This document shows positions 1 through 64,000 of a stretch of DNA of 64,000 nucleotides, piece after piece. The notes beneath the pieces were generated by a model. The model was given only the letters and a program-made list of their open reading frames with translations, ran no database searches and was not told the origin of the DNA. The stretch lies in assembly GCA_017472685.1 (NCBI GenBank), contig JAFUOO010000012.1:124001-188000 (forward strand), written 5' to 3'. The position numbers were made by a program, and so were the translations under genes. Numbering within the stretch: position 1 is the stretch's first letter; every line of letters begins with the position of its first letter. This stretch comes from Clostridia bacterium (GTDB taxonomy: Bacteria; Bacillota; Clostridia; UMGS1883).

Positions 1-342
1 AATTGTGCCATTTGATAGGTTCATGTAAATTTTGTCCCCAGCATAGGTGGGTGCAACATAGCCGTAGCTTTGCTCTTCTGCCATGGAAGCGGACCTGACG
101 ATTTCACCGGTGGCTTTATTTACGGCATGAATTTCGTCCCCTGCCATAATTACAATTTTATCGCCAATAATAACGGGCTCACCGGCACTCTTCTGCCAGC
201 CTTCACCTATTTGTGTTGCCCATTTCAGGACACAATCATCGGGTGTTGACGCATCTGTAATATGCTCTGCATGTGCTGAAACCGACAAGAGCACTACACA
301 TAATACAATTAAAACAAAAAAAATCTTTGAGTTTGCTTTCAT
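1..342 (-). CDS. Secreted PQQ-like beta-propeller protein, N-terminal part
   Basis: The gene runs off the left edge, so only about 114 N-terminal residues are visible. It begins with a signal peptide (MKANSKIFFVLIVLCVVLLS, then a VSAHA cleavage region). After this comes sequence typical of a PQQ-type beta-propeller blade: VLKWATQIGEGW, then GDKIVIMAGDEIHAVNKATGE and a second GDKIYM strand. Such propellers are usually extracytoplasmic binding or scaffold modules; the PQQ label is structural and does not imply the cofactor. The SD AAGGAGG lies 9 bases before the ATG. The gene sits directly downstream of a cobalamin riboswitch and after a DUF4430 lipoprotein, which suggests a B12-related surface function. 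That role is inferred. Confidence 0.75.
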   Translation of the reverse strand, partial: MKANSKIFFVLIVLCVVLLSVSAHAEHITDASTPDDCVLKWATQIGEGWQKSAGEPVIIGDKIVIMAGDEIHAVNKATGEIVRSASMAEEQSYGYVAPTYAGDKIYMNLSNGTI

Positions 343-370
343 AGCTAACTGCCTCCTTGTTTTTTTACAG

Positions 371-414
371 GAAAAAAAGCATACTCAAAGAAGGCATTTA
401 TTTTTCAATGCCTT
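371..414 (-). terminator. Possible expression-platform hairpin of the cobalamin riboswitch
   Basis: An 8-bp perfect stem (AAGGCATT at 391-398 with AATGCCTT at 407-414) lies between the riboswitch and the beta-propeller gene. On the minus strand a run of seven T residues follows, but about 13 bases past the stem. It may be the terminator half of the riboswitch switch. The distance of the T-run from the stem makes this uncertain. Confidence 0.4.
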
Positions 415-454
415 GTTTACGTACCCTTCAATATCCTGTGAAGTTAATTGGTAC

Positions 455-625
455 AAAGAAGTGGCAGGTCTTCCGACTTAAGTGTCAACATTTTCCTCGC
501 CTTCCCGGTTGCCCAGTGGCATAATGAGAAAAACTCTTCTATCACGGCAGCAGGTCTGTTACGGTTTTGCACCGTATTCCCTATTATGCGTATCTGCAAA
601 AATGCAATACGCCACCTACTTCTTT
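455..625 (-). promoter_or_regulatory. Cobalamin (adenosylcobalamin) riboswitch
   Basis: Read on the minus strand, this non-coding stretch contains the ordered hallmarks of the cobalamin aptamer. They are GGGAATACGGTGCAAAACCG, then AACAGACCTGCTGCCGTGA (B12-box region), then GCCACTGGGCAACCGGGAAGG, and finally AGTCGGAAGACCTGCC. The two ends (AAAGAAGT near 625 and GCCACTTCTTT near 457) can pair as P1. In established examples the RNA binds adenosylcobalamin and turns off the downstream gene. Here the downstream gene is the secreted beta-propeller protein at the left edge; the DUF4430 gene lies upstream of the RNA and so outside its direct control. Confidence 0.92.
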
Positions 626-651
626 ATATATTAAATTAATTTAATTCATAT

Positions 652-1092
652 TTATTCAAAACTCATGGTTGAAAAATCGCAAATATATTTCCAGGTGATT
701 ATATCACCATCAGAAGCAAAGTATTCGCTCATAACACTTTCGCCGTTCACTTCATATACCCATCCGCTCATGCTTCCGCAGGATTTTTCGTATATGTAAT
801 TAATCCCCTTTGCATAACCGTCAGATACATCGATCTGAATGCCCTTTAACTTTGCAACTTGCTCGAGAGCATCAATTGCTCCGTCACCTTCATTAATTAC
901 AATTTCTGTTTTTTCAAGTATCATGCCGTTTGCAGGCACATATTTTTCATCTTTCAAAGCTTCATCAAGCATGTCGTAGTTTGAAAGAATGTCTGTTGCA
1001 TTGATTTCCACCGTTACAGTTATACTGTCACCGCTGTTGCAGGCAGTTAACAGCAACATAATACATACCAAAAGTAAACATAATTTTTTCAT
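652..1092 (-). CDS. DUF4430 (transcobalamin-like) lipoprotein
   Basis: This is a 146-residue lipoprotein. The N-terminus MKKLCLLLVCIMLLLTAC ends in a lipobox (LTAC), so it should be lipidated and held on the outer face of the membrane. The rest is one DUF4430 domain, the fold also seen at the C-terminus of transcobalamin and intrinsic factor; the GSMSGWVYEVNGE and DGDIITWKYICD segments are characteristic. The start was placed at 1092, not 1140, because AAGGAG lies 9 bases before it and the signal peptide begins there. It follows a BrkB-family gene by 37 bp and precedes a cobalamin riboswitch, which supports a role in corrinoid capture. That role is inferred. Confidence 0.82.
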   Translation of the reverse strand: MKKLCLLLVCIMLLLTACNSGDSITVTVEINATDILSNYDMLDEALKDEKYVPANGMILEKTEIVINEGDGAIDALEQVAKLKGIQIDVSDGYAKGINYIYEKSCGSMSGWVYEVNGESVMSEYFASDGDIITWKYICDFSTMSFE

Positions 1093-1129
1093 AAAACATT
1101 TCTCCTTTTTTATATTAGCACCGCTGTGA

Positions 1130-1960
1130 CTACTTGTCAATCTCGCCTTTTTCGAGCATAAGATAATAATTTATTTCACCGCCCAGAAGCAAAATTATCA
1201 TACAGAAATATATCCAGAACATGAAAATGATTAGTGCTGTAAGGCTGCCGTAAACATAGGATTTATCGGAAAAATTATCAACATATACCGAAAAAATAAG
1301 TGAAAATATAATCCATCCGCTTGCCGAGAATATTGCTCCGGGAATCTGGGAGGAAAACCTCAGGTTTCTTCCCGGAACAAATTTATACACGCAAATGAAA
1401 AACACCGTCAGTATAACAAGTGAGCCAATGGCTCTTGCTGAGAGAACAGAGTCAATTATATTAATTGCAACGGGAAAATATTTTCCTACAGTATCTGCAA
1501 TCAGGTTTCCGAAAACCATTATAATGAGCGAAAACAGAATGGCAACAAAAAACACAAACGTATAAAACAATCCGTGAATATTCAGCTTAAAAAAGCCTCT
1601 GCGCTCATCAAGCTTATAAACACAGTCGAGCCCTTTTGCAATGGCAACTACACTGCGTGAGGCTGTCCATAAAAGCGTTACTGCAGGAATAGAAATCAAA
1701 GACAGCTTTGGCGCATTAAGTATCTCTTCTATCATGGTGGATATCACAGCTACTACACCGTGCGGCAGATTATTTCCTGCAAAATTTGTAAAATCCGCCG
1801 GAGAAATACTTATAAAACGTCCTGCTATCATAAGAAACATCATCAGCAGCGGTACGAATGAAATTATCATATAAAACGCTGCATATGCGCTGTATACCGT
1901 TATATTATCTCTGCTCAGCGCCAAAAAGAAAGATTTTAACGATTCATATATTCTACGCAA
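1130..1960 (-). CDS. YihY/BrkB family membrane protein
   Basis: A 276-residue integral membrane protein of the YihY/virulence factor BrkB family, once misnamed ribonuclease BN. It begins near residue 20 with the family's conserved AYAAFYMIISFVPLL segment. About six membrane helices follow, including the ALIIFMFWIYFCMIILLLGGEIN segment (residues about 240-264), whose terminal GGEIN is the family signature. The start is TTG at 1960, with AGGA nine bases upstream. It lies 12 bp after the SLH gene and 37 bp before the DUF4430 gene, so the three may be cotranscribed. The molecular function of the family is poorly established. Confidence 0.88.
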   Translation of the reverse strand: MRRIYESLKSFFLALSRDNITVYSAYAAFYMIISFVPLLMMFLMIAGRFISISPADFTNFAGNNLPHGVVAVISTMIEEILNAPKLSLISIPAVTLLWTASRSVVAIAKGLDCVYKLDERRGFFKLNIHGLFYTFVFFVAILFSLIIMVFGNLIADTVGKYFPVAINIIDSVLSARAIGSLVILTVFFICVYKFVPGRNLRFSSQIPGAIFSASGWIIFSLIFSVYVDNFSDKSYVYGSLTALIIFMFWIYFCMIILLLGGEINYYLMLEKGEIDK

Positions 1961-1972
1961 GTTATCATATCC

Positions 1973-4375
1973 TTACTTTTGAACATAATAATACCAGTTA
2001 CCTTCTATATGTATAAGTGTTTTATTTTTCACTTCTGAAAGTTCTGTATAGGTAAGCCCTCTGAGCTTACCGTCCTCTCCTCTGCCGAGAACATAGTGTA
2101 CGGCGGATTCGCTCTTAGGATTATATCTGATTGAAAACTCTGCAAACTTCGTGGAAAGAGTGGTTGTAATACTCAGTATATCCTCGGGCAGTGTGATTGT
2201 GTTACCCATCAGATAATCCCTCACTTCAAGGCCGTTACCTACGCGGCTTATGTAAATTCCGTCTGTATAACGGAGCATTATGTGGTTTGTGAGAGGTGAA
2301 AAAACATCTGTATTAGCTTTCAGAAACGCAGCAACCGAATCATAGTCAATATTGCCGAGAAAGTCAGTATCTGTAATTTCTACGCCGGAAAGGTCTTCGG
2401 ACTTATCGCCTGTTGTTGTGTCCGAATTTTTGATTTCACCTTCGTGCATCCACTTAAAGGTCTTTATTATAAGGGCTGTTGCTTCCGCTACAGTAATGTT
2501 GTTTTTGGGGTTAAGATAACCGTTGTAACCGGAAACAATGCCGTTAGAAGCCATAATATCAACATAATCCTTAGCCCAGAAGGATATGTCGTCGCTATCC
2601 TTGAATATAACGCTCTTATTCCCTGCTTCTGCCTTGGAAATACGGGCAAGAATAATCATTGCCTCCTCGCGGCTGATAAGGTCATCTGCTTTTACATTGC
2701 CATGATTGTCACCTGTCATATAGCCTGTTGCCGAAGCTGTTAAACAATCGGCGTAGTAAATACTTTCAGCATCAAGGTCAGCAAAAGAATTTTCTGTAGT
2801 AATACTGAAGCCGAAAAGACGGTTTATCATTGCAGCGAAATCGCCTCTTGTAATATGGTCGTCGGGCAAAAGAGAAACGCCCGCAGGATTCTGACCTAAA
2901 GAATTGATTGTATCGCAGAAGGATTTGCCCCAGTAATTGTCAGAATAGCCACTTATAAAATCGCCACGTTTATTTACTTTAAGGGTAATTGCATCACCTG
3001 AATAGAGCACCTCTTTGTCTTCATCGCAAAGAGTTAATGTCATATATAATTCGTCTTCGTTTGTAAGAGCATTGTCGGGAGAAAGCTCAAAATGAAACTC
3101 ATAACGAGACATTGTAAAATCGCTTTCATCACCGCGCTTGATATAAGGCACGGTATAACCGCTTCTAAGGCTTTTGCCATCTTTATCGGTGATATTGTAG
3201 CCTATATGAGAAACCTTGCTTACAATATTGCTTTCGTCACCGGATTTAACGGTGCTGAACATAGGCGAAAAGATGCCGTAAAAGCTGGTGTTTACATCTT
3301 TGGTAAGAACAAATCCGTCAGCAGAATTGAAGTCAGGATATTTGTTGACACCATCAGTGGTTTCACTGCGAAGTATTTTTACAAAAGCAGATTCCTTTGT
3401 TTCAACAATAGTGCCTTTTTTTGTAAGGCTCGCGCCGTTAAAGGTAAAGTTTACAAAAGGCTCACCTATATCAAAATAGAGGTATGTTTTTTCTGAAGCT
3501 GACTTGAAAGAGCTTTCCAGCTTGTGCTTGAGAGGAAGGTTATCATTTTCAATATTATACAGCATAATGCTTACTGATTTTGCATTGCCGTATTCCTGAT
3601 TTGTATTATCGGTAAAACGCTTTGCAACAAGGTAAGAAAAATCCTTTGGTGCTGTAAAAAAATCAGCCGGGGTCCAGTTTCCTGCAATTGAGCTGTTTAC
3701 TGTAAGGTCATTTTCAAGGGCATAGTCAAGTATCAGGCTGTTGTCTGACGCCACAATTCTGCCTTTTGTATTGGCGAATGTAAGCATTTTTTCAATCCGG
3801 CAGACCTCAGTGCCATCAAGCAGCTTTGCCGTTACACGCAATGTATACTTACCTTCGGCAATGTCATTAAGAGGCTTCATGTCTTCGTCATAATACGAAA
3901 GCTCAAAGTCCTTTGAAGCACCACCGTATATAACAGCTGCAAAATAGTCTTCCTTAACAACAACCTTATTCTGCGGTCTTTGTATGGAGTGTCGTTCAAT
4001 ACTGTCAAAAAGTATGTCCGGCGGTGTAAAAAGATTAAGAGCCATGTTGTTTGGTCCGTTGAGAAGTGTGCCGTGCTCGTAGTCAAAATAAACATATTCT
4101 GCCGCCGTTGTGCCATTTGTTGTCACGTTGCTTTCTGCTGTGCGCACAATATTGCCCTTTGAGTCAATCAGCTCAATTCTGACATTTAAAGGCAAGGTTG
4201 AAGTGCTCTGAGCTCCGCGGTCAATTTTACCCACTACGTAAAAATCTCTCCCGGGCATTATTTCACTCTCAGCATCAGCTGGAGCATAAAGAATAAGCTC
4301 TGCTGCAGAAGCCGCAAAAAGTGAAGCTGTCAGAAGAAAAGTACATATTAACAGTGAAACAAGAAATTTTTTCAT
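1973..4375 (-). CDS. S-layer-homology (SLH) domain surface protein
   Basis: An 800-residue exported protein. It has a signal peptide (MKKFLVSLLICTFLLTASLF, cleavage near AASA), about 450 residues of unrecognised beta-rich sequence, and three consecutive SLH repeats at roughly residues 485-670. Their landmarks are ITRGDFAAMINRLFG, SREEAMIILARI and ITVAEATALIIKTFKW. SLH repeats bind pyruvylated secondary cell-wall polymer, so the protein should coat the cell wall. The C-terminal 130 residues carry no recognised domain. The start at 4375 is preferred to 4432 because the signal peptide starts there behind AAAGGG. A terminator hairpin of araA sits immediately upstream. Confidence 0.85.
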   Translation of the reverse strand: MKKFLVSLLICTFLLTASLFAASAAELILYAPADAESEIMPGRDFYVVGKIDRGAQSTSTLPLNVRIELIDSKGNIVRTAESNVTTNGTTAAEYVYFDYEHGTLLNGPNNMALNLFTPPDILFDSIERHSIQRPQNKVVVKEDYFAAVIYGGASKDFELSYYDEDMKPLNDIAEGKYTLRVTAKLLDGTEVCRIEKMLTFANTKGRIVASDNSLILDYALENDLTVNSSIAGNWTPADFFTAPKDFSYLVAKRFTDNTNQEYGNAKSVSIMLYNIENDNLPLKHKLESSFKSASEKTYLYFDIGEPFVNFTFNGASLTKKGTIVETKESAFVKILRSETTDGVNKYPDFNSADGFVLTKDVNTSFYGIFSPMFSTVKSGDESNIVSKVSHIGYNITDKDGKSLRSGYTVPYIKRGDESDFTMSRYEFHFELSPDNALTNEDELYMTLTLCDEDKEVLYSGDAITLKVNKRGDFISGYSDNYWGKSFCDTINSLGQNPAGVSLLPDDHITRGDFAAMINRLFGFSITTENSFADLDAESIYYADCLTASATGYMTGDNHGNVKADDLISREEAMIILARISKAEAGNKSVIFKDSDDISFWAKDYVDIMASNGIVSGYNGYLNPKNNITVAEATALIIKTFKWMHEGEIKNSDTTTGDKSEDLSGVEITDTDFLGNIDYDSVAAFLKANTDVFSPLTNHIMLRYTDGIYISRVGNGLEVRDYLMGNTITLPEDILSITTTLSTKFAEFSIRYNPKSESAVHYVLGRGEDGKLRGLTYTELSEVKNKTLIHIEGNWYYYVQK

Positions 4376-4393
4376 TTTATAATTTACCCTTTC

Positions 4394-4427
4394 AAAAAAG
4401 TCAGAAGCGCCACAAAGGACGCTTCTG
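4394..4427 (-). terminator. Terminator after araA
   Basis: On the minus strand CAGAAGCG (4420-4427) pairs with CGCTTCTG (4402-4409) and is followed after two bases by six T residues. It lies between the araA stop and the SD of the SLH gene, so it should limit readthrough into that gene. Confidence 0.7.
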
Positions 4428-4443
4428 CACATTTTAATAAGCC

Positions 4444-5907
4444 TTATTTAAGCTTGTATACGATATCGTTATAGAAAAGTTCCTTCTGTAACTGGTTTAC
4501 ATCAGTATTCTTATCTATAAGGACAAACTCCATATCGCACATTCTTGCGAAGTCGCGAAGCTCGTCAACGCCTAAAGCTGTTGAAAGACATGTGTGATGT
4601 GCGCCGCCTGCATAAATCCAACATTCAGCACTTGTTGCAAGATCGGGATGAGGCTTCCAAAGAACGCTTGCAACAGGAAGCTTGGGCATCTTATGTGTGT
4701 TTTCAACCACTTCCATGGTGCATACAATCATTCTGAAGCGGTTGCCCATGTCAATAATTGTTGCAGCAACTGCGTCGCCCTGCTTAGAGTCGAACACCAA
4801 TCTTGCAGGAGGATTCTTGCCGCCGATACCAAGCGGATGAACTTCAATCTTGGGCTTTGTTGCAGCAATTGAAGGACAAACCTCAAGCATATGCGCACCA
4901 AGAGCCATTTCGTTACCATCTTCAAGATGATATGTGTAATCTTCCATGAAGAGTGTGCCGCCATCCTTGCCCTGAGCCATATACTTCATTATAGCTGTAA
5001 GAGCCGATGTCTTCCAGTCGCCCTCACCACCGAAGCCGTAGCCATCACAGTGCAAGTTTTGTACAGCAAGACCGGGAAGCTGATTAAGATTATGTAAATC
5101 TTCAAAGGTAGTTGTGAAAGCCTTGTAATTACCCTTGTCAAGGAACTTTCTGATACCAACCTCGTAAAGTGCCTGTTCGCGCACTGCATTCACATCATCA
5201 GTGTTCATTTCGTAGCGTTCGTTGTAAACTGCCATTTGAGCTTCAACTTCTTCATCGGTAACAGTTGCGATTACATCGGTAAGGTCGCCTACACCGTAGC
5301 CGTTTACCTGCCAACCAAACTTGATTTCAGCTTCAACCTTGTCACCTTCAGTAACTGCAACGTAACGCATATTGTCACCAAAACGTGCAACCTTGAGCTT
5401 CTTTGAGAAATCGTAGCCTGCGGCAGCTCTTGCCCATGCTTCGATTTCCTTGGCTACTCTGTCTGTTGACCAGTGTCCTGCAACAACCTTTCTTGCCATG
5501 CCCATACGCGTTGCAATGAAGCCGTGTTCACGGTCACCGTGTGCGGACTGGTTAAGATTCATGAAGTCCATATCAATTGAATCCCAGGGTATTTCCTTAT
5601 TGTACTGTGTATGTAAATGAAGAAGAGGCTTCTGGAGCATATTAAAGCCTGTTATCCACATTTTTGAGGGTGAAAATACGTGCATCCATGTGATAACACC
5701 GATACATTCATCATCGGCATTAGCAGCTTTAAAAACAGCTGCAATTTCATCAGGAAGTGTTACAAGCCCCTTTGAAATAACGCCAACGGGAAGCTTGGAG
5801 TCAAGGTGAGCAGCAATTTCTGCCGAATGAGCATTCATTTCAGCAAATGCGTCTGTTCCGTAAAGGTGCTGACCGCCGGTAATAAACCATATTTTTTTGT
5901 TTTTCAT
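4444..5907 (-). CDS. araA: L-arabinose isomerase
   Basis: A 487-residue cytoplasmic enzyme converting L-arabinose to L-ribulose. Recognisable landmarks are the N-terminal WFITGGQHLYG, the HTQYNKEIPW segment, NLNQSAHGDREHGF and GFGGEGDWKTSAL (around residues 290-305), plus EVCPSIA. The length matches the family (about 490-500). The start at 5907 has AAGGA eight bases upstream and begins MKNKKIWFITGG; the longer frame back to 5970 runs through the promoter and is rejected. No ribulokinase is adjacent, and the araD-type epimerase lies about 35 kb away in this window. Confidence 0.95.
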   Translation of the reverse strand: MKNKKIWFITGGQHLYGTDAFAEMNAHSAEIAAHLDSKLPVGVISKGLVTLPDEIAAVFKAANADDECIGVITWMHVFSPSKMWITGFNMLQKPLLHLHTQYNKEIPWDSIDMDFMNLNQSAHGDREHGFIATRMGMARKVVAGHWSTDRVAKEIEAWARAAAGYDFSKKLKVARFGDNMRYVAVTEGDKVEAEIKFGWQVNGYGVGDLTDVIATVTDEEVEAQMAVYNERYEMNTDDVNAVREQALYEVGIRKFLDKGNYKAFTTTFEDLHNLNQLPGLAVQNLHCDGYGFGGEGDWKTSALTAIMKYMAQGKDGGTLFMEDYTYHLEDGNEMALGAHMLEVCPSIAATKPKIEVHPLGIGGKNPPARLVFDSKQGDAVAATIIDMGNRFRMIVCTMEVVENTHKMPKLPVASVLWKPHPDLATSAECWIYAGGAHHTCLSTALGVDELRDFARMCDMEFVLIDKNTDVNQLQKELFYNDIVYKLK

Positions 5908-5956
5908 ATTCTTCATCCTTCTTTCTGTAAAAATATCGCATATATTGCATGTAATC

Positions 5957-5985
5957 ATTATAACACACATGTTTTATTTCTGCAA
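5957..5985 (-). promoter_or_regulatory. Sigma-A promoter of araA
   Basis: Minus-strand TTGCAG (-35, 5980-5985), a 17-base spacer, and TATAAT (-10, 5957-5962), about 50 bases before the araA start. The -35 hexamer sits inside a perfect inverted repeat (5971-6015) that could be an operator. Confidence 0.75.
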
Positions 5986-6015
5986 TAATTAAGTTAAATA
6001 TTGCAGAAATAAAAC
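5971..6015. repeat. Perfect 17-bp inverted repeat at the araA promoter
   Basis: GTTTTATTTCTGCAATA (5971-5987) and its exact reverse complement (5999-6015) are separated by 11 bases. The left arm covers the araA -35 box. The pair also spans the 3' end of the candidate small gene after gerC. There is no T-run on the minus strand after it, so it is more likely an operator than a terminator. The binding protein is unknown; a sugar-responsive repressor is one possibility. Confidence 0.6.
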
Positions 6016-6138
6016 TGCGGAAATTATTGCCGGCAGCATAATCGAAAAGAAATCGTTTTTTCTGCCGTTTTTTAATTGAAAAAATGCAAAAGAAACCGTG
6101 TATATCTCTATGAGCATAAAGCTTAACCATCTTAACAT
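5989..6138 (-). CDS. Candidate small two-helix membrane protein at end of ger operon
   Basis: A 49-residue ORF begins five bases after the gerC stop. An SD-like AGGGG lies eight bases before its ATG, inside the end of gerC. It starts MLRWLSFMLIEIYTVSFAFF, has a short polar, basic linker (KNGRKND) near residues 23-29, then a second hydrophobic stretch to the end. Two short helices joined by a basic loop match the layout of the small D-subunit proteins known beside some Bacillus germinant receptor operons. No sequence identity to those is claimed. An overlapping reading frame to 5840 was judged spurious. Confidence 0.45.
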   Translation of the reverse strand: MLRWLSFMLIEIYTVSFAFFQLKNGRKNDFFSIMLPAIISAVLFLQYLT

Positions 6139-6142
6139 AACA

Positions 6143-7408
6143 CTAACCCCTGTCATTCTTCTGGGACAATTCGCCGAAGGTCCTTATTGTCAGATCAACA
6201 GAAACATCAAACTCTGCCGACGCAAATTTATCGTACCAGTTATATTCTTCCCATTTGTCAACTGTCAAAAACTCTGATTTTGCTACTTCTGAGAATGCGC
6301 ATATATCGCAATCAAGCTTTTTAATTTTACTGAGAAACTTATTTATACTCTCCTCTGTTTTTGTTTCAAAATAATCCTCGAACAAGTGCGGATTGCGGAT
6401 ATAAGTGTCATCCTTGCCAACCTCTGTAAAATCCCCTTCCAGGGTGATTCTGATTGAAATTCGCGGTATGTCATCACATTTTACTTTGATTTTTGCTTCA
6501 TCAGAGTTTGTAATGTAGCAGGTAATCATTTTGTCAGGGTTATACGGATTTGAAAGTGTAAAGTAGGTGTTGGGCATACTGTTTGTTATCAGCTGAAGAC
6601 AGGTTGCCTCCCCTTTTCCCAGCACGGTCGTCAGCTTCCCTTCTTTCAGAACGGCTACTCCTTGAATTTCTGCCGTGTTTTCACTCTTGCTTATACTATG
6701 ACCTGCAGTTGTATTAATGGCAAAGTCGTCTGTGTTTTCGGCAAATTTTCCGGGTATTGTTTCACTTTCAGTCGGTTCTTCGCTTGAATTTTCACTTGCT
6801 TCCTCTTCGGTTTCTTTAATTGTAATATCTTTTATTGCGCAATAAGGCAGCACACTTGACTTTCCTGCTCTGTTCAAACCAAAATACGAGTCATAAAGAT
6901 ATAAATCCCCCTTTTTTCCGGAGGTCATTTTATTAAACAGAAGCTGAAAATACTTTTCAAGGTGATATGTTTGCACAGGGTTGATTTTTTCTAAAAATTC
7001 CATAGATGTTTTATCTGTTACGCACACATAGGTGTTGGGACGGAAATGATTTGAGCGCACAAGCATGTAGATATGCTCACTAAGACCTTCCTTTGCAAGC
7101 TCCTCAGAAAAAATGAGAGTTTGTGTATGTGTCAAAACTATCATCTGGCTTTTAAAATTATTGATTTGTTCAATTGCCGAATATAAAGAGGGTGCCTCAA
7201 TCACAATAGTTTCGTCGTTGCTTTTTCCGTCTTTACTTGCTTCTTTTGAAGGAGCCGTAAAAACAAAGGTGAAGCGAAGATTGTAGTTTTCGCCCTTATC
7301 AAAGCCGATGGCAGTCACAAAGGATTTGCTGTCAACCTCATTTATACGCATACAGCCTGAAAAGAGTATAATAATAACAAGAAAAGGAACAAATTTAAGC
7401 TTTTTCAA
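6143..7408 (-). CDS. gerAC: Germinant receptor C subunit (Ger(x)C lipoprotein)
   Basis: A 421-residue lipoprotein of the Ger(x)C family, the outer-surface subunit of a GerA-type nutrient germinant receptor in the spore inner membrane. The signal is KKLKFVPFLVIIILFSGC with a lipobox cysteine, followed by MRINEVDSKSFVTAIGFDKG, typical of the family. The C-terminal third (INKFLSKIKKLDCDI, then the domain end) is the conserved folded domain. The chosen start is TTG at 7408, with AGAGGTG just upstream, not the GTG at 7438. It overlaps the gerB end by 14 bp. Which paralogue it is (gerA, gerK or another) cannot be told. Confidence 0.92.
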   Translation of the reverse strand: MKKLKFVPFLVIIILFSGCMRINEVDSKSFVTAIGFDKGENYNLRFTFVFTAPSKEASKDGKSNDETIVIEAPSLYSAIEQINNFKSQMIVLTHTQTLIFSEELAKEGLSEHIYMLVRSNHFRPNTYVCVTDKTSMEFLEKINPVQTYHLEKYFQLLFNKMTSGKKGDLYLYDSYFGLNRAGKSSVLPYCAIKDITIKETEEEASENSSEEPTESETIPGKFAENTDDFAINTTAGHSISKSENTAEIQGVAVLKEGKLTTVLGKGEATCLQLITNSMPNTYFTLSNPYNPDKMITCYITNSDEAKIKVKCDDIPRISIRITLEGDFTEVGKDDTYIRNPHLFEDYFETKTEESINKFLSKIKKLDCDICAFSEVAKSEFLTVDKWEEYNWYDKFASAEFDVSVDLTIRTFGELSQKNDRG

Positions 7409-8495
7409 AATTACACCTCTTTTTAGAAAAAACTGCACCGCATATCAAAAGTAGGAGTGGTAGTATCGGATATGCAATATAGCTGTATTTCATTAAAAAA
7501 TCGTATATCCGTTCAACACTTGTCTCCGAGGATGGAATCAGTGCAACCATGCTGACTATATAGGCAAAGATGAAAACCAACGGTTTTGTGCGCGTAAGAG
7601 CAAAGGTTTTTTTGTAAATATATGCAGACATTCTCACACCTACACTTACATATGTGTATATTGCTGCACCCCAGACAAATACATTCAAAGGCTCAATCCT
7701 TTGAAAAAAAGTACCTGCCTTAATCATTCTCGTCATCTGATAAAGAGGCAGGGCAAAAGTACCCGCAACCTCGTACGGAACAGACAATTGATAGGATAAA
7801 GTAATAATACTTGTCACCAGGATTGAAGCAGTCAAGCCTGTAAAGCATATTTTCTTTACAGATGATTTATCCCCAAAATAAGGTATTAAAAACAACACAA
7901 TACCCATTTCGTAAAAAGAGGCATTTTCAAACAAGGCATTGCGGATAACATCCCCCACACCCGACCCAAGAAACGGAAAAATGTTTGTAATCGAATGGCG
8001 AGGAAAATTAACAAGAGCGATGACGGCAATCGAAATCAAAATGCAAGGTAACACAATACCGCATGAATTCAAAAGAACTCGCAGTCCTGAAAACGCACCA
8101 ACAATACTTACTACAAGAACAAAGAAAGAAATATCATCATATGATATACCCTTCAGTACAGTGTTACGTATAAGCTCGCAAAAACAACGGAAAACGGCTG
8201 CCGAGCTTATGACAAACACTATAACACTGAAAATTCCCGTTACATATCTTCCCTTTTTTCCGAAGATTGCCTCAGATATATCAATTATATCTTTGTTGTC
8301 GTAATTGCTTGCAAGCTTTAAAATAATTACAAGCAGGAACAGGTCAAACAAACCGCTTATTACAACCTCAATCCAGCCCGCAGATGCCGAATTTCTTGCA
8401 AAAAGCGACGGGGTTGATATCAGAGCTTTCGTTATTATCAGCGTAATTATCAGTGAGGCGGAGCCCCACATTCCTGTTACTTGTTTTTCTCGCAT
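7395..8495 (-). CDS. gerAB: Germinant receptor B subunit (GerAB/ArcD/ProY permease family)
   Basis: A 366-residue membrane protein with about ten hydrophobic helices, of the endospore germination permease family related to amino-acid transporters. In established receptors the B subunit forms the germinant-binding pocket. It begins MREKQVTGMWGSASLIITLI and has the family's mid-protein FYEMGIVLFLIPYF region. It lies 9 bp after gerA and overlaps gerC by 14 bp, the canonical A-B-C order. The ligand cannot be inferred from sequence. Confidence 0.92.
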   Translation of the reverse strand: MREKQVTGMWGSASLIITLIITKALISTPSLFARNSASAGWIEVVISGLFDLFLLVIILKLASNYDNKDIIDISEAIFGKKGRYVTGIFSVIVFVISSAAVFRCFCELIRNTVLKGISYDDISFFVLVVSIVGAFSGLRVLLNSCGIVLPCILISIAVIALVNFPRHSITNIFPFLGSGVGDVIRNALFENASFYEMGIVLFLIPYFGDKSSVKKICFTGLTASILVTSIITLSYQLSVPYEVAGTFALPLYQMTRMIKAGTFFQRIEPLNVFVWGAAIYTYVSVGVRMSAYIYKKTFALTRTKPLVFIFAYIVSMVALIPSSETSVERIYDFLMKYSYIAYPILPLLLLICGAVFSKKRCNFEKA

Positions 8496-8504
8496 AAACT
8501 ACCC

Positions 8505-10094
8505 CTACTTGTTGTATTTCCATTGCCTTGAAATTTTTGCTTCTTTATACTTTCTTTTTGGATTCTGATAATCAGGTCGTCGTTCTCTTTTCCATATCGG
8601 GTTAATAAACAAACCGAAGAAAACATCACTTGCAGTTTTTGGTGCAAACGGAGCAAACATTCCCGTACCTAATGAGGTGGTTTTAACCCAAAGGAGCAGA
8701 TGAATATACAATCCCACACTTATGCCCGGAAGTCCGGCGAAGCCACCTAAAAAAATGTATACAAATTTCATTACTCTGGAAGAAAGCCCCAGGTAATAAT
8801 TCGGTGTGGCAAATGAGCCTATTGCTGCAAGAGAAACAACAATAATTACAACAGGGCTTACTATACCTGCCTCCACCGCTGCCTGGCCGAGAATGAGTGC
8901 GCCGACGATGCTGAGTGTTGAGCCAGATGGCGTCGGCACCCTTACCCCTGCCTCCCGTATAATCTCCAGTGCTATTTCCATAAATACGAGCTCTATGAAG
9001 CCCGGAAACGGCACCTCCTGCTTTGCTGCAATAATAGCAATGAGCAGATTTGTGGGTAAAAGCTCGTTGTGGAAATTCATAACGGCAATATAAAGCCCCG
9101 GCAAAAGCATTGAAAAGAAAAACGCCACTGCACGGACAAGGCGCATCATGTTTGCATAAGGATACCGAAGGTAGGCATCTTCTGTTGATTCGTTCAATTC
9201 GTAAAAGGTCGCAGGCATTAAAAGTGCATAAGGAGAGCCGTCAACAATTATTGCAACCTTTCCGTCAAGAATTGCTTTTGCAGTTCGGTCGGGTCGTTCT
9301 GTTGACAAAAACTGCGGAATTGACGAAAAGGTTTTTTCCTCAAGATACAGCTCCAGCTCTGCACTTGTCATAATATAATCAATTGATATGTTGTCTATCC
9401 TGCGGATAACCTCATTAACAAGTTTATCGTCTGCAATGTTTTTCATATACATTACAGAACAAGGAGTCTGGCTTATTGTGCCTATTTTCTTTTCGCAGCT
9501 TATGAGGTTGCTGCTTCGTATCAGCCGTCTTATGAGTGCAGTGTTAGAACGTATCTGCTCGTTGAATGCATCGTTTGGTCCACGTATTACTTTTTCGCTC
9601 TGAGGCTCGCCTATAGGCTTCGAATTCCAACCCTTGACGTCTATTGCTATTGCACCGTAAAAACCGTTTACAAGCAAAATTGCGCTGCCAAAATTCAGTG
9701 CATACGAAAGCTCTGCTATTTTATCCTCCTCCACTGCCTCGGATTGAGGCAGAAGTACGGAAAACACATCATTTATGTTGTCAAGCTTCATTTCTCTTGA
9801 GTGCACCATCATAGGCATCAGGATAAAGTTATTGATTACAGACTTATTTACAAGCCCGTCTATATAAAATAGTGCGGCATCAATATCTGACGAATTTATT
9901 CTTACGCTAAATTCTCTCAGCTTTACATCGCCGCTTGTTTTGTATCCGAATTCACGTTTTAAAAGATTGATATCGCTTATATAGTAACCGGAAAGTTTTT
10001 CGTCCTTCTTTTCTTGAACGTTTGTTTTTTCCTCGTTGTTTTCACCAAGAATAAAATTGTTTTCATTATAAATGAACGGAAGCCTGAGTTTCAA
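8505..10094 (-). CDS. gerAA: Germinant receptor A subunit (GerA family)
   Basis: A 529-residue spore germination protein: a soluble N-terminal half (to about residue 300) and a C-terminal membrane half. Family hallmarks are RGPNDAFNEQIRSNTALIRRLI (about residues 165-185), VDGSPYALLMPATF, and PTPSGSTLSIVGALILGQAA (about 390-410). A basic hydrophilic tail ends the protein. GerA subunits form the oligomeric ion channel of the receptor. The start is TTG at 10094 with AGGTGA four bases upstream. It is the first gene of a gerA-gerB-gerC operon. I could not identify a convincing sigma-G promoter in the short upstream gap. Confidence 0.93.
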   Translation of the reverse strand: MKLRLPFIYNENNFILGENNEEKTNVQEKKDEKLSGYYISDINLLKREFGYKTSGDVKLREFSVRINSSDIDAALFYIDGLVNKSVINNFILMPMMVHSREMKLDNINDVFSVLLPQSEAVEEDKIAELSYALNFGSAILLVNGFYGAIAIDVKGWNSKPIGEPQSEKVIRGPNDAFNEQIRSNTALIRRLIRSSNLISCEKKIGTISQTPCSVMYMKNIADDKLVNEVIRRIDNISIDYIMTSAELELYLEEKTFSSIPQFLSTERPDRTAKAILDGKVAIIVDGSPYALLMPATFYELNESTEDAYLRYPYANMMRLVRAVAFFFSMLLPGLYIAVMNFHNELLPTNLLIAIIAAKQEVPFPGFIELVFMEIALEIIREAGVRVPTPSGSTLSIVGALILGQAAVEAGIVSPVVIIVVSLAAIGSFATPNYYLGLSSRVMKFVYIFLGGFAGLPGISVGLYIHLLLWVKTTSLGTGMFAPFAPKTASDVFFGLFINPIWKRERRPDYQNPKRKYKEAKISRQWKYNK

Positions 10095-10143
10095 AAAATC
10101 ACCTGCCTGAGGTTACATTTCCCATTTAAGGTGTTTTCTATAC

Positions 10144-10183
10144 AAAAAAGAAGCAGAAGACCATCAATCTTCTGCTTCTTTTT
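10144..10183 (-). terminator. Terminator after BspA-like gene
   Basis: A 14-bp or longer perfect stem (AAGAAGCAGAAGA and its complement around a 7-base loop), followed on the minus strand by T6. It ends the lipoprotein-regulator-kinase-BspA operon and separates it from gerA. Confidence 0.88.
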
Positions 10184-10185
10184 AT

Positions 10186-10956
10186 TTATATCTCTGTGGC
10201 TTGTTCAACAACTTCCGTTACTTCTTCTGTAGGAGTATTTACGGCAAATTCAACATTAACCAGCGGCGAATTCGTGAATGCCTTGGAGTGAACTGTTGTA
10301 TTTATTCCTCTAATAACCACTTTTTTTAACATCGGACAACCGGAAAAGGTGTTTTCGTTTACACGTATAAGATTCGGCGGTAATACAACGCTCTCAAGCG
10401 CAGAGCAACCCGCAAACGCAGATGATGCAATGTTTGTTATATTATCTCCAAATTCAATCACCTTAAGATTTACACAGTTGGAAAATGCCGCAAAACCAAC
10501 AGAGGCGTTTGCGTTAGAAAACAGCAAAGACTTTAAATTGGTACAATTCATAAAAGAATATGCCGAAACCTCAGTAAGTGTTGCAGGAAAAACAATGTTT
10601 TCAAGTGCAGCGCAACCGGTAAAAGCATTGACATCTATCTTAGTGAGGCTTTTGGGAAAAGTAACCTCTGAAAGACTTGTACACTTGTAAAAGGCGTATT
10701 TATTGATTACGGTAACCGTGTCAGGAAAAACAACCTTTTTTACGGTTGTATTGTTATAAAACGCCTTGGCGGGAATTTCTGTAACCGGTACAGAATTGAT
10801 TTCTGCGGGAATTGTTGCAACACCGTTTTCGTCAATAAAAACAGTATAGTCAACATCGGCAACTGTCTGAACGGCTTCATTTTCTGCAAAAACCGTCAGA
10901 GCTGTCACAGAAAGTATAACTAACGCTAAGCATAAAAAGATTTTTTTAAAGTTCAT
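10186..10956 (-). CDS. BspA-like leucine-rich repeat secreted protein
   Basis: A 256-residue exported protein. A signal peptide (MNFKKIFLCLALVILSVTAL, cleavage near VFA) is followed by about six tandem 23-residue BspA/LRR_5 repeats of the form F-x-x-C-x-x-L-x-x-V-x-(F/L)-P. Visible copies are KYAFYKCTSLSEVTFP, VNAFTGCAALENIVFP and SSAFAGCSALESVVLP. Such repeats mediate protein or surface binding. The start at 10956 carries AAGGAG and the signal peptide. It overlaps the kinase stop by 11 bp, so it is the last gene of a two-component operon and may be an accessory or output of it. Confidence 0.85.
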   Translation of the reverse strand: MNFKKIFLCLALVILSVTALTVFAENEAVQTVADVDYTVFIDENGVATIPAEINSVPVTEIPAKAFYNNTTVKKVVFPDTVTVINKYAFYKCTSLSEVTFPKSLTKIDVNAFTGCAALENIVFPATLTEVSAYSFMNCTNLKSLLFSNANASVGFAAFSNCVNLKVIEFGDNITNIASSAFAGCSALESVVLPPNLIRVNENTFSGCPMLKKVVIRGINTTVHSKAFTNSPLVNVEFAVNTPTEEVTEVVEQATEI

Positions 10957-12532
10957 TGCTGTTCTCCTTGTATTTTGGTAAAGTAAAATAAAATTCAACA
11001 CCATCAGGGTGATTTAACGCACCGTATTCTCCGTTATGAAGTTCAATTACAGAGCGTACAATTGAAAGGCCCAATCCACTTCCGCCATATTCTCGGGTGT
11101 GTGCCTTGTCCACCTTGTAAAATCTTTCCCAGATATTTTCCATATCGGATACGGGAATCTGTGCACCGCTATTAAAGAGTGAGAAACGCACTCTGTCAGC
11201 TTCCTCGGTTACAGATGCTTTAATAATTCTGTTTTCGTCAACGTGATTGATTGCATTTGCTATAAAATTACTTACAGCTTGTGAAATGCGTAATCTATCG
11301 CCTTCAAACAATCCTTGTGCAACAAAATTCCTTTCAACTGAAATATTGTTGCTTTTAAAAACAAGATTAAAGGAGTCAAGAGCCTCGGCTACTATATCGG
11401 AAAGATGCAGTAAGCGTATGTCTATAGGCTTATCCTCGCCGTCAAGCTCCACCAAGTCGAGCATCTGGCGAATTATTTTATCCATTTTTCCCGCTTCTTC
11501 AATTATTACATCGGTATAAAGCTCGCGTGCTTCGCTACTATCTGCTATGTTATCGCGCAAGCCCTCCGCATAGCCCGAAATCAATGCAAGCGGAGTTTTA
11601 AGTTCATGGGAAGCATTTGCAATAAATTCCTTGCGCTGTGTATCAATTTTGCTCTTCAATTCGATATCCGACAACAGCTTTTCGTTCTTTTCACGGAGCT
11701 CGTTAATGGTTGCTTCAAGCTTAGAACTTAAAGAATTAATGCTGTCACCAAGGCTTGAAATTTCATCCGAGCCCTTAGAATGATACTTTCGGGTGAAATC
11801 AAGACCCTCCATGGCTTTTGCAATTTGTGAAAGCTCTTTTACCGGTTTTGCTATTGTACGAGAGGTTATTGCAACGATTATTACGCCGATTATAAGCATT
11901 ACAGCACCAACTATAAGCAAAATGGTATTGGTAATTGCTATTGCCTCATCTATAGGCGCATAAGGCATCTGGATAAGCAGCTTGTGCTCACCGGGCAGAT
12001 ATCCTCTTAAGCAGAGCGTTTCTTCCTCATAATTGTCAAATGAAAGGAAGGAAAATATCGAATAATTCTCATTTTCAGAAATCAGATTTTCTTCTTTGAT
12101 TTCTGTGTAAAACAAAAACAATTCCATTCTGCCGAAGCGAAAATTCTTTTGTTTATCCCCGAAGGCGCGGTCATCACGTTGCTGTTTTGGTGCTTGTAGT
12201 GGCTCCTTTCCGGAATTATCAGCTGTTGTCTCATCTTCGTATGACAACGGAAACGAATCAATGACAAGATTGTTTTCGTTGTCCCAGATGAAAACACGAA
12301 GGTTTTCAGTTGTAAGGGTGTCTTTTACTATTTCGACAACAAGGTCTTTGTCGGAGCTGTTCTGATATTCGGCAAAAAGGCTCTGGTGCAGTGTTTCCAT
12401 AGCAGTTATCTTTTTGCTGCGATAAACCTTTGACAAAAGAAGGCTGTTAAAGACCGTAATTAAAGTTATTATGGCGATCAGAATAGCCGAAAAAACGACT
12501 ATAAGCTTGCGCGTGAGAGATTTTTTTATCAT
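10946..12532 (-). CDS. Sensor histidine kinase
   Basis: A 528-residue membrane kinase. TM helix 1 spans about residues 10-33, an extracytoplasmic region about 34-198, TM2 about 199-223, and HAMP about 224-275. The HisKA box is NASHELKTPLALISG with the phospho-acceptor His309, followed by the HATPase domain with N box (NFIANAINH), and G1/F/G2 boxes (FYKVDKAHT, GGSGLGLSIV). It should phosphorylate the regulator encoded just upstream, which it overlaps by 4 bp (ATGA). The extracytoplasmic region resembles no sensor domain I recognise. It is cotranscribed with a lipoprotein and a BspA-like protein that could influence sensing. Confidence 0.94.
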   Translation of the reverse strand: MIKKSLTRKLIVVFSAILIAIITLITVFNSLLLSKVYRSKKITAMETLHQSLFAEYQNSSDKDLVVEIVKDTLTTENLRVFIWDNENNLVIDSFPLSYEDETTADNSGKEPLQAPKQQRDDRAFGDKQKNFRFGRMELFLFYTEIKEENLISENENYSIFSFLSFDNYEEETLCLRGYLPGEHKLLIQMPYAPIDEAIAITNTILLIVGAVMLIIGVIIVAITSRTIAKPVKELSQIAKAMEGLDFTRKYHSKGSDEISSLGDSINSLSSKLEATINELREKNEKLLSDIELKSKIDTQRKEFIANASHELKTPLALISGYAEGLRDNIADSSEARELYTDVIIEEAGKMDKIIRQMLDLVELDGEDKPIDIRLLHLSDIVAEALDSFNLVFKSNNISVERNFVAQGLFEGDRLRISQAVSNFIANAINHVDENRIIKASVTEEADRVRFSLFNSGAQIPVSDMENIWERFYKVDKAHTREYGGSGLGLSIVRSVIELHNGEYGALNHPDGVEFYFTLPKYKENSNEL

Positions 12533-13218
12533 TGTGAAACCTCAAATTTATAACCTATACCGCGTACAGTGCTCAGATACATTCCGTATTTTCCGAGCTT
12601 TTTGCGGAGCTTTGTTACATGTGTATCAATTGTTCTTGCATCGCCGAAGTAGTCAAAATTCCAGACATTATCGAGAATTTTTTCCCTCGAAAGAGTTATC
12701 CCCTGATTTTCAGCAAGATAACAGAGCAGGTCAAACTCTTTAACGCTAAGATAAATTTCTTCGTTATCGACATACACGGCGTGAGCAACTTTATCTATTG
12801 AAACTCCGTTAAAATCCAGAATTTCAGTCTGCTGGGGCATTGTTCTGCGAAGTATCGCTTCAACCTTTGCAACAAGGACCTTGAAGCTGAAGGGCTTTGT
12901 AATATACTGGTCTGCACCTATATCGTAGCCCATTATTTCGTCACATTCCTGTGCACGTGCCGTGAGCATAATAACAGGGACAGATGATGAAGCCCTTATT
13001 TCCATCAGCACATCAAAACCGTTGACACGAGGCATCATCACATCAAGTATAATAAGATCAATATCCTTCGTTGTATAAAATATATTCAGCGCTTCTTCTC
13101 CGTCAGAGGCTTCTATAACAACATGACCGTTTACCTCAAGAAAATTTCTGATGAGGCGTCGCATTTTGAACTCATCGTCTACAACCAGTATTTTTGCTTT
13201 AGTAACCGCTGTTGTCAT
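12529..13218 (-). CDS. OmpR/PhoB-family response regulator
   Basis: A 229-residue two-domain regulator. The receiver domain is residues 8-120, with acidic D14 and D15, phospho-acceptor D59 (LIILDVMMPRVNG), the TAR motif, and K109-P in QYITKPF. The winged-helix DNA-binding domain is about residues 130-229, ending RTIDTHVTKLRKKLGKY and VRGIGYKFE. The gene follows a lipoprotein gene by 14 bp and overlaps the kinase by 4 bp. The targets are not visible; the operon's own promoter at 13955-13983 could be one. Confidence 0.95.
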   Translation of the reverse strand: MTTAVTKAKILVVDDEFKMRRLIRNFLEVNGHVVIEASDGEEALNIFYTTKDIDLIILDVMMPRVNGFDVLMEIRASSSVPVIMLTARAQECDEIMGYDIGADQYITKPFSFKVLVAKVEAILRRTMPQQTEILDFNGVSIDKVAHAVYVDNEEIYLSVKEFDLLCYLAENQGITLSREKILDNVWNFDYFGDARTIDTHVTKLRKKLGKYGMYLSTVRGIGYKFEVSQ

Positions 13219-13232
13219 AAAATCACCTACGC

Positions 13233-13919
13233 TTATTCACTTAATGCACCAACAGCCTCGTTAAGTGAACTTGAAATTTCGTCGCTTGTTTCGGGAGCGC
13301 CACCTGTGAGCTCATTTGCAAGAAATGCGTTGCAACGGGGTATGTACTCACCGTCAATATATTCAACATAAATGTATAACTGTCCTACTCTTCTGGGAGT
13401 TTCGGAAGACTTTATCAGTTCAATCATTCTGTCCTTGCTGCCTGACATGATTTCCTTCGGACTTTGGTTGCTGTTTCCTGTTGTTGAGTCGATATAGTCA
13501 GTTATTATTGTGCCGTAAACCTGTGCCATATCCGGAGATGTAATCTCTGTCATAACACCATATACGCCCTCATACTCGGACACATAGTCAAATTTGTACT
13601 CCACTAACGGGAAAATTGCGTTATAAAAATCCATCTGGTCTTCAGATTCAAAGTTAAAGCACCAACGGTCATCCTCGTGAAGATTTTCCTTGATTTTTTC
13701 ATAATCGCAGGAAATAAAAGTATCAAGATAATCAGCTACGACAGCCTTTACATTAATTGCTGCTTCGCTGTCCTCGGGCACATCGTTGGGAACAATGCCT
13801 GTTGATTGCTCTTCTGCACTCTGCATTGCTGTTTCACTTTCGGGGGTTGCTCCATCGTTGCAACCGCAGAGAGAAAACATGAGTACAACGCAAAAAATTA
13901 AAATGAATAAGTTTTTCAT
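13233..13919 (-). CDS. Hypothetical lipoprotein upstream of a two-component system
   Basis: A 228-residue exported lipoprotein: signal MKNLFILIFCVVLMFSLCGC with a lipobox (SLCGC), then an acidic, serine-rich linker and a globular domain. I recognise no family. The domain resembles small NTF2-like or DUF4878-type lipoproteins in shape (AVVADYLDTFISCDYEKIKENL start), but this is only a resemblance. The start at 13919 has AGGTGA five bases upstream; the longer GTG start would sit in the SD itself. It is the first gene of the operon with the response regulator, kinase and BspA-like protein, so it may act with the sensor outside the membrane. Confidence 0.7.
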   Translation of the reverse strand: MKNLFILIFCVVLMFSLCGCNDGATPESETAMQSAEEQSTGIVPNDVPEDSEAAINVKAVVADYLDTFISCDYEKIKENLHEDDRWCFNFESEDQMDFYNAIFPLVEYKFDYVSEYEGVYGVMTEITSPDMAQVYGTIITDYIDSTTGNSNQSPKEIMSGSKDRMIELIKSSETPRRVGQLYIYVEYIDGEYIPRCNAFLANELTGGAPETSDEISSSLNEAVGALSE

Positions 13920-13954
13920 AAAAATCACCTTAAATACATAAAATCTTACTTTAT

Positions 13955-13983
13955 ATTATATTGTAAAACAAGCACTGTGTCAA
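13955..13983 (-). promoter_or_regulatory. Consensus sigma-A promoter of the lipoprotein/two-component operon
   Basis: Minus-strand TTGACA (13978-13983), an exactly 17-base spacer, and TATAAT (13955-13960), 36 bases before the lipoprotein ATG. Both hexamers are perfect consensus. The divergent ClC gene starts about 115 bp away on the other strand. Confidence 0.85.
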
Positions 13984-14098
13984 GAAAAAAAGCGTTATTC
14001 ACACCCCCTTCCCAACGCATGTAAACACAAAAAAATCTTTACATAAAATTTGATGTGTGATAGAGTATAATAGTAGTTTTGTCACGAGGTGATTGCAC

Positions 14099-15364
14099 TT
14101 GAAACACTTGCAGAATTTCGTTTTCAACAAAAAATCCGGCGAATATATTATCAATGTTTTAAAGTGGAGCATATTAGCTTCGCTTATCGGATTAATATCG
14201 GCTTTTGCAGGAGCACTTTTCCACTATGCAGTTGACATAGGCGCTCATGTGAGAGGTGTTTACCCTGCAATTATTTTCGGGCTGCCTTTAGGCGGTGTTA
14301 TCATTGTGTTTTTATACCACATCTGTAAAATGGATGATGATAGAGGCACAAACAGCATTCTTACATCTGTAAGAACAGCAGAAAAGGTGCCGCTTGTGCT
14401 TGCTCCGTTAATACTTGTGTCCACTGCCATCACCCACTTTTTTGGCGGTAGCGCCGGCAGAGAGGGTGCCGCTCTGCAAATTGGCGGAAGTATCGGCTCT
14501 TGTTTTGCAAGACTGCTTAAATTACACACTTACAGCACATCTGTTCTTATTATGTGCGGCATGAGCGGTCTTTTCAGTGCAGTATTCGGAACGCCTGTTA
14601 CTGCAGCAATATTTGCCCTGGAGGTTTCAAGCGTTGGGGTTATGCACTACGGGGCATTTTTCCCCTCTCTTCTTTCGGCTATTGTTGCACAGTCGGTGGC
14701 ACATCTGCTAAGAGTTGAAAAAACTGCATTTGCGCTTGCTTTTGTTCCTGCTTTTGAAGTCTTTACAATACTCAAGGTTGTGCTGCTGGCTCTTTTAGCT
14801 GCAGTATTAAGCATTCTCTTTATAACTGCCATGCACGAAGCCTCGGCTGTTATGAGCAAATTAATTAAAAACAAATATCTGAGAGTTGTATCAGGGGCAG
14901 TTATTGTAATAGCTCTTACGGTTATTTACGGCAGTATGCGATACAACGGCGCAGGCATGGATGTTATTGCATCTGCAGTCGAACAAGGACGCGCACTTCC
15001 GTGGGATTTTGCACTAAAAATTATTTTTACCGCCATAACCCTTGGCGCAGGCTTCAAAGGCGGAGAAATTGTTCCCACATTTTTTATCGGCTCTACCTTC
15101 GGCGTGCTTGTTGCACCGCTTTTAGGTCTCAATGCATCCTTCGGCGCAGCAGTTGCACTTATTGCGCTGTTTTGCGGTGTGGTTAACTGTCCCGTGGCAT
15201 CTGTATTTTTGAGTATAGAGCTTTTCGGCGCAGAGGGCTTGATTTATTTTGCCGTAGCCTCGGCGGTAAGCTATCTCTTTTCAGGCAACTTCAGCTTGTA
15301 TTCAAGCCAGAAAATGGTTTTCTCGAAGCTCAGGGCGGTTGAATATGAAGACAGCAACAATTAA
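14099..15364 (+). CDS. ClC-family chloride channel or transporter
   Basis: A 421-residue membrane protein with ten or more helices. It carries the ClC ion-pathway motifs: GSAGREGAALQIGG (around residues 120-135, including the gating glutamate in GREGA), the GMSGLFSAVFGTPVTAAIFALE segment, and FKGGEIVPTFFIGSTFG near residue 320. It should move chloride, or fluoride in related branches, across the membrane. No cytoplasmic CBS domains are attached. The start is taken as TTG at 14099 because GAGGTGA ends six bases before it; a TTG at 14093 would touch the SD. A TATAAT-like box lies at 14066-14071 but no well-spaced -35 was found. Confidence 0.88.
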   Translation: MKHLQNFVFNKKSGEYIINVLKWSILASLIGLISAFAGALFHYAVDIGAHVRGVYPAIIFGLPLGGVIIVFLYHICKMDDDRGTNSILTSVRTAEKVPLVLAPLILVSTAITHFFGGSAGREGAALQIGGSIGSCFARLLKLHTYSTSVLIMCGMSGLFSAVFGTPVTAAIFALEVSSVGVMHYGAFFPSLLSAIVAQSVAHLLRVEKTAFALAFVPAFEVFTILKVVLLALLAAVLSILFITAMHEASAVMSKLIKNKYLRVVSGAVIVIALTVIYGSMRYNGAGMDVIASAVEQGRALPWDFALKIIFTAITLGAGFKGGEIVPTFFIGSTFGVLVAPLLGLNASFGAAVALIALFCGVVNCPVASVFLSIELFGAEGLIYFAVASAVSYLFSGNFSLYSSQKMVFSKLRAVEYEDSNN

Positions 15365-15372
15365 AAAATGAG

Positions 15373-15406
15373 AAAAAAACTCTTGCAATTAAGCAAGAGT
15401 TTTTTT
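15373..15406. terminator. Bidirectional terminator between ClC gene and yaiI
   Basis: A 14-bp perfect stem (left arm 15373-15386, right arm 15393-15406) with a 6-base loop and A/T tails on both sides. The stop codon of the convergent minus-strand gene lies in the loop, so one arm is coding sequence. Confidence 0.85.
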
Positions 15407-15829
15407 GATAAGTTCAAGAAATGCTTTTTCAAAATTAGCATCGTCTTCTTTTGTTCTTTTAGGTACGGAATTGATTTTTCCTCCGCTACGGCGTATTTTT
15501 TTACCGATATGTCGCGACAGAAGCAACGAGTCAATATTTCCCTCATTATAAATCATACCGTTCTGGTTTAAGCACATGCAACCCTTGCCGAGAGCCATTG
15601 CAGCCACACCATAGTCCTGTGTGACAATAAGGTCGCCGCGAAGAGCTAAGTTTATAAGATAAATATCGGCACTGTCTGCACCTTTGTCAACAGTGATTAC
15701 CTTTGCGTAGTCGCTTTTTAATATGTGACTTGTGTCAATCACCATAATTACTTCCTTGTTGTATTCTTTGCATATTCTGACAATTATTTCCTTTACAGGA
15801 CAAGCATCTGCATCCACAATTACTTTCAT
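15389..15829 (-). CDS. YaiI/YqxD family protein (DUF188)
   Basis: A 146-residue cytoplasmic protein of the UPF0178/DUF188 family. The N-terminus MKVIVDADACPVKEIIVRI is diagnostic, as are KGADSADIYLINLALRGDLIVTQDYGVAAMAL and RRSGG near the C-terminus. The fold is a PIN-like nuclease fold and the acidic residues are kept (DADAC, D in GADSAD), but the cellular role of the family is unknown. Its ATG overlaps the stop of the amidase gene upstream by 4 bp (ATGA), so the two are translationally coupled. Its last codons form part of the shared terminator. Confidence 0.92.
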   Translation of the reverse strand: MKVIVDADACPVKEIIVRICKEYNKEVIMVIDTSHILKSDYAKVITVDKGADSADIYLINLALRGDLIVTQDYGVAAMALGKGCMCLNQNGMIYNEGNIDSLLLSRHIGKKIRRSGGKINSVPKRTKEDDANFEKAFLELIKKTLA

Positions 15830-17265
15830 ATTATATCAAGCACCTCCAGAATACCATCAGAAATGGCATCAGCAATCTTCTGTCTGCCTTTTTCTGTTTT
15901 CAGGTAGTTACGGTCACCTTCGTTTGTGATAAAGCCACATTCAGTCAGAATTGCAGGCATTTTTGTATGTTTAAGCACATAGAAGGATGAGCCGTCCTGT
16001 ATCTTTTTATCTGAGAGAGCTGTATTGGCAATTATGTTGTTATGAATTGCTGATGCAAGGCGTTTGCCGTAATAGGAGTTTTTGTGGTAATAAACCTGGG
16101 CTCCGTCAATTTCATCCTTATTATCCATAGCGTTTATGTGAACAGAAACAAACAAATCGGCATTAACTTTGTTTGCCAGCTCTGCACGCTCCTTTAAGGT
16201 GGGATAGCTGTCATCTTCACGTGTCATAACAACCTCTATTCCCTCTGCCTCCAGATTTTTGCGCAATTTTAAAGCTATGTCCAATGTGAGGTCTTTTTCA
16301 ACAGCGACGGGATCTTTTGCCCCCGGCGGATATATTGCACCGGGGTCGGCACCGCCATGCCCTGCATCTACAACTACAATAAGCTTTCCGTCATTATTCG
16401 GAAAAGATGCGTTGCCACTCGGCATTTCGGTAGGGTCCTCAACGGGAGCGGTTGCTTCTTCGTCATAATCATAGTCACCCGTTCTGATAATAGAAATTTC
16501 AACACCGTTTTTCATCTTGAAAACTTCATAGTCTGCATCTGCCTTCAAATCAGCAACAACACGGAAACGGTCAGGATGCTGACTGTAGCGGACAGCTTCA
16601 ACAGCTTGTCCTTCCGCATTGATTTTGCCGTCCTTTATAATTGCGTTTGTTCCGTATACATCAATTACAATTCTATCAGGCTCCTGCATGCGGAAAATAT
16701 TAGGATTAACAAACTCGTCAAGCGCAATGAAAATAGTATCTGTGTCGTCCTCTGAGGAAAAAGCAACATTCGTAAGCCTTACCTCCTCAGCCTCGGGAGA
16801 TGTAACACGCACAACCCTTGTTTCGTTTATCCATTCAACCTTAAATCCAAAGGCTTCCGCTACGAAGCGTACGGGAATCATTGTTTTGTCGTTAATAATT
16901 TTCGGTGCAGGGTCAGAGGGTGCAATTGTTGCGGCTTCCGAGCCGATGTACACGGTGCGCGAGTTTATGGTGAGAACAATTTCTGTAGTGTCATAATCTA
17001 TAATAACGCTTCTCGCATCATTATCCCAGGTTACCTCAGCACCAAGCTCTTCGAAAAATTCCCTGGCAGGGACCAAAGTTCTGCCGTTTAATATAACAGG
17101 CGGCATTTCCTTTGTTTCAACGGTATGCCCGTCAACCACCAGCACGATTGGCGCCCAGGGATAATCCTCAACCTTTCCGTCATATATAATTGTAAAAGCA
17201 TCTGCACTGATTACAAAAGAAAGAAGTATTACAGCAGTTAATATAAAAGCTGCTGCTTTTCGCAT
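15826..17265 (-). CDS. N-acetylmuramoyl-L-alanine amidase with stalk-binding and AMIN domains
   Basis: A 479-residue secreted cell-wall hydrolase. A signal peptide is followed by a copper-amine-oxidase-N-like domain (residues about 40-155; landmarks VILNGRTLVPAREFFEELGA and KTMIPVRFVAEAFG). Then comes an AMIN domain (about 160-265) and an Amidase_3 catalytic domain (about 295-479). Zinc ligands are visible as VDAGHGG, the E in AVEKDLTLD and the H in VSVHINA; the catalytic E is in ILTECGF. It cleaves the amide between MurNAc and L-alanine. The start at 17265 follows GGAGGTGATT directly. The first two domains probably attach the enzyme to the wall. Confidence 0.93.
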   Translation of the reverse strand: MRKAAAFILTAVILLSFVISADAFTIIYDGKVEDYPWAPIVLVVDGHTVETKEMPPVILNGRTLVPAREFFEELGAEVTWDNDARSVIIDYDTTEIVLTINSRTVYIGSEAATIAPSDPAPKIINDKTMIPVRFVAEAFGFKVEWINETRVVRVTSPEAEEVRLTNVAFSSEDDTDTIFIALDEFVNPNIFRMQEPDRIVIDVYGTNAIIKDGKINAEGQAVEAVRYSQHPDRFRVVADLKADADYEVFKMKNGVEISIIRTGDYDYDEEATAPVEDPTEMPSGNASFPNNDGKLIVVVDAGHGGADPGAIYPPGAKDPVAVEKDLTLDIALKLRKNLEAEGIEVVMTREDDSYPTLKERAELANKVNADLFVSVHINAMDNKDEIDGAQVYYHKNSYYGKRLASAIHNNIIANTALSDKKIQDGSSFYVLKHTKMPAILTECGFITNEGDRNYLKTEKGRQKIADAISDGILEVLDII

Positions 17266-17294
17266 ATAATCACCTCCGCGTTTATTATACCACA

Positions 17295-17331
17295 AAATTC
17301 GGCATGCTCCTTTATAAAACATGCCGAATTT
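17295..17331 (-). terminator. Terminator after ruvB
   Basis: A 12-bp perfect stem (AAATTCGGCATG with CATGCCGAATTT) around a 13-base loop, between ruvB and the amidase gene. The trailing T-tract on the minus strand is only TTTTG, so termination may be partial. Confidence 0.65.
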
Positions 17332-17339
17332 ACAAAAAT

Positions 17340-18359
17340 TTAATATAAAGATGTCTGCGAGTCGTCAACGGGAATGTTATAGTGCTCATATGCGGCACGT
17401 GTTGCAACCCTGCCTCGCGGTGTTCTGTTCAAAAAGCCAAGCTGAAGAAGGAAGGGCTCGTACATATCCTCAATGGTACGACTGTCCTCACCGATTGTTG
17501 CAGCTAAGGTGTCAAGCCCTACAGGTCCGCCGTTGAAGGAAAGTATGATTGAAGTCATCATTTTTTTGTCAACGGCATCCAGCCCAAGGTTATCTACCTC
17601 AAGCATATTGAGTGCTTCGTCGGCGCTCTTTGCGGAAATTGCCTTGTCACCCTTTACCTGTGCATAGTCACGCACTCTTTTTAAAAGCCTGTTTGCTATT
17701 CTTGGCGTACCTCGGGAACGTGAAGCAATTTCTGCCGCACCTTCATCCGATATTTCAAAGCCAAGGATTGAACTGTTTCTCTTTATAATTCTTGTTAAAT
17801 CAGCTGTCGAATAAAGCTCCAGGCGTTCTATTACACCGAAGCGGTCTCTCAAAGGAGCAGACAAAAGACCTGCTCTTGTTGTTGCACCAACCAAGGTAAA
17901 CGGTTGCAGGGAAAGCCTTACACTCTGTGCGCTGGGTCCCTTGCCTACAATAATATCAAGGGCAAAGTCCTCCATGGCAGAATAAAGTATTTCTTCAACT
18001 GTTTTTGATAAGCGGTGGATTTCGTCAATGAACAAAACATCCTGAGGTCCCAGATTTGTGAGTATTGCCGCCATATCCATTGGCTTTTCGATGGCGGGAC
18101 CGCTGGTCACCTTTATGTTAACGCCCATTTCATTGGCTATAATACCTGCAAGCGTTGTTTTTCCGAGCCCGGGAGGTCCGTACAAAAGAGTATGGTCAAG
18201 AGCCTCATGCCTTTCGCGGGCAGCTTTGATATAAATCTCAAGGTTGTTTTTGACTTTGTCCTGACCTATATAATCATCCATCGTTTTGGGACGTATGCCG
18301 GTGTCAATCTCGTCACCCTGTAGCATATGTGGCGATATCATTCTGTCATCAAATTCCAT
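17340..18359 (-). CDS. ruvB: Holliday junction branch migration helicase RuvB
   Basis: A 339-residue AAA+ ATPase that drives branch migration with RuvA. Walker A is [11 protein letters not shown] (about residues 61-71) and Walker B is VLFIDEIHR. The sensor region is [18 protein letters not shown] with the arginine finger segment, and the C-terminal winged helix carries [16 protein letters not shown] and the [17 protein letters not shown] end. Length and motifs are standard. It overlaps the ruvA stop by 11 bp and ends the ruvCAB operon. Confidence 0.98.
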
Positions 18360-18954
18360 TTGAAAGCCTCCTTAACGCTTCGCGTATGATTTCCTCAGTG
18401 GAGAAATTTCCTTCCTTGGATATCTGCATAACTGTTTTCTGAGCTTCACTCGGCGATGAGCCAAGTGCAATGAGTGCATTAACCGCAGCAGAATCTGCCG
18501 ATGCACGGAATGTGGGTTGAGCTGACTGTGAGGGGGCTTCTATGGCATCCTCCGTTTCGACCTTGCCCTTTAATTCGAGCACTATACGCTGTGCCATCTT
18601 TGGACCTATGCCTTTTGCTTTGCCGATTGCTTTAGCGTCGGATGATATAATGGCAAGTGCAAGCTCACTTGGTGTAAGCGCCGACAAAAGTGCAACAGCT
18701 GCTTTGGGCCCCACACCTGAAACACTGATGAGCTTTTTGAAATACTTTATCGATTCCTTGTTTGAAAAACCGAAAAGGTCCATAACGTCTTCACGGACAT
18801 ATAGGTATGTATATACAAATACATCACCGCCTGCTTCCGGAAGCTTATTAATATCTATCGAAGGCATAATTACGTTAAAGCCTACGCCGTTAACCTCAAT
18901 TATGGCTCCGTTTTCATCGCTTGAAACAAGCTTGCCTTTAAGAAAAGCTATCAT
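18349..18954 (-). CDS. ruvA: Holliday junction binding protein RuvA
   Basis: A 201-residue protein that tetramerises on the four-way junction. It has the N-terminal OB fold ([20 protein letters not shown]), the acidic-pin region, two helix-hairpin-helix motifs ([17 protein letters not shown] and [15 protein letters not shown]), and a C-terminal domain (residues about 155-201) that contacts RuvB. It overlaps ruvC by 4 bp and ruvB by 11 bp. Confidence 0.97.
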
Positions 18955-19460
18955 AATCCTATCCCTCCGGTAAAACTTTTAATGCTGTTGAATCTTACGC
19001 TGTTGCCGTGACATATGGCGATTGCCAGAGCGTCGGCAGTATCATCAGGCTTGGGTACTTCCTTGAGACCCAAAAACGATTTTACCATCTGCTGCATCTG
19101 TTTTTTGTCTGCTCTGCCGTAGCCTGTAAGCGCCTGCTTGACCTGAAGCGGCGTGTATTCAAAAAATGGGATGCTGTGCTGTTTTGCCGCCAGAAGTATA
19201 ACACCTCTTGCCTGACCCACTGCAAAGGCTGTTTTTGCATTGTTATTGAAAAACAGCTCCTCTACCGCCATGGCATCGGGCTTATAGGTTTGTATAAGCT
19301 CCACTGTTTTATTATACACCAATTCGATTCGTTCCTCAAGAGGTGTGTGTGCTTTTGTAATAATAGAATCGTAATATATCGGCACGTACTTGTTACCTAC
19401 CTTGTCCACTATTCCCGTGCCTACTATTGCTATGCCCGGGTCTACGCCTAAAATTCTCAT
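18951..19460 (-). CDS. ruvC: Crossover junction endodeoxyribonuclease RuvC
   Basis: A 169-residue Holliday junction resolvase, RNase H-like fold. The acidic catalytic residues are in ILGVDPGIA (D7), AVEELFFN (E) and KPDDTADALAIAICH (two D). The start at 19460 is chosen because TGGAG lies seven bases upstream and the family begins MRILGVDPG; the ORF start at 19481 adds seven unconserved residues. It is the first gene of ruvC-ruvA-ruvB. Confidence 0.96.
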   Translation of the reverse strand: MRILGVDPGIAIVGTGIVDKVGNKYVPIYYDSIITKAHTPLEERIELVYNKTVELIQTYKPDAMAVEELFFNNNAKTAFAVGQARGVILLAAKQHSIPFFEYTPLQVKQALTGYGRADKKQMQQMVKSFLGLKEVPKPDDTADALAIAICHGNSVRFNSIKSFTGGIGL

Positions 19461-19489
19461 AAAAATACTCCATTTTTTCAAAAAAAGTG

Positions 19490-19518
19490 TTGATTAATTA
19501 TGCAAACTGATTTATAAT
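19490..19518 (+). promoter_or_regulatory. Sigma-A promoter of argG
   Basis: TTGATT (19490-19495), a 17-base spacer, and a perfect TATAAT (19513-19518). It is followed by a palindrome that may be an arginine-repressor site, then the argG SD AGGAGG. Confidence 0.75.
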
Positions 19519-19528
19519 ATACGGAAGA

Positions 19529-19545
19529 TATGTATAATTTACATA
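19529..19545 (+). promoter_or_regulatory. Candidate ArgR operator (palindrome) upstream of argG
   Basis: TATGTA-TAATT-TACATA, a perfect 6-bp inverted repeat with an AT-rich centre, lies about 11 bases after the -10 box, at the expected transcript start. It resembles the TGAAT-N-ATTCA logic of ARG boxes without matching it exactly. Binding by ArgR is an inference from position and the arginine pathway. Confidence 0.4.
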
Positions 19546-19585
19546 GTTTCTTAATTATTTTATCATATTTAGGAGGAATTGCAAT

Positions 19586-20803
19586 ATGTCAAAAGAAAAA
19601 ATTGTTCTTGCTTATTCCGGTGGCCTCGACACATCTATCATAATTGCCTGGCTCCGCGAAAACTACGACTGCGAAGTTATCGCAGTGTGTGGTGATGTAG
19701 GTCAGGGTAAGGAAACAGACGGCTTGGAGGAAAGAGCTAAAAAGTCCGGTGCTTCCAAGTGCTACATCGAAGACCTCCGTGAAGAATATGTAAGAGATTT
19801 CATATTCCCCACAGTTAAGGCAGGCGCAGTATACGAAGGCAAATACCTTCTCGGTACAAGCCATGCACGTCCCGTTATCGCTAAGAGACTTGTTGAAATT
19901 GCTTTAGCAGAAGGCGCTACAGCAATTTGCCATGGTGCTACAGGTAAGGGTAACGACCAGGTGCGTTTTGAGCTTACAATCAAGGCTCTTGCTCCCCACC
20001 TGAGAATTATCGCTCCCTGGAGAATCTGGGATATTAAGAGCCGTGAAGATGCTGTTGACTACGCAGAAGCACACGGTATCGAAATTCCCGTTACAAAGAA
20101 AGACCTTTATTCCCGCGACAGAAACATCTGGCACATCAGCCACGAAGGTATGGACCTTGAGGATCCCGCAAACGAGCCTATGTTTGATACACTCCTCAAG
20201 CTTGGCGTATCTCCCGAAAAGGCTCCCGATGAGCCCACATATGTTACTGTATCCTACGAAAAGGGTGTTCCCGTTGCTCTTGACGGCGTAAAGATGGGTC
20301 CCGTTGAAATTGTTGAAAAGCTCAACGCTATCGGCGGTGCTAACGGCATCGGCATTGTTGACATCTGTGAAGACAGACTTGTTGGTATGAAGTCCCGTGG
20401 TGTTTACGAAACTCCCGGCGGTACAATTCTGCAGTACACACATGACGAGCTTGAATATCTCTGCCTTGACCGCGACACACAGGCGTTCAAGAGACAGGCT
20501 GCTATCAAGTTCTCCGAGCTTGTATATGACGGTAAGTGGTTTACTCCTCTTCGTCAGGCGCTTTCTGCTTTCGTTGACAGCACACAGGAAACCGTTACAG
20601 GTGAAGTAAGAGTTAAGCTTTACAAGGGTAACATTTCTTCTGCAGGCGCTAAGAGTAAGTATTCTCTCTACAATGAGCAGATTGCTTCCTTTGGCGACAG
20701 TAAGGAGCTTTACAACCACAAGGATGCTGAAGGCTTCATCAACCTCTTCGGTCTTCCCTTAAAGGTAAGAGCTATGATGCTTCAGGAAAACGGCGAACTT
20801 TAA
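19586..20803 (+). CDS. argG: Argininosuccinate synthase
   Basis: A 405-residue cytoplasmic enzyme that joins citrulline and aspartate using ATP. The PP-loop [15 protein letters not shown] is at residues 9-23. The family segments [35 protein letters not shown] and [14 protein letters not shown] are all present. The SD AGGAGG lies eight bases before the ATG. Codon use is strongly biased, as in highly expressed genes. It forms an arginine operon with argH. Confidence 0.98.
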
Positions 20804-20813
20804 TCAAAAAAAC

Positions 20814-20840
20814 AATAGGGCGGATTAATTCCGCCCTATA
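20814..20840 (+). terminator. Hairpin between argG and argH
   Basis: TAGGGCGGA (20816-20824) pairs with TCCGCCCTA (20830-20838) around a 5-base loop, followed by only a weak TATATTATT tail. It lies in the 59-bp gap between the two genes. It may be a partial terminator or an mRNA-stabilising element; argH has no obvious promoter of its own. Confidence 0.55.
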
Positions 20841-20862
20841 TTATTAACAATGAGGTGAAAAC

Positions 20863-22245
20863 ATGAAACTCTGGGGCGGCAGATTTGAAAAAGCAACAGA
20901 TAAAAAGGTTGACGATTTTAACTCTTCCATAAGATTTGACCAAAGAATGTACCGTCAGGACATTACAGGCAGTATTGCTCATGCCCGTATGCTTGGCAAG
21001 CAGGGAATTATCTCCTTGGAAGACAGTCAGCTTATCATAAAAACACTATCTGAAATTTTAAGCGACATCGAAGACGGAAAAGTTGAGTTTGAAATAGACG
21101 CTGAAGATATTCACATGAATGTTGAAAAAATACTTATTGAGCGTATCGGCGACACAGGCAAAAGATTGCATACAGGCAGAAGTCGCAACGACCAGGTTGC
21201 TCTCGATATAAGAATGTATGTAAAGGACGAAATTGTTGAAATAAAGGCTATGCTTACAGAGCTTATTGAAACACTCCTCAATCTTGCAGAAGAACATACA
21301 AAAACAATTATGCCCGGTTATACACATTTGCAGAAGGCACAGCCTATTACCTTTGCTCACCATGTGATGGCATATACAAATATGATTCTTCGCGACCTTG
21401 ACCGTCTTAATGACACATACAGAAGGGTAAACGTTATGCCCTTGGGAAGCGGCGCACTGGCAGGTACTACTCACCCGCTTGACCGTGAAGCGGTTGCCGA
21501 GGAATTGGGCTTTGCAGCTGTTACAACAAACTCCCTCGACGGTGTATCTGACAGAGATTTTGCCATCGAACTAACAAGCAATTTATCACTTATTATGATG
21601 CACCTTTCCCGTTTTTCCGAGGAGCTTATCCTTTGGAGCAGTAACGAATTCCGTTTTGTCACTATGGACGACGGCTACAGCACAGGCTCATCAATTATGC
21701 CTCAGAAGAAAAACCCCGATGTCGCAGAGCTTATCCGCGGTAAGACAGGCAGGGTCTATGGCTCTTTAATGGCACTTCTCACTGTTATGAAGGGTATTCC
21801 GCTTGCGTACAACAAGGATATGCAGGAGGACAAGGAAAACCTGTTTGACGCAATTGATACAGTTAAGCTTTGCACTCCCGTATTCAACGGCATGGTTAAG
21901 ACAATGAAGGTCAACAAGGAAATTATGCTCCGGGGTGCTAAAGGCGGTTTTGCAAACGCTACCGATGTTGCTGATTACCTGGTAAAGAAAGGCGTTCCTT
22001 TCCGTGAAGCACACGCAATTGTTGGCAGAATGGTGCTTTCTGCTGAGAAAGCAGGCAAAGCCTTAGATGACCTTACAATTGCCGAAATGAAGGAATGCAG
22101 TGAATTTATCGAAAATGACATTTATGATGCAATCAGCATGACTACATGCGTTGAAGGCAGAAGCCTTATAGGCGGTCCTGCAGAGAGCGCAGTTCTCAAG
22201 TCAGTTGAAATTGCAAAGAAGTTATTAAATGAATATAACAGATAA
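20863..22245 (+). CDS. argH: Argininosuccinate lyase
   Basis: A 460-residue enzyme splitting argininosuccinate to arginine and fumarate. It begins [20 protein letters not shown], and carries [31 protein letters not shown] and the fumarase-superfamily signature [12 protein letters not shown] with its flexible catalytic loop serine. Length is typical. The SD TGAGGTGA is seven bases before the ATG. Confidence 0.98.
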
Positions 22246-22246
22246 C

Positions 22247-22277
22247 AATAAAAGCCGTGAATCTCACGGCTTTTATT
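22247..22277. terminator. Bidirectional terminator between argH and the facing gene
   Basis: A 14-bp perfect stem (22247-22260 and 22264-22277) with a three-base loop and a T-rich tail on either strand. The minus-strand gene's stop codon (22273-22275) lies inside the right arm. Confidence 0.88.
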
Positions 22278-23286
22278 TTATATACCTCACTGCAGCAGGC
22301 TTTTTAGAATATTTTGTTGTTACAGGCAAAGAAAGCGCGCTTATGACCGCCTCAATAAAGCTTTCAGCAGTGTTACAATCGGTATTCTCCCCTAATGCAA
22401 CATCAACAGCCTTTCTGAGATGCACTGCTTCTTTTTGCATGTTGAATTCGTTCTTTAAAAGGTCACATAACGAAGCTATATAAGAATAGAGTGACGGAAC
22501 ATATTCTCCGCAGGCAGAATTCGACTGCACGGAATGCATAGCATATATCGTTTTTTCGCTGTTATAACATTTATAGCACGCAAATTTATCCTTCATCAAA
22601 TATTCGGCTATGCCTTGTATTGTGTCAGAAAAAGTTCTTGATACGAAAACCGTATCAAAATCAGATGGAGCAACGAGAAGGTTGTTGCAAAGCTCTCTTG
22701 GAGAAAACTCAACAAATTGAAAATTACTGAGCGGAAGAACGAACTGTTTGAAAAAGCGACTGAAATAACCGGCGCAATATTCATTGTCAAAATCCTTTAC
22801 AAATGCCAGGCGTCTGCGGCGTGTTTCGCATTTTCTGGAAACCTCTTTGACAATATTTGATATTGTGAAGGTTGAACAAACCTTGGTTTCGGTGCAGCCT
22901 TGAAGTGTATTGCTTCCGTCGCGCATTTTGAAACCGCCGTCAAAATATGACGCAATACACAAATCAAATTCTGCATATTTGTCAAAGCCTGAAATATACG
23001 TATATTCAATATTTGCAGAAAGAGCATAGGCAATATCACTGCTTGTGTATTCAACGGGATTGTGCCGGGATTCAAAGTCCGAAACAAAAATGCAGTCACA
23101 TTCCTTCATTCTGTCCATAACCTTATCGGACAGTGCAGCCCCGTGTGCAATATAATCACCGCATTCAAGTATTTCGTAGTGTATTGAAGAGCGGAAGCGC
23201 CTGTTGAGAGCTTTTATCAGCTTTATGATGTACCCTGTTGCAACAGAGCCTTCACCGAAGCCCTGTATAATACCGATTAAGGGCAT
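22273..23286 (-). CDS. Degenerate isopropylmalate/isocitrate dehydrogenase-like protein
   Basis: A 337-residue protein with no direct family match known to me. Segments align in order with the beta-decarboxylating dehydrogenase fold: PLIGIIQGFGEG for the IPGDGIG start, ALSDKVMDRMKECDCIFVS for the LPxxTLExxxxxDAVLLG segment, an ETRRRR helix, FDTVFVSRTFSDTIQGIAEYL (210-230) for FDVIVTxNLFGDILSDxxxxL, and an H251 segment followed by VPSLYSYIASLCDLL. The second metal aspartate of the GDxxSD motif is glycine here, and the VDK motif reads VKD, so catalysis as a standard dehydrogenase is unlikely. The start at 23286 (TAATG overlap with the ABC-F stop) uses the Glu-codon run GAGGAGGAAGAGG as SD. Confidence 0.65.
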   Translation of the reverse strand: MPLIGIIQGFGEGSVATGYIIKLIKALNRRFRSSIHYEILECGDYIAHGAALSDKVMDRMKECDCIFVSDFESRHNPVEYTSSDIAYALSANIEYTYISGFDKYAEFDLCIASYFDGGFKMRDGSNTLQGCTETKVCSTFTISNIVKEVSRKCETRRRRLAFVKDFDNEYCAGYFSRFFKQFVLPLSNFQFVEFSPRELCNNLLVAPSDFDTVFVSRTFSDTIQGIAEYLMKDKFACYKCYNSEKTIYAMHSVQSNSACGEYVPSLYSYIASLCDLLKNEFNMQKEAVHLRKAVDVALGENTDCNTAESFIEAVISALSLPVTTKYSKKPAAVRYIK

Positions 23287-25184
23287 TATTCCTCTTCCTC
23301 CTCGCAAAGCTGCTCCCATTCTTCCATATATGAAAAGAGATTTTCATTCAAGGAATCAAGGGTAGAATTCAGCTCCATGAGCTTCTGATAATCAAAGCCA
23401 CAGTTGTTTATTTCTTCAGAAACAGCATTAATTTTTTCTTCCGTTTCACTTATGAGAGTTTCGAGCTTTGAAATGCGGCTTGCGCGCATTCTCTTTGCTC
23501 TCTCTCTTTCCTTCTGCATTTTGTAATCATTTATTTTTTCTGCTTTGGGCTGGGAAATTTCCTTAACAGGCTTTTCAACGTTATCCTTAAGTGCAAGGTA
23601 TTCATCATAAGAGCAACGGTATTCCCGGATTGTATCGTCTTCAAACACAAACAGCTTGTCTGCAAGCTTATTTATAAGGTATCTGTCGTGGCTTATTATA
23701 AAAACTGTTCCGCCAAAGTCAGCTATAGCATCCTCTAAAGCCTCTCTTGATGCCAGGTCGAGATGGTTTGTAGGCTCGTCAAGCAAAATGAAATTTGAGC
23801 CTCTGAGCATAAGGCACAAAAGGGCTATCCTTGCCTTTTCACCACCGGAAAGACAGTCTGTTTCCTTGAAAACATCGTCATCCTTGAACAAAAATGCCGC
23901 AAGTGCATTTCTCACCTGTGTCTGTGTCATTTTCGGAAATCTGTCCCATACCTCATCAAGAACGGTTTTTCCCGAGGATATGTCGCATCGCGTCTGGTCG
24001 AAATAACTGCATTCAATGTTGCTGCCGAACTTTACGTTTCCTGCATCAGCAACCTCATCGCCTTTAATTATTCTGTAAAAGGTGGTTTTACCGCAGCCGT
24101 TAGGTCCCAATACAAACACACATTCATTTTTCTTTATGAGAAGGTTTGCATCCTCGAAAAGCTTTTTGTCGCCATAACTCTTTTTAAGAGATGTAACCAT
24201 CATAACATCATTGCCGCCTTCGAGGGTGGTTGTGAACTTAAAGCGTACTCTTTCGGTGTTTGTACGAGGCTTTTCAAAGTCCTTTTCCAGCCTGTCAATA
24301 ACCTTTTGCTTGCTTTCGGCTGTTTTAATATTCTTTTCTCTGTTCCAACGGCGTTGTTGCTCAATCATTCCCTCAATACGATTAATTTCCTTCATGGTAT
24401 TGTCGTATTTCTTTACGGCGGCATCATATGCCGCTTTTTTCTTTTGAGCAAACACCGTATAGTTACCGTCGTACTGTGTGAGCTTTTCACATTCAAGTTC
24501 AAAGGTCCTGTTTGTTACCTTGTCAAGAAAATATCTGTCATGACTTATTACAATAAATGAGCGATTATATTCCTTAAGGAAATTTTCCAGAAACACAATA
24601 GACTCTATGTCAAGATGGTTTGTAGGCTCGTCAAGCAACAGCAAATTTGCATCAGAAAGCAGAACACGAGCCAATGAAAGACGTGTTCTCTGTCCGCCCG
24701 AAAGCTCACTGAGCTTATTTGTCAGTTCCTTTTCGGAAAAACCGAGCCCTAAAAGCATGGAGCGGCACTTTGATTTATACACAAGCCCGCCTTTGTCAAT
24801 GTATTCGTTGTTTAATCTCTCCTGAGCGTTTATGAGAGCTTCGGTTTCGCCCTCGTCGTTTTCAATTTCAACACGTATCTCCTCAAGCTTTGTCTCTAAT
24901 GCTTCAAGATGTGAAAACACACCAAGAACATATGTGTAAGCATCTGTTATATTGTCCTCCGGTGGTGTCTGCTCCATGTAGCCGATTTTTAAAAGACTGT
25001 TTTTGTTGAGGCTTCCGCTGTAGCCTTCTTCGTCGCATAACACGCGAAAAAGAGTGGTTTTGCCCACTCCGTTTGCGCCTATAAGACCAATTTTTGATTT
25101 TTCATCTATGTTGAAAGAGACATTTTTGAATAAGTCCCTCTCGCCAAAGGATTTGCCTAAATTAATTGCCGTAAGTAAATTCAT
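23286..25184 (-). CDS. ABC-F family ATP-binding protein
   Basis: A 632-residue soluble protein with two ABC ATPase domains and no membrane segment. Walker A sites are GANGVGKTTL (about residue 36) and GPNGCGKTTF (about 358). Signatures are LSGGQRTRLSLAR and LSGGEKARIALL, and both Walker B motifs read LLLDEPTNHLD or ILLDEPTNHLD. The interdomain linker (about 245-320, RRWNREKNIKTAESKQ) is the P-site interaction motif, and a charged coiled coil ends the protein. ABC-F proteins act on the ribosome; this one looks like the YdiF/Uup housekeeping type, though antibiotic protection cannot be excluded. It lies 10 bp after a HAD phosphatase. Confidence 0.93.
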   Translation of the reverse strand: MNLLTAINLGKSFGERDLFKNVSFNIDEKSKIGLIGANGVGKTTLFRVLCDEEGYSGSLNKNSLLKIGYMEQTPPEDNITDAYTYVLGVFSHLEALETKLEEIRVEIENDEGETEALINAQERLNNEYIDKGGLVYKSKCRSMLLGLGFSEKELTNKLSELSGGQRTRLSLARVLLSDANLLLLDEPTNHLDIESIVFLENFLKEYNRSFIVISHDRYFLDKVTNRTFELECEKLTQYDGNYTVFAQKKKAAYDAAVKKYDNTMKEINRIEGMIEQQRRWNREKNIKTAESKQKVIDRLEKDFEKPRTNTERVRFKFTTTLEGGNDVMMVTSLKKSYGDKKLFEDANLLIKKNECVFVLGPNGCGKTTFYRIIKGDEVADAGNVKFGSNIECSYFDQTRCDISSGKTVLDEVWDRFPKMTQTQVRNALAAFLFKDDDVFKETDCLSGGEKARIALLCLMLRGSNFILLDEPTNHLDLASREALEDAIADFGGTVFIISHDRYLINKLADKLFVFEDDTIREYRCSYDEYLALKDNVEKPVKEISQPKAEKINDYKMQKERERAKRMRASRISKLETLISETEEKINAVSEEINNCGFDYQKLMELNSTLDSLNENLFSYMEEWEQLCEEEEE

Positions 25185-25194
25185 AATATCAATC

Positions 25195-25848
25195 CTATAA
25201 TGTTGAGAAAAATTCTGCCATTTCCTTTGTTGTTTTTACCGTATATTCGGGGTTTTCCTTCAATGCAGCCTCATAAGTCCCGAAGCCGTAATCAACCCAT
25301 AAGCACGGAATATTGTTGCAATGGGCACCGTAAATGTCAAATTCGGTATCGCCAACCATGAGGGTTTTCTTGCCTCTGATTTCTTCTTTCTGAAGAACAT
25401 GCTGCACAATATCGTTCTTCTTTATAAGCTTACCATCAAGCGTAGCACCCTGAATAACATCGAAAAGGTCGAAAACGCCTGCTTTTTTTAAAATGTAAAT
25501 TGCCATAACCTCAGGCTTGCTTGTTGCTATTCCAACCTTTATACCCTTTGATTTAAGAATTTGAATTGCATCAGTAAGACCATCGTAAATATAGAATTTG
25601 TCAATGGCTTTAATGTGATAGTGTTCACGGAACTGCAGTACCATTTCCTTTGCCTTCTGCCTTGTTACATTGCAGTATTTCACAAAGCTGTCATCCAGCG
25701 GAGGCCCTATGAAACAATCCATTTCTTCGCTTGTCATTGTCGGCATATTGTTAAGCTCAAATGTATGTCGAAGCCCCTCTTTTATACCCGGAGAGGTGTC
25801 GGCTACAGTGCCGTCAAAATCAAATAGTACAACATCGTATAACGCCAT
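25195..25848 (-). CDS. HAD-family phosphatase (subfamily IA)
   Basis: A 217-residue cytoplasmic hydrolase. Motif I is DFDGTVADTS (nucleophile D10, acid D12), motif II is IATSKP, motif III is the conserved K (GKLIKKND), and motif IV is MVGDTEFDIYGA. A four-helix C1 cap lies between residues about 15 and 90. It resembles phosphoglycolate phosphatase, PpaX-like pyrophosphatase and 5'-nucleotidase members; the substrate cannot be fixed. It lies 12 bp after the GerMN gene and 10 bp before the ABC-F gene. Confidence 0.9.
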   Translation of the reverse strand: MALYDVVLFDFDGTVADTSPGIKEGLRHTFELNNMPTMTSEEMDCFIGPPLDDSFVKYCNVTRQKAKEMVLQFREHYHIKAIDKFYIYDGLTDAIQILKSKGIKVGIATSKPEVMAIYILKKAGVFDLFDVIQGATLDGKLIKKNDIVQHVLQKEEIRGKKTLMVGDTEFDIYGAHCNNIPCLWVDYGFGTYEAALKENPEYTVKTTKEMAEFFSTL

Positions 25849-25860
25849 GTCTGTCCTCCA

Positions 25861-26778
25861 TTACTTTACAACAATATCCATGTTCGGATAAATGGGCTCA
25901 TCAAACACGAAATTGCCGAATTCCGCGCCCTTCTCGCCTTCGATAAGAATCTGTACACTCTGTACACTTTCCAGGCTGCAAAGAGAATTTACAACTGAAT
26001 ATACAGTAAGCATGCCTGAGCCACCCGCGAACTTTGAAACGAAGTCCTCGGATAAGTTTACATAGCAAACAGAATCCTTTGTTTCCACATTAAGAACTTT
26101 TACGCCCGCAGGTAAAACAGAGCTCAGCTCATGTGAGGACGGTCCTTTAAGCAGTTCTGTCATAATTGTTTTTTCGATTGAAATTGTATTCTGAGTTTTA
26201 ACGTTTCGTGTTTCAGCTTTAAGATTAATGCCGTTACTTGTTGCAAAGTACATTGTTATGGTTGTAGTCACATCGTCGACAACATCAACACCGAGCACAA
26301 TATCCTTCTTACTGAGAACACCCACCTCGTTGCCGGTAGTATTTGATATGAGCGGCATTCCTTTAACGGTAATAGAAACCTTTGAAATGCCGGGTATATC
26401 GCAAAGCGTTCTCACAACGCTGAAACGTGCAAGAAGCTCATCTATCCCGGTATACGTGGCAAAATCCTCCGAAAAGTCAACATTTGCTACAGAATCCTTT
26501 ACGGTGAGACTCAAAAGATTTGTGTTTTCGGGAAGAGTTTTAACAAAGTCAGAGTCGTCGGGACCTGAAATCAGATGGCTTAAGGCAAAGTTTGCCATAT
26601 CAACGGTATTTTGTGAGCCCGAGTATTTGATTTCATTTACCGAAAGCTCGTTTGTTTCGGCACTCTTAAAATAAATATTTATGGATTTTGTTTCTGTTGA
26701 ATTAAAGCATGCCGTGCACATAAAACATAAAGCAAGTGCAAGCATAATTGAAATTAACTTTTTCATATAAATACGCAT
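25861..26778 (-). CDS. Lipoprotein with two GerMN domains
   Basis: A 305-residue lipoprotein. The signal KKLISIMLALALCFMCTAC ends in a lipobox cysteine near residue 24. Two GerMN (sporulation/spore germination) domains follow, about residues 35-150 and 165-290. Both contain the repeated core, visible as VANVDFSEDFATYTG in the first and VCYVNLSEDFVSKFAGG in the second, followed by VVRTLCDIPGISKVSITV and VVNSLCSLESVQSVQILI. It follows a histidine kinase by 12 bp. In Actinobacteria the GerMN lipoprotein LpqB sits after mtrA-mtrB and modulates the kinase, so the same order here suggests an accessory sensor role. AGGA lies six bases before the ATG. Confidence 0.87.
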   Translation of the reverse strand: MRIYMKKLISIMLALALCFMCTACFNSTETKSINIYFKSAETNELSVNEIKYSGSQNTVDMANFALSHLISGPDDSDFVKTLPENTNLLSLTVKDSVANVDFSEDFATYTGIDELLARFSVVRTLCDIPGISKVSITVKGMPLISNTTGNEVGVLSKKDIVLGVDVVDDVTTTITMYFATSNGINLKAETRNVKTQNTISIEKTIMTELLKGPSSHELSSVLPAGVKVLNVETKDSVCYVNLSEDFVSKFAGGSGMLTVYSVVNSLCSLESVQSVQILIEGEKGAEFGNFVFDEPIYPNMDIVVK

Positions 26779-26790
26779 AGCCTTTCCTGG

Positions 26791-28218
26791 TTATTTGAGT
26801 GTTATAGGTATAGTAATTTTAAAGCGACTTCCTATTCCCTCTTCGCTTTCCACATGTATATTACCGCCGTGAAGCTCAACGGCTGTAAGAGCAATTGAAA
26901 GTCCTAAGCCTGTGCCACCAGTTTCACGTGAACGCGCCTTGTCCACACGGTAGAAACGGTCAAAAATTTTGTATACCTCATCCTGGGCAATGCCGATGCC
27001 TGTGTCGGAGATGGTGATAACAGCGCAGTTATCCTCTCTTTCCACAACCATCTGTACCTTGCCGCCCTCTTTTGTGTATTTAATTGAATTATCAAGAATA
27101 TTATAAAATGCCTCCCAGAGTCTGTCGCGCTCAATTCTTGAAAAAATACCTATGTCTGATTTATATTCAAGATATATGTTTTTGGATTCTGCAAGAGGCT
27201 TAAGTGCTCTGACTACACTTGCAGATAACTCGGATATATCCATTACCGCAAATTCCATCCTGCTTACGGCACCGCTGTCATCCATCTTTGTGAGTGCAAG
27301 AAGCTTGTCAATAATTCTTGCCAGTCGGTCAACCTGAATGTTCATGTCATTAAGGAATTCTACTTCCATTTCTCTTGGTGCGTCAGGGGTCTGGATAAGA
27401 GAATCTGCAATAAGCTTTATTGAAGAAAGCGGTGTTTTCAACTCGTGCGAGGCGTTTGACACAAACTCCTGTCGTTTCTGCTCCTGGAGCTCAATCTTAT
27501 CAATAAGCTTATTGAAGGAATCCACAAGGTCGCCGATTTCGCCACCGTATGCAATGTCGAGCTTTTCCTCGCTGTCGCTTTCGCTCATGCCTACAACAGA
27601 GCGTGTAAGCTTACGTATGGGTTTTGTAATTATGCCTGAGAAAATAAACGCAAGAAGCGCAATTATAAGAGCGACAATTATAGCCAACGAAAGAATGCTT
27701 CTTGTCATCTGGCTTGTGTATTCAACAATGCTTTCAGCGCTTGATTGCAACAAAATAACACCGGTTATTGTTTTGTCAACAGTAATCGGAACTGCAGCGG
27801 AAACCACAATTTCGTCGTCAGAATTGGTTTCTGCTGCTGTAATGTCGCTGCCCGAAAGAGCGCTTAAGACAATTTGCTTGAACATGGTTTTTCCCACAAG
27901 TGAGGCTTCGCTGATGGAGTCGTAAGTAATTACAGCGTCTGCATCAACCATTATAACACGCGATGCAGTAGAGATGTGCTGCTGTGTCAGAAGATACGAA
28001 ATGGTTTCTGCACTGAGGCTTTGGTATTGCGACATATATCCCGACAAAACATTTGCCTGTGTGAGAACATCGCTCTTTTTCTGGTCAAGCAGATAGTTTG
28101 TCATGGAATTTGTGGTGTATGAAATTATAAGTACAGATGTCAGTATGATGATAACAAGATACGTTACAACAAGCTGACAGCGTATTGTTGAGAAGAAGTG
28201 TTTAATTTTCTTTAAAAT
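26791..28218 (-). CDS. Sensor histidine kinase without a conventional start codon
   Basis: A WalK/PhoR-like kinase. The first in-frame ATG is at 28104, but the frame stays open upstream and encodes a basic segment and TM1 (KIKHFFSTIR, then LVVTYLVIIILTSVLIIS), so translation should begin near 28218. Between the upstream TAG and 28104 no ATG, GTG or TTG exists; ATT at 28218 (MLKKIKHFF) is the best candidate. In that numbering TM2 is about 174-195 and HAMP about 196-250. The HisKA box NASHELKTPLSSIKL has His258, followed by an HATPase with GGTGLGLSIAL. It overlaps the end of the response regulator. A sequencing error or mutated start is the alternative. Confidence 0.85.
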   Translation of the reverse strand: MLKKIKHFFSTIRCQLVVTYLVIIILTSVLIISYTTNSMTNYLLDQKKSDVLTQANVLSGYMSQYQSLSAETISYLLTQQHISTASRVIMVDADAVITYDSISEASLVGKTMFKQIVLSALSGSDITAAETNSDDEIVVSAAVPITVDKTITGVILLQSSAESIVEYTSQMTRSILSLAIIVALIIALLAFIFSGIITKPIRKLTRSVVGMSESDSEEKLDIAYGGEIGDLVDSFNKLIDKIELQEQKRQEFVSNASHELKTPLSSIKLIADSLIQTPDAPREMEVEFLNDMNIQVDRLARIIDKLLALTKMDDSGAVSRMEFAVMDISELSASVVRALKPLAESKNIYLEYKSDIGIFSRIERDRLWEAFYNILDNSIKYTKEGGKVQMVVEREDNCAVITISDTGIGIAQDEVYKIFDRFYRVDKARSRETGGTGLGLSIALTAVELHGGNIHVESEEGIGSRFKITIPITLK

Positions 28219-28882
28219 AGTAGCCTACCCCCCACTTTGTAAGGATATATTTCGGATTTGCCGCATCGGGCTCAATTTTTTCTCTTAAACGTCTGACATG
28301 CACGTCAACTGTGCGTGCATCGCCGGGATAGTCATAGCCCCAGATAATGTCAAGAAGATTTTCACGCGAATAAACCTTTCCGGGGTTTGTGGCAAAAAGC
28401 TCACAAAGGTCAAATTCCTTCGCTGTAAGCTCAATTAACTTATCGTCAACCTTAACGCGTCTTAAGTTATAATTAAGCTCAATGCTTCCGGAAGAAAACT
28501 TTGTTTTATCAGTATTGTCCTGAGAAGATGAGCGTCTGAGAATTGCCTTTATACGTGCTTTCAGCTCAAGAATGTTGAAGGGCTTTGTCATGTAATCGTC
28601 CGCGCCATAGTCAAGCCCAAGGATTTTGTCCATATCCTCTGTCTTTGCAGTGAGCATAATGATGGGTACCTGAGAAAATTCCCTCACCTTCTGGCAAACA
28701 GTAAGACCGTCTATCTTGGGAAGCATCAGGTCAAGCACAATCAAGGATACGCTTTTGTCTCTCGCCATTTTGAGCGCTTCTTCACCGTCATACGCTGTTT
28801 CAACAGCATAGCCCTCCTGCTCAAGATTAAATTTTATACCTTTTACAAGGAGCTTTTCGTCGTCAACAATTAAAATTTTCAT
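28202..28882 (-). CDS. OmpR/PhoB-family response regulator (WalR/MtrA-like)
   Basis: A 226-residue regulator. In the receiver domain D7 and D8 precede phospho-acceptor D51 (IVLDLMLPKIDG), and TAK and MTKPF follow. The winged helix contains ELTAKEFDLCELF, GDARTVDVHVRRLREKIE and KWGVGYYF, matching the WalR/PhoP/MtrA group. The start at 28882 is chosen because GGGGGAG lies six bases before it and the family begins MKILIVDDE. It is the first gene of an operon that continues with the kinase, GerMN lipoprotein, HAD, ABC-F and IPMDH-like genes. Confidence 0.96.
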   Translation of the reverse strand: MKILIVDDEKLLVKGIKFNLEQEGYAVETAYDGEEALKMARDKSVSLIVLDLMLPKIDGLTVCQKVREFSQVPIIMLTAKTEDMDKILGLDYGADDYMTKPFNILELKARIKAILRRSSSQDNTDKTKFSSGSIELNYNLRRVKVDDKLIELTAKEFDLCELFATNPGKVYSRENLLDIIWGYDYPGDARTVDVHVRRLREKIEPDAANPKYILTKWGVGYYFKEN

Positions 28883-28914
28883 AGGTAACTCCCCCATTAA
28901 ACATATTTAATATT

Positions 28915-28943
28915 ATTATAACAGCATTGTATGTTTTTTTCAA
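28915..28943 (-). promoter_or_regulatory. Sigma-A promoter of the response regulator operon
   Basis: Minus-strand TTGAAA (28938-28943), a 17-base spacer and a perfect TATAAT (28915-28920). An 11-base direct repeat TTCAATATAAA occurs just upstream at 28950-28960 and 28974-28984 and could be a regulator site. Confidence 0.78.
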
Positions 28944-28996
28944 CAAAATTTCAATATAAAATTTGTTCAAAAATTCAATATAAAGTGGAAAATTAC

Positions 28997-29026
28997 TTGC
29001 AATGATTATACATATTGTGGTATTAT
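28997..29026 (+). promoter_or_regulatory. Probable promoter of fhs
   Basis: TTGCAA (28997-29002), an 18-base spacer, and TATTAT (29021-29026), about 30 bases before the fhs ATG with SD AAAGGAG between. Confidence 0.6.
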
Positions 29027-29057
29027 ATAGTAAAATGTTCTAAAAGGAGCGATATGT

Positions 29058-30725
29058 ATGTTGACTGATATTCAGATTGCGCAAAATGCACAGATGGAGC
29101 CAATAGCAAAGGTTGCCGAAAAGATTGGCATCAGCTTTGATGAGCTCGAGCTTTACGGTAAATATAAGGCAAAGCTCTCCGACGAGCTCATTAAGAGAGT
29201 TTCGTCCAATCCTGACGGCAAGCTCATTCTTACAACTGCAATTAACCCCACTCCCGCAGGCGAAGGCAAAACCACAACCTCGGTAGGTCTTGGACAGGCT
29301 CTCTGCAGGCTTGGTAAAAACGCAGTAATCGCACTCCGCGAGCCTTCTCTCGGTCCTGTTATGGGTATCAAGGGCGGTGCTGCAGGCGGCGGTTATGCTC
29401 AGGTTGTTCCCATGGAGGATATCAATCTGCACTTTACAGGCGACATGCACGCTATTACAGCTGCGCACAATCTCCTTGCGGCACTTCTCGATAACCACAT
29501 TCATCACGGCAACGCACTCGGCATTGACGCAAGAAGGGTTACCTTCAAACGAGTTCTTGACATGAACGACCGTGCACTCCGCGAAATTGTTGTTGCTCTC
29601 GGAGGTAAGCTCAATGGCTTCCCCCGTCAGGACGGCTTTATGATTACTGTTGCATCCGAAATTATGGCAATACTTTGCCTTGCAAACGATATAAACGACC
29701 TTAGACACAGGCTTGGTGAAATCATTGTTGGCTATAACTATGAAGGCTTGCCCGTAAAGGCATCAGACCTTAACGCTCAGGGCGCAATGACAGTGCTTCT
29801 CAAGGATGCTATAAAGCCCAACCTTGTGCAGACACTTGAACACACTCCCTGCATTATGCACGGCGGCCCCTTTGCAAACATTGCTCACGGCTGCAACAGC
29901 ATTGTTGCCACAAAGCTTGCACTTAAGCTCGGTGACTATGTTGTTACAGAAGCAGGCTTCGGTGCTGACTTGGGCGCAGAAAAATTTCTTGATATAAAGT
30001 GCCGCATGGGCAACCTTAAGCCCGATGCAGTTGTTCTGGTTGCAACCTGCAGAGCACTTAAATATAACGGTGGTGTTCCTAAGACGGAGGTTTCCAACGA
30101 AAATGTTGATGCTCTCATTAAGGGTCTTCCCAACCTTGAAAAGCACATTGAAAACATCAAGAAGTACAACCTTCCTGTTGTTGTTGCAATCAACCGTTTC
30201 CCCCAGGATACAGATGCAGAGCTTGAAGCAGTAAAGAATGCATGCGAAAGCTTAGGTGCTAAGTTCGCTCTTTCTGAGGTTTTCTCAAAGGGCGGCGAAG
30301 GCGGCGAAGAGCTTGCCAAGGCTGTTCTTGAAGCCTTGAAAGAAAAGGCTGATTTCAAGCCCATATATGAGCTCGAAGGCTCCTACTACGAAAAGTTTGA
30401 AACTATTGCAAAGGAAATTTACGGCGCTGACGGTGTTGATTATCTTCCTGCAGCAAAGAAAGCTATTGACGAAATCACACAGCACGGATATGTAAATCTT
30501 CCTATTTGTACAGCAAAGACACAATATTCTCTTTCCGATAATCCTGCCCTTCTTGCACGTCCCGAAGGCTTCAGAATTACAGTTAAGGAAGTTCGTCTTT
30601 CTGCAGGCGCAGGCTTTGTGGTGTTCTTAACCGGCGATATTATGACAATGCCCGGTCTTCCCAAGGTGCCTGCCGCAAACAATATTGACATTGATGAAAA
30701 CGGTATTATTACCGGTCTCTTCTAA
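29058..30725 (+). CDS. fhs: Formate--tetrahydrofolate ligase
   Basis: A 555-residue enzyme that makes 10-formyltetrahydrofolate from formate, THF and ATP, in the folate C1 cycle and the methyl branch of the Wood-Ljungdahl pathway. The P-loop is [19 protein letters not shown] (about residues 63-81). Other family segments are [62 protein letters not shown] and the C-terminal [15 protein letters not shown]. Codon use is strongly biased. It heads the plus-strand cluster. Other acetogenesis genes are not in the window, so the role may be purely biosynthetic. Confidence 0.98.
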
Positions 30726-30736
30726 AGGATGGTACG

Positions 30737-31159
30737 ATGATTTTTATATCACACAGCACTGAAGAAACTGAAAAATTTGCATACTCTCTTGCCGAACATA
30801 TTACACCGCCGCGGGTTATATGCCTTATAGGCAATCTCGGTGCAGGCAAAACTGCGTTTACAAGAGGCTTTGCACGCTTCTTTGGTGTGGAAAAAGGCGT
30901 TGCCTCACCCACCTTCACAATTCTCATGAAATATACGGGTGATGTCGAAATCAACCATTACGACCTTTATCGCGCTGAGGATTATGACGAGCTTTGCGAT
31001 ATAGGCTTTGAGGATCAGATTGAAGAAGGTATTTCCCTTATAGAATGGCCCGACAGCTTTATGGAGTATCTGCCCGAGGATAAGGTTGTTGTGCGCATTG
31101 AATATACAGATAACGAAGGCGAACGCAAAATTACGGTTGAAGGACTTGAAATCGAATGA
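30737..31159 (+). CDS. tsaE: tRNA t6A biosynthesis ATPase TsaE
   Basis: A 140-residue P-loop ATPase needed for N6-threonylcarbamoyladenosine at position 37 of ANN-decoding tRNAs. The Walker A is GNLGAGKTAFTRGFA (about residues 33-47), with VASPTFTILMKY and the HYDLYRAEDYDEL segment that are conserved in the family. It overlaps tsaB by 4 bp (ATGA), the usual pairing. tsaD and the RimI acetyltransferase gene are not adjacent here. Confidence 0.95.
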   Translation: MIFISHSTEETEKFAYSLAEHITPPRVICLIGNLGAGKTAFTRGFARFFGVEKGVASPTFTILMKYTGDVEINHYDLYRAEDYDELCDIGFEDQIEEGISLIEWPDSFMEYLPEDKVVVRIEYTDNEGERKITVEGLEIE

Positions 31160-31848
31160 ACATACTTGCTGTTGACACCTCTGCACTGACCGCAACGGTT
31201 GCTGTAATGAAAAACGGGGTGACTGTTTTTGAAAATAATATAACTAATGCTCTTACCCACTCGGAAACCTTGATGCCCATGATTGATTATGCATTGAAAT
31301 CCGTAAAGCTTTCAGTCAGTGACATTGACCTTTTTGCAGTAAGCTGCGGCCCCGGCTCTTTTACGGGTATACGTATCGGTGTAAGTGCAATCAAAGCTCT
31401 TTCTTATGCAACAGGCAAAAGTGTTTTCGGCATGAATACCCTTGAAGCACTTGCTTGTAACATTCCCCTTGTTGAGGACATTCCGATATGTCCCATAATG
31501 GACGCACGCCGCTCCCAGGTTTATAATGCAATTTATAAATTTAAGGACGGCAAGGCTCACACAGTGGTTGAGCCCAGAGCACTGTCTGTAGAGGAATTGT
31601 GTGCCCAAATACGCGAAAAAACAATTTTTGTGGGCGACGGTGTCAATGTTTATAGAGACAAAATCGCCACTCTTTGCGGCGACAATGCTGTTTTTGCTCC
31701 TGCTCACCTTACGCTTCAAAAAGCATCAAGTGTAGCATATGCAGCAAGCATGGCTGATGAAAATGAATATTTAACTCCCGAGGCATTAGAGGTTATCTAC
31801 CTAAGAAAATCTCAGGCTGAAAGAGAAAGAGAAGAAAGGAATGGATAA
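31156..31848 (+). CDS. tsaB: tRNA t6A biosynthesis protein TsaB
   Basis: A 230-residue ASKHA-fold protein that pairs with TsaD. It starts MNILAVDTSALTATVAV and has ALTHSETLMPMIDYAL, the SCGPGSFTGIRIGVSAIKALSYA signature and PIMDARRSQVYNAIY. It lacks the metal-binding residues of TsaD, as expected for TsaB. It follows tsaE with a 4-bp overlap, and its stop is two bases before the rpiB ATG. Confidence 0.95.
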   Translation: MNILAVDTSALTATVAVMKNGVTVFENNITNALTHSETLMPMIDYALKSVKLSVSDIDLFAVSCGPGSFTGIRIGVSAIKALSYATGKSVFGMNTLEALACNIPLVEDIPICPIMDARRSQVYNAIYKFKDGKAHTVVEPRALSVEELCAQIREKTIFVGDGVNVYRDKIATLCGDNAVFAPAHLTLQKASSVAYAASMADENEYLTPEALEVIYLRKSQAEREREERNG

Positions 31849-31849
31849 A

Positions 31850-32290
31850 ATGAAAATTGCAATTGCTTCCGACCACGGCGGATTTGAACTCAAAGGTGTA
31901 ATTATTGAACACCTCACGAAGAAAGGCTATGAAGTAATTAATCTCGGCACTGATACTGCTGACAGCGTAGACTACTCTGACTTTGCTGAAAAATGTGCAG
32001 AGCAGGTATTAAGCGGTAATGTCGGTTTTGGTATTGTTGTTTGCGGAACGGGTATAGGTATTTCTATTGCCGCAAATAAAATCAACGGCATCAGATGTGC
32101 ACTTTGTCACTCTCCCGAAACCGCAGCTCTTGCAAAGCAGCACAATAACGCAAACATCATTTCTCTTGGTGGCAGAACAACAACAGATGAAATGGCGCTT
32201 AAAATTGTTGATGCGTTCATGGAAGCTGAGTTCGAAGGTGGTCGTCACCAGAGACGAGTTGATAAAATAATGGCTCTTGAAACAAAATAA
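31850..32290 (+). CDS. rpiB: Ribose-5-phosphate isomerase B
   Basis: A 146-residue enzyme of the RpiB/LacAB family interconverting ribose 5-phosphate and ribulose 5-phosphate. It starts MKIAIASDHGGFELKG and contains VDYSDFAEK, the catalytic cysteine in VVCGTGIGISIAANK, and NIISLGGRTTTDEMAL. The start at 31850 is preferred over 31841 because AAGGA lies nine bases before it. It is coupled to the tsaB stop. Confidence 0.95.
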   Translation: MKIAIASDHGGFELKGVIIEHLTKKGYEVINLGTDTADSVDYSDFAEKCAEQVLSGNVGFGIVVCGTGIGISIAANKINGIRCALCHSPETAALAKQHNNANIISLGGRTTTDEMALKIVDAFMEAEFEGGRHQRRVDKIMALETK

Positions 32291-32305
32291 TTTGGAGGTT
32301 TACCA

Positions 32306-32764
32306 ATGAAGTGTCCTTTTTGCGACTTTACAGACAGTAAAGTAATCGACTCCCGCCCTACAGAAGAAGGTTCTTCTATAAGACGCAGACGTGAATGTAT
32401 CAACTGCGGTAAAAGGTTCACTACTTATGAAAAGGTTGAAAGCGTTCCCGTTATGGTCATAAAGAAAGACCAGACACGAGAGCCCTTTGACCGTGACAAA
32501 GTGCTTTCCGGCATTATCCAGGCGTGCAGAAAACGTCCTGTTTCCATGGAACAGATGGTTTCCATGGTTGATAATATTGAAGCTGAGGTCCAGAATCTTA
32601 TGGACAGAGAAATTACCAGCACACGCATTGGCGAAATGGTTATGGCTGAGCTTAAACAAACAGACGATGTAGCCTACGTTCGTTTTGCCTCTGTATACCG
32701 TCAGTTCAAGGATATCAACACTTTCCTTGCAGAAGTAAACAAGCTTCTTACTGACAAAAACTGA
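32306..32764 (+). CDS. nrdR: Transcriptional repressor NrdR
   Basis: A 152-residue regulator of ribonucleotide reductase genes. The N-terminal zinc ribbon has CPFC at residues 3-6 and a second pair in [15 protein letters not shown]. The ATP-cone domain (about 49-139) senses ATP and dATP, with [18 protein letters not shown] and [20 protein letters not shown]. No nrd genes lie in the window, so its targets are elsewhere. Confidence 0.97.
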
Positions 32765-32808
32765 AAAGGCAATCCCTTTTCGACAAATTTTCAAACAAGG
32801 TGATTTTA

Positions 32809-33981
32809 GTGGAAATTCATTCATCAAAAAGACTTGAACATTTTCAGACAGGCATCTTCGCTTTTCTTGATGAAAAACGAATAGAAATGGAAGCCAAAGG
32901 AAGAAAGGTTGTTAACTTTTCTATCGGCACGCCTGATTTTACAGCACCCGATGAGGTTGTTGAGGCTTTGGTCAACGGTGCTTCAAAGCCCGAAACCTAC
33001 GGCTACACTCTTACAGAAATTCCTGCTTTAAAGGAAGCGCTCTGTAAATATTATAAAAAGCGATTTAACTGCGATATATACCCCGACGAAATAACAGCAA
33101 CTAACGGCAGTCAGGAAGGCATAGGTCATCTCGCTATGGCTCTTTGCGACGAGGGCGATATCGCTCTTCTTCCCAACCCAGGCTACCCTATTTTTTCGGC
33201 AGGTGCATATCTCGGCGGGGCTGAAGAGTATTACTATAGCGTTGTTGAAGAAAACAACTATCTTCCCAAGCTTGACGAAATCCCCGAGGATATTCTCAAA
33301 AGAGCAAAGTACATAATTGTCTCCTACCCGTCAAATCCTGTGTGCGCAATTGCTCCCAATGAGTTTTATGACGAACTCATTGCCTGGGCAAAGAAGCACA
33401 ATATTATTGTTGTTCACGACAACGCATATTCCGACATTATTTACGACGGAAACACTGCAGGCTCTTTTCTTTCTCATGAAGGCGCAAAGGATGTTGGTAT
33501 TGAATTTTTCTCGTTGTCAAAATCCTTTAACCTTACAGGCGCAAGAGTTTCCTTTGCGATTGGTAACAAAGAGGTTGTTGCTGCAATTAAGAAGCTTCGC
33601 AGCCAGTATGACTTCGGCATATTCCGTCCCATACAGGAAGCAGCTGTAAAAGCTCTCAGCGTGGATTATACACTCTTTTTAGAAGAACAAAGGAAAAAGT
33701 ATCAGGAAAGACGCGACGCTCTCTGCGAGGGTCTCTCCTCTATCGGTTGGGAGGTACCTAAAAGCAAGGGCACAATGTTTGCCTGGATGCCCATACCGAA
33801 GAAATTTTCATCCTCTGAAGCATTTTGCTTCGAGCTTCTTGAAAAAACAGGTGTTTTATGTACGCCCGGCAGCGCATTTGGCACTCTTGGCGAAGGTTAT
33901 GTACGTTTCGCCCTTACAAAAACCGTTGAAGAAACTCAGATAGCAATTAAAATGATTGATGAAAGCGGTATCTTAAAGTGA
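32809..33981 (+). CDS. PLP-dependent class I/II aminotransferase
   Basis: A 390-residue fold-type I enzyme. The substrate loop is VNFSIGTPDFTAPD, the cofactor-binding segments are NGSQEGIGHLAMAL and VSYPSNPVCAIAP, the Asp-Tyr pair is in HDNAYSDIIYDG, and the PLP lysine is in FFSLSKSFNLTGARVSFAIG. The C-terminal substrate arginine is in GYVRFALTKT. Closest in style to LL-diaminopimelate or alanine/aspartate aminotransferases of Clostridia; the substrate is not settled. The start is GTG at 32809 with AAGGTGA five bases before; the GTG at 32800 is part of the SD. It overlaps the next gene by 4 bp. Confidence 0.9.
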   Translation: MEIHSSKRLEHFQTGIFAFLDEKRIEMEAKGRKVVNFSIGTPDFTAPDEVVEALVNGASKPETYGYTLTEIPALKEALCKYYKKRFNCDIYPDEITATNGSQEGIGHLAMALCDEGDIALLPNPGYPIFSAGAYLGGAEEYYYSVVEENNYLPKLDEIPEDILKRAKYIIVSYPSNPVCAIAPNEFYDELIAWAKKHNIIVVHDNAYSDIIYDGNTAGSFLSHEGAKDVGIEFFSLSKSFNLTGARVSFAIGNKEVVAAIKKLRSQYDFGIFRPIQEAAVKALSVDYTLFLEEQRKKYQERRDALCEGLSSIGWEVPKSKGTMFAWMPIPKKFSSSEAFCFELLEKTGVLCTPGSAFGTLGEGYVRFALTKTVEETQIAIKMIDESGILK

Positions 33982-35249
33982 TTGAACTTCCATTAGACTT
34001 TATAAACAGAATGAAGGAAACCCTTAAGGATGAATACACTTCGTTTTCCGAGGTTTATTCACACCCGCCATTCCATGGCTTCAGGGCAAACCTTTTAAAA
34101 ATAACACCTGCAGAGCTTCTGGAATTGTTTCCCTATTCAAAGGGAGCTGTTCCGTGGTGTGACAGCGGTTTTTACTATGATTCGGGTTACGGTAAGCACC
34201 CTTGCCACAGAGCAGGGCTTTTCTATTCCCAGGAGCCTTCCGCCATGATTTCTGCAGAGCTTCTCAATGTAGAGTGTGGCGATGTTGTTTTGGACTTATG
34301 CGCCGCTCCCGGTGGTAAAAGCACACATCTGGCATCAAAGCTTGGCAACAAGGGGCTTCTTGTTTCAAACGAGATTGTTCGCTCCCGCGCGCTTATTTTA
34401 CGCGAAAACATTGAACGAATGGGCATTTCCAATGCAGTTGTGACAAATATGTCACCCGATGAAATGGAGCTTGAATTTTCAGCATTTTTTGATAAAATAT
34501 TAGTAGATGCCCCCTGCTCAGGCGAAGGAATGTTCCGAAAGGAGCCCGAGGCTGTACTGGCATGGAGTGTTGAACATACGTTATCCTGTGCTCAAAGGCA
34601 ACTGCTTATTCTCAATTCGGCGGCAAAGATGCTCCGCCCCGGCGGCAGCATGGTTTACTCAACCTGCACCTTTGCGCCCGCAGAAAACGAAGAGGTTATT
34701 AAAAAATTTACCAATGATCATCCCGAATTTACGGTGGAATGCAGGGAGCATATTTATCCACACACAAGTAACGGCGAAGGACACTTCGCTGCAAGGCTTT
34801 CAAAAAGCGGTAACAGTGCTCGAGAGGAGCGAAAAAAGCTTTTAAAAGAAGCTGACGGCTCACTCTTCCGTAAATTTGAAGAAGAAAACCTCAACACCCA
34901 TCTTGAAGGCACTTTTGTGCTTTTCGGAGAAAATTTGTATCTTCTGCCCGACTTGTTCGGTGATATAAAAAATATCAAGCTGGTTTTGCCGGGGCTTCAT
35001 CTTGGTGAAATTAAAAAGAACAGGTTTGAGCCCTCTCACCATCTGGCGTTGGCATTAAAAAAGGACGATTTTAAAATTACACATACCGCCTGCGAAAAAG
35101 ACATTGAATTATATTATCAAGGTAACGTAGTAAACGCAGTTGTACCAAACGGTTGGGGTGCAATGCTTTACGATAAATATCCCATTGGTTGGTTTAAATC
35201 GGTTAACGGAGTATTAAAAAACCATTATCCGAAAAAATTAAGAGGCTAA
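33978..35249 (+). CDS. RsmB/RsmF-family RNA (cytosine-C5) methyltransferase
   Basis: A 423-residue SAM-dependent m5C methyltransferase of the RsmF/YebU type. The SAM site is VLDLCAAPGGKSTHLA (about residues 106-121), motif IV is VDAPCSGEGMFRKEP and motif VI is YSTCTFAPAENE with the catalytic cysteine. A C-terminal RNA-binding extension (residues about 300-423) ends with the RsmF-like WGAMLYDKYPIGWFKSVNG. It likely modifies rRNA. GTG start overlapping the aminotransferase stop (GTGA). Confidence 0.92.
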   Translation: MIELPLDFINRMKETLKDEYTSFSEVYSHPPFHGFRANLLKITPAELLELFPYSKGAVPWCDSGFYYDSGYGKHPCHRAGLFYSQEPSAMISAELLNVECGDVVLDLCAAPGGKSTHLASKLGNKGLLVSNEIVRSRALILRENIERMGISNAVVTNMSPDEMELEFSAFFDKILVDAPCSGEGMFRKEPEAVLAWSVEHTLSCAQRQLLILNSAAKMLRPGGSMVYSTCTFAPAENEEVIKKFTNDHPEFTVECREHIYPHTSNGEGHFAARLSKSGNSAREERKKLLKEADGSLFRKFEEENLNTHLEGTFVLFGENLYLLPDLFGDIKNIKLVLPGLHLGEIKKNRFEPSHHLALALKKDDFKITHTACEKDIELYYQGNVVNAVVPNGWGAMLYDKYPIGWFKSVNGVLKNHYPKKLRG

Positions 35250-35274
35250 TTTATTTCAGAAAGGATGTACCGAT

Positions 35275-35808
35275 ATGAACATTTGGCATGACATTTCTAA
35301 GGACAGAATTAAGAAGGATGATTTTGTAGCTGTTATCGAAATTCCCAAGGGCTGTAAAAACAAGTACGAGCTCGACAAGGAAACAGGCATGATTGTTCTC
35401 GACAGAGTGCTCTACACATCAACTCATTACCCTGCTAACTACGGCTTTATCCCCCGTACATATGCCGGCGACAATGACCCGTTGGATGTTCTTGTTCTTT
35501 GCCAGGAAAGAATCGACCCTGCAGTTCTTGTTCGCGTATATCCCATCGGTGTAATCAAAATGATTGACGGCGGTGAGGTTGACGAAAAGATTATTGCGCT
35601 TCCTTTCAAAGACCCCACATATTCGGGCTATAAGGATCTTCGCGACCTTCCCGAGCATATTTTCAAGGAAATTACACACTTCTTTGAAGTATATAAGCTT
35701 CTTGAAGATAAAGAGACCGCCGTTAAAGAAGTTCTTGGCAGAGCTGCAGCAGAAGAAATTATCGAAAGCTGCCTTGAAGAATACGAAAAGAAATTTGGAA
35801 ATCAGTAA
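35275..35808 (+). CDS. ppa: Family I inorganic pyrophosphatase
   Basis: A 177-residue soluble enzyme splitting pyrophosphate to phosphate. The metal-binding signature is GDNDPLDVLVL (DxDPxD at about residues 64-69), preceded by YTSTHYPANYGFIPRTYAGD and followed by IGVIKMIDGGEVDEKIIAL. Size is normal for prokaryotic type. SD AAAGGATGT. It ends the plus-strand cluster and faces the bile salt hydrolase gene across a shared terminator. Confidence 0.96.
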   Translation: MNIWHDISKDRIKKDDFVAVIEIPKGCKNKYELDKETGMIVLDRVLYTSTHYPANYGFIPRTYAGDNDPLDVLVLCQERIDPAVLVRVYPIGVIKMIDGGEVDEKIIALPFKDPTYSGYKDLRDLPEHIFKEITHFFEVYKLLEDKETAVKEVLGRAAAEEIIESCLEEYEKKFGNQ

Positions 35809-35842
35809 AATTAAAAGGACGCAAAAGCGTCCTTTTAATTTT
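35807..35842. terminator. Bidirectional terminator between ppa and bile salt hydrolase gene
   Basis: A perfect 16-bp stem (35807-35822 with 35827-35842) with an AAAA loop. The plus-strand ppa stop overlaps its first bases. The minus-strand bile salt hydrolase stop (35835-35837) lies in the right arm. Confidence 0.92.
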
Positions 35843-36794
35843 GATAAAAAATATTTTCTTTGGTTTGCAGATGATAGCTTATCAGCTTTGTTGCATCAAG
35901 GTTTTCCTTGTGCATATCAATACAGTTGATTTGTCTGTTATAATAGGTCGTATAATAGTACAATCCCTTATCCAGATTACAGCACGAGGAATATACCGTT
36001 ATATCGTCCTTATCGCCTATTCTTATACAGCCCTTTACCATTTCAACCGAAGAAAGAATGTGAAAAAATTGCCCTACACTTTCCTTCTCGTCAACATTAC
36101 ATCTGGAGTTTTCTTTTACAAACACTGCCTTTGCATAGCGTGACATGCTCGACCAATCACCCGGTAGTCCCACCGCTCCGTCAGCACGGGTAAAATATTC
36201 ATTCAGAGCTTTGTTCTCGGTGTCGTATGCTGATAAATTTTTATATTTTTCCCAATGCAAAACCTGTAAATTAAAGGGCGGATTATTAGTAAGCACCCCA
36301 AACCGGTTATCGTAAACAATCAAGCCGTCTTTCAAGCTTTCAACAGTTATAGAAGCCTTTCCGTCTGTAATTATCCAATGAAGCGGAGTATTGGGCAAAG
36401 CGTGAGAAAAATTAATGTTACAGATGTTAATCTTCGTCAAAAGCGCTTTAGCTTCCTTTACATCTGAACACAAAGAAAGAATATACGGTATAAATTCAAA
36501 GGGAGCAAGGTTGATTTTGTCGTTCTTCTCCTCAAAATAGTGGGCATTGTACGGAAAATTGAGCCCCGCTATGCCTAAGCCCTTTTCGTTTATTGCATCG
36601 TAATACAAGGGATATCCGTCATTTACATACGCCATGCCTATAATTGAATGATGGAGGTTGACGTTTTTGGTTTTTCTGAATGTAAAATTAAAATTTCTCG
36701 GCGTAATTGCCACAGCTTCATTATAAGAATATTCCAGGTCAAGGTTTCTTCCAAAATAGTAATCCTCAGATTTAAAAACAACAGCTGTACACAT
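35835..36794 (-). CDS. Bile salt hydrolase / choloylglycine hydrolase family
   Basis: A 319-residue Ntn-hydrolase. After removal of Met1, Cys2 would be the nucleophile (MCTAVVF). The other active-site residues of conjugated bile acid hydrolases are in place: R16 and D19 (FGRNLDLEYSY), N79 (GLNFPYNA), N171 (VLTNNPPF) and R219 (GLPGDWSSMSRY). Together these favour a bile salt hydrolase over penicillin V acylase, but activity is inferred. No signal peptide, so cytoplasmic. The start at 36794 is set by the Cys2 requirement and GGGTGA upstream; the ORF start adds three residues. A terminator 47 bases upstream separates it from the micro-ORF transcript and could act as an attenuator. Confidence 0.9.
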   Translation of the reverse strand: MCTAVVFKSEDYYFGRNLDLEYSYNEAVAITPRNFNFTFRKTKNVNLHHSIIGMAYVNDGYPLYYDAINEKGLGIAGLNFPYNAHYFEEKNDKINLAPFEFIPYILSLCSDVKEAKALLTKINICNINFSHALPNTPLHWIITDGKASITVESLKDGLIVYDNRFGVLTNNPPFNLQVLHWEKYKNLSAYDTENKALNEYFTRADGAVGLPGDWSSMSRYAKAVFVKENSRCNVDEKESVGQFFHILSSVEMVKGCIRIGDKDDITVYSSCCNLDKGLYYYTTYYNRQINCIDMHKENLDATKLISYHLQTKENIFYQN

Positions 36795-36841
36795 ATCTAT
36801 CACCCATTGTTATTGTCCCTTTAAATGAAGCAGTTATGCAA

Positions 36842-36871
36842 AAAACCGACGGTTTAGTTACCGTCGGTTTT
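36842..36871 (-). terminator. Terminator/attenuator after micro-ORF transcript
   Basis: A perfect 12-bp stem (AAAACCGACGGT and its complement) with a six-base loop, followed on the minus strand by a T-rich tail (six T after CGG). It lies between the micro-ORF transcript and the bile salt hydrolase start, 47 bases before the latter. Confidence 0.88.
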
Positions 36872-36959
36872 CTATATATTTAATTATTAATTAACACATT
36901 AAGAAAGTTTTCGTTTCACTGTATATAAGCGTATTCTCTATGTAAACTTAATTTTAATT

Positions 36960-36995
36960 CTATGTAGTGTATTTGCCACTAATTAATTGTTCAAT
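36960..36995 (-). CDS. Micro-ORF e (11 codons if ATT start)
   Basis: A perfect SD (AGGAGGA at 37002-37008) overlaps the stop of micro-ORF d. Seven bases on, an ATT codon would open EQLISGKYTT; a TTG one base further gives only three codons. No ATG is present, so translation here is doubtful, but the SD is one of the strongest in the window. Confidence 0.2.
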   Translation of the reverse strand: MEQLISGKYTT

Positions 36996-37006
36996 GGTAA
37001 ATCCTC

Positions 37007-37066
37007 CTACGCAATCGGATTTAATAAGATACGTTTAATTTGTTTTGACGAAATGAACTTTAACAT
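37007..37066 (-). CDS. Micro-ORF d, 19-residue basic peptide
   Basis: ATG with GGAGGG eight bases upstream encodes MLKFISSKQIKRILLNPIA. The peptide is basic and amphipathic, with four Lys/Arg and many Ile/Leu. Its stop TAG overlaps the next SD, as in translationally coupled genes. I recognise no family. It could be a leader peptide, a secreted signal or toxin-like peptide, or a remnant. Confidence 0.45.
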   Translation of the reverse strand: MLKFISSKQIKRILLNPIA

Positions 37067-37113
37067 TTGACTATCCCTCCGTGCAAAACGAAAACTATTT
37101 GTGCCTTTTCCTA

Positions 37114-37154
37114 TTCCGAATCGGCACCAATTTTTATATGATATCGATTCGGAC
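37114..37154 (-). ncRNA. Possible structured RNA hairpin within micro-ORF transcript
   Basis: TCCGAATCG (37115-37123) pairs perfectly with CGATTCGGA (37145-37153), giving a 9-bp stem with a 21-base loop between micro-ORFs c and d. It could be part of a regulatory fold or simply shield the next SD. Confidence 0.4.
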
Positions 37155-37156
37155 AA

Positions 37157-37171
37157 TCAATGATTGTACAT
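37157..37171 (-). CDS. Micro-ORF c, four-residue peptide MYNH
   Basis: ATG TAC AAT CAT TGA, preceded eight bases upstream by a strong GGAGG. The ORF lies inside a second weak hairpin (GGAC-CAATG with CATTG-GTCC). So short an ORF with so strong an SD is typical of leader peptides that act by ribosome position, not by product. Confidence 0.35.
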   Translation of the reverse strand: MYNH

Positions 37172-37189
37172 TGGTCCGTCCTCCGTTAT

Positions 37190-37222
37190 TTATTTTCTGA
37201 TAAAGTACACTGCTCTGATCAT
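37190..37222 (-). CDS. Micro-ORF b, 10-residue peptide sharing MIRAV with micro-ORF a
   Basis: ATG with GAGGTG a few bases upstream encodes MIRAVYFIRK. The first five codons repeat those of micro-ORF a (ATGAT-AGAGCAGTG with one silent difference), although the surrounding DNA differs. The frame is open back to an ATG at 37246 that has no SD. The MIRAV start recalls the first residues of PII proteins, so decay of a PII gene is an alternative. Confidence 0.4.
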   Translation of the reverse strand: MIRAVYFIRK

Positions 37223-37264
37223 TTTCACCTCAAGCACATCCTTCATAGAAATTTGGGATTATGC

Positions 37265-37291
37265 TTAATGCACTGCTCTAATCATCCTCAT
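37265..37291 (-). CDS. Micro-ORF a, 8-residue peptide MRMIRAVH
   Basis: First ORF of the transcript, about 75 bases after the predicted transcription start. ATG with AAGGAG eight bases upstream encodes MRMIRAVH. It shares ATGAT-AGAGCAGTG with micro-ORF b. No family is recognised. Confidence 0.4.
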   Translation of the reverse strand: MRMIRAVH

Positions 37292-37370
37292 ACTGAACAC
37301 TCCTTTTTGTTCAATCTATAAGCTGATGATTCTTTGTTCAGCTTTTTGTGTTTTCCCTCTCTTCAATTTT

Positions 37371-37399
37371 AAAATAACACATTTGTGCATTATTGTCAA
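37371..37399 (-). promoter_or_regulatory. Promoter of the micro-ORF transcript
   Basis: Minus-strand TTGACA (37394-37399), an exactly 17-base spacer and TATTTT (37371-37376). TGCACAAA occurs in the spacer (37382-37389) and again upstream (37424-37431). The transcript from here to the terminator at 36842 would be about 520 nt. Confidence 0.78.
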
Positions 37400-37418
37400 T
37401 AAAAATTTTATAGTTTTA

Positions 37419-37447
37419 AATATTTTGTGCACTTTTCACAAAATATT
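37419..37447. repeat. 11-bp inverted repeat upstream of micro-ORF promoter
   Basis: AATATTTTGTG (37419-37429) and CACAAAATATT (37437-37447) form a perfect inverted repeat with a seven-base centre, about 20 bases upstream of the -35 box. Its position suits an activator site. It is not followed by a T-run on the minus strand, so it is not a typical terminator. Confidence 0.55.
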
Positions 37448-37486
37448 CGCATGGAATTAGTGCAATTGATATTAAGTCTCAGTTTA

Positions 37487-37515
37487 CAAAAAAAGAGACC
37501 TGCACAGCAGGTCTC
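37487..37515 (-). terminator. Terminator after MATE gene
   Basis: A perfect 9-bp GC-containing stem (GAGACCTGC with GCAGGTCTC, 37495-37515) with a three-base loop, followed on the minus strand by T7. It lies 4 bp after the MATE stop. Confidence 0.92.
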
Positions 37516-37519
37516 CGGA

Positions 37520-38893
37520 TTATCCGATGGAAGTATTCTTCCACTTTCCCCTTGCATAAAACAAGGCTGTGAGAATTGCGCCCAGAATCCATGATGTTAA
37601 AAGAGAAATTTGTATACATTCACTTCTTCCGTAAGGCAGAATTTCGCTTCTTGTAAGATACGAAATGGTGTATGCAATAGGCACACGAACTATAACCGTT
37701 GTAATAAGGGAAATCCACATTGGTGTCATAGTATCGCCTGCTCCGCGCATTACGCCTGAGAGGCTTTGTGTAACAGCCACGGCAATATAGCCAACAGCAA
37801 GAATTTTCATAAGATAATAGCTTAAATCCACAAGCTCAACCGTTTCTGTGAACACACCCATTAACGGTTTACCGAACAATAGAATTGTGCCTGTGATGAC
37901 GGCAGAGCATGCTATTGCAATCAAGGTTCCCTGCTTTGCTCCAAGTGACACCCTGTCATAAAGCTTTGCCCCCACATTCTGTCCGGAATAGGTTGTCATA
38001 GCAGTTCCGAAGGAGAAGTTCGGCATCATTGCAAAACCGTCAACACGCATTATAACAACGTTTGCGGCAATAAACATTTCTCCAAATCTGTTTGTGAGCG
38101 ACTGCACAATTATCATAGCAGAAGAAAAGATTGCCTGTGTCAGACCTGATGGTATGCCTAAACGAATTATTGTGCTTACATACTGCTTGTTAAATTTGAG
38201 GTATTTTAACCCAAAATCAAAGTATTCATTCATTTTGGCAAGCTTTGCAAGACAAAGCAATGAGGAAATAATCTGTGCAATAACGGTAGCCAGAGCAACA
38301 CCGCCTACCCCCATGTTTACAACTGCAACAAAATAAACATCAAGAACAATGTTGATTACTGTTGCAATAAGAAGGTAAACAAGTGCTGAAAAGGAATCGC
38401 CCATTCCGCGGATAATACCGCTGAGAATATTATAATAAGCCATGCCTGCAATACCCACAAGCGAAATTACGAGGTAATCTGCACAACCGTCAAGAATAGT
38501 CTCAGGAGTGTTCAGTATAACAAGCACAGGACGAATTAAAGGCGTTGCAACCGCAATAAGAAGAATACACGCAACAGCTGTAAGAGTAATACAGTTACCA
38601 ATGGTATAGGACAAGCCTTCCCTGTTTTTGGCTCCGAAATACTGGGACACCATAATTGTGGCACCTGCTGATATGCCGATAAAAAGCACCAGAAGCATGT
38701 TAAGTATAGGCCCTGCACTGCCAACTGCAGCCAGTGCATTATCGCCAATATATCTGCCTACAACGATACTGTCAACAGTGTTGTACATCTGCTGTGCAAT
38801 ATTTCCTATAAGCATGGGAAAAGTGAACAGAAGAATACTTTTCCATGGACTGCCTACAGTCATATCAGTAGGCGCAAATAATTTCTTTAGCAT
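37520..38893 (-). CDS. MATE family efflux transporter
   Basis: A 457-residue membrane protein with twelve hydrophobic helices, of the multidrug and toxic compound extrusion family (NorM/DinF/MepA-like). It starts with PWKSILLFTFPMLIGNIAQQMYNTVDSIVVGRYIG and repeats the pattern in the second half (GIPSGLTQAIFSSAMIIVQSL). GGAGDTMTPMWISL near the end is also typical. It should export cationic compounds with Na+ or H+. It stands alone between two terminators. The substrate is unknown; proximity to a bile salt hydrolase does not prove bile acid export. Confidence 0.94.
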   Translation of the reverse strand: MLKKLFAPTDMTVGSPWKSILLFTFPMLIGNIAQQMYNTVDSIVVGRYIGDNALAAVGSAGPILNMLLVLFIGISAGATIMVSQYFGAKNREGLSYTIGNCITLTAVACILLIAVATPLIRPVLVILNTPETILDGCADYLVISLVGIAGMAYYNILSGIIRGMGDSFSALVYLLIATVINIVLDVYFVAVVNMGVGGVALATVIAQIISSLLCLAKLAKMNEYFDFGLKYLKFNKQYVSTIIRLGIPSGLTQAIFSSAMIIVQSLTNRFGEMFIAANVVIMRVDGFAMMPNFSFGTAMTTYSGQNVGAKLYDRVSLGAKQGTLIAIACSAVITGTILLFGKPLMGVFTETVELVDLSYYLMKILAVGYIAVAVTQSLSGVMRGAGDTMTPMWISLITTVIVRVPIAYTISYLTRSEILPYGRSECIQISLLTSWILGAILTALFYARGKWKNTSIG

Positions 38894-38926
38894 ATTTCAA
38901 ACCTCTTGTTTTACGAAAATATCAAT

Positions 38927-38960
38927 AATAAAAGACTGTACAATCCGACAGTCTTTTATT
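38927..38960 (-). terminator. Terminator after the small membrane protein gene
   Basis: A perfect 13-bp stem (AATAAAAGACTGT and its complement) with an eight-base loop, between the small membrane protein gene and the MATE gene, with a T-rich tail on the minus strand. Confidence 0.8.
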
Positions 38961-38970
38961 ATTGTCGTTA

Positions 38971-39210
38971 TTAAACAATACCAATAAATTTAAGTACACA
39001 AAGGATAATACCTACAAGACCATATATTTCCAAAAGTGCACCCACAAGGGAAAATACAATACCGAGTACAGGAACACCTGCAAGAACGGAAACTAACCAA
39101 CCTACAACTGCGCAGATAACAACAAAAATAACAAGCTGCACAAGGAAAGATACAACGTTCTTTTCAGCAATTTTAAAAGGTGTAGGCCAAAGCTTCTTTA
39201 ACATATCCAT
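38971..39210 (-). CDS. Small membrane protein of unknown function
   Basis: A 79-residue protein: a basic, proline-containing N-terminus (MDMLKKLWPTPFKIAEKN) and two long hydrophobic segments, about residues 20-42 and 47-77, with VVGWLVSVLAGVPVLGIVFS between them. Its layout suggests a hairpin membrane protein with both ends in the cytoplasm. The SD AAGGAGG lies eight bases before the ATG at 39210; the upstream GTG is part of the SD. It has its own terminator. Similar small proteins are common in gut Clostridia, but I know no function for them. Confidence 0.75.
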   Translation of the reverse strand: MDMLKKLWPTPFKIAEKNVVSFLVQLVIFVVICAVVGWLVSVLAGVPVLGIVFSLVGALLEIYGLVGIILCVLKFIGIV

Positions 39211-39219
39211 TCTGTTCAC

Positions 39220-39530
39220 CTCCTTAAAAAATATTTTTTATCCCATTACATAGGATTGTCTATAATAATTCTACTATATTATGACAAAAAATGCAATAGT
39301 TTGTTGAAAGTAAGCTGGCGTAAAACTACCCTAACTTCTTCCCTTTTCACTATTACTTATTACTTTCCCAAAAATCCGTACTCAAATATTTTTATGGAAC
39401 AGTCTTGTGTCTCGCCAATCGTGGGAAGTTTTCGCATAAGCTCTGCCAAGCCACTCAAGCTTCGCTACACTCGCTTTCTTGGGTCATCGCTTATCGAACC
39501 GCGGCGTTCGCCATGCTGTAGTTTTCAAAC
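39220..39530. other. Non-coding gap between small membrane protein gene and tRNA-Glu
   Basis: About 310 bases with no supported gene. The right half (39,400-39,530) is richer in GC and has no SD-preceded ORF; a plus-strand frame runs across it into the tRNA gene and is not believable. It could be a dispersed intergenic repeat or a decayed end. Confidence 0.5.
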
Positions 39531-39565
39531 AAAAAGAGACCATCCAAAATGGATGGTCTCTTTTT
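39531..39565 (-). terminator. Terminator of tRNA-Glu
   Basis: A perfect 15-bp stem (AAAAAGAGACCATCC with its complement) and five-base loop, three bases beyond the tRNA 3' end on the minus strand, followed by T5. Confidence 0.9.
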
Positions 39566-39568
39566 GTT

Positions 39569-39644
39569 TGGTGACCCTACGGGGACTCGAACCCCGGTCT
39601 TCGCCGTGAGAGGGCGACGTCCTAGACCGCTAGACTATAAGGCC
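39569..39644 (-). tRNA. tRNA-Glu (anticodon CTC)
   Basis: A 76-base cloverleaf with encoded CCA. The acceptor stem GGCCTTA pairs with TAGGGTC (two G-U pairs). The D arm contains TCTAGCGGTCTAGGA, the anticodon stem-loop is CGCC-CTCTCAC-GGCG with anticodon CTC, and the T arm is CGGGGTTCGAGTCCCCG. The pattern closely follows bacterial tRNA-Glu. It has its own promoter and terminator, so it is a single-gene unit. Confidence 0.96.
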
Positions 39645-39663
39645 TTATTCAATTTACTTGATT

Positions 39664-39692
39664 ATTTTAGCATACATAAAGGATTTTGTCAA
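39664..39692 (-). promoter_or_regulatory. Promoter of tRNA-Glu
   Basis: Minus-strand TTGACA (39687-39692), a 17-base spacer and TAAAAT (39664-39669), about 20 bases before the tRNA 5' end. Confidence 0.85.
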
Positions 39693-39715
39693 CATTAAAT
39701 TGTTTCAAATTTATA

Positions 39716-39743
39716 CAAAAACGGCGCAGCAAAAGCTGCGCCG
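39716..39743 (-). terminator. Terminator after araD
   Basis: A perfect 9-bp GC-rich stem (CGGCGCAGC with GCTGCGCCG) around AAAA, followed on the minus strand by T5. It ends the unit containing araD and the isomerase. Confidence 0.9.
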
Positions 39744-39752
39744 CCATTAAAC

Positions 39753-40451
39753 TTATTTACCCTGACCGTAATAAGCGTTTGCACCGTGCTTGCGGAGGAA
39801 ATGCTTATCGAGAAGGTAGCTGTCAACATCACCGATTGAGGGGTTGAGGAGCTTTGTATTAAGCGCCATCATGGCAACCTCTTCCATAACTACAGCGTTG
39901 TGAACTGCTTCGTCGGGATTTTTACCCCAGGAGAAGGGACCGTGGCTGTAGCAAACTACGCCGGGTACATGAACAGGATTGATACCAAGGTTAGTAAATG
40001 TTTCAATAATTACCTTACCTGTATTCAATTCATATTCGCCTTCAATTTCTTCCTGAGTAAGACGTCTTGTGCAAGGAATCGCACCATAGAAATAGTCAGC
40101 GTGTGTTGTACCGAGCGGAGGAATGCTCATGCCCGCCTGCGCCCATACTGTTGCCCATCTGGAATGAGTGTGAACAACGCCGCCTAATTCGGGGTACTGA
40201 TTGTAAAGAGCAATGTGAGTGGGAGTATCGGAAGAAGGACGCATATCGCCTTCTACCTTGTTACCCTGAAGGTCAAGAACAACCATGTCGCTCGCCTTCA
40301 TTTCTTCGTAGCTTACGCCGCTGGGCTTAATAACAATCAAACCCTTTTCACGGTCGATACCGCTAACGTTGCCCCATGTATATGTAACAAGATTCTTTTT
40401 GGGAAGTTCAAGATTAGCCTGCAGTACGGCTTCTTTTAATGCTTCTAACAT
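39753..40451 (-). CDS. araD: L-ribulose-5-phosphate 4-epimerase
   Basis: A 232-residue class II aldolase-fold enzyme converting L-ribulose 5-phosphate to D-xylulose 5-phosphate. It starts [31 protein letters not shown]. Zinc ligands are the histidines in [15 protein letters not shown] and the later H in [23 protein letters not shown] is typical of AraD. Length matches E. coli AraD. It lies 22 bp after a fucose/arabinose isomerase-family gene, not araA. Confidence 0.95.
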
Positions 40452-40473
40452 TTACTACACTCCTTTTAAGATA

Positions 40474-41961
40474 TTAACCAAAGGGGTTTTCGTCCTTGTA
40501 AGGAAGACCTGCGGGCTGGTTGTAAGCAACATCTTCAACACCAAGCAGCTTCATTGCTGCAAAGAGAGGCTTACCTGCATGCTTGAATGCGATACCTGCG
40601 TGGTGAGGATAGCACTTAGCAACAAGCACGTGACGGTAGAATCTGCCCATTTCCTTAATCTTGAATACGCCGATGCCACCGAAGCTCTTGCAGTCAACAT
40701 TTGCGATTTCACCTTCTGCTACATAAGAGCGAAGAACAGAATCCTTAGTGGACTGAAGACGGAAGATGGTTGTTTCGCCGGGCTTGAAGTTACCTTCAAG
40801 TGTACCGCGTGTGATGTCGGGCTCTGTATCGGGCTCGAGGTCTCTCTTCATGATTCTCTGATAGCTCATGGATGCACATGTAAGACATTCCTTAGCTGTG
40901 TTACCGCAGTGGAAGCCCATGAATGTATCTGTAAGCTTGTAGCCTGCAAATTCATCGGGGTTAGCTTCGAACATGTCCTTGGGAACAGAGTTGTTGATGT
41001 CAACAAGTGTTGCTGTCTTCTGTGTTGCACATGTGATTATGTATTCACTTACTGCACCGTAAATGTCTGTTTCACAAGCTACGGGAATACCGCGGGCTGC
41101 AAGACGACCGTTTACATAGCAGGGTACAAAACCGAACTGTGTCTGGAATGCAGGCCAGCACTTGTTAGCAAAGATAAAGTACTTACTTGCACCCTTGTTT
41201 TCTTCAGCCCAGTCAAGAAGAGTGATTTCATACTGAGCAAGACGAGGAAGAATACCTTCGTAGGGGTTGTTAGCGCCGATTTCAGCAGCCATTTCTTCTA
41301 CGAGAGCAGGAATTCTGGGGTCGTCCTTGTGTGCATGATAAGCTGCATAAAGGTCAAGCTCGCTGTTTTCCTGGATTTCAACACCAAGGTCCTTGTAAAG
41401 AGGAGAAATAGGTGCGTTACAAGCCATAAAGTCGTAAGGACGGGGACCGAAAGAGAAAATCTTAAGGTTGTGAAGACCAACAATAACTCTTGCGATAGGC
41501 TCAAAATCAGCAATCATATCAGCGATTTCATCAGCTGTGCCAACGGGGTATTCGGGGATGTATGCCTTTACACCGCGGAGATTGAGGTTGTAGGATGCGT
41601 TGAGCATACCGCAGTATGCATCGCCTCTGCCGTCGAAAAGGTCGCTCTGGCTTTCTTCAGCAGCAGCCACAACCATAACGGGACCGTCGAACTTCTGAGC
41701 AAGCATTGTTTCGGGAATTTCGGGACCGAAGTTACCAAGGTAGAGCACAAGTGCGTTAGCGCCAACACCATTGATTTCTTCAAGAGCCTTTAACATATCA
41801 AGTTCGTTTTCGATAATTGTATCTGCAACGTAAACATTGTCAAGGCCTTTCTTTGCGCATTCAGCCTTTACAGCTTCTTTTCTCTTAGCGCTTAAGCTGA
41901 TAGGGAAACAGTTACGGCTAACAGATACAACGGCTGTTTTTACTACAGGGATGTTAATCAT
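40474..41961 (-). CDS. L-fucose/L-arabinose isomerase family protein
   Basis: A 495-residue cytoplasmic protein related to FucI. Landmarks are MINIPVVKTAVVSVSRNCFP, YLGNFGPEIPETMLAQKF, RPYDFMACNAPISPLY, the GRLAARGIPVACETDIYGAVSEY segment containing acidic metal ligands, and MGFHCGNTAKECLT. It is annotated in relatives as fucose/arabinose isomerase; the true substrate is unknown. Being next to araD, it may feed L-ribulose or a similar ketose into that pathway. Codon use is strongly biased, giving a very long antisense frame. The ATG at 41961 has AAAGGAG upstream. Confidence 0.88.
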   Translation of the reverse strand: MINIPVVKTAVVSVSRNCFPISLSAKRKEAVKAECAKKGLDNVYVADTIIENELDMLKALEEINGVGANALVLYLGNFGPEIPETMLAQKFDGPVMVVAAAEESQSDLFDGRGDAYCGMLNASYNLNLRGVKAYIPEYPVGTADEIADMIADFEPIARVIVGLHNLKIFSFGPRPYDFMACNAPISPLYKDLGVEIQENSELDLYAAYHAHKDDPRIPALVEEMAAEIGANNPYEGILPRLAQYEITLLDWAEENKGASKYFIFANKCWPAFQTQFGFVPCYVNGRLAARGIPVACETDIYGAVSEYIITCATQKTATLVDINNSVPKDMFEANPDEFAGYKLTDTFMGFHCGNTAKECLTCASMSYQRIMKRDLEPDTEPDITRGTLEGNFKPGETTIFRLQSTKDSVLRSYVAEGEIANVDCKSFGGIGVFKIKEMGRFYRHVLVAKCYPHHAGIAFKHAGKPLFAAMKLLGVEDVAYNQPAGLPYKDENPFG

Positions 41962-41996
41962 TTTTTTAATCTCCTTTGTATAATAAATTTTTAAAA

Positions 41997-42377
41997 TTAT
42001 TCTGCTGATTCGTTTGTTTTTGCTTTTTCAAGCTCAACACCGTCAACAAAAACATTTACGGTATCAATGCTGAGACCTGCCATTGTTTCAACGGCATTCT
42101 TGATCTGTTCCTGGATAGCCACAGATACTTCTCTGATTTTTACACCAAACTTAACTGTAATATGAACATCAATTACAAGGCCGTTATCGCCGAATTCAAC
42201 CTTCACGCCCTTGCCCTGGTTCTTCTTTGCAAGGATGTCGCTGAGACCGCCGAGCAGATTGCCGCCCATAGCCGCACGCCCTTCAACTTCCTTTGCTGCA
42301 ATTGCAGAAATCACGGAAATAACTTCTTCGGAAATGCTGATCTTACCGCCATCGGTAGTGATAAAGTTTTCGTTCAT
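41997..42377 (-). CDS. Asp23/Gls24 family envelope stress protein
   Basis: A 126-residue cytoplasmic protein of the Asp23/Gls24 (YloU/AmaP partner) family. The core is GGKISISEEVISVISAIAAKEVEGRAAM near the N-terminus, followed by VIDVHITVKFGVKIREVSVAIQEQIKNAVETM and VDTVNVFVDGVEL-like ends. Members associate with the inner face of the membrane or respond to alkaline and envelope stress. SD GGAGG. It starts a possible operon with the isomerase and araD, 35 bp downstream. Confidence 0.92.
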   Translation of the reverse strand: MNENFITTDGGKISISEEVISVISAIAAKEVEGRAAMGGNLLGGLSDILAKKNQGKGVKVEFGDNGLVIDVHITVKFGVKIREVSVAIQEQIKNAVETMAGLSIDTVNVFVDGVELEKAKTNESAE

Positions 42378-42425
42378 AATGTTTTCCTCCGCTAACTTAA
42401 TTTCGAAGTCAATACTTCTCTTTAT

Positions 42426-42454
42426 AGTATAACAATTAATGCGTGAATAATCAA
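42426..42454 (-). promoter_or_regulatory. Promoter of the Asp23-isomerase-araD unit
   Basis: Minus-strand TTGATT (42449-42454), a 17-base spacer and TATACT (42426-42431), 49 bases before the Asp23 ATG. No separate promoter was seen in the 35-bp gap before the isomerase. Confidence 0.75.
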
Positions 42455-42475
42455 GTGTTTTATTTCAACATAAAC

Positions 42476-42504
42476 AAAAATGCGTGTAGAGCACACGCAT
42501 TTTT
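42476..42504 (-). terminator. Terminator of the spoIIIA operon
   Basis: A perfect 12-bp stem (AAAAATGCGTGT with ACACGCATTTTT) and five-base loop, 8 bp after the spoIIIAH stop, with a T5 tail on the minus strand. Confidence 0.92.
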
Positions 42505-42512
42505 ACAAAAAA

Positions 42513-43028
42513 CTATTTGATTTCAACAACTTTGATTTTTTCGGGCGGGATTGAGGTTTGTTCGGTTACAATTTCCGTAATAATACTAACCTGCATTTCA
42601 TCAAGGCTTTCAGCCTTAACCACAACATTTGCCTGGGAATTGTTTATGTAGCAAACCGCATCCGCGAAGCCTCTTGCCTTGATAAGATTTTCAATTGCTG
42701 TCTCGGTTTCGGTGTTGTCTGCCATTTCAAGAATTCCGCGTTGGGCAGTTTCTTTGCTTGTTACATCGGTATTTTCGTTGTTGATAATTTCGTTGAAGGT
42801 TTCAATGGATTTGCTTCTTCCGCTTTCACGTTCTAATCTGGCGCGGGAAAAGAAGTCGGTTTCGTAGCTATCCTCACCCATATTCCCCACAAGCTTAGCC
42901 TCCCCCATATAGCTTTCTGAGGCTTCATTGCTTATAAAACTGTTTTCGGACATGAAATTGAGATATCCTGCAAAGCATATAAGCAGTGCAAGCATAATAA
43001 GTGTAAGTTGTTTCTTTCTGAATACCAT
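42513..43028 (-). CDS. spoIIIAH: Stage III sporulation protein AH
   Basis: A 171-residue mother-cell protein. One TM helix (residues about 8-26) is followed by an extracytoplasmic YscJ/FliF-like ring domain (about 85-171; RGILEMADNTETETAIENLIKARG). In B. subtilis it meets SpoIIQ across the intermembrane space, forming the channel between mother cell and forespore. Last gene of the operon, immediately after spoIIIAG. Confidence 0.93.
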   Translation of the reverse strand: MVFRKKQLTLIMLALLICFAGYLNFMSENSFISNEASESYMGEAKLVGNMGEDSYETDFFSRARLERESGRSKSIETFNEIINNENTDVTSKETAQRGILEMADNTETETAIENLIKARGFADAVCYINNSQANVVVKAESLDEMQVSIITEIVTEQTSIPPEKIKVVEIK

Positions 43029-43510
43029 TATTTAATCTTCCTTTCAAATATTTTAATTCTGTGCGCATCGACACCCAAAAGTGCCGACACTGCCTCAGTA
43101 AGCTCTGTTTTTACTTTATCATTGCTACCTCCTTCAGCGGCTATTATAACCCCAAGGATTGACGGATATGTCTCCTCGATAATCATTGCATCTTCCCCGC
43201 CACCTTTTTGGTTTAATATGACGGTTTGCTCTCTGCCTTCAGCTTTGTCCTTAGCAAGCGTTACTCTGCCGTAATTTTTGGCAGTAATCATAACACTTAC
43301 TTTGCCGACTGAGGCAATTTCCGGCAAAATTTTTTCAAGCTTTTCTTCAAGTGTCCTGCAATAATCAAAGTCCTCCTCGATTACTGTAGGCTCTGTTTTT
43401 TCAGGCGAGATAGACGAGATAAAAATCAGTGCAATGCCCACCGCTCCCAATATGTATATGAGATTCTTTTTAGGAATATCTCTGAGAAGCTGTTTTAAAT
43501 CAGCCATCAT
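43028..43510 (-). CDS. spoIIIAG: Stage III sporulation protein AG
   Basis: A 160-residue protein with one TM helix (about residues 18-36) and a C-terminal ring-building domain (from LEKILPEIASVGKVSVMITAKNYG). It forms the large ring of the feeding channel. It begins inside the end of spoIIIAF (11-bp overlap). The first and second codons are both ATG, and the second has the better SD spacing. Confidence 0.93.
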   Translation of the reverse strand: MMADLKQLLRDIPKKNLIYILGAVGIALIFISSISPEKTEPTVIEEDFDYCRTLEEKLEKILPEIASVGKVSVMITAKNYGRVTLAKDKAEGREQTVILNQKGGGEDAMIIEETYPSILGVIIAAEGGSNDKVKTELTEAVSALLGVDAHRIKIFERKIK

Positions 43511-43943
43511 CCACTCCCCTTTTTACAAGTTCAATGTTTTCACAACCAAGTGTACTTTTAAGCTTTTCTTCTATGAGAATATCGGGCTTTTCACAATATA
43601 TCTTTACGGATTTTACTCTTCCGTCCGAAAATAGCTCAATAAATATTTCAGTATCTCCGGCAAAATATGTTTCAATATGCTTTCTTATATTGTCTTCATG
43701 AATTTTTAGTATATATGCATCACTTTTTGCCGTTATTTCTTCGTTTGATATTTCGCTGTCAAAAGAAAACCGGAACGGTTCGGTCTGTTTGAATTTTGTA
43801 ACAGGCGCTAAAAGAGCGCTCATAATCATAAAACCGAAAACAAGCTTCAGGTATTTCTTCATTGTTCCCTCGGGTATAATCATGTCGCTTACTATACATA
43901 GAAACGAAATTGAAACTATACTTACTATAAAGCTCTTTAGCAT
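43500..43943 (-). CDS. spoIIIAF: Stage III sporulation protein AF
   Basis: A 147-residue protein with two N-terminal hydrophobic helices (residues about 5-20 and 32-49; MKKYLKLVFGFMIMSALLAPV) and a soluble C-terminal domain. This order matches SpoIIIAF in B. subtilis. It starts where spoIIIAE ends. Confidence 0.9.
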   Translation of the reverse strand: MLKSFIVSIVSISFLCIVSDMIIPEGTMKKYLKLVFGFMIMSALLAPVTKFKQTEPFRFSFDSEISNEEITAKSDAYILKIHEDNIRKHIETYFAGDTEIFIELFSDGRVKSVKIYCEKPDILIEEKLKSTLGCENIELVKRGVDDG

Positions 43944-44989
43944 TACTTTATCCCCACAATCAAGGAAATTGATATTATCATCATCATTACGGTGGCGATA
44001 ACAGCGGCGTTTATCATGCTGAGGCTGTCCGCAACAGAAGAAAGTATGTTTATTGTTTTCGTATTGGCAACAGGCTCGCTCAATGCGGCGCTTATTCGTA
44101 TCATTATGATTGTGGCGGCAATTTTAACAACGGGCATTACGCACAGTGCCAATAGCGTAATAATTGCAGTTATCCCGACAGCATTCTTTAAAAGAATTGA
44201 TGCAGATACAACCGCACCCATTGCATCCGAAAGCGACCTGCCAACGAAGGGAACAATATTTGAAACAGCAAATTTAACCCCCTTGGCGCCCACAGAATCC
44301 AGCGAAGCGCCGGCAAATGAGCTTACCCCCAATAGCCCTGTAAAAAGCGTCATGATAAAGCCTAAGATGAAATTATAGGCTTTCTTTATCAGCTCACGGA
44401 ATTTTGTAAGCTGTATGGCATCGGTCAGCAAATCCACAAGCGATATGGCAAAATATGTAACCGACAAAGGAATAAGCACCCGTTGAAAAATTTCTGCAAA
44501 AACATTGCACATAAAATAAATAATAGGATTGGTTATAACCACAGTTTGGGTAAATCCGCTTCCTGCCGTAAGCGTCAGAAGCGCAGGAAGCACCGCAAAC
44601 ATAAGCTTTGTTATATCAGAGGATATATTGGCTGCATAATTGCCTGAGGTGAGAAAGATTTCTCCTGCCAAAGTTGCAGAAAGTGCAACAACTATCATTT
44701 CTGAGCCCAATGCCGTCGGCTTATTAAAAGAGGTGCGCAGATTTTCAAGAACTGCACTTATAAGGATAACAGCTACTATTACGCTGAGAATTCCAACGGC
44801 GCTATAAAGTTCATTTGCAAACAGATAAAACAGGTTGTTAAAAATTTCTTCCGGGTTAAAAATGTTTACTCCTGTTGAAATTTTGTCTGTAACTGAAGAA
44901 AAATCAAAGTCAGGATATACGCTGTTGAGGCTGTTATAACCATCCATGCTGAAGTTGTCAAGCTGTGGCATGTCTACAAAAGAATCCAT
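43943..44989 (-). CDS. spoIIIAE: Stage III sporulation protein AE
   Basis: A 348-residue polytopic membrane protein, the largest membrane subunit of the SpoIIIA complex. About eight helices follow an N-terminal soluble segment of around 70 residues. LGVSSFAGASLDSVGAKGVKFAVSNIVPFVGRSLSDAMGAV is the characteristic central region. Its length is shorter than the B. subtilis protein, mostly at the N-terminus, and a cleavable signal peptide is not obvious. Confidence 0.93.
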   Translation of the reverse strand: MDSFVDMPQLDNFSMDGYNSLNSVYPDFDFSSVTDKISTGVNIFNPEEIFNNLFYLFANELYSAVGILSVIVAVILISAVLENLRTSFNKPTALGSEMIVVALSATLAGEIFLTSGNYAANISSDITKLMFAVLPALLTLTAGSGFTQTVVITNPIIYFMCNVFAEIFQRVLIPLSVTYFAISLVDLLTDAIQLTKFRELIKKAYNFILGFIMTLFTGLLGVSSFAGASLDSVGAKGVKFAVSNIVPFVGRSLSDAMGAVVSASILLKNAVGITAIITLLALCVMPVVKIAATIIMIRISAALSEPVANTKTINILSSVADSLSMINAAVIATVMMMIISISLIVGIK

Positions 44990-44992
44990 ATA

Positions 44993-45382
44993 TTACCTCA
45001 ATAAATCAAGTATAAGTGAAAAAACATTTTCAACAATCGGCAACGCGATAAAAGCTACGGTAATTTTTCCAAGTGTTTCTACGTGCTTTGCAATAGCCCT
45101 TTCGCCCGATTCGTTGCATATATCTGCCGAGAATTCACACAGATAAGTTATGCCGATAATTTTCAGTATTGCAGTTACGTAATCCTCTGATATAGTTTCG
45201 ACTGCAGAAAACGCACGGATATCCTCTATTATGAGTACCAGTCTTGGCACTGCACCGAAAAGAAGAAACATACCTCCTGCAAGCGAAAGGCATAACGCAA
45301 AGTCTGTCCGTACCTGCTTTATGTAAAGCGACAAAAAAGATATGAGGATAGCACAACCAAAGTAAATTGCCACATTACTCAT
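44993..45382 (-). CDS. spoIIIAD: Stage III sporulation protein AD
   Basis: A 129-residue membrane protein with about four helices; ILKIIGITYLCEFSADICNESGE is the conserved core shared with stage III family members. It overlaps spoIIIAC by 4 bp and lies 3 bp before spoIIIAE. Confidence 0.92.
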   Translation of the reverse strand: MSNVAIYFGCAILISFLSLYIKQVRTDFALCLSLAGGMFLLFGAVPRLVLIIEDIRAFSAVETISEDYVTAILKIIGITYLCEFSADICNESGERAIAKHVETLGKITVAFIALPIVENVFSLILDLLR

Positions 45383-45573
45383 AGTCCGAATACCGACTTT
45401 ACGGTTGAAAACAGTGTTGCAATTTCTTCTACAAGCATTAAAAGAACTACAACCAATCCTGCAAGGGTTGTCATCAACGCTTGTTCATCACGACCCGATT
45501 TTGCAAGAAGTAAATTTAAAACAGCTACAATAATTCCAATGCCTGCAATTCTGAAAATTAAATCAATGTTCAT
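45379..45573 (-). CDS. spoIIIAC: Stage III sporulation protein AC
   Basis: A 64-residue protein with two TM helices and the conserved LLAKSGRDEQALM loop. Size and position are standard. It overlaps spoIIIAD by 4 bp. Confidence 0.93.
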   Translation of the reverse strand: MNIDLIFRIAGIGIIVAVLNLLLAKSGRDEQALMTTLAGLVVVLLMLVEEIATLFSTVKSVFGL

Positions 45574-45585
45574 ACACTACATTCC

Positions 45586-46068
45586 TTAAAGTAACAGTAT
45601 TATGAAGCCAATTCCCACTATTGCCCCACCGCTTTTATACAAACGATTTTTCATTATATATTCATTTTCCGCATCACAAATTCTCGCCTTGATGCTTTCA
45701 AGAAACAGTGCTGTGTTGGCGACCTGACAATTTACATCTTCCTTATTAAGGTTTTCTGCAAACGCAAAAATCACATCGCGGTCTTCTTTGTTAAGCGTTC
45801 CCATATTTTCAGCGGCCTTTTTCAATGCCTCCTCGGGCAGATATCCTTTTTTCTGAATGTATGAGTGTGCAGTTGAAAATAATTCGCCACGCATTCTGAA
45901 GCATTCGCATATATTTGCTGCCCGATATTCCAATTCTGTTTTTATATGTGTTGCCGAGCGGTATATTTCCCTTAATGCTTTTGTTCTTTCAGAAAGGTCT
46001 TTTGCCATAAGAAAGCCGGTAAGAACTGAAGAAGTAAGCACAGATATCATTCCGAACAATTTAACCAT
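45586..46068 (-). CDS. spoIIIAB: Stage III sporulation protein AB
   Basis: A 160-residue protein with TM helices at both ends (residues about 3-20 and 148-160) and a helical middle related to type II secretion F domains. Landmarks are LREIYRSATHIKTELEYRA and GTLNKEDRDVIF. It overlaps spoIIIAA by 8 bp. Confidence 0.92.
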   Translation of the reverse strand: MVKLFGMISVLTSSVLTGFLMAKDLSERTKALREIYRSATHIKTELEYRAANICECFRMRGELFSTAHSYIQKKGYLPEEALKKAAENMGTLNKEDRDVIFAFAENLNKEDVNCQVANTALFLESIKARICDAENEYIMKNRLYKSGGAIVGIGFIILLL

Positions 46069-46912
46069 TTAAATACTCCTTTGTATCTATAATTTTTTCT
46101 AACGTCCCCGGACCATTTTCAGCCGAAAGCACAATAATTTTTTCAATCATCTGTTCTTGTATAAGGTGCTTGAACACGCTGCGCTTTAAGATATCTTTCT
46201 CACTGTAGCCATGGGCTGTACATATTATTTTAACCCCGGAGTATATAAGCTTTGAAATAGCCTTTTCATCACCTTCTGTGCCGATTTCATCTGTGATGAT
46301 AATCTGCGGAGACATGCTTCGCAGCAGCATGCGCATTGCTTCATCCTTAGGTGCATTCCGCATAATAAACATATGCCCACATTGCATATTCTGCGGTATT
46401 ACCTCGCATCGCTCGTCTGCAATTGCTATGCGGTACTGTTTTCCAAGCTGTATGGCTATATCACGAAGAAGTGTGGTTTTGCCTGCACCCGGCGGAGCAA
46501 TAATAAGGCTGTTGAATAGTCTTCCGTTGTGTTTAATAATCGGAATTACTCTATCAGCAACTCCCGGAAGAAAACGCGTTATACGGATATTCATCGCAGT
46601 TATATCACGCAGATGAGATATTGTATTGTCACTTGATAAAACTGCAGTTCCCACAACCCCTACCCTTACACCGTTTTCCAAAGAGATATAGCCTTGTTTT
46701 AATGTGGATTGGTTTGCATATATGCTTCCGTTGCACATATTAGACAGTATTCGCTCAAACAACACTTCCGACACAAAACAGTCCGTGTCAACAGTACAAC
46801 CCGCTACACTCATATACATGTTAAAATTCTTTGCAATTGTTATATCTGTTACACTGTTTTTGTACAAATCAATTCTGTTGCACATTTCATCGGTAAGATA
46901 TTTTCTAAGCAT
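46061..46912 (-). CDS. spoIIIAA: Stage III sporulation ATPase AA
   Basis: A 283-residue secretion-type ATPase that should power the SpoIIIA-SpoIIQ apparatus in the mother cell. Walker A is APPGAGKTTLLRDIA (about residues 140-154). RIAIADERCEV, MRMLLRSMSPQIIITDEIGTEGDE (Walker B) and ICTAHGYSEKDILKR follow. The start is moved to 46912 because GGAGGAG lies nine bases upstream. It is the first gene of the complete eight-gene operon. Confidence 0.95.
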   Translation of the reverse strand: MLRKYLTDEMCNRIDLYKNSVTDITIAKNFNMYMSVAGCTVDTDCFVSEVLFERILSNMCNGSIYANQSTLKQGYISLENGVRVGVVGTAVLSSDNTISHLRDITAMNIRITRFLPGVADRVIPIIKHNGRLFNSLIIAPPGAGKTTLLRDIAIQLGKQYRIAIADERCEVIPQNMQCGHMFIMRNAPKDEAMRMLLRSMSPQIIITDEIGTEGDEKAISKLIYSGVKIICTAHGYSEKDILKRSVFKHLIQEQMIEKIIVLSAENGPGTLEKIIDTKEYLNG

Positions 46913-46934
46913 AGTATAGCTCCTCCACAGTTTA

Positions 46935-46962
46935 TATATATGGGACAAATTGTTATTTATGC
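46935..46962 (-). promoter_or_regulatory. Candidate sigma-E promoter of spoIIIA
   Basis: Minus-strand GCATAAA (46956-46962), a 13-base spacer, and CATATATA (46935-46942), similar to the GHATATT and CATACAHT elements of sigma-E. It is 23 bases before the spoIIIAA ATG. Expected by function, since spoIIIA is a sigma-E operon in B. subtilis, but the match is imperfect. Confidence 0.45.
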
Positions 46963-46997
46963 AAAAAAATAACGGATACCATTTAAGATATCCGTTA
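46963..46997 (-). terminator. Terminator after ridA
   Basis: A perfect 9-bp stem (TAACGGATA with TATCCGTTA) with a ten-base loop and a T7 tail on the minus strand. The tail abuts the candidate sigma-E promoter of spoIIIA. Confidence 0.88.
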
Positions 46998-47004
46998 ACT
47001 TTAG

Positions 47005-47379
47005 TTATATTTCTGCAATAACCTCAACTTCGACCAGAACGCCCTTAGGCAGCTCTGCAGCCGCAACGCAGCTACGTGCAGGCTTTGAAGTAAAGTATTT
47101 ACCGTATATTTCATTGAATGTGGCAAAATCGCTCATATTCTTCAAAAAACAGGTTGTCTTAACAGCCTTTTCAAAAGAGCTGCCTGCTGCCTCCAATACA
47201 GCACCAAGGTTTTTCATAACCTGTTCTGTCTGTTCTTCAATGGTAACAGCTTCAACATTGCCTGTTGCGGGGTTGATTGCAATCTGACCTGATGTGAAAA
47301 CAAAGTCTCCAACCTTCATTGCCTGAGAATAAGGGCCAATTGCCTCAGGTGCGTTTTTTGTATATACCTTTTCTGCCAT
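47005..47379 (-). CDS. ridA: RidA family enamine/imine deaminase
   Basis: A 124-residue protein that hydrolyses reactive 2-aminoacrylate and 2-aminobutenoate intermediates from PLP enzymes. The signatures are YTKNAPEAIGPYSQAMKVGDFVFTSGQIAI, the arginine in PARSCVAAAELPKGVLVEVEVIA, and the terminal glutamate region. It lies 12 bp after threonine ammonia-lyase, which generates those intermediates. Confidence 0.95.
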   Translation of the reverse strand: MAEKVYTKNAPEAIGPYSQAMKVGDFVFTSGQIAINPATGNVEAVTIEEQTEQVMKNLGAVLEAAGSSFEKAVKTTCFLKNMSDFATFNEIYGKYFTSKPARSCVAAAELPKGVLVEVEVIAEI

Positions 47380-47391
47380 TGTAATTTCTCC

Positions 47392-48585
47392 TTATACTAA
47401 TTTATATCCGTTATCAACAAGAGCCTTCTTAATTTCGTTGATATGCTCTTGGTTTCTTGTTTCCATGATAATTCTTAAGAAGCAACCGTTGATGTCGCTG
47501 TTTTCGTTTGCTCTTTCGTGATGAACGCTGGTTACGTTGCCGCCATGGTCAGCAATAATCTTGGAAACGCCAACAAGCTGACCGGGCTTATCCACAAGCT
47601 CAACAACCAGCTGACAGCTTCTGCCGCTCTTGAAGAGACCGCGCTTGATAACCCTTGAAAGGATTGTAACGTCAATGTTACCGCCGGAAACAACGCATAC
47701 AACCTTTTTGCCCTTTACGGGTACTTTATTGAAGAGAGCCGCCGCAACGCTTACAGCGCCCGCACCCTCGGCAATAAGCTTATGCTGTTCAATGAGCGTA
47801 AGAATAGCTGTTGAAATCTCGTCCTCTGTAACAGTTACAAGCTCATCAACGTATTTTTCGCACAGCTCAAAGGTGAGCTTTCCGGGCTCTTTTACTGCGA
47901 TGCCGTCGGCAATTGTCTTGACACTTTCAAGCTTTTCTATCTGGTGGTCGTGCACGGAGTTAACCATGCTGCTTGCGCCCTCAGCCTGAACGCCGTATAC
48001 CTTTATGTCGGGATTGAGGCTCTTTATTGCAAAAGCAACACCGGATATAAGTCCGCCACCGCCAACAGGAACGATAACTGCATCAACATCGCTGAGCTGG
48101 TCCAGGATTTCAAGACCGATTGTGCCCTGACCTGCAATAACCTGCTCGTCGTCAAAGGGATGGATAAAGGTGTAGCCCATTTCCTCCTTGAGTTCAAGTG
48201 CTCTGTTATACGCATCGTCGTAAACGCCCTTTACCATGCAAACCTCTGCGCCATAGCTCTTTGTTGCTTCAACCTTTGAAATGGGAGCTCCGTCGGGCAG
48301 GCAGATAAGTGACTTTATGCCTGCTTTCTGAGCTGCCAGAGCAACGCCCTGTGCATGATTGCCCGCAGAACAAGCTATAACGCCTCTTTCCTTCTCCTCT
48401 GCGCTAAGCTGAGAAATTTTGTAGTAAGCACCTCTTACCTTGAAAGAGCCTGTAATCTGCAGGTTTTCTGTTTTAAGATAAATATCACTCTCAGGATTTA
48501 TTTTAGGAGCCTTAATAAGGTCTGTGCTCCTTATTACGCTCTTTAAAACATGCTTTGCGTGATAAACCTTGTCCAATGTAACCAT
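47392..48585 (-). CDS. ilvA: Threonine ammonia-lyase
   Basis: A 397-residue PLP enzyme producing 2-oxobutanoate and ammonia from threonine. The PLP lysine is in QITGSFKVRGAYYKI, the glycine loop is VPVGGGGLISG and the phosphate-binding SAGNHAQGVALAA is present. A C-terminal ACT domain (residues about 325-397) is consistent with allosteric control. Its size matches the TdcB/short IlvA group with one ACT domain, so biosynthetic and catabolic roles both fit. It forms an operon with ridA behind a consensus promoter. Confidence 0.94.
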   Translation of the reverse strand: MVTLDKVYHAKHVLKSVIRSTDLIKAPKINPESDIYLKTENLQITGSFKVRGAYYKISQLSAEEKERGVIACSAGNHAQGVALAAQKAGIKSLICLPDGAPISKVEATKSYGAEVCMVKGVYDDAYNRALELKEEMGYTFIHPFDDEQVIAGQGTIGLEILDQLSDVDAVIVPVGGGGLISGVAFAIKSLNPDIKVYGVQAEGASSMVNSVHDHQIEKLESVKTIADGIAVKEPGKLTFELCEKYVDELVTVTEDEISTAILTLIEQHKLIAEGAGAVSVAAALFNKVPVKGKKVVCVVSGGNIDVTILSRVIKRGLFKSGRSCQLVVELVDKPGQLVGVSKIIADHGGNVTSVHHERANENSDINGCFLRIIMETRNQEHINEIKKALVDNGYKLV

Positions 48586-48602
48586 AAATACACCTTCTAA
48601 TT

Positions 48603-48634
48603 AAAAAAGTTGTATAGAATTATACAACTTTTTT
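48603..48634 (-). terminator. Terminator of the polysaccharide locus, overlapping the ilvA promoter
   Basis: A perfect 14-bp stem (AAAAAAGTTGTATA with TATACAACTTTTTT) around GAAT, with T6 on the minus strand. It ends transcription of the nucleotidyltransferase-like gene. The TATAAT -10 box of ilvA lies inside this stem-loop. Confidence 0.88.
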
Positions 48635-48647
48635 TCATAATTGTCAA
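48619..48647 (-). promoter_or_regulatory. Consensus promoter of ilvA-ridA
   Basis: Minus-strand TTGACA (48642-48647), a 17-base spacer and TATAAT (48619-48624), both perfect. The promoter starts 4 bases after the stop of the upstream gene and shares sequence with its terminator. Confidence 0.85.
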
Positions 48648-48650
48648 CTT

Positions 48651-49835
48651 TTAGATTATTTTATAATCCCTTAAAAGCTGAATTTTTTCATCTGCAATTT
48701 TTTCGCTCTTTAAAACATCATAGGTCTGCCCTGTTTTGGAGCGGAATGCGTACCGCACAATGCGCACAACCCACATAGCAGGCAAAAGGTACGGATGGTT
48801 ATGTAAAATGGTGTAATGCTCACGCATGGCTTCAACAGAAGGAAAAAGCATTTTAATTTTATTTGACTTTCCCTCTGCCTCTATTGCCGCCATAACCTTT
48901 ACCTTGCTGCCCATCTGCTCCGGATTTCCATTGCCGTAGGCACCTGCGGAAAATATATCCTCAAGAAGCCTTTCCGGGAAGGTTGTTCCAAAGGGGTTGT
49001 CTGCAGAAAAACCCATGTACCTGTTCCCGATTTCGACAATGTCACCGTACAGCTTGTGTGCATTTATACTCTCAATTGCATCATGAACACTTTTCCAATC
49101 AATTTTATCGTTATGTGCTTCGCCAAATTTAAAGATGTCAAGAATTTGTCTTGCACCAACGCCTGCCGTGGTAAAATGCTTGAACATATGATAGAAAAGG
49201 TATATATAATGCTCGGTGTAATCAAGTGTACAATACTTTTGTCCGTCAACTTCCATAACAATGGCATTTTCAAAGCACTTCCCGAAATACACATTCATTT
49301 TCCTGCGCAATTTATTCTCAGTGCCTATAATGTTAAGATGAATTTCAATGTTCAAGCCGTTCTGCCCCTTGAAGGTTATTTCCTGTATGCCGTCAAGGGT
49401 CTTTTCGTTGACATTTTCCTCGGGAATATATCCGTTATCTTTAAGGATTTCCGAAGCTTCGAAATAGTCTTCCTTCTTTATGAGAACATCCTCATCTCCA
49501 CTGGGGCGATGGTCGCATAATTCACCGTAAAGATTGCGGCAGATAATTCCTTTCAAAACAATGGGCTTTATGCCATTGTCCCAAAGGGTTTGATATATCT
49601 TTTTAAAGTTAGCTGTTCTTTTTGTTTGTGAAAACACAATTGAAAAAACCTTTGACTGTAAGCTTTTGTAGTTTTCGCTGTCAAACCCTTGAGCACCGCT
49701 TAAGTTTTCATAACAAAGCGGCAAAATACTGTGATAAGACGCCAACTTAAGAACAGCTTTCACATCAGTCTGCGAAATATCGTTATTAACTTTTCCGGAT
49801 AAACTTTTTAAAAATAAAAGCTGTTCTTTTGTCAT
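48651..49835 (-). CDS. Nucleotidyltransferase family protein (NTP_transf_5)
   Basis: A 394-residue protein of the uncharacterised nucleotidyltransferase family found in polysaccharide and natural-product loci. The core is PIVLKGIICRNLYGELCDHRPSGDEDVLIKKEDYFEA (about residues 90-125), in which SGDEDVL holds the acidic pair of the NTase fold, followed by YLFYHMFKHFTTAGVGARQILDI. The start at 49835 has GGTG six bases upstream. It is the last gene of the surface-polysaccharide operon. Its product is unknown. Confidence 0.82.
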   Translation of the reverse strand: MTKEQLLFLKSLSGKVNNDISQTDVKAVLKLASYHSILPLCYENLSGAQGFDSENYKSLQSKVFSIVFSQTKRTANFKKIYQTLWDNGIKPIVLKGIICRNLYGELCDHRPSGDEDVLIKKEDYFEASEILKDNGYIPEENVNEKTLDGIQEITFKGQNGLNIEIHLNIIGTENKLRRKMNVYFGKCFENAIVMEVDGQKYCTLDYTEHYIYLFYHMFKHFTTAGVGARQILDIFKFGEAHNDKIDWKSVHDAIESINAHKLYGDIVEIGNRYMGFSADNPFGTTFPERLLEDIFSAGAYGNGNPEQMGSKVKVMAAIEAEGKSNKIKMLFPSVEAMREHYTILHNHPYLLPAMWVVRIVRYAFRSKTGQTYDVLKSEKIADEKIQLLRDYKII

Positions 49836-49873
49836 GTTGTTCACCACTCTTATACCGTAATGGCATAACAGCG

Positions 49874-51340
49874 TTATGCCAACTTTTTCTTATGTAAAAT
49901 TTTCAATATTTCGGATTTGAGATACGTAAAATTTTTGTTTTTGAACAGTATTGAAAACAGTCCATAGCTTATGGCACCGAGGATAATCTGCGACACAAGT
50001 GTGATAAAGGGATGGAAAGCGGTGAAATAATCAAATCCCCAAACGACAATACCCATCATTAATGCTTCAATAACATTTTCACCGAAATCACGGAAAACCT
50101 CGCCGACATTATATCCAACAATTTTCTGACACACACCGCTATAAAGAATAACTCCGAATATACCAACCATTACTTCAGTTAACGCGATATACAATACACC
50201 ATGCCTGAGTGCCAGCAGCAAGGTTGCTATACCGAACAATCTGACGGGAATGTCCATCTTTAATACCGCATCGCTTCTGCCAACAGATTTAATTGCCTGA
50301 AGCATTGCTGTTTGTGCAGGGCGACAAAGAAGATTGAAGCATATAATTCTGAGATAAGGAACTATCGGCAACCATTTTTCTGTCAAAACAACTACTACAA
50401 AAGCATCAGCAACTGCTGCAAATCCGATTAAAAGAGGGCAGATTATATACGAACTCAGCTGAGTTGTACGCCTTGCGAGAGCTTTAACACGCTCAAGACT
50501 GTTCTGCTCCTGGCTCATTGCCGGGAATAGCGTGCTGTTTATTGCACTGTCGACATTAGTTATAATAAGATTTGGGAACTGGCTGCCTTTATTATAATAA
50601 GCCAGGTCGGTGCTTGTATAAAACTTGCCGATGGTCAGGCTTCGCAAATTGCTGTAAAGTGTAAGGAGCAAGCTTCGTGTAAGAAGCTTCCAGCCGTATT
50701 TAAACAGCGCCTTAAGCCTTTCAAAGGAAAAAGCAAGTTGAGGCCTCCATTTTACGGTAATAAATAAGACTATGGTCCCCATAATAGTGTTGATCATATA
50801 CTGAGCTACAAGTGCCCATATGCCAAAACCGTAATATGCCATTACAATACCTATAATCGCTGAAATTACAGTTCCGAACATCGTGGAAAAGAAGAACTTT
50901 TTGAAGATCATCTGTCTGGACACGTATGCCTGCTGCACAGAGTTAATTGCCGCAACAGGAATTCTTAATGACAGAACTCGCAGCACAGGCACCAGGATGG
51001 GCAAATTGTAAAACTCCGCAATTGGGACAGCAAGAAAGAAGAAGATAACGTATACAACTACTGAAAATGCTATTCCAAAATAGAATACTGTTGAAAAATC
51101 AATATCATCAGCATCCTTCTTTTGAATTAATGCAACACCGAAGCCTTCGCTGACAAAGACATTTGCTATTGTTATAAAGATTGTTACAAGCGATACTGCG
51201 CCATAATCTTCGGGCATCAGTAAACGCGCTAAAATAATTGATACTACTAACGAAACAATCTGCGCTGCCATTCTTTCTGAAAACTTCCAGAACAGCCCTG
51301 AAACAACCTTTTTCTTCACTGATTTACCATTTTCATTCAT
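49874..51340 (-). CDS. Polysaccharide flippase (Wzx/oligosaccharide repeat exporter)
   Basis: A 488-residue membrane protein of the MOP superfamily with about fourteen helices. It starts with SGLFWKFSERMAAQIVSLVVSIILARLLMPEDYG, the usual start of WzxC/TuaB-like proteins, and has GFGIWALVAQYMINTIMGTIVLF. It should flip lipid-linked oligosaccharide to the outer face. It overlaps the pyruvyl transferase gene upstream by 8 bp. Confidence 0.93.
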   Translation of the reverse strand: MNENGKSVKKKVVSGLFWKFSERMAAQIVSLVVSIILARLLMPEDYGAVSLVTIFITIANVFVSEGFGVALIQKKDADDIDFSTVFYFGIAFSVVVYVIFFFLAVPIAEFYNLPILVPVLRVLSLRIPVAAINSVQQAYVSRQMIFKKFFFSTMFGTVISAIIGIVMAYYGFGIWALVAQYMINTIMGTIVLFITVKWRPQLAFSFERLKALFKYGWKLLTRSLLLTLYSNLRSLTIGKFYTSTDLAYYNKGSQFPNLIITNVDSAINSTLFPAMSQEQNSLERVKALARRTTQLSSYIICPLLIGFAAVADAFVVVVLTEKWLPIVPYLRIICFNLLCRPAQTAMLQAIKSVGRSDAVLKMDIPVRLFGIATLLLALRHGVLYIALTEVMVGIFGVILYSGVCQKIVGYNVGEVFRDFGENVIEALMMGIVVWGFDYFTAFHPFITLVSQIILGAISYGLFSILFKNKNFTYLKSEILKILHKKKLA

Positions 51341-52448
51341 CGTCAGATTCTGTCAGAGCATTTTTAAGAAATGCCAGTGACTTGCTCCTTTCTTTGTCAA
51401 TTATTGCATTGATTTTGTCGTAATCCCAATCGTAGTCTATCATAGCTTTTACATCGTTGTTATCATCAGTGAACAACTTGTAAAGACCAAGCTTCATTAA
51501 AAAGCTTGATGCCTTTGCAATGATAAAATCTGTTTTGCAAAAGGCAAATCTTTTATTGAATATCAACGAAAAGGTCAATCCATGGAAGGTTGTAGTTGCT
51601 ATTACCTGTGCATCGCGGAACAAGCTGATCCATTCCATCGGTGAAAGCTGATACTGTCTTAATATAACATCACACCAGGTATAAGTGTCATTATTACAAT
51701 CAAGACAAATGATTTTATAGTCATGAGCTCTGGCATAGCTGACTATACCTTGAATAAACTCTTCTGTAAAATCCTGACCATAAACTATCATATAGTTTTC
51801 ATACTTTGATTTTGGGATGTTGGGGTCAGCCCTGAAATCCCACAGCCAGGTGGGATCCAACACAACCTCCGGTCTGGTCCCCGTTATTTCTTCAATGATA
51901 TCAGCCGAATTTTCATCTCGCACAGAAATATGTGCCATTTTTTTTATTCCATTAACAACGTATTCAGGATGGTCTGCACCTTTCTTTACCGTACCAAAGC
52001 TTGCTGCATATGCGTTTACAGATTTTGCCTTCATGCCATTCCCAAACAGGAATGGGTCATTGTTGAATACCTTAAAGGAATAATCCCAGACGATATCACT
52101 TCCCAAAATGACATTGTCAAACTCAGTCTCCCTAAGTGTCGCAGCACTCAGGTCTTCCGTGTGCGGAATTGTTTTATATGCATTAATGAAAAGCTTTCTT
52201 TTTTTATTATAGCTTGACCAAGGAAGTAATCTATCGTGCAGATCGAAATAAAAACCGCGCTGAAGGATTTTATAGCGGGGCTTTAATGAATAATAAAAAT
52301 CAAAATGATGCTTGTTCAAATAAGCGATCTGCTTACAATTAGAATCGGGAAATTGAGTTTCTATTACCTTCTGGAGCGCATACGCCTGCGCAAAGGTTCC
52401 GTAATTGGGTACATTCCAAAAAGTCAATATGCCTGTGTTATATTTCAT
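51333..52448 (-). CDS. Polysaccharide pyruvyl transferase family protein (copy 1)
   Basis: A 371-residue protein of the CsaB/WcaK-type family. It starts TGILTFWNVPNYGTFAQAYALQ and has VILGSDIVWDYSF, DENSADIIEEITGTRPEVVLDPTWLW, and the C-terminal IATTTFHGLTFSLIFNKRFAF. The family adds ketal-linked pyruvate to sugars, using phosphoenolpyruvate. It overlaps the polymerase gene by 4 bp. Two more copies lie in the same locus (59223 and 62682). Confidence 0.88.
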   Translation of the reverse strand: MKYNTGILTFWNVPNYGTFAQAYALQKVIETQFPDSNCKQIAYLNKHHFDFYYSLKPRYKILQRGFYFDLHDRLLPWSSYNKKRKLFINAYKTIPHTEDLSAATLRETEFDNVILGSDIVWDYSFKVFNNDPFLFGNGMKAKSVNAYAASFGTVKKGADHPEYVVNGIKKMAHISVRDENSADIIEEITGTRPEVVLDPTWLWDFRADPNIPKSKYENYMIVYGQDFTEEFIQGIVSYARAHDYKIICLDCNNDTYTWCDVILRQYQLSPMEWISLFRDAQVIATTTFHGLTFSLIFNKRFAFCKTDFIIAKASSFLMKLGLYKLFTDDNNDVKAMIDYDWDYDKINAIIDKERSKSLAFLKNALTESDDE

Positions 52449-53629
52449 AATTGTCCCCCTAAGAAGTTTCTGCTACTGCGTTTTTTTGCTCGTTGATGCA
52501 CAATATAGTAAGGTAGAATAAGTGCCAGATACATCAAAGCATATTCACGTTGCTCCGTAATACCTAAAACAGTGTATACAATTATCCCCCAAATACAAGT
52601 CTGAGCACAAGTATCATGCCACATGCGCTTGCAACAGGATATATTTATCACATATATCACAGCATAAAAACAAAGACCGACTAAGCCACTTTGATAAATA
52701 ACCTGCAAAAGCTGATTGTGACAATGTGTTGCGGCGGTAAAACCAAAGGTTTTTACAGCAACGGACTGTGTAATAATTCCGTAGCCTTGTAAAGGCTTTG
52801 CGGCAATTGCTTTAATGGCATTATCCCATATCTCCAATCTTCCCGTGAATGTCATATCACCGCCCAGAACGCCCACTATCAAAGGCTCCAGATAGTCATA
52901 TATGCGGAAATATACAATGGATATTATAATAGCCACAGTAATTATAACGCCTCTTGCTGGAGGCAGATATTTCTTTATGATAGTTTTTATATGGGGCAGA
53001 ATATTAGGCAACAGGAACAATACACAGCCTGCAATACCCGTGGACCCACCAAATTTCAATTCTGATAGAATAATTATCAGAGAGAGAAAATAGCATCTGA
53101 GACTTTTTTTGGTAATTTCTTTGTAAAGCCACGCTGTTAACAGCCCGGGGAAAAACCACACCACAAATAAATGATGCCACCCTAAAAAGTAGCCCGGGGA
53201 AACACCGTAAACGGAATTTATGATTGTATAAATTCCGTTGGGCATCACAAAGAGAGTGAATGCATTTATGTAAATACAGATTTCAAAATGTAACATCAGG
53301 CATTGAACAAGCTGTTTTACGTTATGTGAATACAAATCAAGAACAGCAGCAATTGTCACAAAGTTTATAAGATTCTGAACGGCAGTGTTGACTATGCCAC
53401 CGCTCAGAAGCGTTATAAGCAAAGTCCACACTTCCAGACCTGCCAAAGCCAGAACAATTTTTGAAGGCATTCTTCTTTTTCTGAAATATTCAAAAATAAT
53501 CCATATAGCAACAAGATAAACAGCCAACTGATAGCCTTTATTAATCAGCGGAATTGTTTTGAAATACTGCGGCTCAAAAAAAGGTAACAGTAAACAGAAA
53601 CATATTATCCATCGTGTATTAAGTTTCAA
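52445..53629 (-). CDS. O-antigen ligase/polymerase-like membrane protein
   Basis: A 394-residue protein with ten or more helices, of the Wzy/WaaL type. The large outer loop with GRLEIWDNAIKAIAAKPLQGYG (about residues 262-284) and HCHNQLLQVIYQSGLVGLCFY are characteristic. It should polymerise or ligate oligosaccharide units on the outer membrane face of the cytoplasmic membrane. SD AGGAGG. It follows an acyltransferase gene. Confidence 0.85.
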   Translation of the reverse strand: MKLNTRWIICFCLLLPFFEPQYFKTIPLINKGYQLAVYLVAIWIIFEYFRKRRMPSKIVLALAGLEVWTLLITLLSGGIVNTAVQNLINFVTIAAVLDLYSHNVKQLVQCLMLHFEICIYINAFTLFVMPNGIYTIINSVYGVSPGYFLGWHHLFVVWFFPGLLTAWLYKEITKKSLRCYFLSLIIILSELKFGGSTGIAGCVLFLLPNILPHIKTIIKKYLPPARGVIITVAIIISIVYFRIYDYLEPLIVGVLGGDMTFTGRLEIWDNAIKAIAAKPLQGYGIITQSVAVKTFGFTAATHCHNQLLQVIYQSGLVGLCFYAVIYVINISCCKRMWHDTCAQTCIWGIIVYTVLGITEQREYALMYLALILPYYIVHQRAKKRSSRNFLGGQL

Positions 53630-53658
53630 TGTGAATACCTCCTTTTGATAATTTAACT

Positions 53659-54231
53659 TCAGCTATTTTGTTCATCGTTTAACATTTTAATTACTCTCGC
53701 CGGAACGCCTCCGACAACACTTCTCGGTGGAATAGAGTGCGTAACGACAGAATTTGCCCCTATAATGGCATAGTCCCCTATTTCTACATCAGGCATTACA
53801 CACACGTTTCTGCCAAGCCATACGTTTTTGCCGATGTGAACTTCACCCTTGCTCCATATTTTGCGTTTCGAGGGAGGAATATCAAGCTCAGCATAACTGA
53901 CAGAGCCATGCGAATTGTCAGTTATAAAACAACCCTCGCCCATAAGCACCCCGTCACCGATGGTAATACGGTTAGCGCAGGATATGTAAGAATTCTTTGT
54001 CATTGAAACATTGTTGCCAATTATAAGCTCAGGTTCTTTTTCTACTTTCCAGGTATGTATTGTTATGTTTTTACCTGTTTTAAAATTATTACCGATACTT
54101 ATATACTGCGGTCCCTTCAAAGTAAATCCCGGTCCAACATAGCTGTTTGAACCTATGCTTTTTAATTTTTTTGTGGTTCTTTTCCACAATATTTTATTAT
54201 ATGCTCTTAAAAGCTTTTCAGGTAAATTCAT
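53659..54231 (-). CDS. Hexapeptide-repeat acyltransferase (left-handed beta-helix)
   Basis: A 190-residue acyl/acetyltransferase. Hexapeptide strands run from about residue 32 (YVGPGFTLKGPQYISIGNNFK) to 180, with an inserted loop containing ITDNSHGS, where the His is catalytic. VGGVPARVIKML closes the helix. It resembles maltose acetyltransferase/WbbJ-like sugar O-acetyltransferases. The ATG at 54231 overlaps the upstream stop (TGATG). Confidence 0.88.
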   Translation of the reverse strand: MNLPEKLLRAYNKILWKRTTKKLKSIGSNSYVGPGFTLKGPQYISIGNNFKTGKNITIHTWKVEKEPELIIGNNVSMTKNSYISCANRITIGDGVLMGEGCFITDNSHGSVSYAELDIPPSKRKIWSKGEVHIGKNVWLGRNVCVMPDVEIGDYAIIGANSVVTHSIPPRSVVGGVPARVIKMLNDEQNS

Positions 54232-56195
54232 CACACAACCTCGTTTTCCAAAAACAGCTTCTTCGCAACTGATTTGTCCGAAGCATTATTTTTATATTGC
54301 CACTGTAACTTTTGCGGTATCATTCCTATCGTATCTGAAATCATTGGATCAAAATCTTTATTCAGCATTTTCATCAACACAAACATATCTCCATGATTAT
54401 AATGTACAGTATCAAGGACACCACCATCGAGTTTACAAAGCTTGCTTATCATCATAACAGCATCTATAAAGAAATATATAGAATATGTTCTGTATTTTAG
54501 ATAGTACTGTTCAAAAACACTATCTACAGCCGATACGAACACACTGTTTTTTCTTGATGCTATAAAATAACCTGACCAACTACAAACGTTATTTTTGTAC
54601 GCTAAAAAATATCTGCTGCTTGCAAATTCTACCGTTTCGAATGGTTTATCCGACAGGTAATCTGCAAGTCTATATTCTTTTGTGAAAAAGATTGTTGCAT
54701 CAATCCAGGTTCCTCCGTTATTTTTTAACAAATTGAAACGAAGTATATCTGAAAAAGTCTGTACAGAAATTTTACCTTTCTCGAAATCTGCAAGAATTAC
54801 AGGATTGATATCAGTATAATTCTTATAATTATTCTTGCTTATTTTTACAACATCCATTCCTTTATGGTATTTAATTACTGATTTCAGACATTGCTGTACA
54901 ATATAAGGTGCATTTTCAAAGCCATCCCACCAGAACACAAAAACCTTATCCGATACAGGAGCATCCTCCAAAATAGTTTTCTTATTTAAATAAGATTCTA
55001 AAATCGGCATTATCCGTTCTTCTAACAATGGTAATTCTTTTTGTATCTCTTCAAAGGCACGTAACCTGCTGTTATAAAACTTATGAGCTCTAAAAGCCTC
55101 TGCTATGCCCTTCTTACTTATGTTTTTCAGCAGTACCTTTGTTGAGTTAATAAATCTCTTTAACCCTTTAGCGCACCTTAACATTCCGCTTGTCATAAAT
55201 AAATACATATTTGGGAAAATACATATTCGTTTGGCGCAAAGCAAATATTTGCTCCTTAATCCTTTTGCACTTTCAAATAAAACTACCACTGATTTTTTAT
55301 AAATGTCATCCTTACGAAGCGTCTTATACAACACCTTAAAAGTCGAATAATCACTTTGTAACGCTCTGTTAAAAATGGAATTGATTAAATGATAATACAA
55401 TGCATATGCTTGAAGAATGTTATTGTTATCCGCTTTCAACAATTTGAAAAACGCCTCAAATGCTACACGAGATCTGTTTAAGTGATTTTCCACCGCAGTG
55501 TTTTTCATCATCGAATTCTGATTACTGAGGTTGTAAAAATAAGAATTTGGGGCTTTAATGGTTTTCACTTTTTTACAATTGCCAAGCATAAGATATGTAA
55601 ATATTGTATCCTCACCCAGGCTGATCCCCTTGTACATGGCAAATTTTTCTGCTGTTTTTTTCACACATTGAGCATCGTAGAGCTTGTTCCATCGAGAAAC
55701 AAATAAAACATTAGGAATTCCATCAAAATTTTTGTTATACAGATAAGAATTCCTAAGCTCTTCTACCGCATTGCCTTCATAAACACTATCTTCATACAAA
55801 AAATAAGGATCAAGTCTTCCATTTTTTTCTCTATAAAAGCCTGCTGCAATACAATCAATCCCGTCTTCCATATACTCCATGAAATTGGAAATAAAATCGT
55901 TCCCAATTCTGTCGTCAGGATCCAAAAACGCAATATACTTTCCTTCAGCACTTTTTATCCCTGCGAGCGTCGCGTCTACAAGTCCACCATTCTCTTTGTT
56001 TACAATTTTAATTCGAGAATCAACAGCTGCATATTTCAGAATTATCTCAGAGCTTTTATCAGTAGAGCCATCATTTACTAAAATAATTTCTATGTTTTCG
56101 TATTTCTGATTAATCAATGACGGAATAGAAGTATTTAAATAATTTTCCTGATTATAAATTGGTACCACAATCGATACCATTTTGTTTTTAGCCAT
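54231..56195 (-). CDS. Two-domain glycosyltransferase: GT2 plus capsular polysaccharide synthesis domain
   Basis: A 654-residue protein. Residues 1-230 are a GT-A family 2 glycosyltransferase (VSIVVPIYNQENYLNTSI, VNDGSTDKS, FLDPDDRI as the DxD region). Residues about 400-640 match the Caps_synth/GT32-like domain (VFVFWWDGFENAPYIVQQCLKSV, SDILRFNLLKNNGGTWIDATIF with DxD-like D). A helical linker of about 150 residues joins them. It probably adds two sugars in succession. It shares one base with the acyltransferase start. Confidence 0.86.
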   Translation of the reverse strand: MAKNKMVSIVVPIYNQENYLNTSIPSLINQKYENIEIILVNDGSTDKSSEIILKYAAVDSRIKIVNKENGGLVDATLAGIKSAEGKYIAFLDPDDRIGNDFISNFMEYMEDGIDCIAAGFYREKNGRLDPYFLYEDSVYEGNAVEELRNSYLYNKNFDGIPNVLFVSRWNKLYDAQCVKKTAEKFAMYKGISLGEDTIFTYLMLGNCKKVKTIKAPNSYFYNLSNQNSMMKNTAVENHLNRSRVAFEAFFKLLKADNNNILQAYALYYHLINSIFNRALQSDYSTFKVLYKTLRKDDIYKKSVVVLFESAKGLRSKYLLCAKRICIFPNMYLFMTSGMLRCAKGLKRFINSTKVLLKNISKKGIAEAFRAHKFYNSRLRAFEEIQKELPLLEERIMPILESYLNKKTILEDAPVSDKVFVFWWDGFENAPYIVQQCLKSVIKYHKGMDVVKISKNNYKNYTDINPVILADFEKGKISVQTFSDILRFNLLKNNGGTWIDATIFFTKEYRLADYLSDKPFETVEFASSRYFLAYKNNVCSWSGYFIASRKNSVFVSAVDSVFEQYYLKYRTYSIYFFIDAVMMISKLCKLDGGVLDTVHYNHGDMFVLMKMLNKDFDPMISDTIGMIPQKLQWQYKNNASDKSVAKKLFLENEVV

Positions 56196-56213
56196 GATAT
56201 ACCTCTTTGTATA

Positions 56214-57368
56214 TTAATATTCAGGGAATTCGTTGTTTTCCTTCAATGCATCTCTGATAGCCTTTAAATATCCATAGCCATGTTCTTCGTCAGGTTCAAG
56301 ATATCCACCTTCAGCCCACTCATTCCATGCATACATGAACATCATATCCTGTTTATAGTCACGCTTTGCATGCTTTATTTGTGCTGACAGATACTTCTTG
56401 AATTTTTCAGGATTTTCCCCTACATAGACAAAGCCGCGCTTTCCGTGGCGAGGAGTATTGTCCCAGCGAACAAATGCTCCGGGAATACTATTCTTCCTTA
56501 CAGGTTTCATGTTTATAATAGTTTGCCATGCTTTATCATAGCTTATAAACTGAGTTCCTGTTATCTTTCTCAAAGATGATGTACCCACTCTTAAAAGATC
56601 AACTCCAAACTTTGCTTGTACAATGTTTGAAACTCTTCGGCGGATATATTTTAATGTGCTCAAAAAGCCTTTCTTAGATGAAAACATTTCATGGCGAGCA
56701 TAGCCCGGCTGAAATTCAATATCGTACTCAAAGGCATCTGCTTCACTTCTGTTTTCGAAATCAAGGTCTCCTGTCTGGTACGCAAAATCCAATCCGGGGA
56801 AACCGCTCTCAATGGCCAGTTCGCGCCAGTATTCCATCATTTCAACAACACAATTCATAATTGAAGGTCGGTAGATAACAAACAAAGGTTTTCCGTCAAC
56901 CTTAATGTAGCGTTCATCTTTGAAGAAAGGTAACATATAGTCAAAATGTTCCTTCCATTCCTTTTTACCTCCATAGTATTGATTAATGAGAACCTTTTTA
57001 TCTTCACCTGTCCAGGCTTTTGTCCACGGCTCGTTGGCCCAGCAAACACAGAACGGAATATCTATCTTTTTATTGGCAAGCATCTGCTCCATAGGTTTTT
57101 CTAAAAGCATCTTTCCGTCAAACCAATAATGATAATAGCAAAAACCGTAAACGCCATGCTCCTTTGCTATTTTAGCCTGCCAGATTTTAACATCATCGTC
57201 CAAAAGGTCGTAATAATTGTTATCAAGCGGGACTCTCGGCTGAACATGACCGTCATACAACGGAGTTGCTTTCTTTACGTTAACCCATTCGGTAAAGCCT
57301 TCACCCCACCATTCGTTATTTTCGGGAATGTTGTGAAACTGAGGTAAATAATAGGCTATTATTTTCAT
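56214..57368 (-). CDS. WbsX-like glycosyltransferase / GH99-like protein
   Basis: A 384-residue protein of the Glyco_tran_WbsX (GH99-like) family. The N-terminus reads IIAYYLPQFHNIPENNEWWGEGFTEW, followed by YGFCYYHYWFDGKMLLEKP, FCVCWANEPWTKAWTG, and near the C-terminus FMYAWNEWAEGGYLEPD. The acidic residue in ANEPWTKAW may be catalytic. These proteins are common in O-antigen and capsule loci; whether they transfer or hydrolyse is not settled. The start overlaps the FrhB-like stop by one base (TAATG). Confidence 0.9.
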   Translation of the reverse strand: MKIIAYYLPQFHNIPENNEWWGEGFTEWVNVKKATPLYDGHVQPRVPLDNNYYDLLDDDVKIWQAKIAKEHGVYGFCYYHYWFDGKMLLEKPMEQMLANKKIDIPFCVCWANEPWTKAWTGEDKKVLINQYYGGKKEWKEHFDYMLPFFKDERYIKVDGKPLFVIYRPSIMNCVVEMMEYWRELAIESGFPGLDFAYQTGDLDFENRSEADAFEYDIEFQPGYARHEMFSSKKGFLSTLKYIRRRVSNIVQAKFGVDLLRVGTSSLRKITGTQFISYDKAWQTIINMKPVRKNSIPGAFVRWDNTPRHGKRGFVYVGENPEKFKKYLSAQIKHAKRDYKQDMMFMYAWNEWAEGGYLEPDEEHGYGYLKAIRDALKENNEFPEY

Positions 57369-58609
57369 TATGAATGACCTCCTTCATTAGCTTTTCTAAC
57401 GCGCTTTTCATATTTTTTTTGTTTATATTTTTTTACAAGCTTAAAAACATGCTTTTTTAAAGGCAGCTTATTAATTACAGGTTTAACAAGATTTACTATT
57501 CTGCTTTTCAAATTGTTCTTTACCCATTTTGATGTAAGCTGCTCGTAAGTGCAATTTTTCACATCAAGGAAAAACTCTTCTCTGTTTTTCGGAATCTTCA
57601 AAATCTTATTGCTGCCACTTATGCTTGAGGACAATCCGCTTTCCACGGGTTCCCATCTGATTTTCTGCTTCAGAAGCTCGAAAATTTCTTTGCCATATTC
57701 TGAATGCACCCACACGGCGGTTGTTCCTAACTCATCATCAAATCCCGGAACTTGATCTCCCACAGAATGAAAATCGCCTATGGTAAAGTCGGACGCACGC
57801 ACAAGGCTACGGAATTCACAATCGTAACAGGAGGGACGCATGTTATATCCGGCAAAAAACATTCTAAGCATAGATTTAGAATCATAATTCTGCTCAATAT
57901 GCTTTCGTTCTTGGAAATAAATTCTTGTGTTAGGTGCAGAATATCCGTAGGATTTATCTCGGAATACTACCCTGCGAACATTATCCTTATATTTTTTCTG
58001 CAAAAAATTTATCCATTTCTTGTAAATTCCCGGAGAAGAAACCCCGTAACAGATAAGGTCAGTTGTAATAAGCAGGTGCTCATTCTTGTTGTTCTGAACA
58101 AGCTTTTTAAGACCATTTACCTGACAGGGAGTTCCCACAAAAAGGCAACATCTGCCTTGTGACAGCAAATCGTTGATATGGGAAAAAACATCCCCTAAAT
58201 AGCTTTGAACATATTTTGAGCCGCACATATCAGGTATATCATCTTTGTGTTCGGTCCCTTTATGTACAATATCAACGCCGTCAAAGCCTGCCCCGAAAAC
58301 CACTCCATTACAGTCCGATATAACGTAATCTGCCAGAACGGAAAAGAAACCGCCCGCAGTACTCAGAGCACGCAGCTGCTCATCGGTAGACTGAATTGCA
58401 TATTTATTTGTTGAGTTATGTAAGGCTACAAAGGGCTCAATCTGTGGGCAAACCTTACTGCACAAATTACATTCAATACATTTGCTGCCGACAATTTCGG
58501 GATACTGAAACCCTTCTTCGTCTGTCTTCATTTCGATTGCAGATTTTGGGCATATACTGTAACACGCACTGCATCCGGTACACATGGTCTTATCCGATAT
58601 TTTAATCAT
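57368..58609 (-). CDS. FrhB-like iron-sulfur protein of polysaccharide locus (copy 1)
   Basis: A 413-residue protein annotated in relatives as coenzyme F420 hydrogenase/dehydrogenase beta subunit. Two [4Fe-4S] ferredoxin clusters are at residues 9-20 (CTGCSACYSICP) and about 41-54 (CIECNLCSKVCP). The FrhB domain follows (STAGGFFSVLADYVI, LFVGTPCQVNGLKKLV, YDCEFRSLVRASDFTIGDF). In polysaccharide loci this family pairs with pyruvyl transferases; its reaction is unknown, and F420 involvement is doubtful here. It overlaps the acetyltransferase stop by 8 bp. Confidence 0.87.
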   Translation of the reverse strand: MIKISDKTMCTGCSACYSICPKSAIEMKTDEEGFQYPEIVGSKCIECNLCSKVCPQIEPFVALHNSTNKYAIQSTDEQLRALSTAGGFFSVLADYVISDCNGVVFGAGFDGVDIVHKGTEHKDDIPDMCGSKYVQSYLGDVFSHINDLLSQGRCCLFVGTPCQVNGLKKLVQNNKNEHLLITTDLICYGVSSPGIYKKWINFLQKKYKDNVRRVVFRDKSYGYSAPNTRIYFQERKHIEQNYDSKSMLRMFFAGYNMRPSCYDCEFRSLVRASDFTIGDFHSVGDQVPGFDDELGTTAVWVHSEYGKEIFELLKQKIRWEPVESGLSSSISGSNKILKIPKNREEFFLDVKNCTYEQLTSKWVKNNLKSRIVNLVKPVINKLPLKKHVFKLVKKYKQKKYEKRVRKANEGGHS

Positions 58610-59207
58610 TCAATTCACCTTTTCTGCACGCATAAAATTCTCGCCAGGCATCTTCCAGTGATAATCCGTCAGGATGAGCTATAGAGAATGCTTTTCTCTT
58701 ACTCATAACGTCATCAAAGCTACCAATAACCTTCGCCGGTACGCCACCTACAACGGTTCCCGGAGGCACATCGCTTGTGACGACTGCTCCTGCTGCCACT
58801 ATTGCATTAGGTCCAATAGACACATTGGGTAATATTCTGGCACCTGCCCCGACAAAAACATTTTCATGTATTTCTATACAGCCAACGTATCCTACAAATT
58901 CACGTTTACCTGCCATACCGTCGAACACCCAATTGATAATATCGTGTGCGGTAAATTCTACCTCTGCGGCAATTGCAACGTTATCGTGAATTTTAATTCT
59001 TAAGTTATCCCCCGGATACTTTCTGGGTTGATAATGAACATGCTCTCCAAGAAGTGCAAATTTCTTCTTTTTCCTGAGCCATTTCACACGCATCTGAGCG
59101 GTTGGAATTAACTGAAAAATAATTCCTTCAATAAACTCAAATGTAGCCTTTCGACGATAGGATTTGCTGACTTCAAGTGATTTATCGCTATACGAATTGT
59201 TTTTCAT
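58602..59207 (-). CDS. Serine-acetyltransferase-like hexapeptide acyltransferase
   Basis: A 201-residue protein with a helical N-terminal part, then left-handed beta-helix strands (IKIHDNVAIAAEVEFTAHDI with a likely catalytic His, IHENVFVGAGARILPNVSIGPNAIVAAGAVV) and the closing VGGVPAKVIGS. Probably O- or N-acetylates a sugar. The start at 59207 has AAGGAG eight bases before; the upstream GTG is in the SD. It is between a pyruvyl transferase and an FrhB-like gene. Confidence 0.86.
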   Translation of the reverse strand: MKNNSYSDKSLEVSKSYRRKATFEFIEGIIFQLIPTAQMRVKWLRKKKKFALLGEHVHYQPRKYPGDNLRIKIHDNVAIAAEVEFTAHDIINWVFDGMAGKREFVGYVGCIEIHENVFVGAGARILPNVSIGPNAIVAAGAVVTSDVPPGTVVGGVPAKVIGSFDDVMSKRKAFSIAHPDGLSLEDAWREFYACRKGELND

Positions 59208-59222
59208 AAAAAACACTCCTTG

Positions 59223-60386
59223 TCAAGTATTTTTAAGTGCTGTTTTTAAAAACTCTACCGATTCGTTTCTCAGGTTTTTCAATTTTTCTTCAATGTCATA
59301 ATAGTCAATTTCATTGTCAATAATATTAGCTACATTTTCTGAACAATGTCTTGCTTCAAGTCCTGTAAGTTTAAACAAACTCTCAATTCTTGAATTTCTC
59401 GACTGCTTGCTATCGTCTGAAAAGCGGCTGAATGTAACAAACTGTTTGTGATTCAATATTGAAAATACACTGCCGTGGAACGAGTCGGTACAAATATACT
59501 CCGCATTACGGATAAGATTTACAAAGTCGGTAGAATCCATATCGAACATCTGCTTGTCGCCAAATGTCTGGTCGCATTCAACAAAGTGGTCAAGAAAAGG
59601 AACTGTTACAACAGGGAGATTTTTCTCTTTTGCAAACTTCAAGGTTTCTGCTCTGTGTGCTTCGTTTTCGCCTAAGAAGTAAGCAAAGATATAGGGCTCT
59701 TCAACAACTCTCTTGTTGGGTATAAGCGTGAGCCATTCTTCACCGGATAACAACAAGGTTGGGTCACAAACTGTGGTTGCATCAATCCCTGTAAGCTCTT
59801 TGATAATCTGACTGCCACGCAATTCACGGCTGCTTAAAGCATTAAAACGCTTAAGATATTTTGCCGTTCTTCCCTTTTGATACCAGGGTATCTGACTTAC
59901 ACCAAAGCTCGGAGCATAAGCTACCTTGTTTATATTATCTGCTACAAATTCCTGTGTGAAGAAATGACTGCCCAGATTCTGCGGAAGCCACAATTGGTCG
60001 CTTCCTGTTAAAACTGTGTCATAATTTTCCGAGCCTTTTTTCAAAGCTTCAAATCCTGCATAAGGCTTGGACATTTTTGTGAAATACTGTTTAACAAAGC
60101 CATCAAAGCGTTTATTTCTTACAGAAACAAGCTTCTGTATTTCAGGATGCTTTGAAATTTCCCGTCTTTTCTTTATTCCCTTAAGCTTTCCTGTTACGAA
60201 ATAAGGGTTAAAAAGCCTGAGTAATGACTGCATTATAAATACAGGCGAAGGTGTTTTTTTGTAAATTATAATTTCATAATCATAACCTAATTTTTCAACA
60301 GACTGCTGTGTTGCTAAAACCTGAAGCTGGCTTCCGAAGTTTTTTGTATCATAGCATACACAAAGACCTACTTTTGTTTTACTCAT
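59223..60386 (-). CDS. Polysaccharide pyruvyl transferase family protein (copy 2)
   Basis: A 387-residue protein of the same family as copies 1 and 3. It starts VGLCVCYDTKNFGSQLQVLATQQSVE, with DTVLTGSDQLWLP, NKVAYAPSFGVSQ, SSRELRGSQIIKELTGIDATTVCDPTLLLS and ICTDSFHGSVFSILNHKQFV. The C-terminal HG motif and the GSDQ loop are shared by all three copies. Neighbours are a glycosyltransferase (8-bp overlap upstream) and an acetyltransferase. Confidence 0.88.
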   Translation of the reverse strand: MSKTKVGLCVCYDTKNFGSQLQVLATQQSVEKLGYDYEIIIYKKTPSPVFIMQSLLRLFNPYFVTGKLKGIKKRREISKHPEIQKLVSVRNKRFDGFVKQYFTKMSKPYAGFEALKKGSENYDTVLTGSDQLWLPQNLGSHFFTQEFVADNINKVAYAPSFGVSQIPWYQKGRTAKYLKRFNALSSRELRGSQIIKELTGIDATTVCDPTLLLSGEEWLTLIPNKRVVEEPYIFAYFLGENEAHRAETLKFAKEKNLPVVTVPFLDHFVECDQTFGDKQMFDMDSTDFVNLIRNAEYICTDSFHGSVFSILNHKQFVTFSRFSDDSKQSRNSRIESLFKLTGLEARHCSENVANIIDNEIDYYDIEEKLKNLRNESVEFLKTALKNT

Positions 60387-61449
60387 TATGTAACACCTCG
60401 TTATAGTATCCGGCTAAAATCTCGTGCATTTTTCTTACACTGAATTCTTCTTTAATCTTCGCAATATTATTATCCTTCATGCTCTCTAGCATTTGTACAT
60501 CTGTACTGCATCTGACAAGAGCTTGGGCAAGAGCAGTTACATCTCCTGCCTCAATCAAAATACCGTTTTCGTCAGTTACAACCTCCGGGATTGAGCCAAC
60601 TGTTGTGCTGATAATTGCTTTGCCTGCAGCCATACCTTCTAAAATTGCAATTGGTAAACCTTCATAATGTGAAGGCAAAACCAGTGTTGCGGAGGTTTTT
60701 AAAAGCTCCATTTTCTTCGTATGGTCAGCCCAACCTATAATCTGAATGTTTTCTCCTAATTTTTCGTCGGAAATTATACTCCTGACCTTATCAATTTCAC
60801 CATCACCTGCAAGATATATTTTTATATCTTTATTAATCTCTCTTGCAATTTTAACGGCTTCGATTAAGTCGTAAGTTCCTTTTCTTTCGCCAAGTCTGCC
60901 AAGCACTACAAACTCATTCTTATGTTCCTGAGCATCACATACTGCTTTAATGAATTCTTCATCGTTAATACCGTTATTAAGAGTGCGGCAATTGTTAATA
61001 TTTAAGGCGGATTGATACTTTTCCTTCCAAACTTCTGAAAGTGCAAGGACCATATCTGCATTATTAAAATAATTCCTTATGAGCTGTTTTCTTTTTTCGT
61101 TAAGACCTTCGTAGAAAACAAGAAACAGTGCCGCATGATTATGCACAATTACTTTTTTGTTTGATTTTTTTAACGTCTTTAAATAATAAGATTTTCTGAA
61201 TGCGCTGCCATTAGATGTGCTGTGAATATGAAAAAGGTCATATTTCTTATAATATGTCAAAAACTTTAAATAGCTTAATATCGAAAACGCTAATCTGACA
61301 AAAAGATTTCCATCTATAAATGACTCATGAATGTCAATATCATATAAAGAATTCAAAATTTCACTGTTGCGTATATCGCGGATAACAGATGCCATACCGC
61401 CAAATGAACCCGTGTCACTAGGGCCTATAACAAGAATTTTTTTCTTCAT
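60379..61449 (-). CDS. Family 4 glycosyltransferase
   Basis: A 356-residue GT-B glycosyltransferase. The N-terminal domain has GPSDTGSFGGMASVIRDI, the C-terminal domain has VVLGRLGERKGTYDLIEAVKIA and the sugar-nucleotide site LPSHYEGLPIAILEGMAAGKAII with the E-x7-E motif. The start at 61449 has AAAGGTGA five bases before. Donor and acceptor are unknown. Confidence 0.93.
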   Translation of the reverse strand: MKKKILVIGPSDTGSFGGMASVIRDIRNSEILNSLYDIDIHESFIDGNLFVRLAFSILSYLKFLTYYKKYDLFHIHSTSNGSAFRKSYYLKTLKKSNKKVIVHNHAALFLVFYEGLNEKRKQLIRNYFNNADMVLALSEVWKEKYQSALNINNCRTLNNGINDEEFIKAVCDAQEHKNEFVVLGRLGERKGTYDLIEAVKIAREINKDIKIYLAGDGEIDKVRSIISDEKLGENIQIIGWADHTKKMELLKTSATLVLPSHYEGLPIAILEGMAAGKAIISTTVGSIPEVVTDENGILIEAGDVTALAQALVRCSTDVQMLESMKDNNIAKIKEEFSVRKMHEILAGYYNEVLHNE

Positions 61450-61485
61450 AAAATTCACCTTTCAAATATGCAAAATCAACCTAAA

Positions 61486-62679
61486 CTATAAATATCTTTT
61501 AAGAAATTCTTTTAATGTCTGCGGAATCATGCTCTTAATTTGACTGGAATATTTATGAAATCCGATTTTTTCATTAAAACGTTTATTCAAACCAATCCAG
61601 CCCTGTTTTTTATAGAGCTCAATTATCACTTCACGATTTCCGATTTCACTTGGTTGACTTAACTGGGGATTATGACTTGCTGCTGATTTAAAATCAGATA
61701 ATTGCAAATCGATGTTTTCTTTGGATTTTTCAAGAAAGTGTTTTCCGCGTTCTGTATTAACAACAATCAGCGATATTCCTTTAGCAGCATTCCAACCATC
61801 CTTTTTGATAAGCTCCGGATGCTCTTTTTCTATCCCCCAGAAATCACCTATTGTTATATCGGCAGGTCGGTGCTCAGATGCGTATTTGCATTTATAGCAG
61901 TTTTCTCTGTAAATCCATCCTTTTAAGAAATAATAAAAATATGACGATGCACTTTGCCAAAGCTTATATTTCTTTGAATTAATTACGACAGAGCCATTAA
62001 TTCCCCAACCGATACCTTTATCACGGAATGTAAATTTCTTAGCCTTGCCACCATACCGATTTTCTAAAACGGCAATATAATCTTTTAACATTTTGTTGCT
62101 GGGCACACCATGACAAACAATGTCGACAGTTATAAGATTTTCATATTCTTTTCCCAAAAAACCTTTTAATCCGTCAATTTGGCAGGGTGTTCCGGAATAC
62201 AGTACTTTTATATTCGAATCAAGAAGCTTTTTTACTTCTGAATATGTTCTTTCAGTATTACTCTGAGCATACTTTGACCCCTGCAATTTATGTAGCTCAT
62301 CTGTATTATTTATAGCGCAATGCCTTATTTCAAAATCGGGGGTGAACTCTGCCCCAAAAACGACACCGTTGTCGGATAACATCGTTATTGCAAAAGAAGC
62401 AAAAATACCACCGGAGGCTGAATGTTCAAGAATTTCAGTATGCTTTGTAACAGCAGCATAGGTTTCTTCAGGAGAGTTACTGCAAACACTGTTTTGAAAA
62501 TTACATACTGTTTGGCACTTTCCGCAACCAACACACAAATTTTCATCAATATCAGGATATAAAAATCCGCATTCATCCTCTTGAAAATTTATTGCATTCA
62601 TAGGACAAATATTTAAACATGCTCCGCACGCGCAGCAGTCCTCTTTTTTGCTAAATAGTGTTGGTATAGTTTTGTTCAT
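61486..62679 (-). CDS. FrhB-like iron-sulfur protein of polysaccharide locus (copy 2)
   Basis: A 397-residue homologue of the gene at 57368. Two [4Fe-4S] clusters are visible as CCACGACLNICP (15-26) and CVGCGKCQTVCN (48-59), followed by HSASGGIFASFAITML, YSGTPCQIDGLKGFL and CYKCKYASEHRPADITIGDFWG. It lies directly next to a pyruvyl transferase gene (2 bp gap), repeating the pairing. Confidence 0.87.
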   Translation of the reverse strand: MNKTIPTLFSKKEDCCACGACLNICPMNAINFQEDECGFLYPDIDENLCVGCGKCQTVCNFQNSVCSNSPEETYAAVTKHTEILEHSASGGIFASFAITMLSDNGVVFGAEFTPDFEIRHCAINNTDELHKLQGSKYAQSNTERTYSEVKKLLDSNIKVLYSGTPCQIDGLKGFLGKEYENLITVDIVCHGVPSNKMLKDYIAVLENRYGGKAKKFTFRDKGIGWGINGSVVINSKKYKLWQSASSYFYYFLKGWIYRENCYKCKYASEHRPADITIGDFWGIEKEHPELIKKDGWNAAKGISLIVVNTERGKHFLEKSKENIDLQLSDFKSAASHNPQLSQPSEIGNREVIIELYKKQGWIGLNKRFNEKIGFHKYSSQIKSMIPQTLKEFLKRYL

Positions 62680-62681
62680 AT

Positions 62682-63809
62682 TTACACACCTTTCAAAAGC
62701 TGAATTTCATTCAAAACTTGCGTTAAATATAAATTCGCCTTTTTTCGCTCCGTATTCAAGATTTCGTCTGCCTTAGTAAAATTGATTACTCTTTCATAAT
62801 CAGCAACATCGGGAATGTCTTCATATCCTGAGCTTTCAAGACCCGTCAAAGATAAAATACTCCTCAAACGGCTGCTCGCTTCTTCAGGATATATGACAAA
62901 AAATTTCGTGTGGAAAAGAATTGAAAATACCGTAGCATGAAAAGAATCTGTAACCACACACTCTGCATCACGTATCAAACCAAGGTATTCTTCAATTTTG
63001 GGACACCACTTGAGTGTGCCTTTTCTTATAATGTCATGAATGTTATAGCTTATATTGTATACGCTGCAACCATATTTCTTGCCTAAAGCAGTGGCAAATT
63101 CATCAATACGTTTGTCATGATGAAGATTATAAGTAACAATATATTTCTTATTCCTGTACTTATCCGAAGTATACTTTTGCCAATCATCGCCTGTAAATAA
63201 AAGCGTAGGGTCCAATACCTGCTTTGCGTTTAAGCCTAATGCTTCTATCACACCTACACCTACGTTCTCACGTACAGTAATATGCTTGTAACTACTTAAA
63301 AGCGGAGCTACCTGCTCTGCCTCTTCATTGCTCAGTTTTTCGTTACCTATGCTTGCTGCATAAGAAAACTTATACTTATCATCCGGAACAAAGCTGAGGT
63401 ACAAAGGTCTGTCCACACCTTCGTTCCAGTGGCTGTTCCAAACCTGGTCACTACCGGTGCAATAAGCATCAGAATCAGGAACATCGGCTGCTAATTCGTC
63501 TTCACTGCGATAAGTTTTTGGTGAAAGCTTAACATATTTTTTTAAAAACGAATCAAAAACCAATTTTTTCCTTATATATGAGATTGATATTATAGCTTGC
63601 GCTGCCAAAAGTAATATTTTATTGTTTTTTAATGTCTCACTTTTGTTTTTCAATCTTTTAAGGAGACCAAGGCTTGTATATCTTTCGGGATAATAGTCGA
63701 TAATTTCAGCTTCAGCACCATTATTTTCAATGAAATTCTGTGTTGCCAAAGTTTGTAGTGATGAACCATAATTTCGCACTCTATGTAAAGTAACAATACT
63801 TATTTTCAT
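62682..63809 (-). CDS. Polysaccharide pyruvyl transferase family protein (copy 3)
   Basis: A 375-residue protein. It starts SIVTLHRVRNYGSSLQTLATQNFIE, with DAYCTGSDQVWNSHWNEG, YAASIGNEKLSNEE, VRENVGVGVIEALGLNAKQVLDPTLLF and VVTDSFHATVFSILFHTKFFVIYP. It is followed two bases later by the FrhB-like gene and preceded by a glycosyltransferase that runs off the window. Confidence 0.88.
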   Translation of the reverse strand: MKISIVTLHRVRNYGSSLQTLATQNFIENNGAEAEIIDYYPERYTSLGLLKRLKNKSETLKNNKILLLAAQAIISISYIRKKLVFDSFLKKYVKLSPKTYRSEDELAADVPDSDAYCTGSDQVWNSHWNEGVDRPLYLSFVPDDKYKFSYAASIGNEKLSNEEAEQVAPLLSSYKHITVRENVGVGVIEALGLNAKQVLDPTLLFTGDDWQKYTSDKYRNKKYIVTYNLHHDKRIDEFATALGKKYGCSVYNISYNIHDIIRKGTLKWCPKIEEYLGLIRDAECVVTDSFHATVFSILFHTKFFVIYPEEASSRLRSILSLTGLESSGYEDIPDVADYERVINFTKADEILNTERKKANLYLTQVLNEIQLLKGV

Positions 63810-63823
63810 CTTAATACACCTTC

Positions 63824-64000
63824 TTATAAGCTTTTCAGATATGTGCGTATAGTTTCAACGGCTTTTGCTTTCTGTGATTTGTATTCGGCAAATTCATAGT
63901 CCCTTGCAATATTAATTACATCCAGAAGAGCTTCTCCGTCATTACACATAAGTATATATTTCATTTTTGAAAAATACTGTGCAATCTCCAGCTGGTGATC
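63824..64000 (-). CDS. Glycosyltransferase (GT28 C-terminal/PssE-like), C-terminal part
   Basis: Only the last 58 residues are visible; the gene enters from the right edge. The first visible residues, DHQLEIAQYFSKMKYILMCN, match the nucleotide-sugar-binding end of the GT28/Alg13/PssE group, where a conserved VNDHQ-E motif occurs. The tail is helical and charged. It is the upstream member of the same minus-strand polysaccharide operon, 14 bp before the pyruvyl transferase. Confidence 0.7.
   Translation of the reverse strand, partial: DHQLEIAQYFSKMKYILMCNDGEALLDVINIARDYEFAEYKSQKAKAVETIRTYLKSL

Follow-up and report, generated by a model that had tools for sequence, protein, structure and literature searches.

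A predicted RNA with five micro-ORFs and a putative pseudoknot ahead of a bile salt hydrolase gene in a Clostridia bacterium

A predicted minus-strand RNA of ~520 nt, carrying five micro-ORFs (3 to 19 codons) and a putative pseudoknot, lies ahead of the gene for a bile salt hydrolase (BSH) in the window, by which we mean the whole 64,000-nt stretch of DNA that was analyzed. The conversion of bile acids in the gut starts with such hydrolases. We tentatively read this RNA as a multi-ORF leader through which translating ribosomes would control BSH expression, their presence on the micro-ORFs selecting among mutually exclusive folds. The layout of the region, a pseudoknot 3 nt after the stop codon of the third micro-ORF (c), and a predicted pairing between the fourth (d) and the ribosome-binding site (RBS) of BSH all point this way. 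Among the options raised in a preliminary description (a leader-peptide attenuator, a peptide or toxin locus, a regulatory RNA), a leader is thus slightly favored, while a classical attenuator and a peptide product are disfavored.

The micro-ORF region and its conservation

Read directly on the minus strand from 37447 to 36842, the region has the layout given in the preliminary description: an 11-bp palindrome, a promoter match, units a to d, each with a Shine-Dalgarno (SD) sequence, an ATG, and a stop codon, and an intrinsic terminator 47 nt from the BSH ATG (Table 1). The order along the strand is palindrome, promoter match, hairpin, a, hairpin, b, c, pseudoknot, d, e, AU-rich linker, terminator, and BSH. 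Unit e had been proposed as a possible unit without an ATG; it does lack an ATG but is an ORF with a TTG start (TTG-AAC-AAT-TAA), found in the sister species too, where it differs by one silent change. This TTG sits 8 nt after AGGAGG. The first 18 nt of b repeat the inner ORF of a with 3 changes. The distance from the terminator to the BSH ATG (36794) is 46 nt in the sister. Promoter-like sites number three in the region, which is not above shuffled sequences (mean, 4.2); a 36-nt stretch that is invariant between the two species includes the promoter match.

Table 1. Features of the predicted RNA and its surroundings, and of a candidate sRNA elsewhere in the genome (window positions unless a locus is given)
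Feature	Position	Strand	Details
MATE exporter, upstream	37520..38893	-	own terminator-like site 37516-37494 behind MATE in the window
Operator-like palindrome	37419..37447	-	AATATTTTGTG-N7-CACAAAATATT; core TTTTGTG-N7-CACAAAA at 37423-37443; core kept in sister
Sigma-70-type promoter match	37371..37399	-	TTGACA-17-TATTTT; TTGACA at 37399, TATTTT ends at 37371; 10/12 consensus letters in both species
Predicted RNA start	near 37364	-	from promoter match
5' hairpin AGCUGA/UCAGCU (sister, GCUGAA/UUCAGC)	37321..37343	-	in both sequences; probability 0.30 (window), 0.83 (sister)
Micro-ORF a, MRMIRAVH (sister, MRMIRAVY)	37265..37291	-	SD AAAGGAG 37306-37300
Hairpin, a's stop codon to shortly 5' of b's SD	37232..37266	-	outer 5 pairs: probability 0.40 (window), 0.97 (sister)
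Micro-ORF b, MIRAVYFIRK	37190..37222	-	SD GAGGTG 37231-37226
Micro-ORF c, MYNH	37157..37171	-	SD GGAGG 37184-37180; identical ORF in both species
Possible hairpin CGGAC/GUCCG closing in c's start region	37150..37178	-	U-G in sister; weight 0.01 in sister
Predicted H-type pseudoknot	37101..37153	-	S1 37153-37146 with 37122-37115 (8 bp); S2 37127-37123 with 37105-37101 (5 bp)
Possible competing 10-bp helix	37067..37160	-	37160-37151 (c's stop codon) with 37076-37067 (just 5' of d's ATG); invariant
Micro-ORF d, MLKFISSKQIKRILLNPIA	37007..37066	-	SD GGAGGG 37080-37075; one silent change in 60 nt
14-bp long-range helix enclosing d and e	36906..37096	-	37096-37083 with 36919-36906; both copies
Hairpin UAAAUCC/GGAUUUA, d's last codons to e's SD	36998..37023	-	invariant; probability 0.25 (window), 0.53 (sister)
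Micro-ORF e, TTG start, MNN	36983..36994	-	SD AGGAGG 37008-37003, overlapping d's stop codon
Intrinsic terminator, 12-bp stem	36842..36871	-	two compensatory pair changes in sister
Bile salt hydrolase (BSH, choloylglycine hydrolase), 319 aa, starts MCTAV	35835..36794	-	NCBIfam NF038245, 412.7 bits (cut-off, 350)
Candidate sRNA	L046:1501-1760 (G000:C7:19660-19919); also L045, L051-L070	+	anti-Shine-Dalgarno/anti-AUG core, intrinsic terminator

The number of micro-ORFs is above chance. Four SD-led ATG micro-ORFs of up to 25 codons were observed, whereas 1000 dinucleotide shuffles gave 0.475 on average and never as many as 4; under a stricter 6-nt SD rule only 2 units pass, a number reached by 14 of the 1000 shuffles. 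With 5 ATGs per 330 nt (the inner ATG of a counted), the region is the densest micro-ORF cluster in 464 kb of its own genome (the window and 20 further stretches, both strands), and the next two places have 4. The preliminary description knew of no described family with this layout, and 0 of 4227 Rfam models reach their gathering threshold in the region; the weak matches (to an E value of 5) all fall below gathering scores and lie nearly all on the terminator. A type I toxin-antitoxin locus was considered and rejected, there being no long hydrophobic run in any of the five micro-ORF peptides, d included, and no plus-strand sigma-70-like site, the one promoter type scanned, in 36700-37600.

One relative carries the same region. 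It is the goat-rectum metagenome-assembled genome RGIG3131 of the same genus (G002; here, the sister), whose contig JAFSGW010000002.1 has the region likewise between a MATE gene and BSH. The region is single copy in its own genome, and DNA homologues were found in 2 of 21 family genomes (own and sister), the 19 others giving no match. Within a class sample of 391 genomes the RNA occurs in 2, with 3 further matches of 29 to 34 bases taken as chance, and within a phylum sample of 398 genomes only its own genome was returned, the sister being absent from the results and presumably not drawn; both searches scored at most two candidates per genome. A search of 60 relatives returned 4 matches, of which two are promoter-like stretches in unrelated loci. 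Two other genomes of the genus yielded neither the RNA nor BSH nor a close MATE homologue, and the absence of the RNA there is uncertain because these genomes are 59% and 73% complete. At the peptide level, MIRAV[HY]FIR was found at three loci of the genome contig collection (the sister and two Rhizobiales records), and MIRAVYFIRK, among 28 genomes of the order, only in the genome of the window and in the sister. An SD-MIRAV[YH] pattern had no hits in the 391 class genomes, a weak test, as not even the units of the window fit this pattern.

The comparison between the window and the sister, which rests on two sequences from draft genomes (n = 2), shows the RNA to be more conserved than the BSH gene behind it. 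DNA identity is 62.9% for BSH, 78.4% for MATE, and 84.6% for the RNA, and it reaches 99% at 37000-37099. High intergenic identity is not in itself unusual here, because 3 of the 9 gaps of >60 nt in the syntenic block exceed 86% (98.1%, 93.8%, and 86.2%), whereas this 716-nt gap has 77.8% overall; it is the internal pattern that stands out. All five ORFs are kept in the sister, with changes in 5 of 147 ORF columns (3.4%) versus 78 of 348 columns (22.4%) elsewhere before the terminator, gaps counted (Fisher P = 1.4e-8). Four of these five ORF changes are silent; when five transitions were placed at random, no more than one was nonsilent in 5.5% of cases. The preliminary description had proposed, as a check, that SDs, starts, and stops be kept while spacers vary. 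In the one related genome this holds for starts and stops and for part of the SDs: the 14 nt before the start contain no changes for d and e and one for c, but 5 of these 14 columns changed in a and 5 in b, whose SD regions drift. The b unit of the sister has AGAGG and fails a 5-nt SD rule.

Counting start and stop codons, 4 of 49 codons changed at the third position, compared with 23.6 to 52.6% in seven flanking genes. Because these positions are nearly frozen, the letters of the RNA are held as well as the reading frames and peptides, and this bears on the possibility that peptides are the product, with d (19 amino acids, cationic) as a signal, modulin-like, or toxin peptide and the other units as regulatory elements. 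The peptide d does not differ between the species and its SD region shows no change, which favors such a product; yet d has a single silent change in its 60 nt, far from the third-position divergence of the flanking genes, it has no long hydrophobic run, and c and e make peptides of only 4 and 3 residues. The frozen third positions and these minimal peptides lead us to regard a peptide product as improbable.

The same pattern of change speaks against decayed mobile-element genes, in which the MIRAV and MLK starts would be the heads of truncated genes. MIRAV may resemble the starts of serine recombinases, and a gene in another genome, mobile-element-like as we read it, has a 93% match to a 29-base stretch. 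However, that match has an E value of 4.3e-5 per genome in a 391-genome search, with no extension seen, the phages, plasmids, and viral contigs searched gave no match to the region, and the same starts and stops are held in two species with far less change in the ORFs than outside them. Such an origin is extremely unlikely.

Some further features of the window were recorded in passing. Segment 38900-39750 around a tRNA-Glu gene (39569-39644) is not colinear with the sister, although both of its flanks align, and a 128-base piece with the tRNA-Glu gene matches the sister at 89% in an orientation opposite to that of the flanks, for which reason a small inversion or exchange is likely. A cobalamin riboswitch lies at 446-635 on the minus strand (Rfam RF00174; 109 bits). 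Sporulation genes of the spoIIIA type (Pfam SpoIIIAH, Spore_III_AE, SpoIIIAC, and Spore_III_AB) occupy 42513-46068 on the minus strand, near an L-fucose isomerase-like gene at 40474-41961.

Predicted folds and the ribosome

The RNA is predicted to fold more stably than shuffled sequences of the same kind, with z scores of -4.8 (window) and -4.6 (sister) against 100 shuffles each. An H-type pseudoknot is predicted in both copies, with a stem S1 of 8 to 9 bp, a stem S2 of GUGCC/GGCAC, and no linker between the stems. Its loops measure 18 and 9 nt in the window and 15 and 7 nt in the sister, and the stems stay. A search that allowed one G-U pair in the long stem found exactly one such knot per species, while 300 shuffles of each sequence gave none; under a Watson-Crick-only rule the knot is found in the window and not in the sister, which needs one G-U pair.

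The position of the pseudoknot suggests what the smallest ORFs might do. By the usual footprints of ribosomes, and with S1 beginning 3 nt past the stop codon of c, a ribosome initiating on the 4-codon c would reach almost to the pseudoknot and, on terminating, would lie within it; in this way c may serve as an opener of the pseudoknot. The stop codon of c and the first arm of the knot could instead pair with the spacer between the SD and the ATG of d (10 invariant pairs), and c would then decide whether d is read. This helix is merely a possible alternative, because the nested ensemble, whose calculation excludes pseudoknots, gives it a weight of 0.00. The last codons of d can pair with the SD of e, and a ribosome on d would reach this SD, which overlaps the stop codon of d; in this way d would gate e. 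The 14-bp long-range helix around d and e is weak evidence on its own, because a helix of equal length occurs in 25 of 300 shuffles.

These elements could be joined into a new class of RNA switch worked by ribosomes in series, in which the five ORFs would be parking positions, c would open the pseudoknot, and each ORF would gate the next as far as the BSH RBS, so that several translation events would be integrated. We consider this bolder form of the leader reading rather unlikely. The signal may be translation stress, caused by a drug or by starvation, which is a guess.

Relation of the RNA to the bile salt hydrolase gene

The BSH proteins of the two species share 57 to 59% identity, compared with 91% for the neighboring MATE. 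In a tree of the window's BSH with 13 of the 14 other loci (the truncated L024 omitted), window and sister are neighbors (100/99) on long branches of 0.58 and 0.57, which makes it probable that the gene was inherited and evolves fast. The RNA stands in the identical position before BSH in both species; such adjacency is weak evidence for a functional tie, because the whole neighborhood is syntenic in both genomes.

A possible link is the predicted pairing of the BSH RBS with codons of d when read-through RNA is folded (0.61 in the window and 0.31 in the sister). With a simulated ribosome at the middle or end of d, this pairing falls to 0.00 to 0.05 and the unpaired fraction of the BSH SD rises from 0.19 to 0.32 to 0.33 in the window and from 0.35 to 0.59 to 0.60 in the sister. 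Initiation on d, in the same simulation, leaves the RBS unfreed, and the BSH AUG of the sister becomes less free with a ribosome on d (0.51 to 0.37 to 0.38). Shuffled RBSs pair with d as strongly as the BSH RBS in 10% (window) and 11% (sister) of cases, and duplex partners stronger than d were found elsewhere in both leaders. In the leader reading, the terminator would set a low basal level of BSH expression, and in transcripts that read through it a ribosome on d would remove the codons of d from the RBS that they partly cover.

A classical transcription attenuator of the vmlR kind is disfavored. Two of its hallmarks were found, namely, SD-led leader ORFs (five, in both species; the SD of b in the sister is weak) and a terminator before the gene. 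No antiterminator was found: the best duplexes with either terminator arm are within about one standard deviation of 30 shuffles, and nascent folds gave no consistent partner. A single covarying 5-bp candidate, GACGG/CCGUC, appeared among 268 shared stems. The terminator remains formed in every simulated ribosome state, and some relatives have BSH genes with near terminators where the RNA is absent. This last point comes from the family's other genera, in which 13 BSH loci (12 of nearly full length and one truncated) were read, all of them in genomes that lack the RNA: 3 have a terminator-like site 54 to 61 nt before the ATG, and in the 250 nt upstream 8 have no sigma-70-like site. Neither species shows a promoter-like site between the terminator and BSH; because those 8 of 13 loci show none either, a missing promoter before BSH says little.

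This control weakens both the leader reading and its serial-switch form and strengthens an autonomous RNA, which would have a dual function or act in trans, use its own promoter and terminator, and carry micro-ORFs that dock ribosomes or stabilize the RNA, with BSH merely a neighbor expressed from an unseen promoter or by leaky read-through. The RNA has its own promoter match, its palindrome, and a strong terminator whose stem covaries; the palindrome reappears ahead of an sRNA gene (see below); the RNA is better conserved than BSH; and the BSH genes of relatives manage without this RNA, several with a terminator about as near. Since neither duplexes nor nascent folds supplied an antiterminator, and since some relatives' BSH genes have a near terminator without the RNA, an autonomous RNA is scarcely less plausible than a leader. 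Set against it are the identical position of the RNA before BSH and the pairing predicted between d and the BSH RBS, both of them in both species.

A recurring palindrome, a candidate sRNA, and known leader systems

The exact 21-mer of the palindrome, TTTTGTGAAAAGTGCACAAAA, occurs once more in its own genome. The pattern TTTTGTG-N7-CACAAAA, with one mismatch allowed, occurs at 6 places in this genome and 4 in the sister, versus 2 and 0 for a backwards control, and at least one of the places lies inside a coding region by eye. The same palindrome was seen upstream of a DUF523-like gene (exact 21-mer; L044:1501-1521) and of an ABC-type lipoprotein gene (one mismatch; L050:1501-1521), both named from reading their translations.

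A near-copy of the palindrome stands upstream of an 81-nt candidate sRNA, which shows no difference between the two species. Its open part, AAACUUUUUUCAUUUUCCCUCCUUUUAGUG, is complementary to an SD-ATG-AAA start. Matches to the sRNA region were found in 19 of 21 family genomes, several with neighboring second copies. In an alignment that took in 14 of the 20 matching loci, a TTTTGTGCA-N3-TGCACAAAA-like palindrome precedes the sRNA in 7 of the 8 sense-orientation rows, by eye. Rfam gave no family match at the sRNA and palindrome loci tested (L044 to L046 and L050).

That the micro-ORF RNA is a target or sponge of this family-wide anti-SD sRNA seems very unlikely. Similar palindromes lie upstream of both RNAs, and for b and d the pairing energy with the core of the sRNA is -18.6 to -19.9 kcal/mol. 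Compared with 37 RBSs of the window, b and d had looked exceptional, but among 274 ordinary gene RBSs from 464 kb, 9 to 12% pair as well. The other units rank lower still (a in the top 22% in the window or 54% in the sister, c and e beyond 60%), and a reversed core ranks them similarly. Moreover, the sRNA matches in 19 of the 21 family genomes and the micro-ORF RNA in only 2.

The csRNAs have anti-SD character, and by analogy the candidate sRNA may be csRNA-like. The csRNAs of the CiaRH regulon in streptococci, as outlined in their report (PMC4507080), are comparable to this sRNA and not to the micro-ORF RNA, and they differ from it in genus, in regulator, and in that the family sRNA has no preferential pairing with the micro-ORF RNA. 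Among large structured RNAs of gut bacteria, which are narrowly distributed, a 520-nt lncRNA of L. salivarius (PMC5643018) is of similar size; it is described there as noncoding, whereas the RNA found here has micro-ORFs and matches no Rfam family at threshold. The ROOL, GOLLD, and OLE RNAs (PMC12286853) are further examples of large gut RNAs with narrow distribution, structured like this one.

In erm genes, translation of a leader opens an occluded RBS downstream. For ermB, the two leader peptides ErmBL and ErmBL2 are described (PMC8274638), and translation of toiL, the uORF of topAI, likewise opens an occluded downstream RBS, with Rho-dependent termination inside the gene (PMC12121999). The predicted opening of the BSH RBS by leader translation would resemble both topAI and erm, but ermB and topAI have one or two leader ORFs, and the abstracts of these two reports name no intrinsic terminator before the gene, while five ORFs, two of them of 3 to 4 codons, are found here. 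The vmlR-type uORF transcription attenuators of Bacillus subtilis, as outlined in PMC9226507, have one uORF, an antiterminator, and an anti-antiterminator. The region shares with vmlR a short leader ORF, a structured leader, a terminator before the gene, and a fold that would be picked by the position of the ribosome; in contrast to its single uORF and antiterminator, we found five ORFs, a predicted pseudoknot, and no antiterminator.

The RNA would work like a uORF leader, and five serial ORFs with a pseudoknot abutting a 4-codon ORF form a layout not met in the literature matches listed. No leader with five micro-ORFs appears in the titles and abstract openings of these matches, and no paper on leader-peptide control of a bile salt hydrolase appears among the full-text matches listed. 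If the leader reading is true, uORF control would reach beyond one or two ORFs to a whole chain of them. A leader with ORFs of 3 to 4 codons would also make it testable whether minimal ORFs are ribosome positioners as opposed to peptide genes, and the family-wide anti-SD sRNA, with its similar upstream palindrome, adds a regulon to look for.
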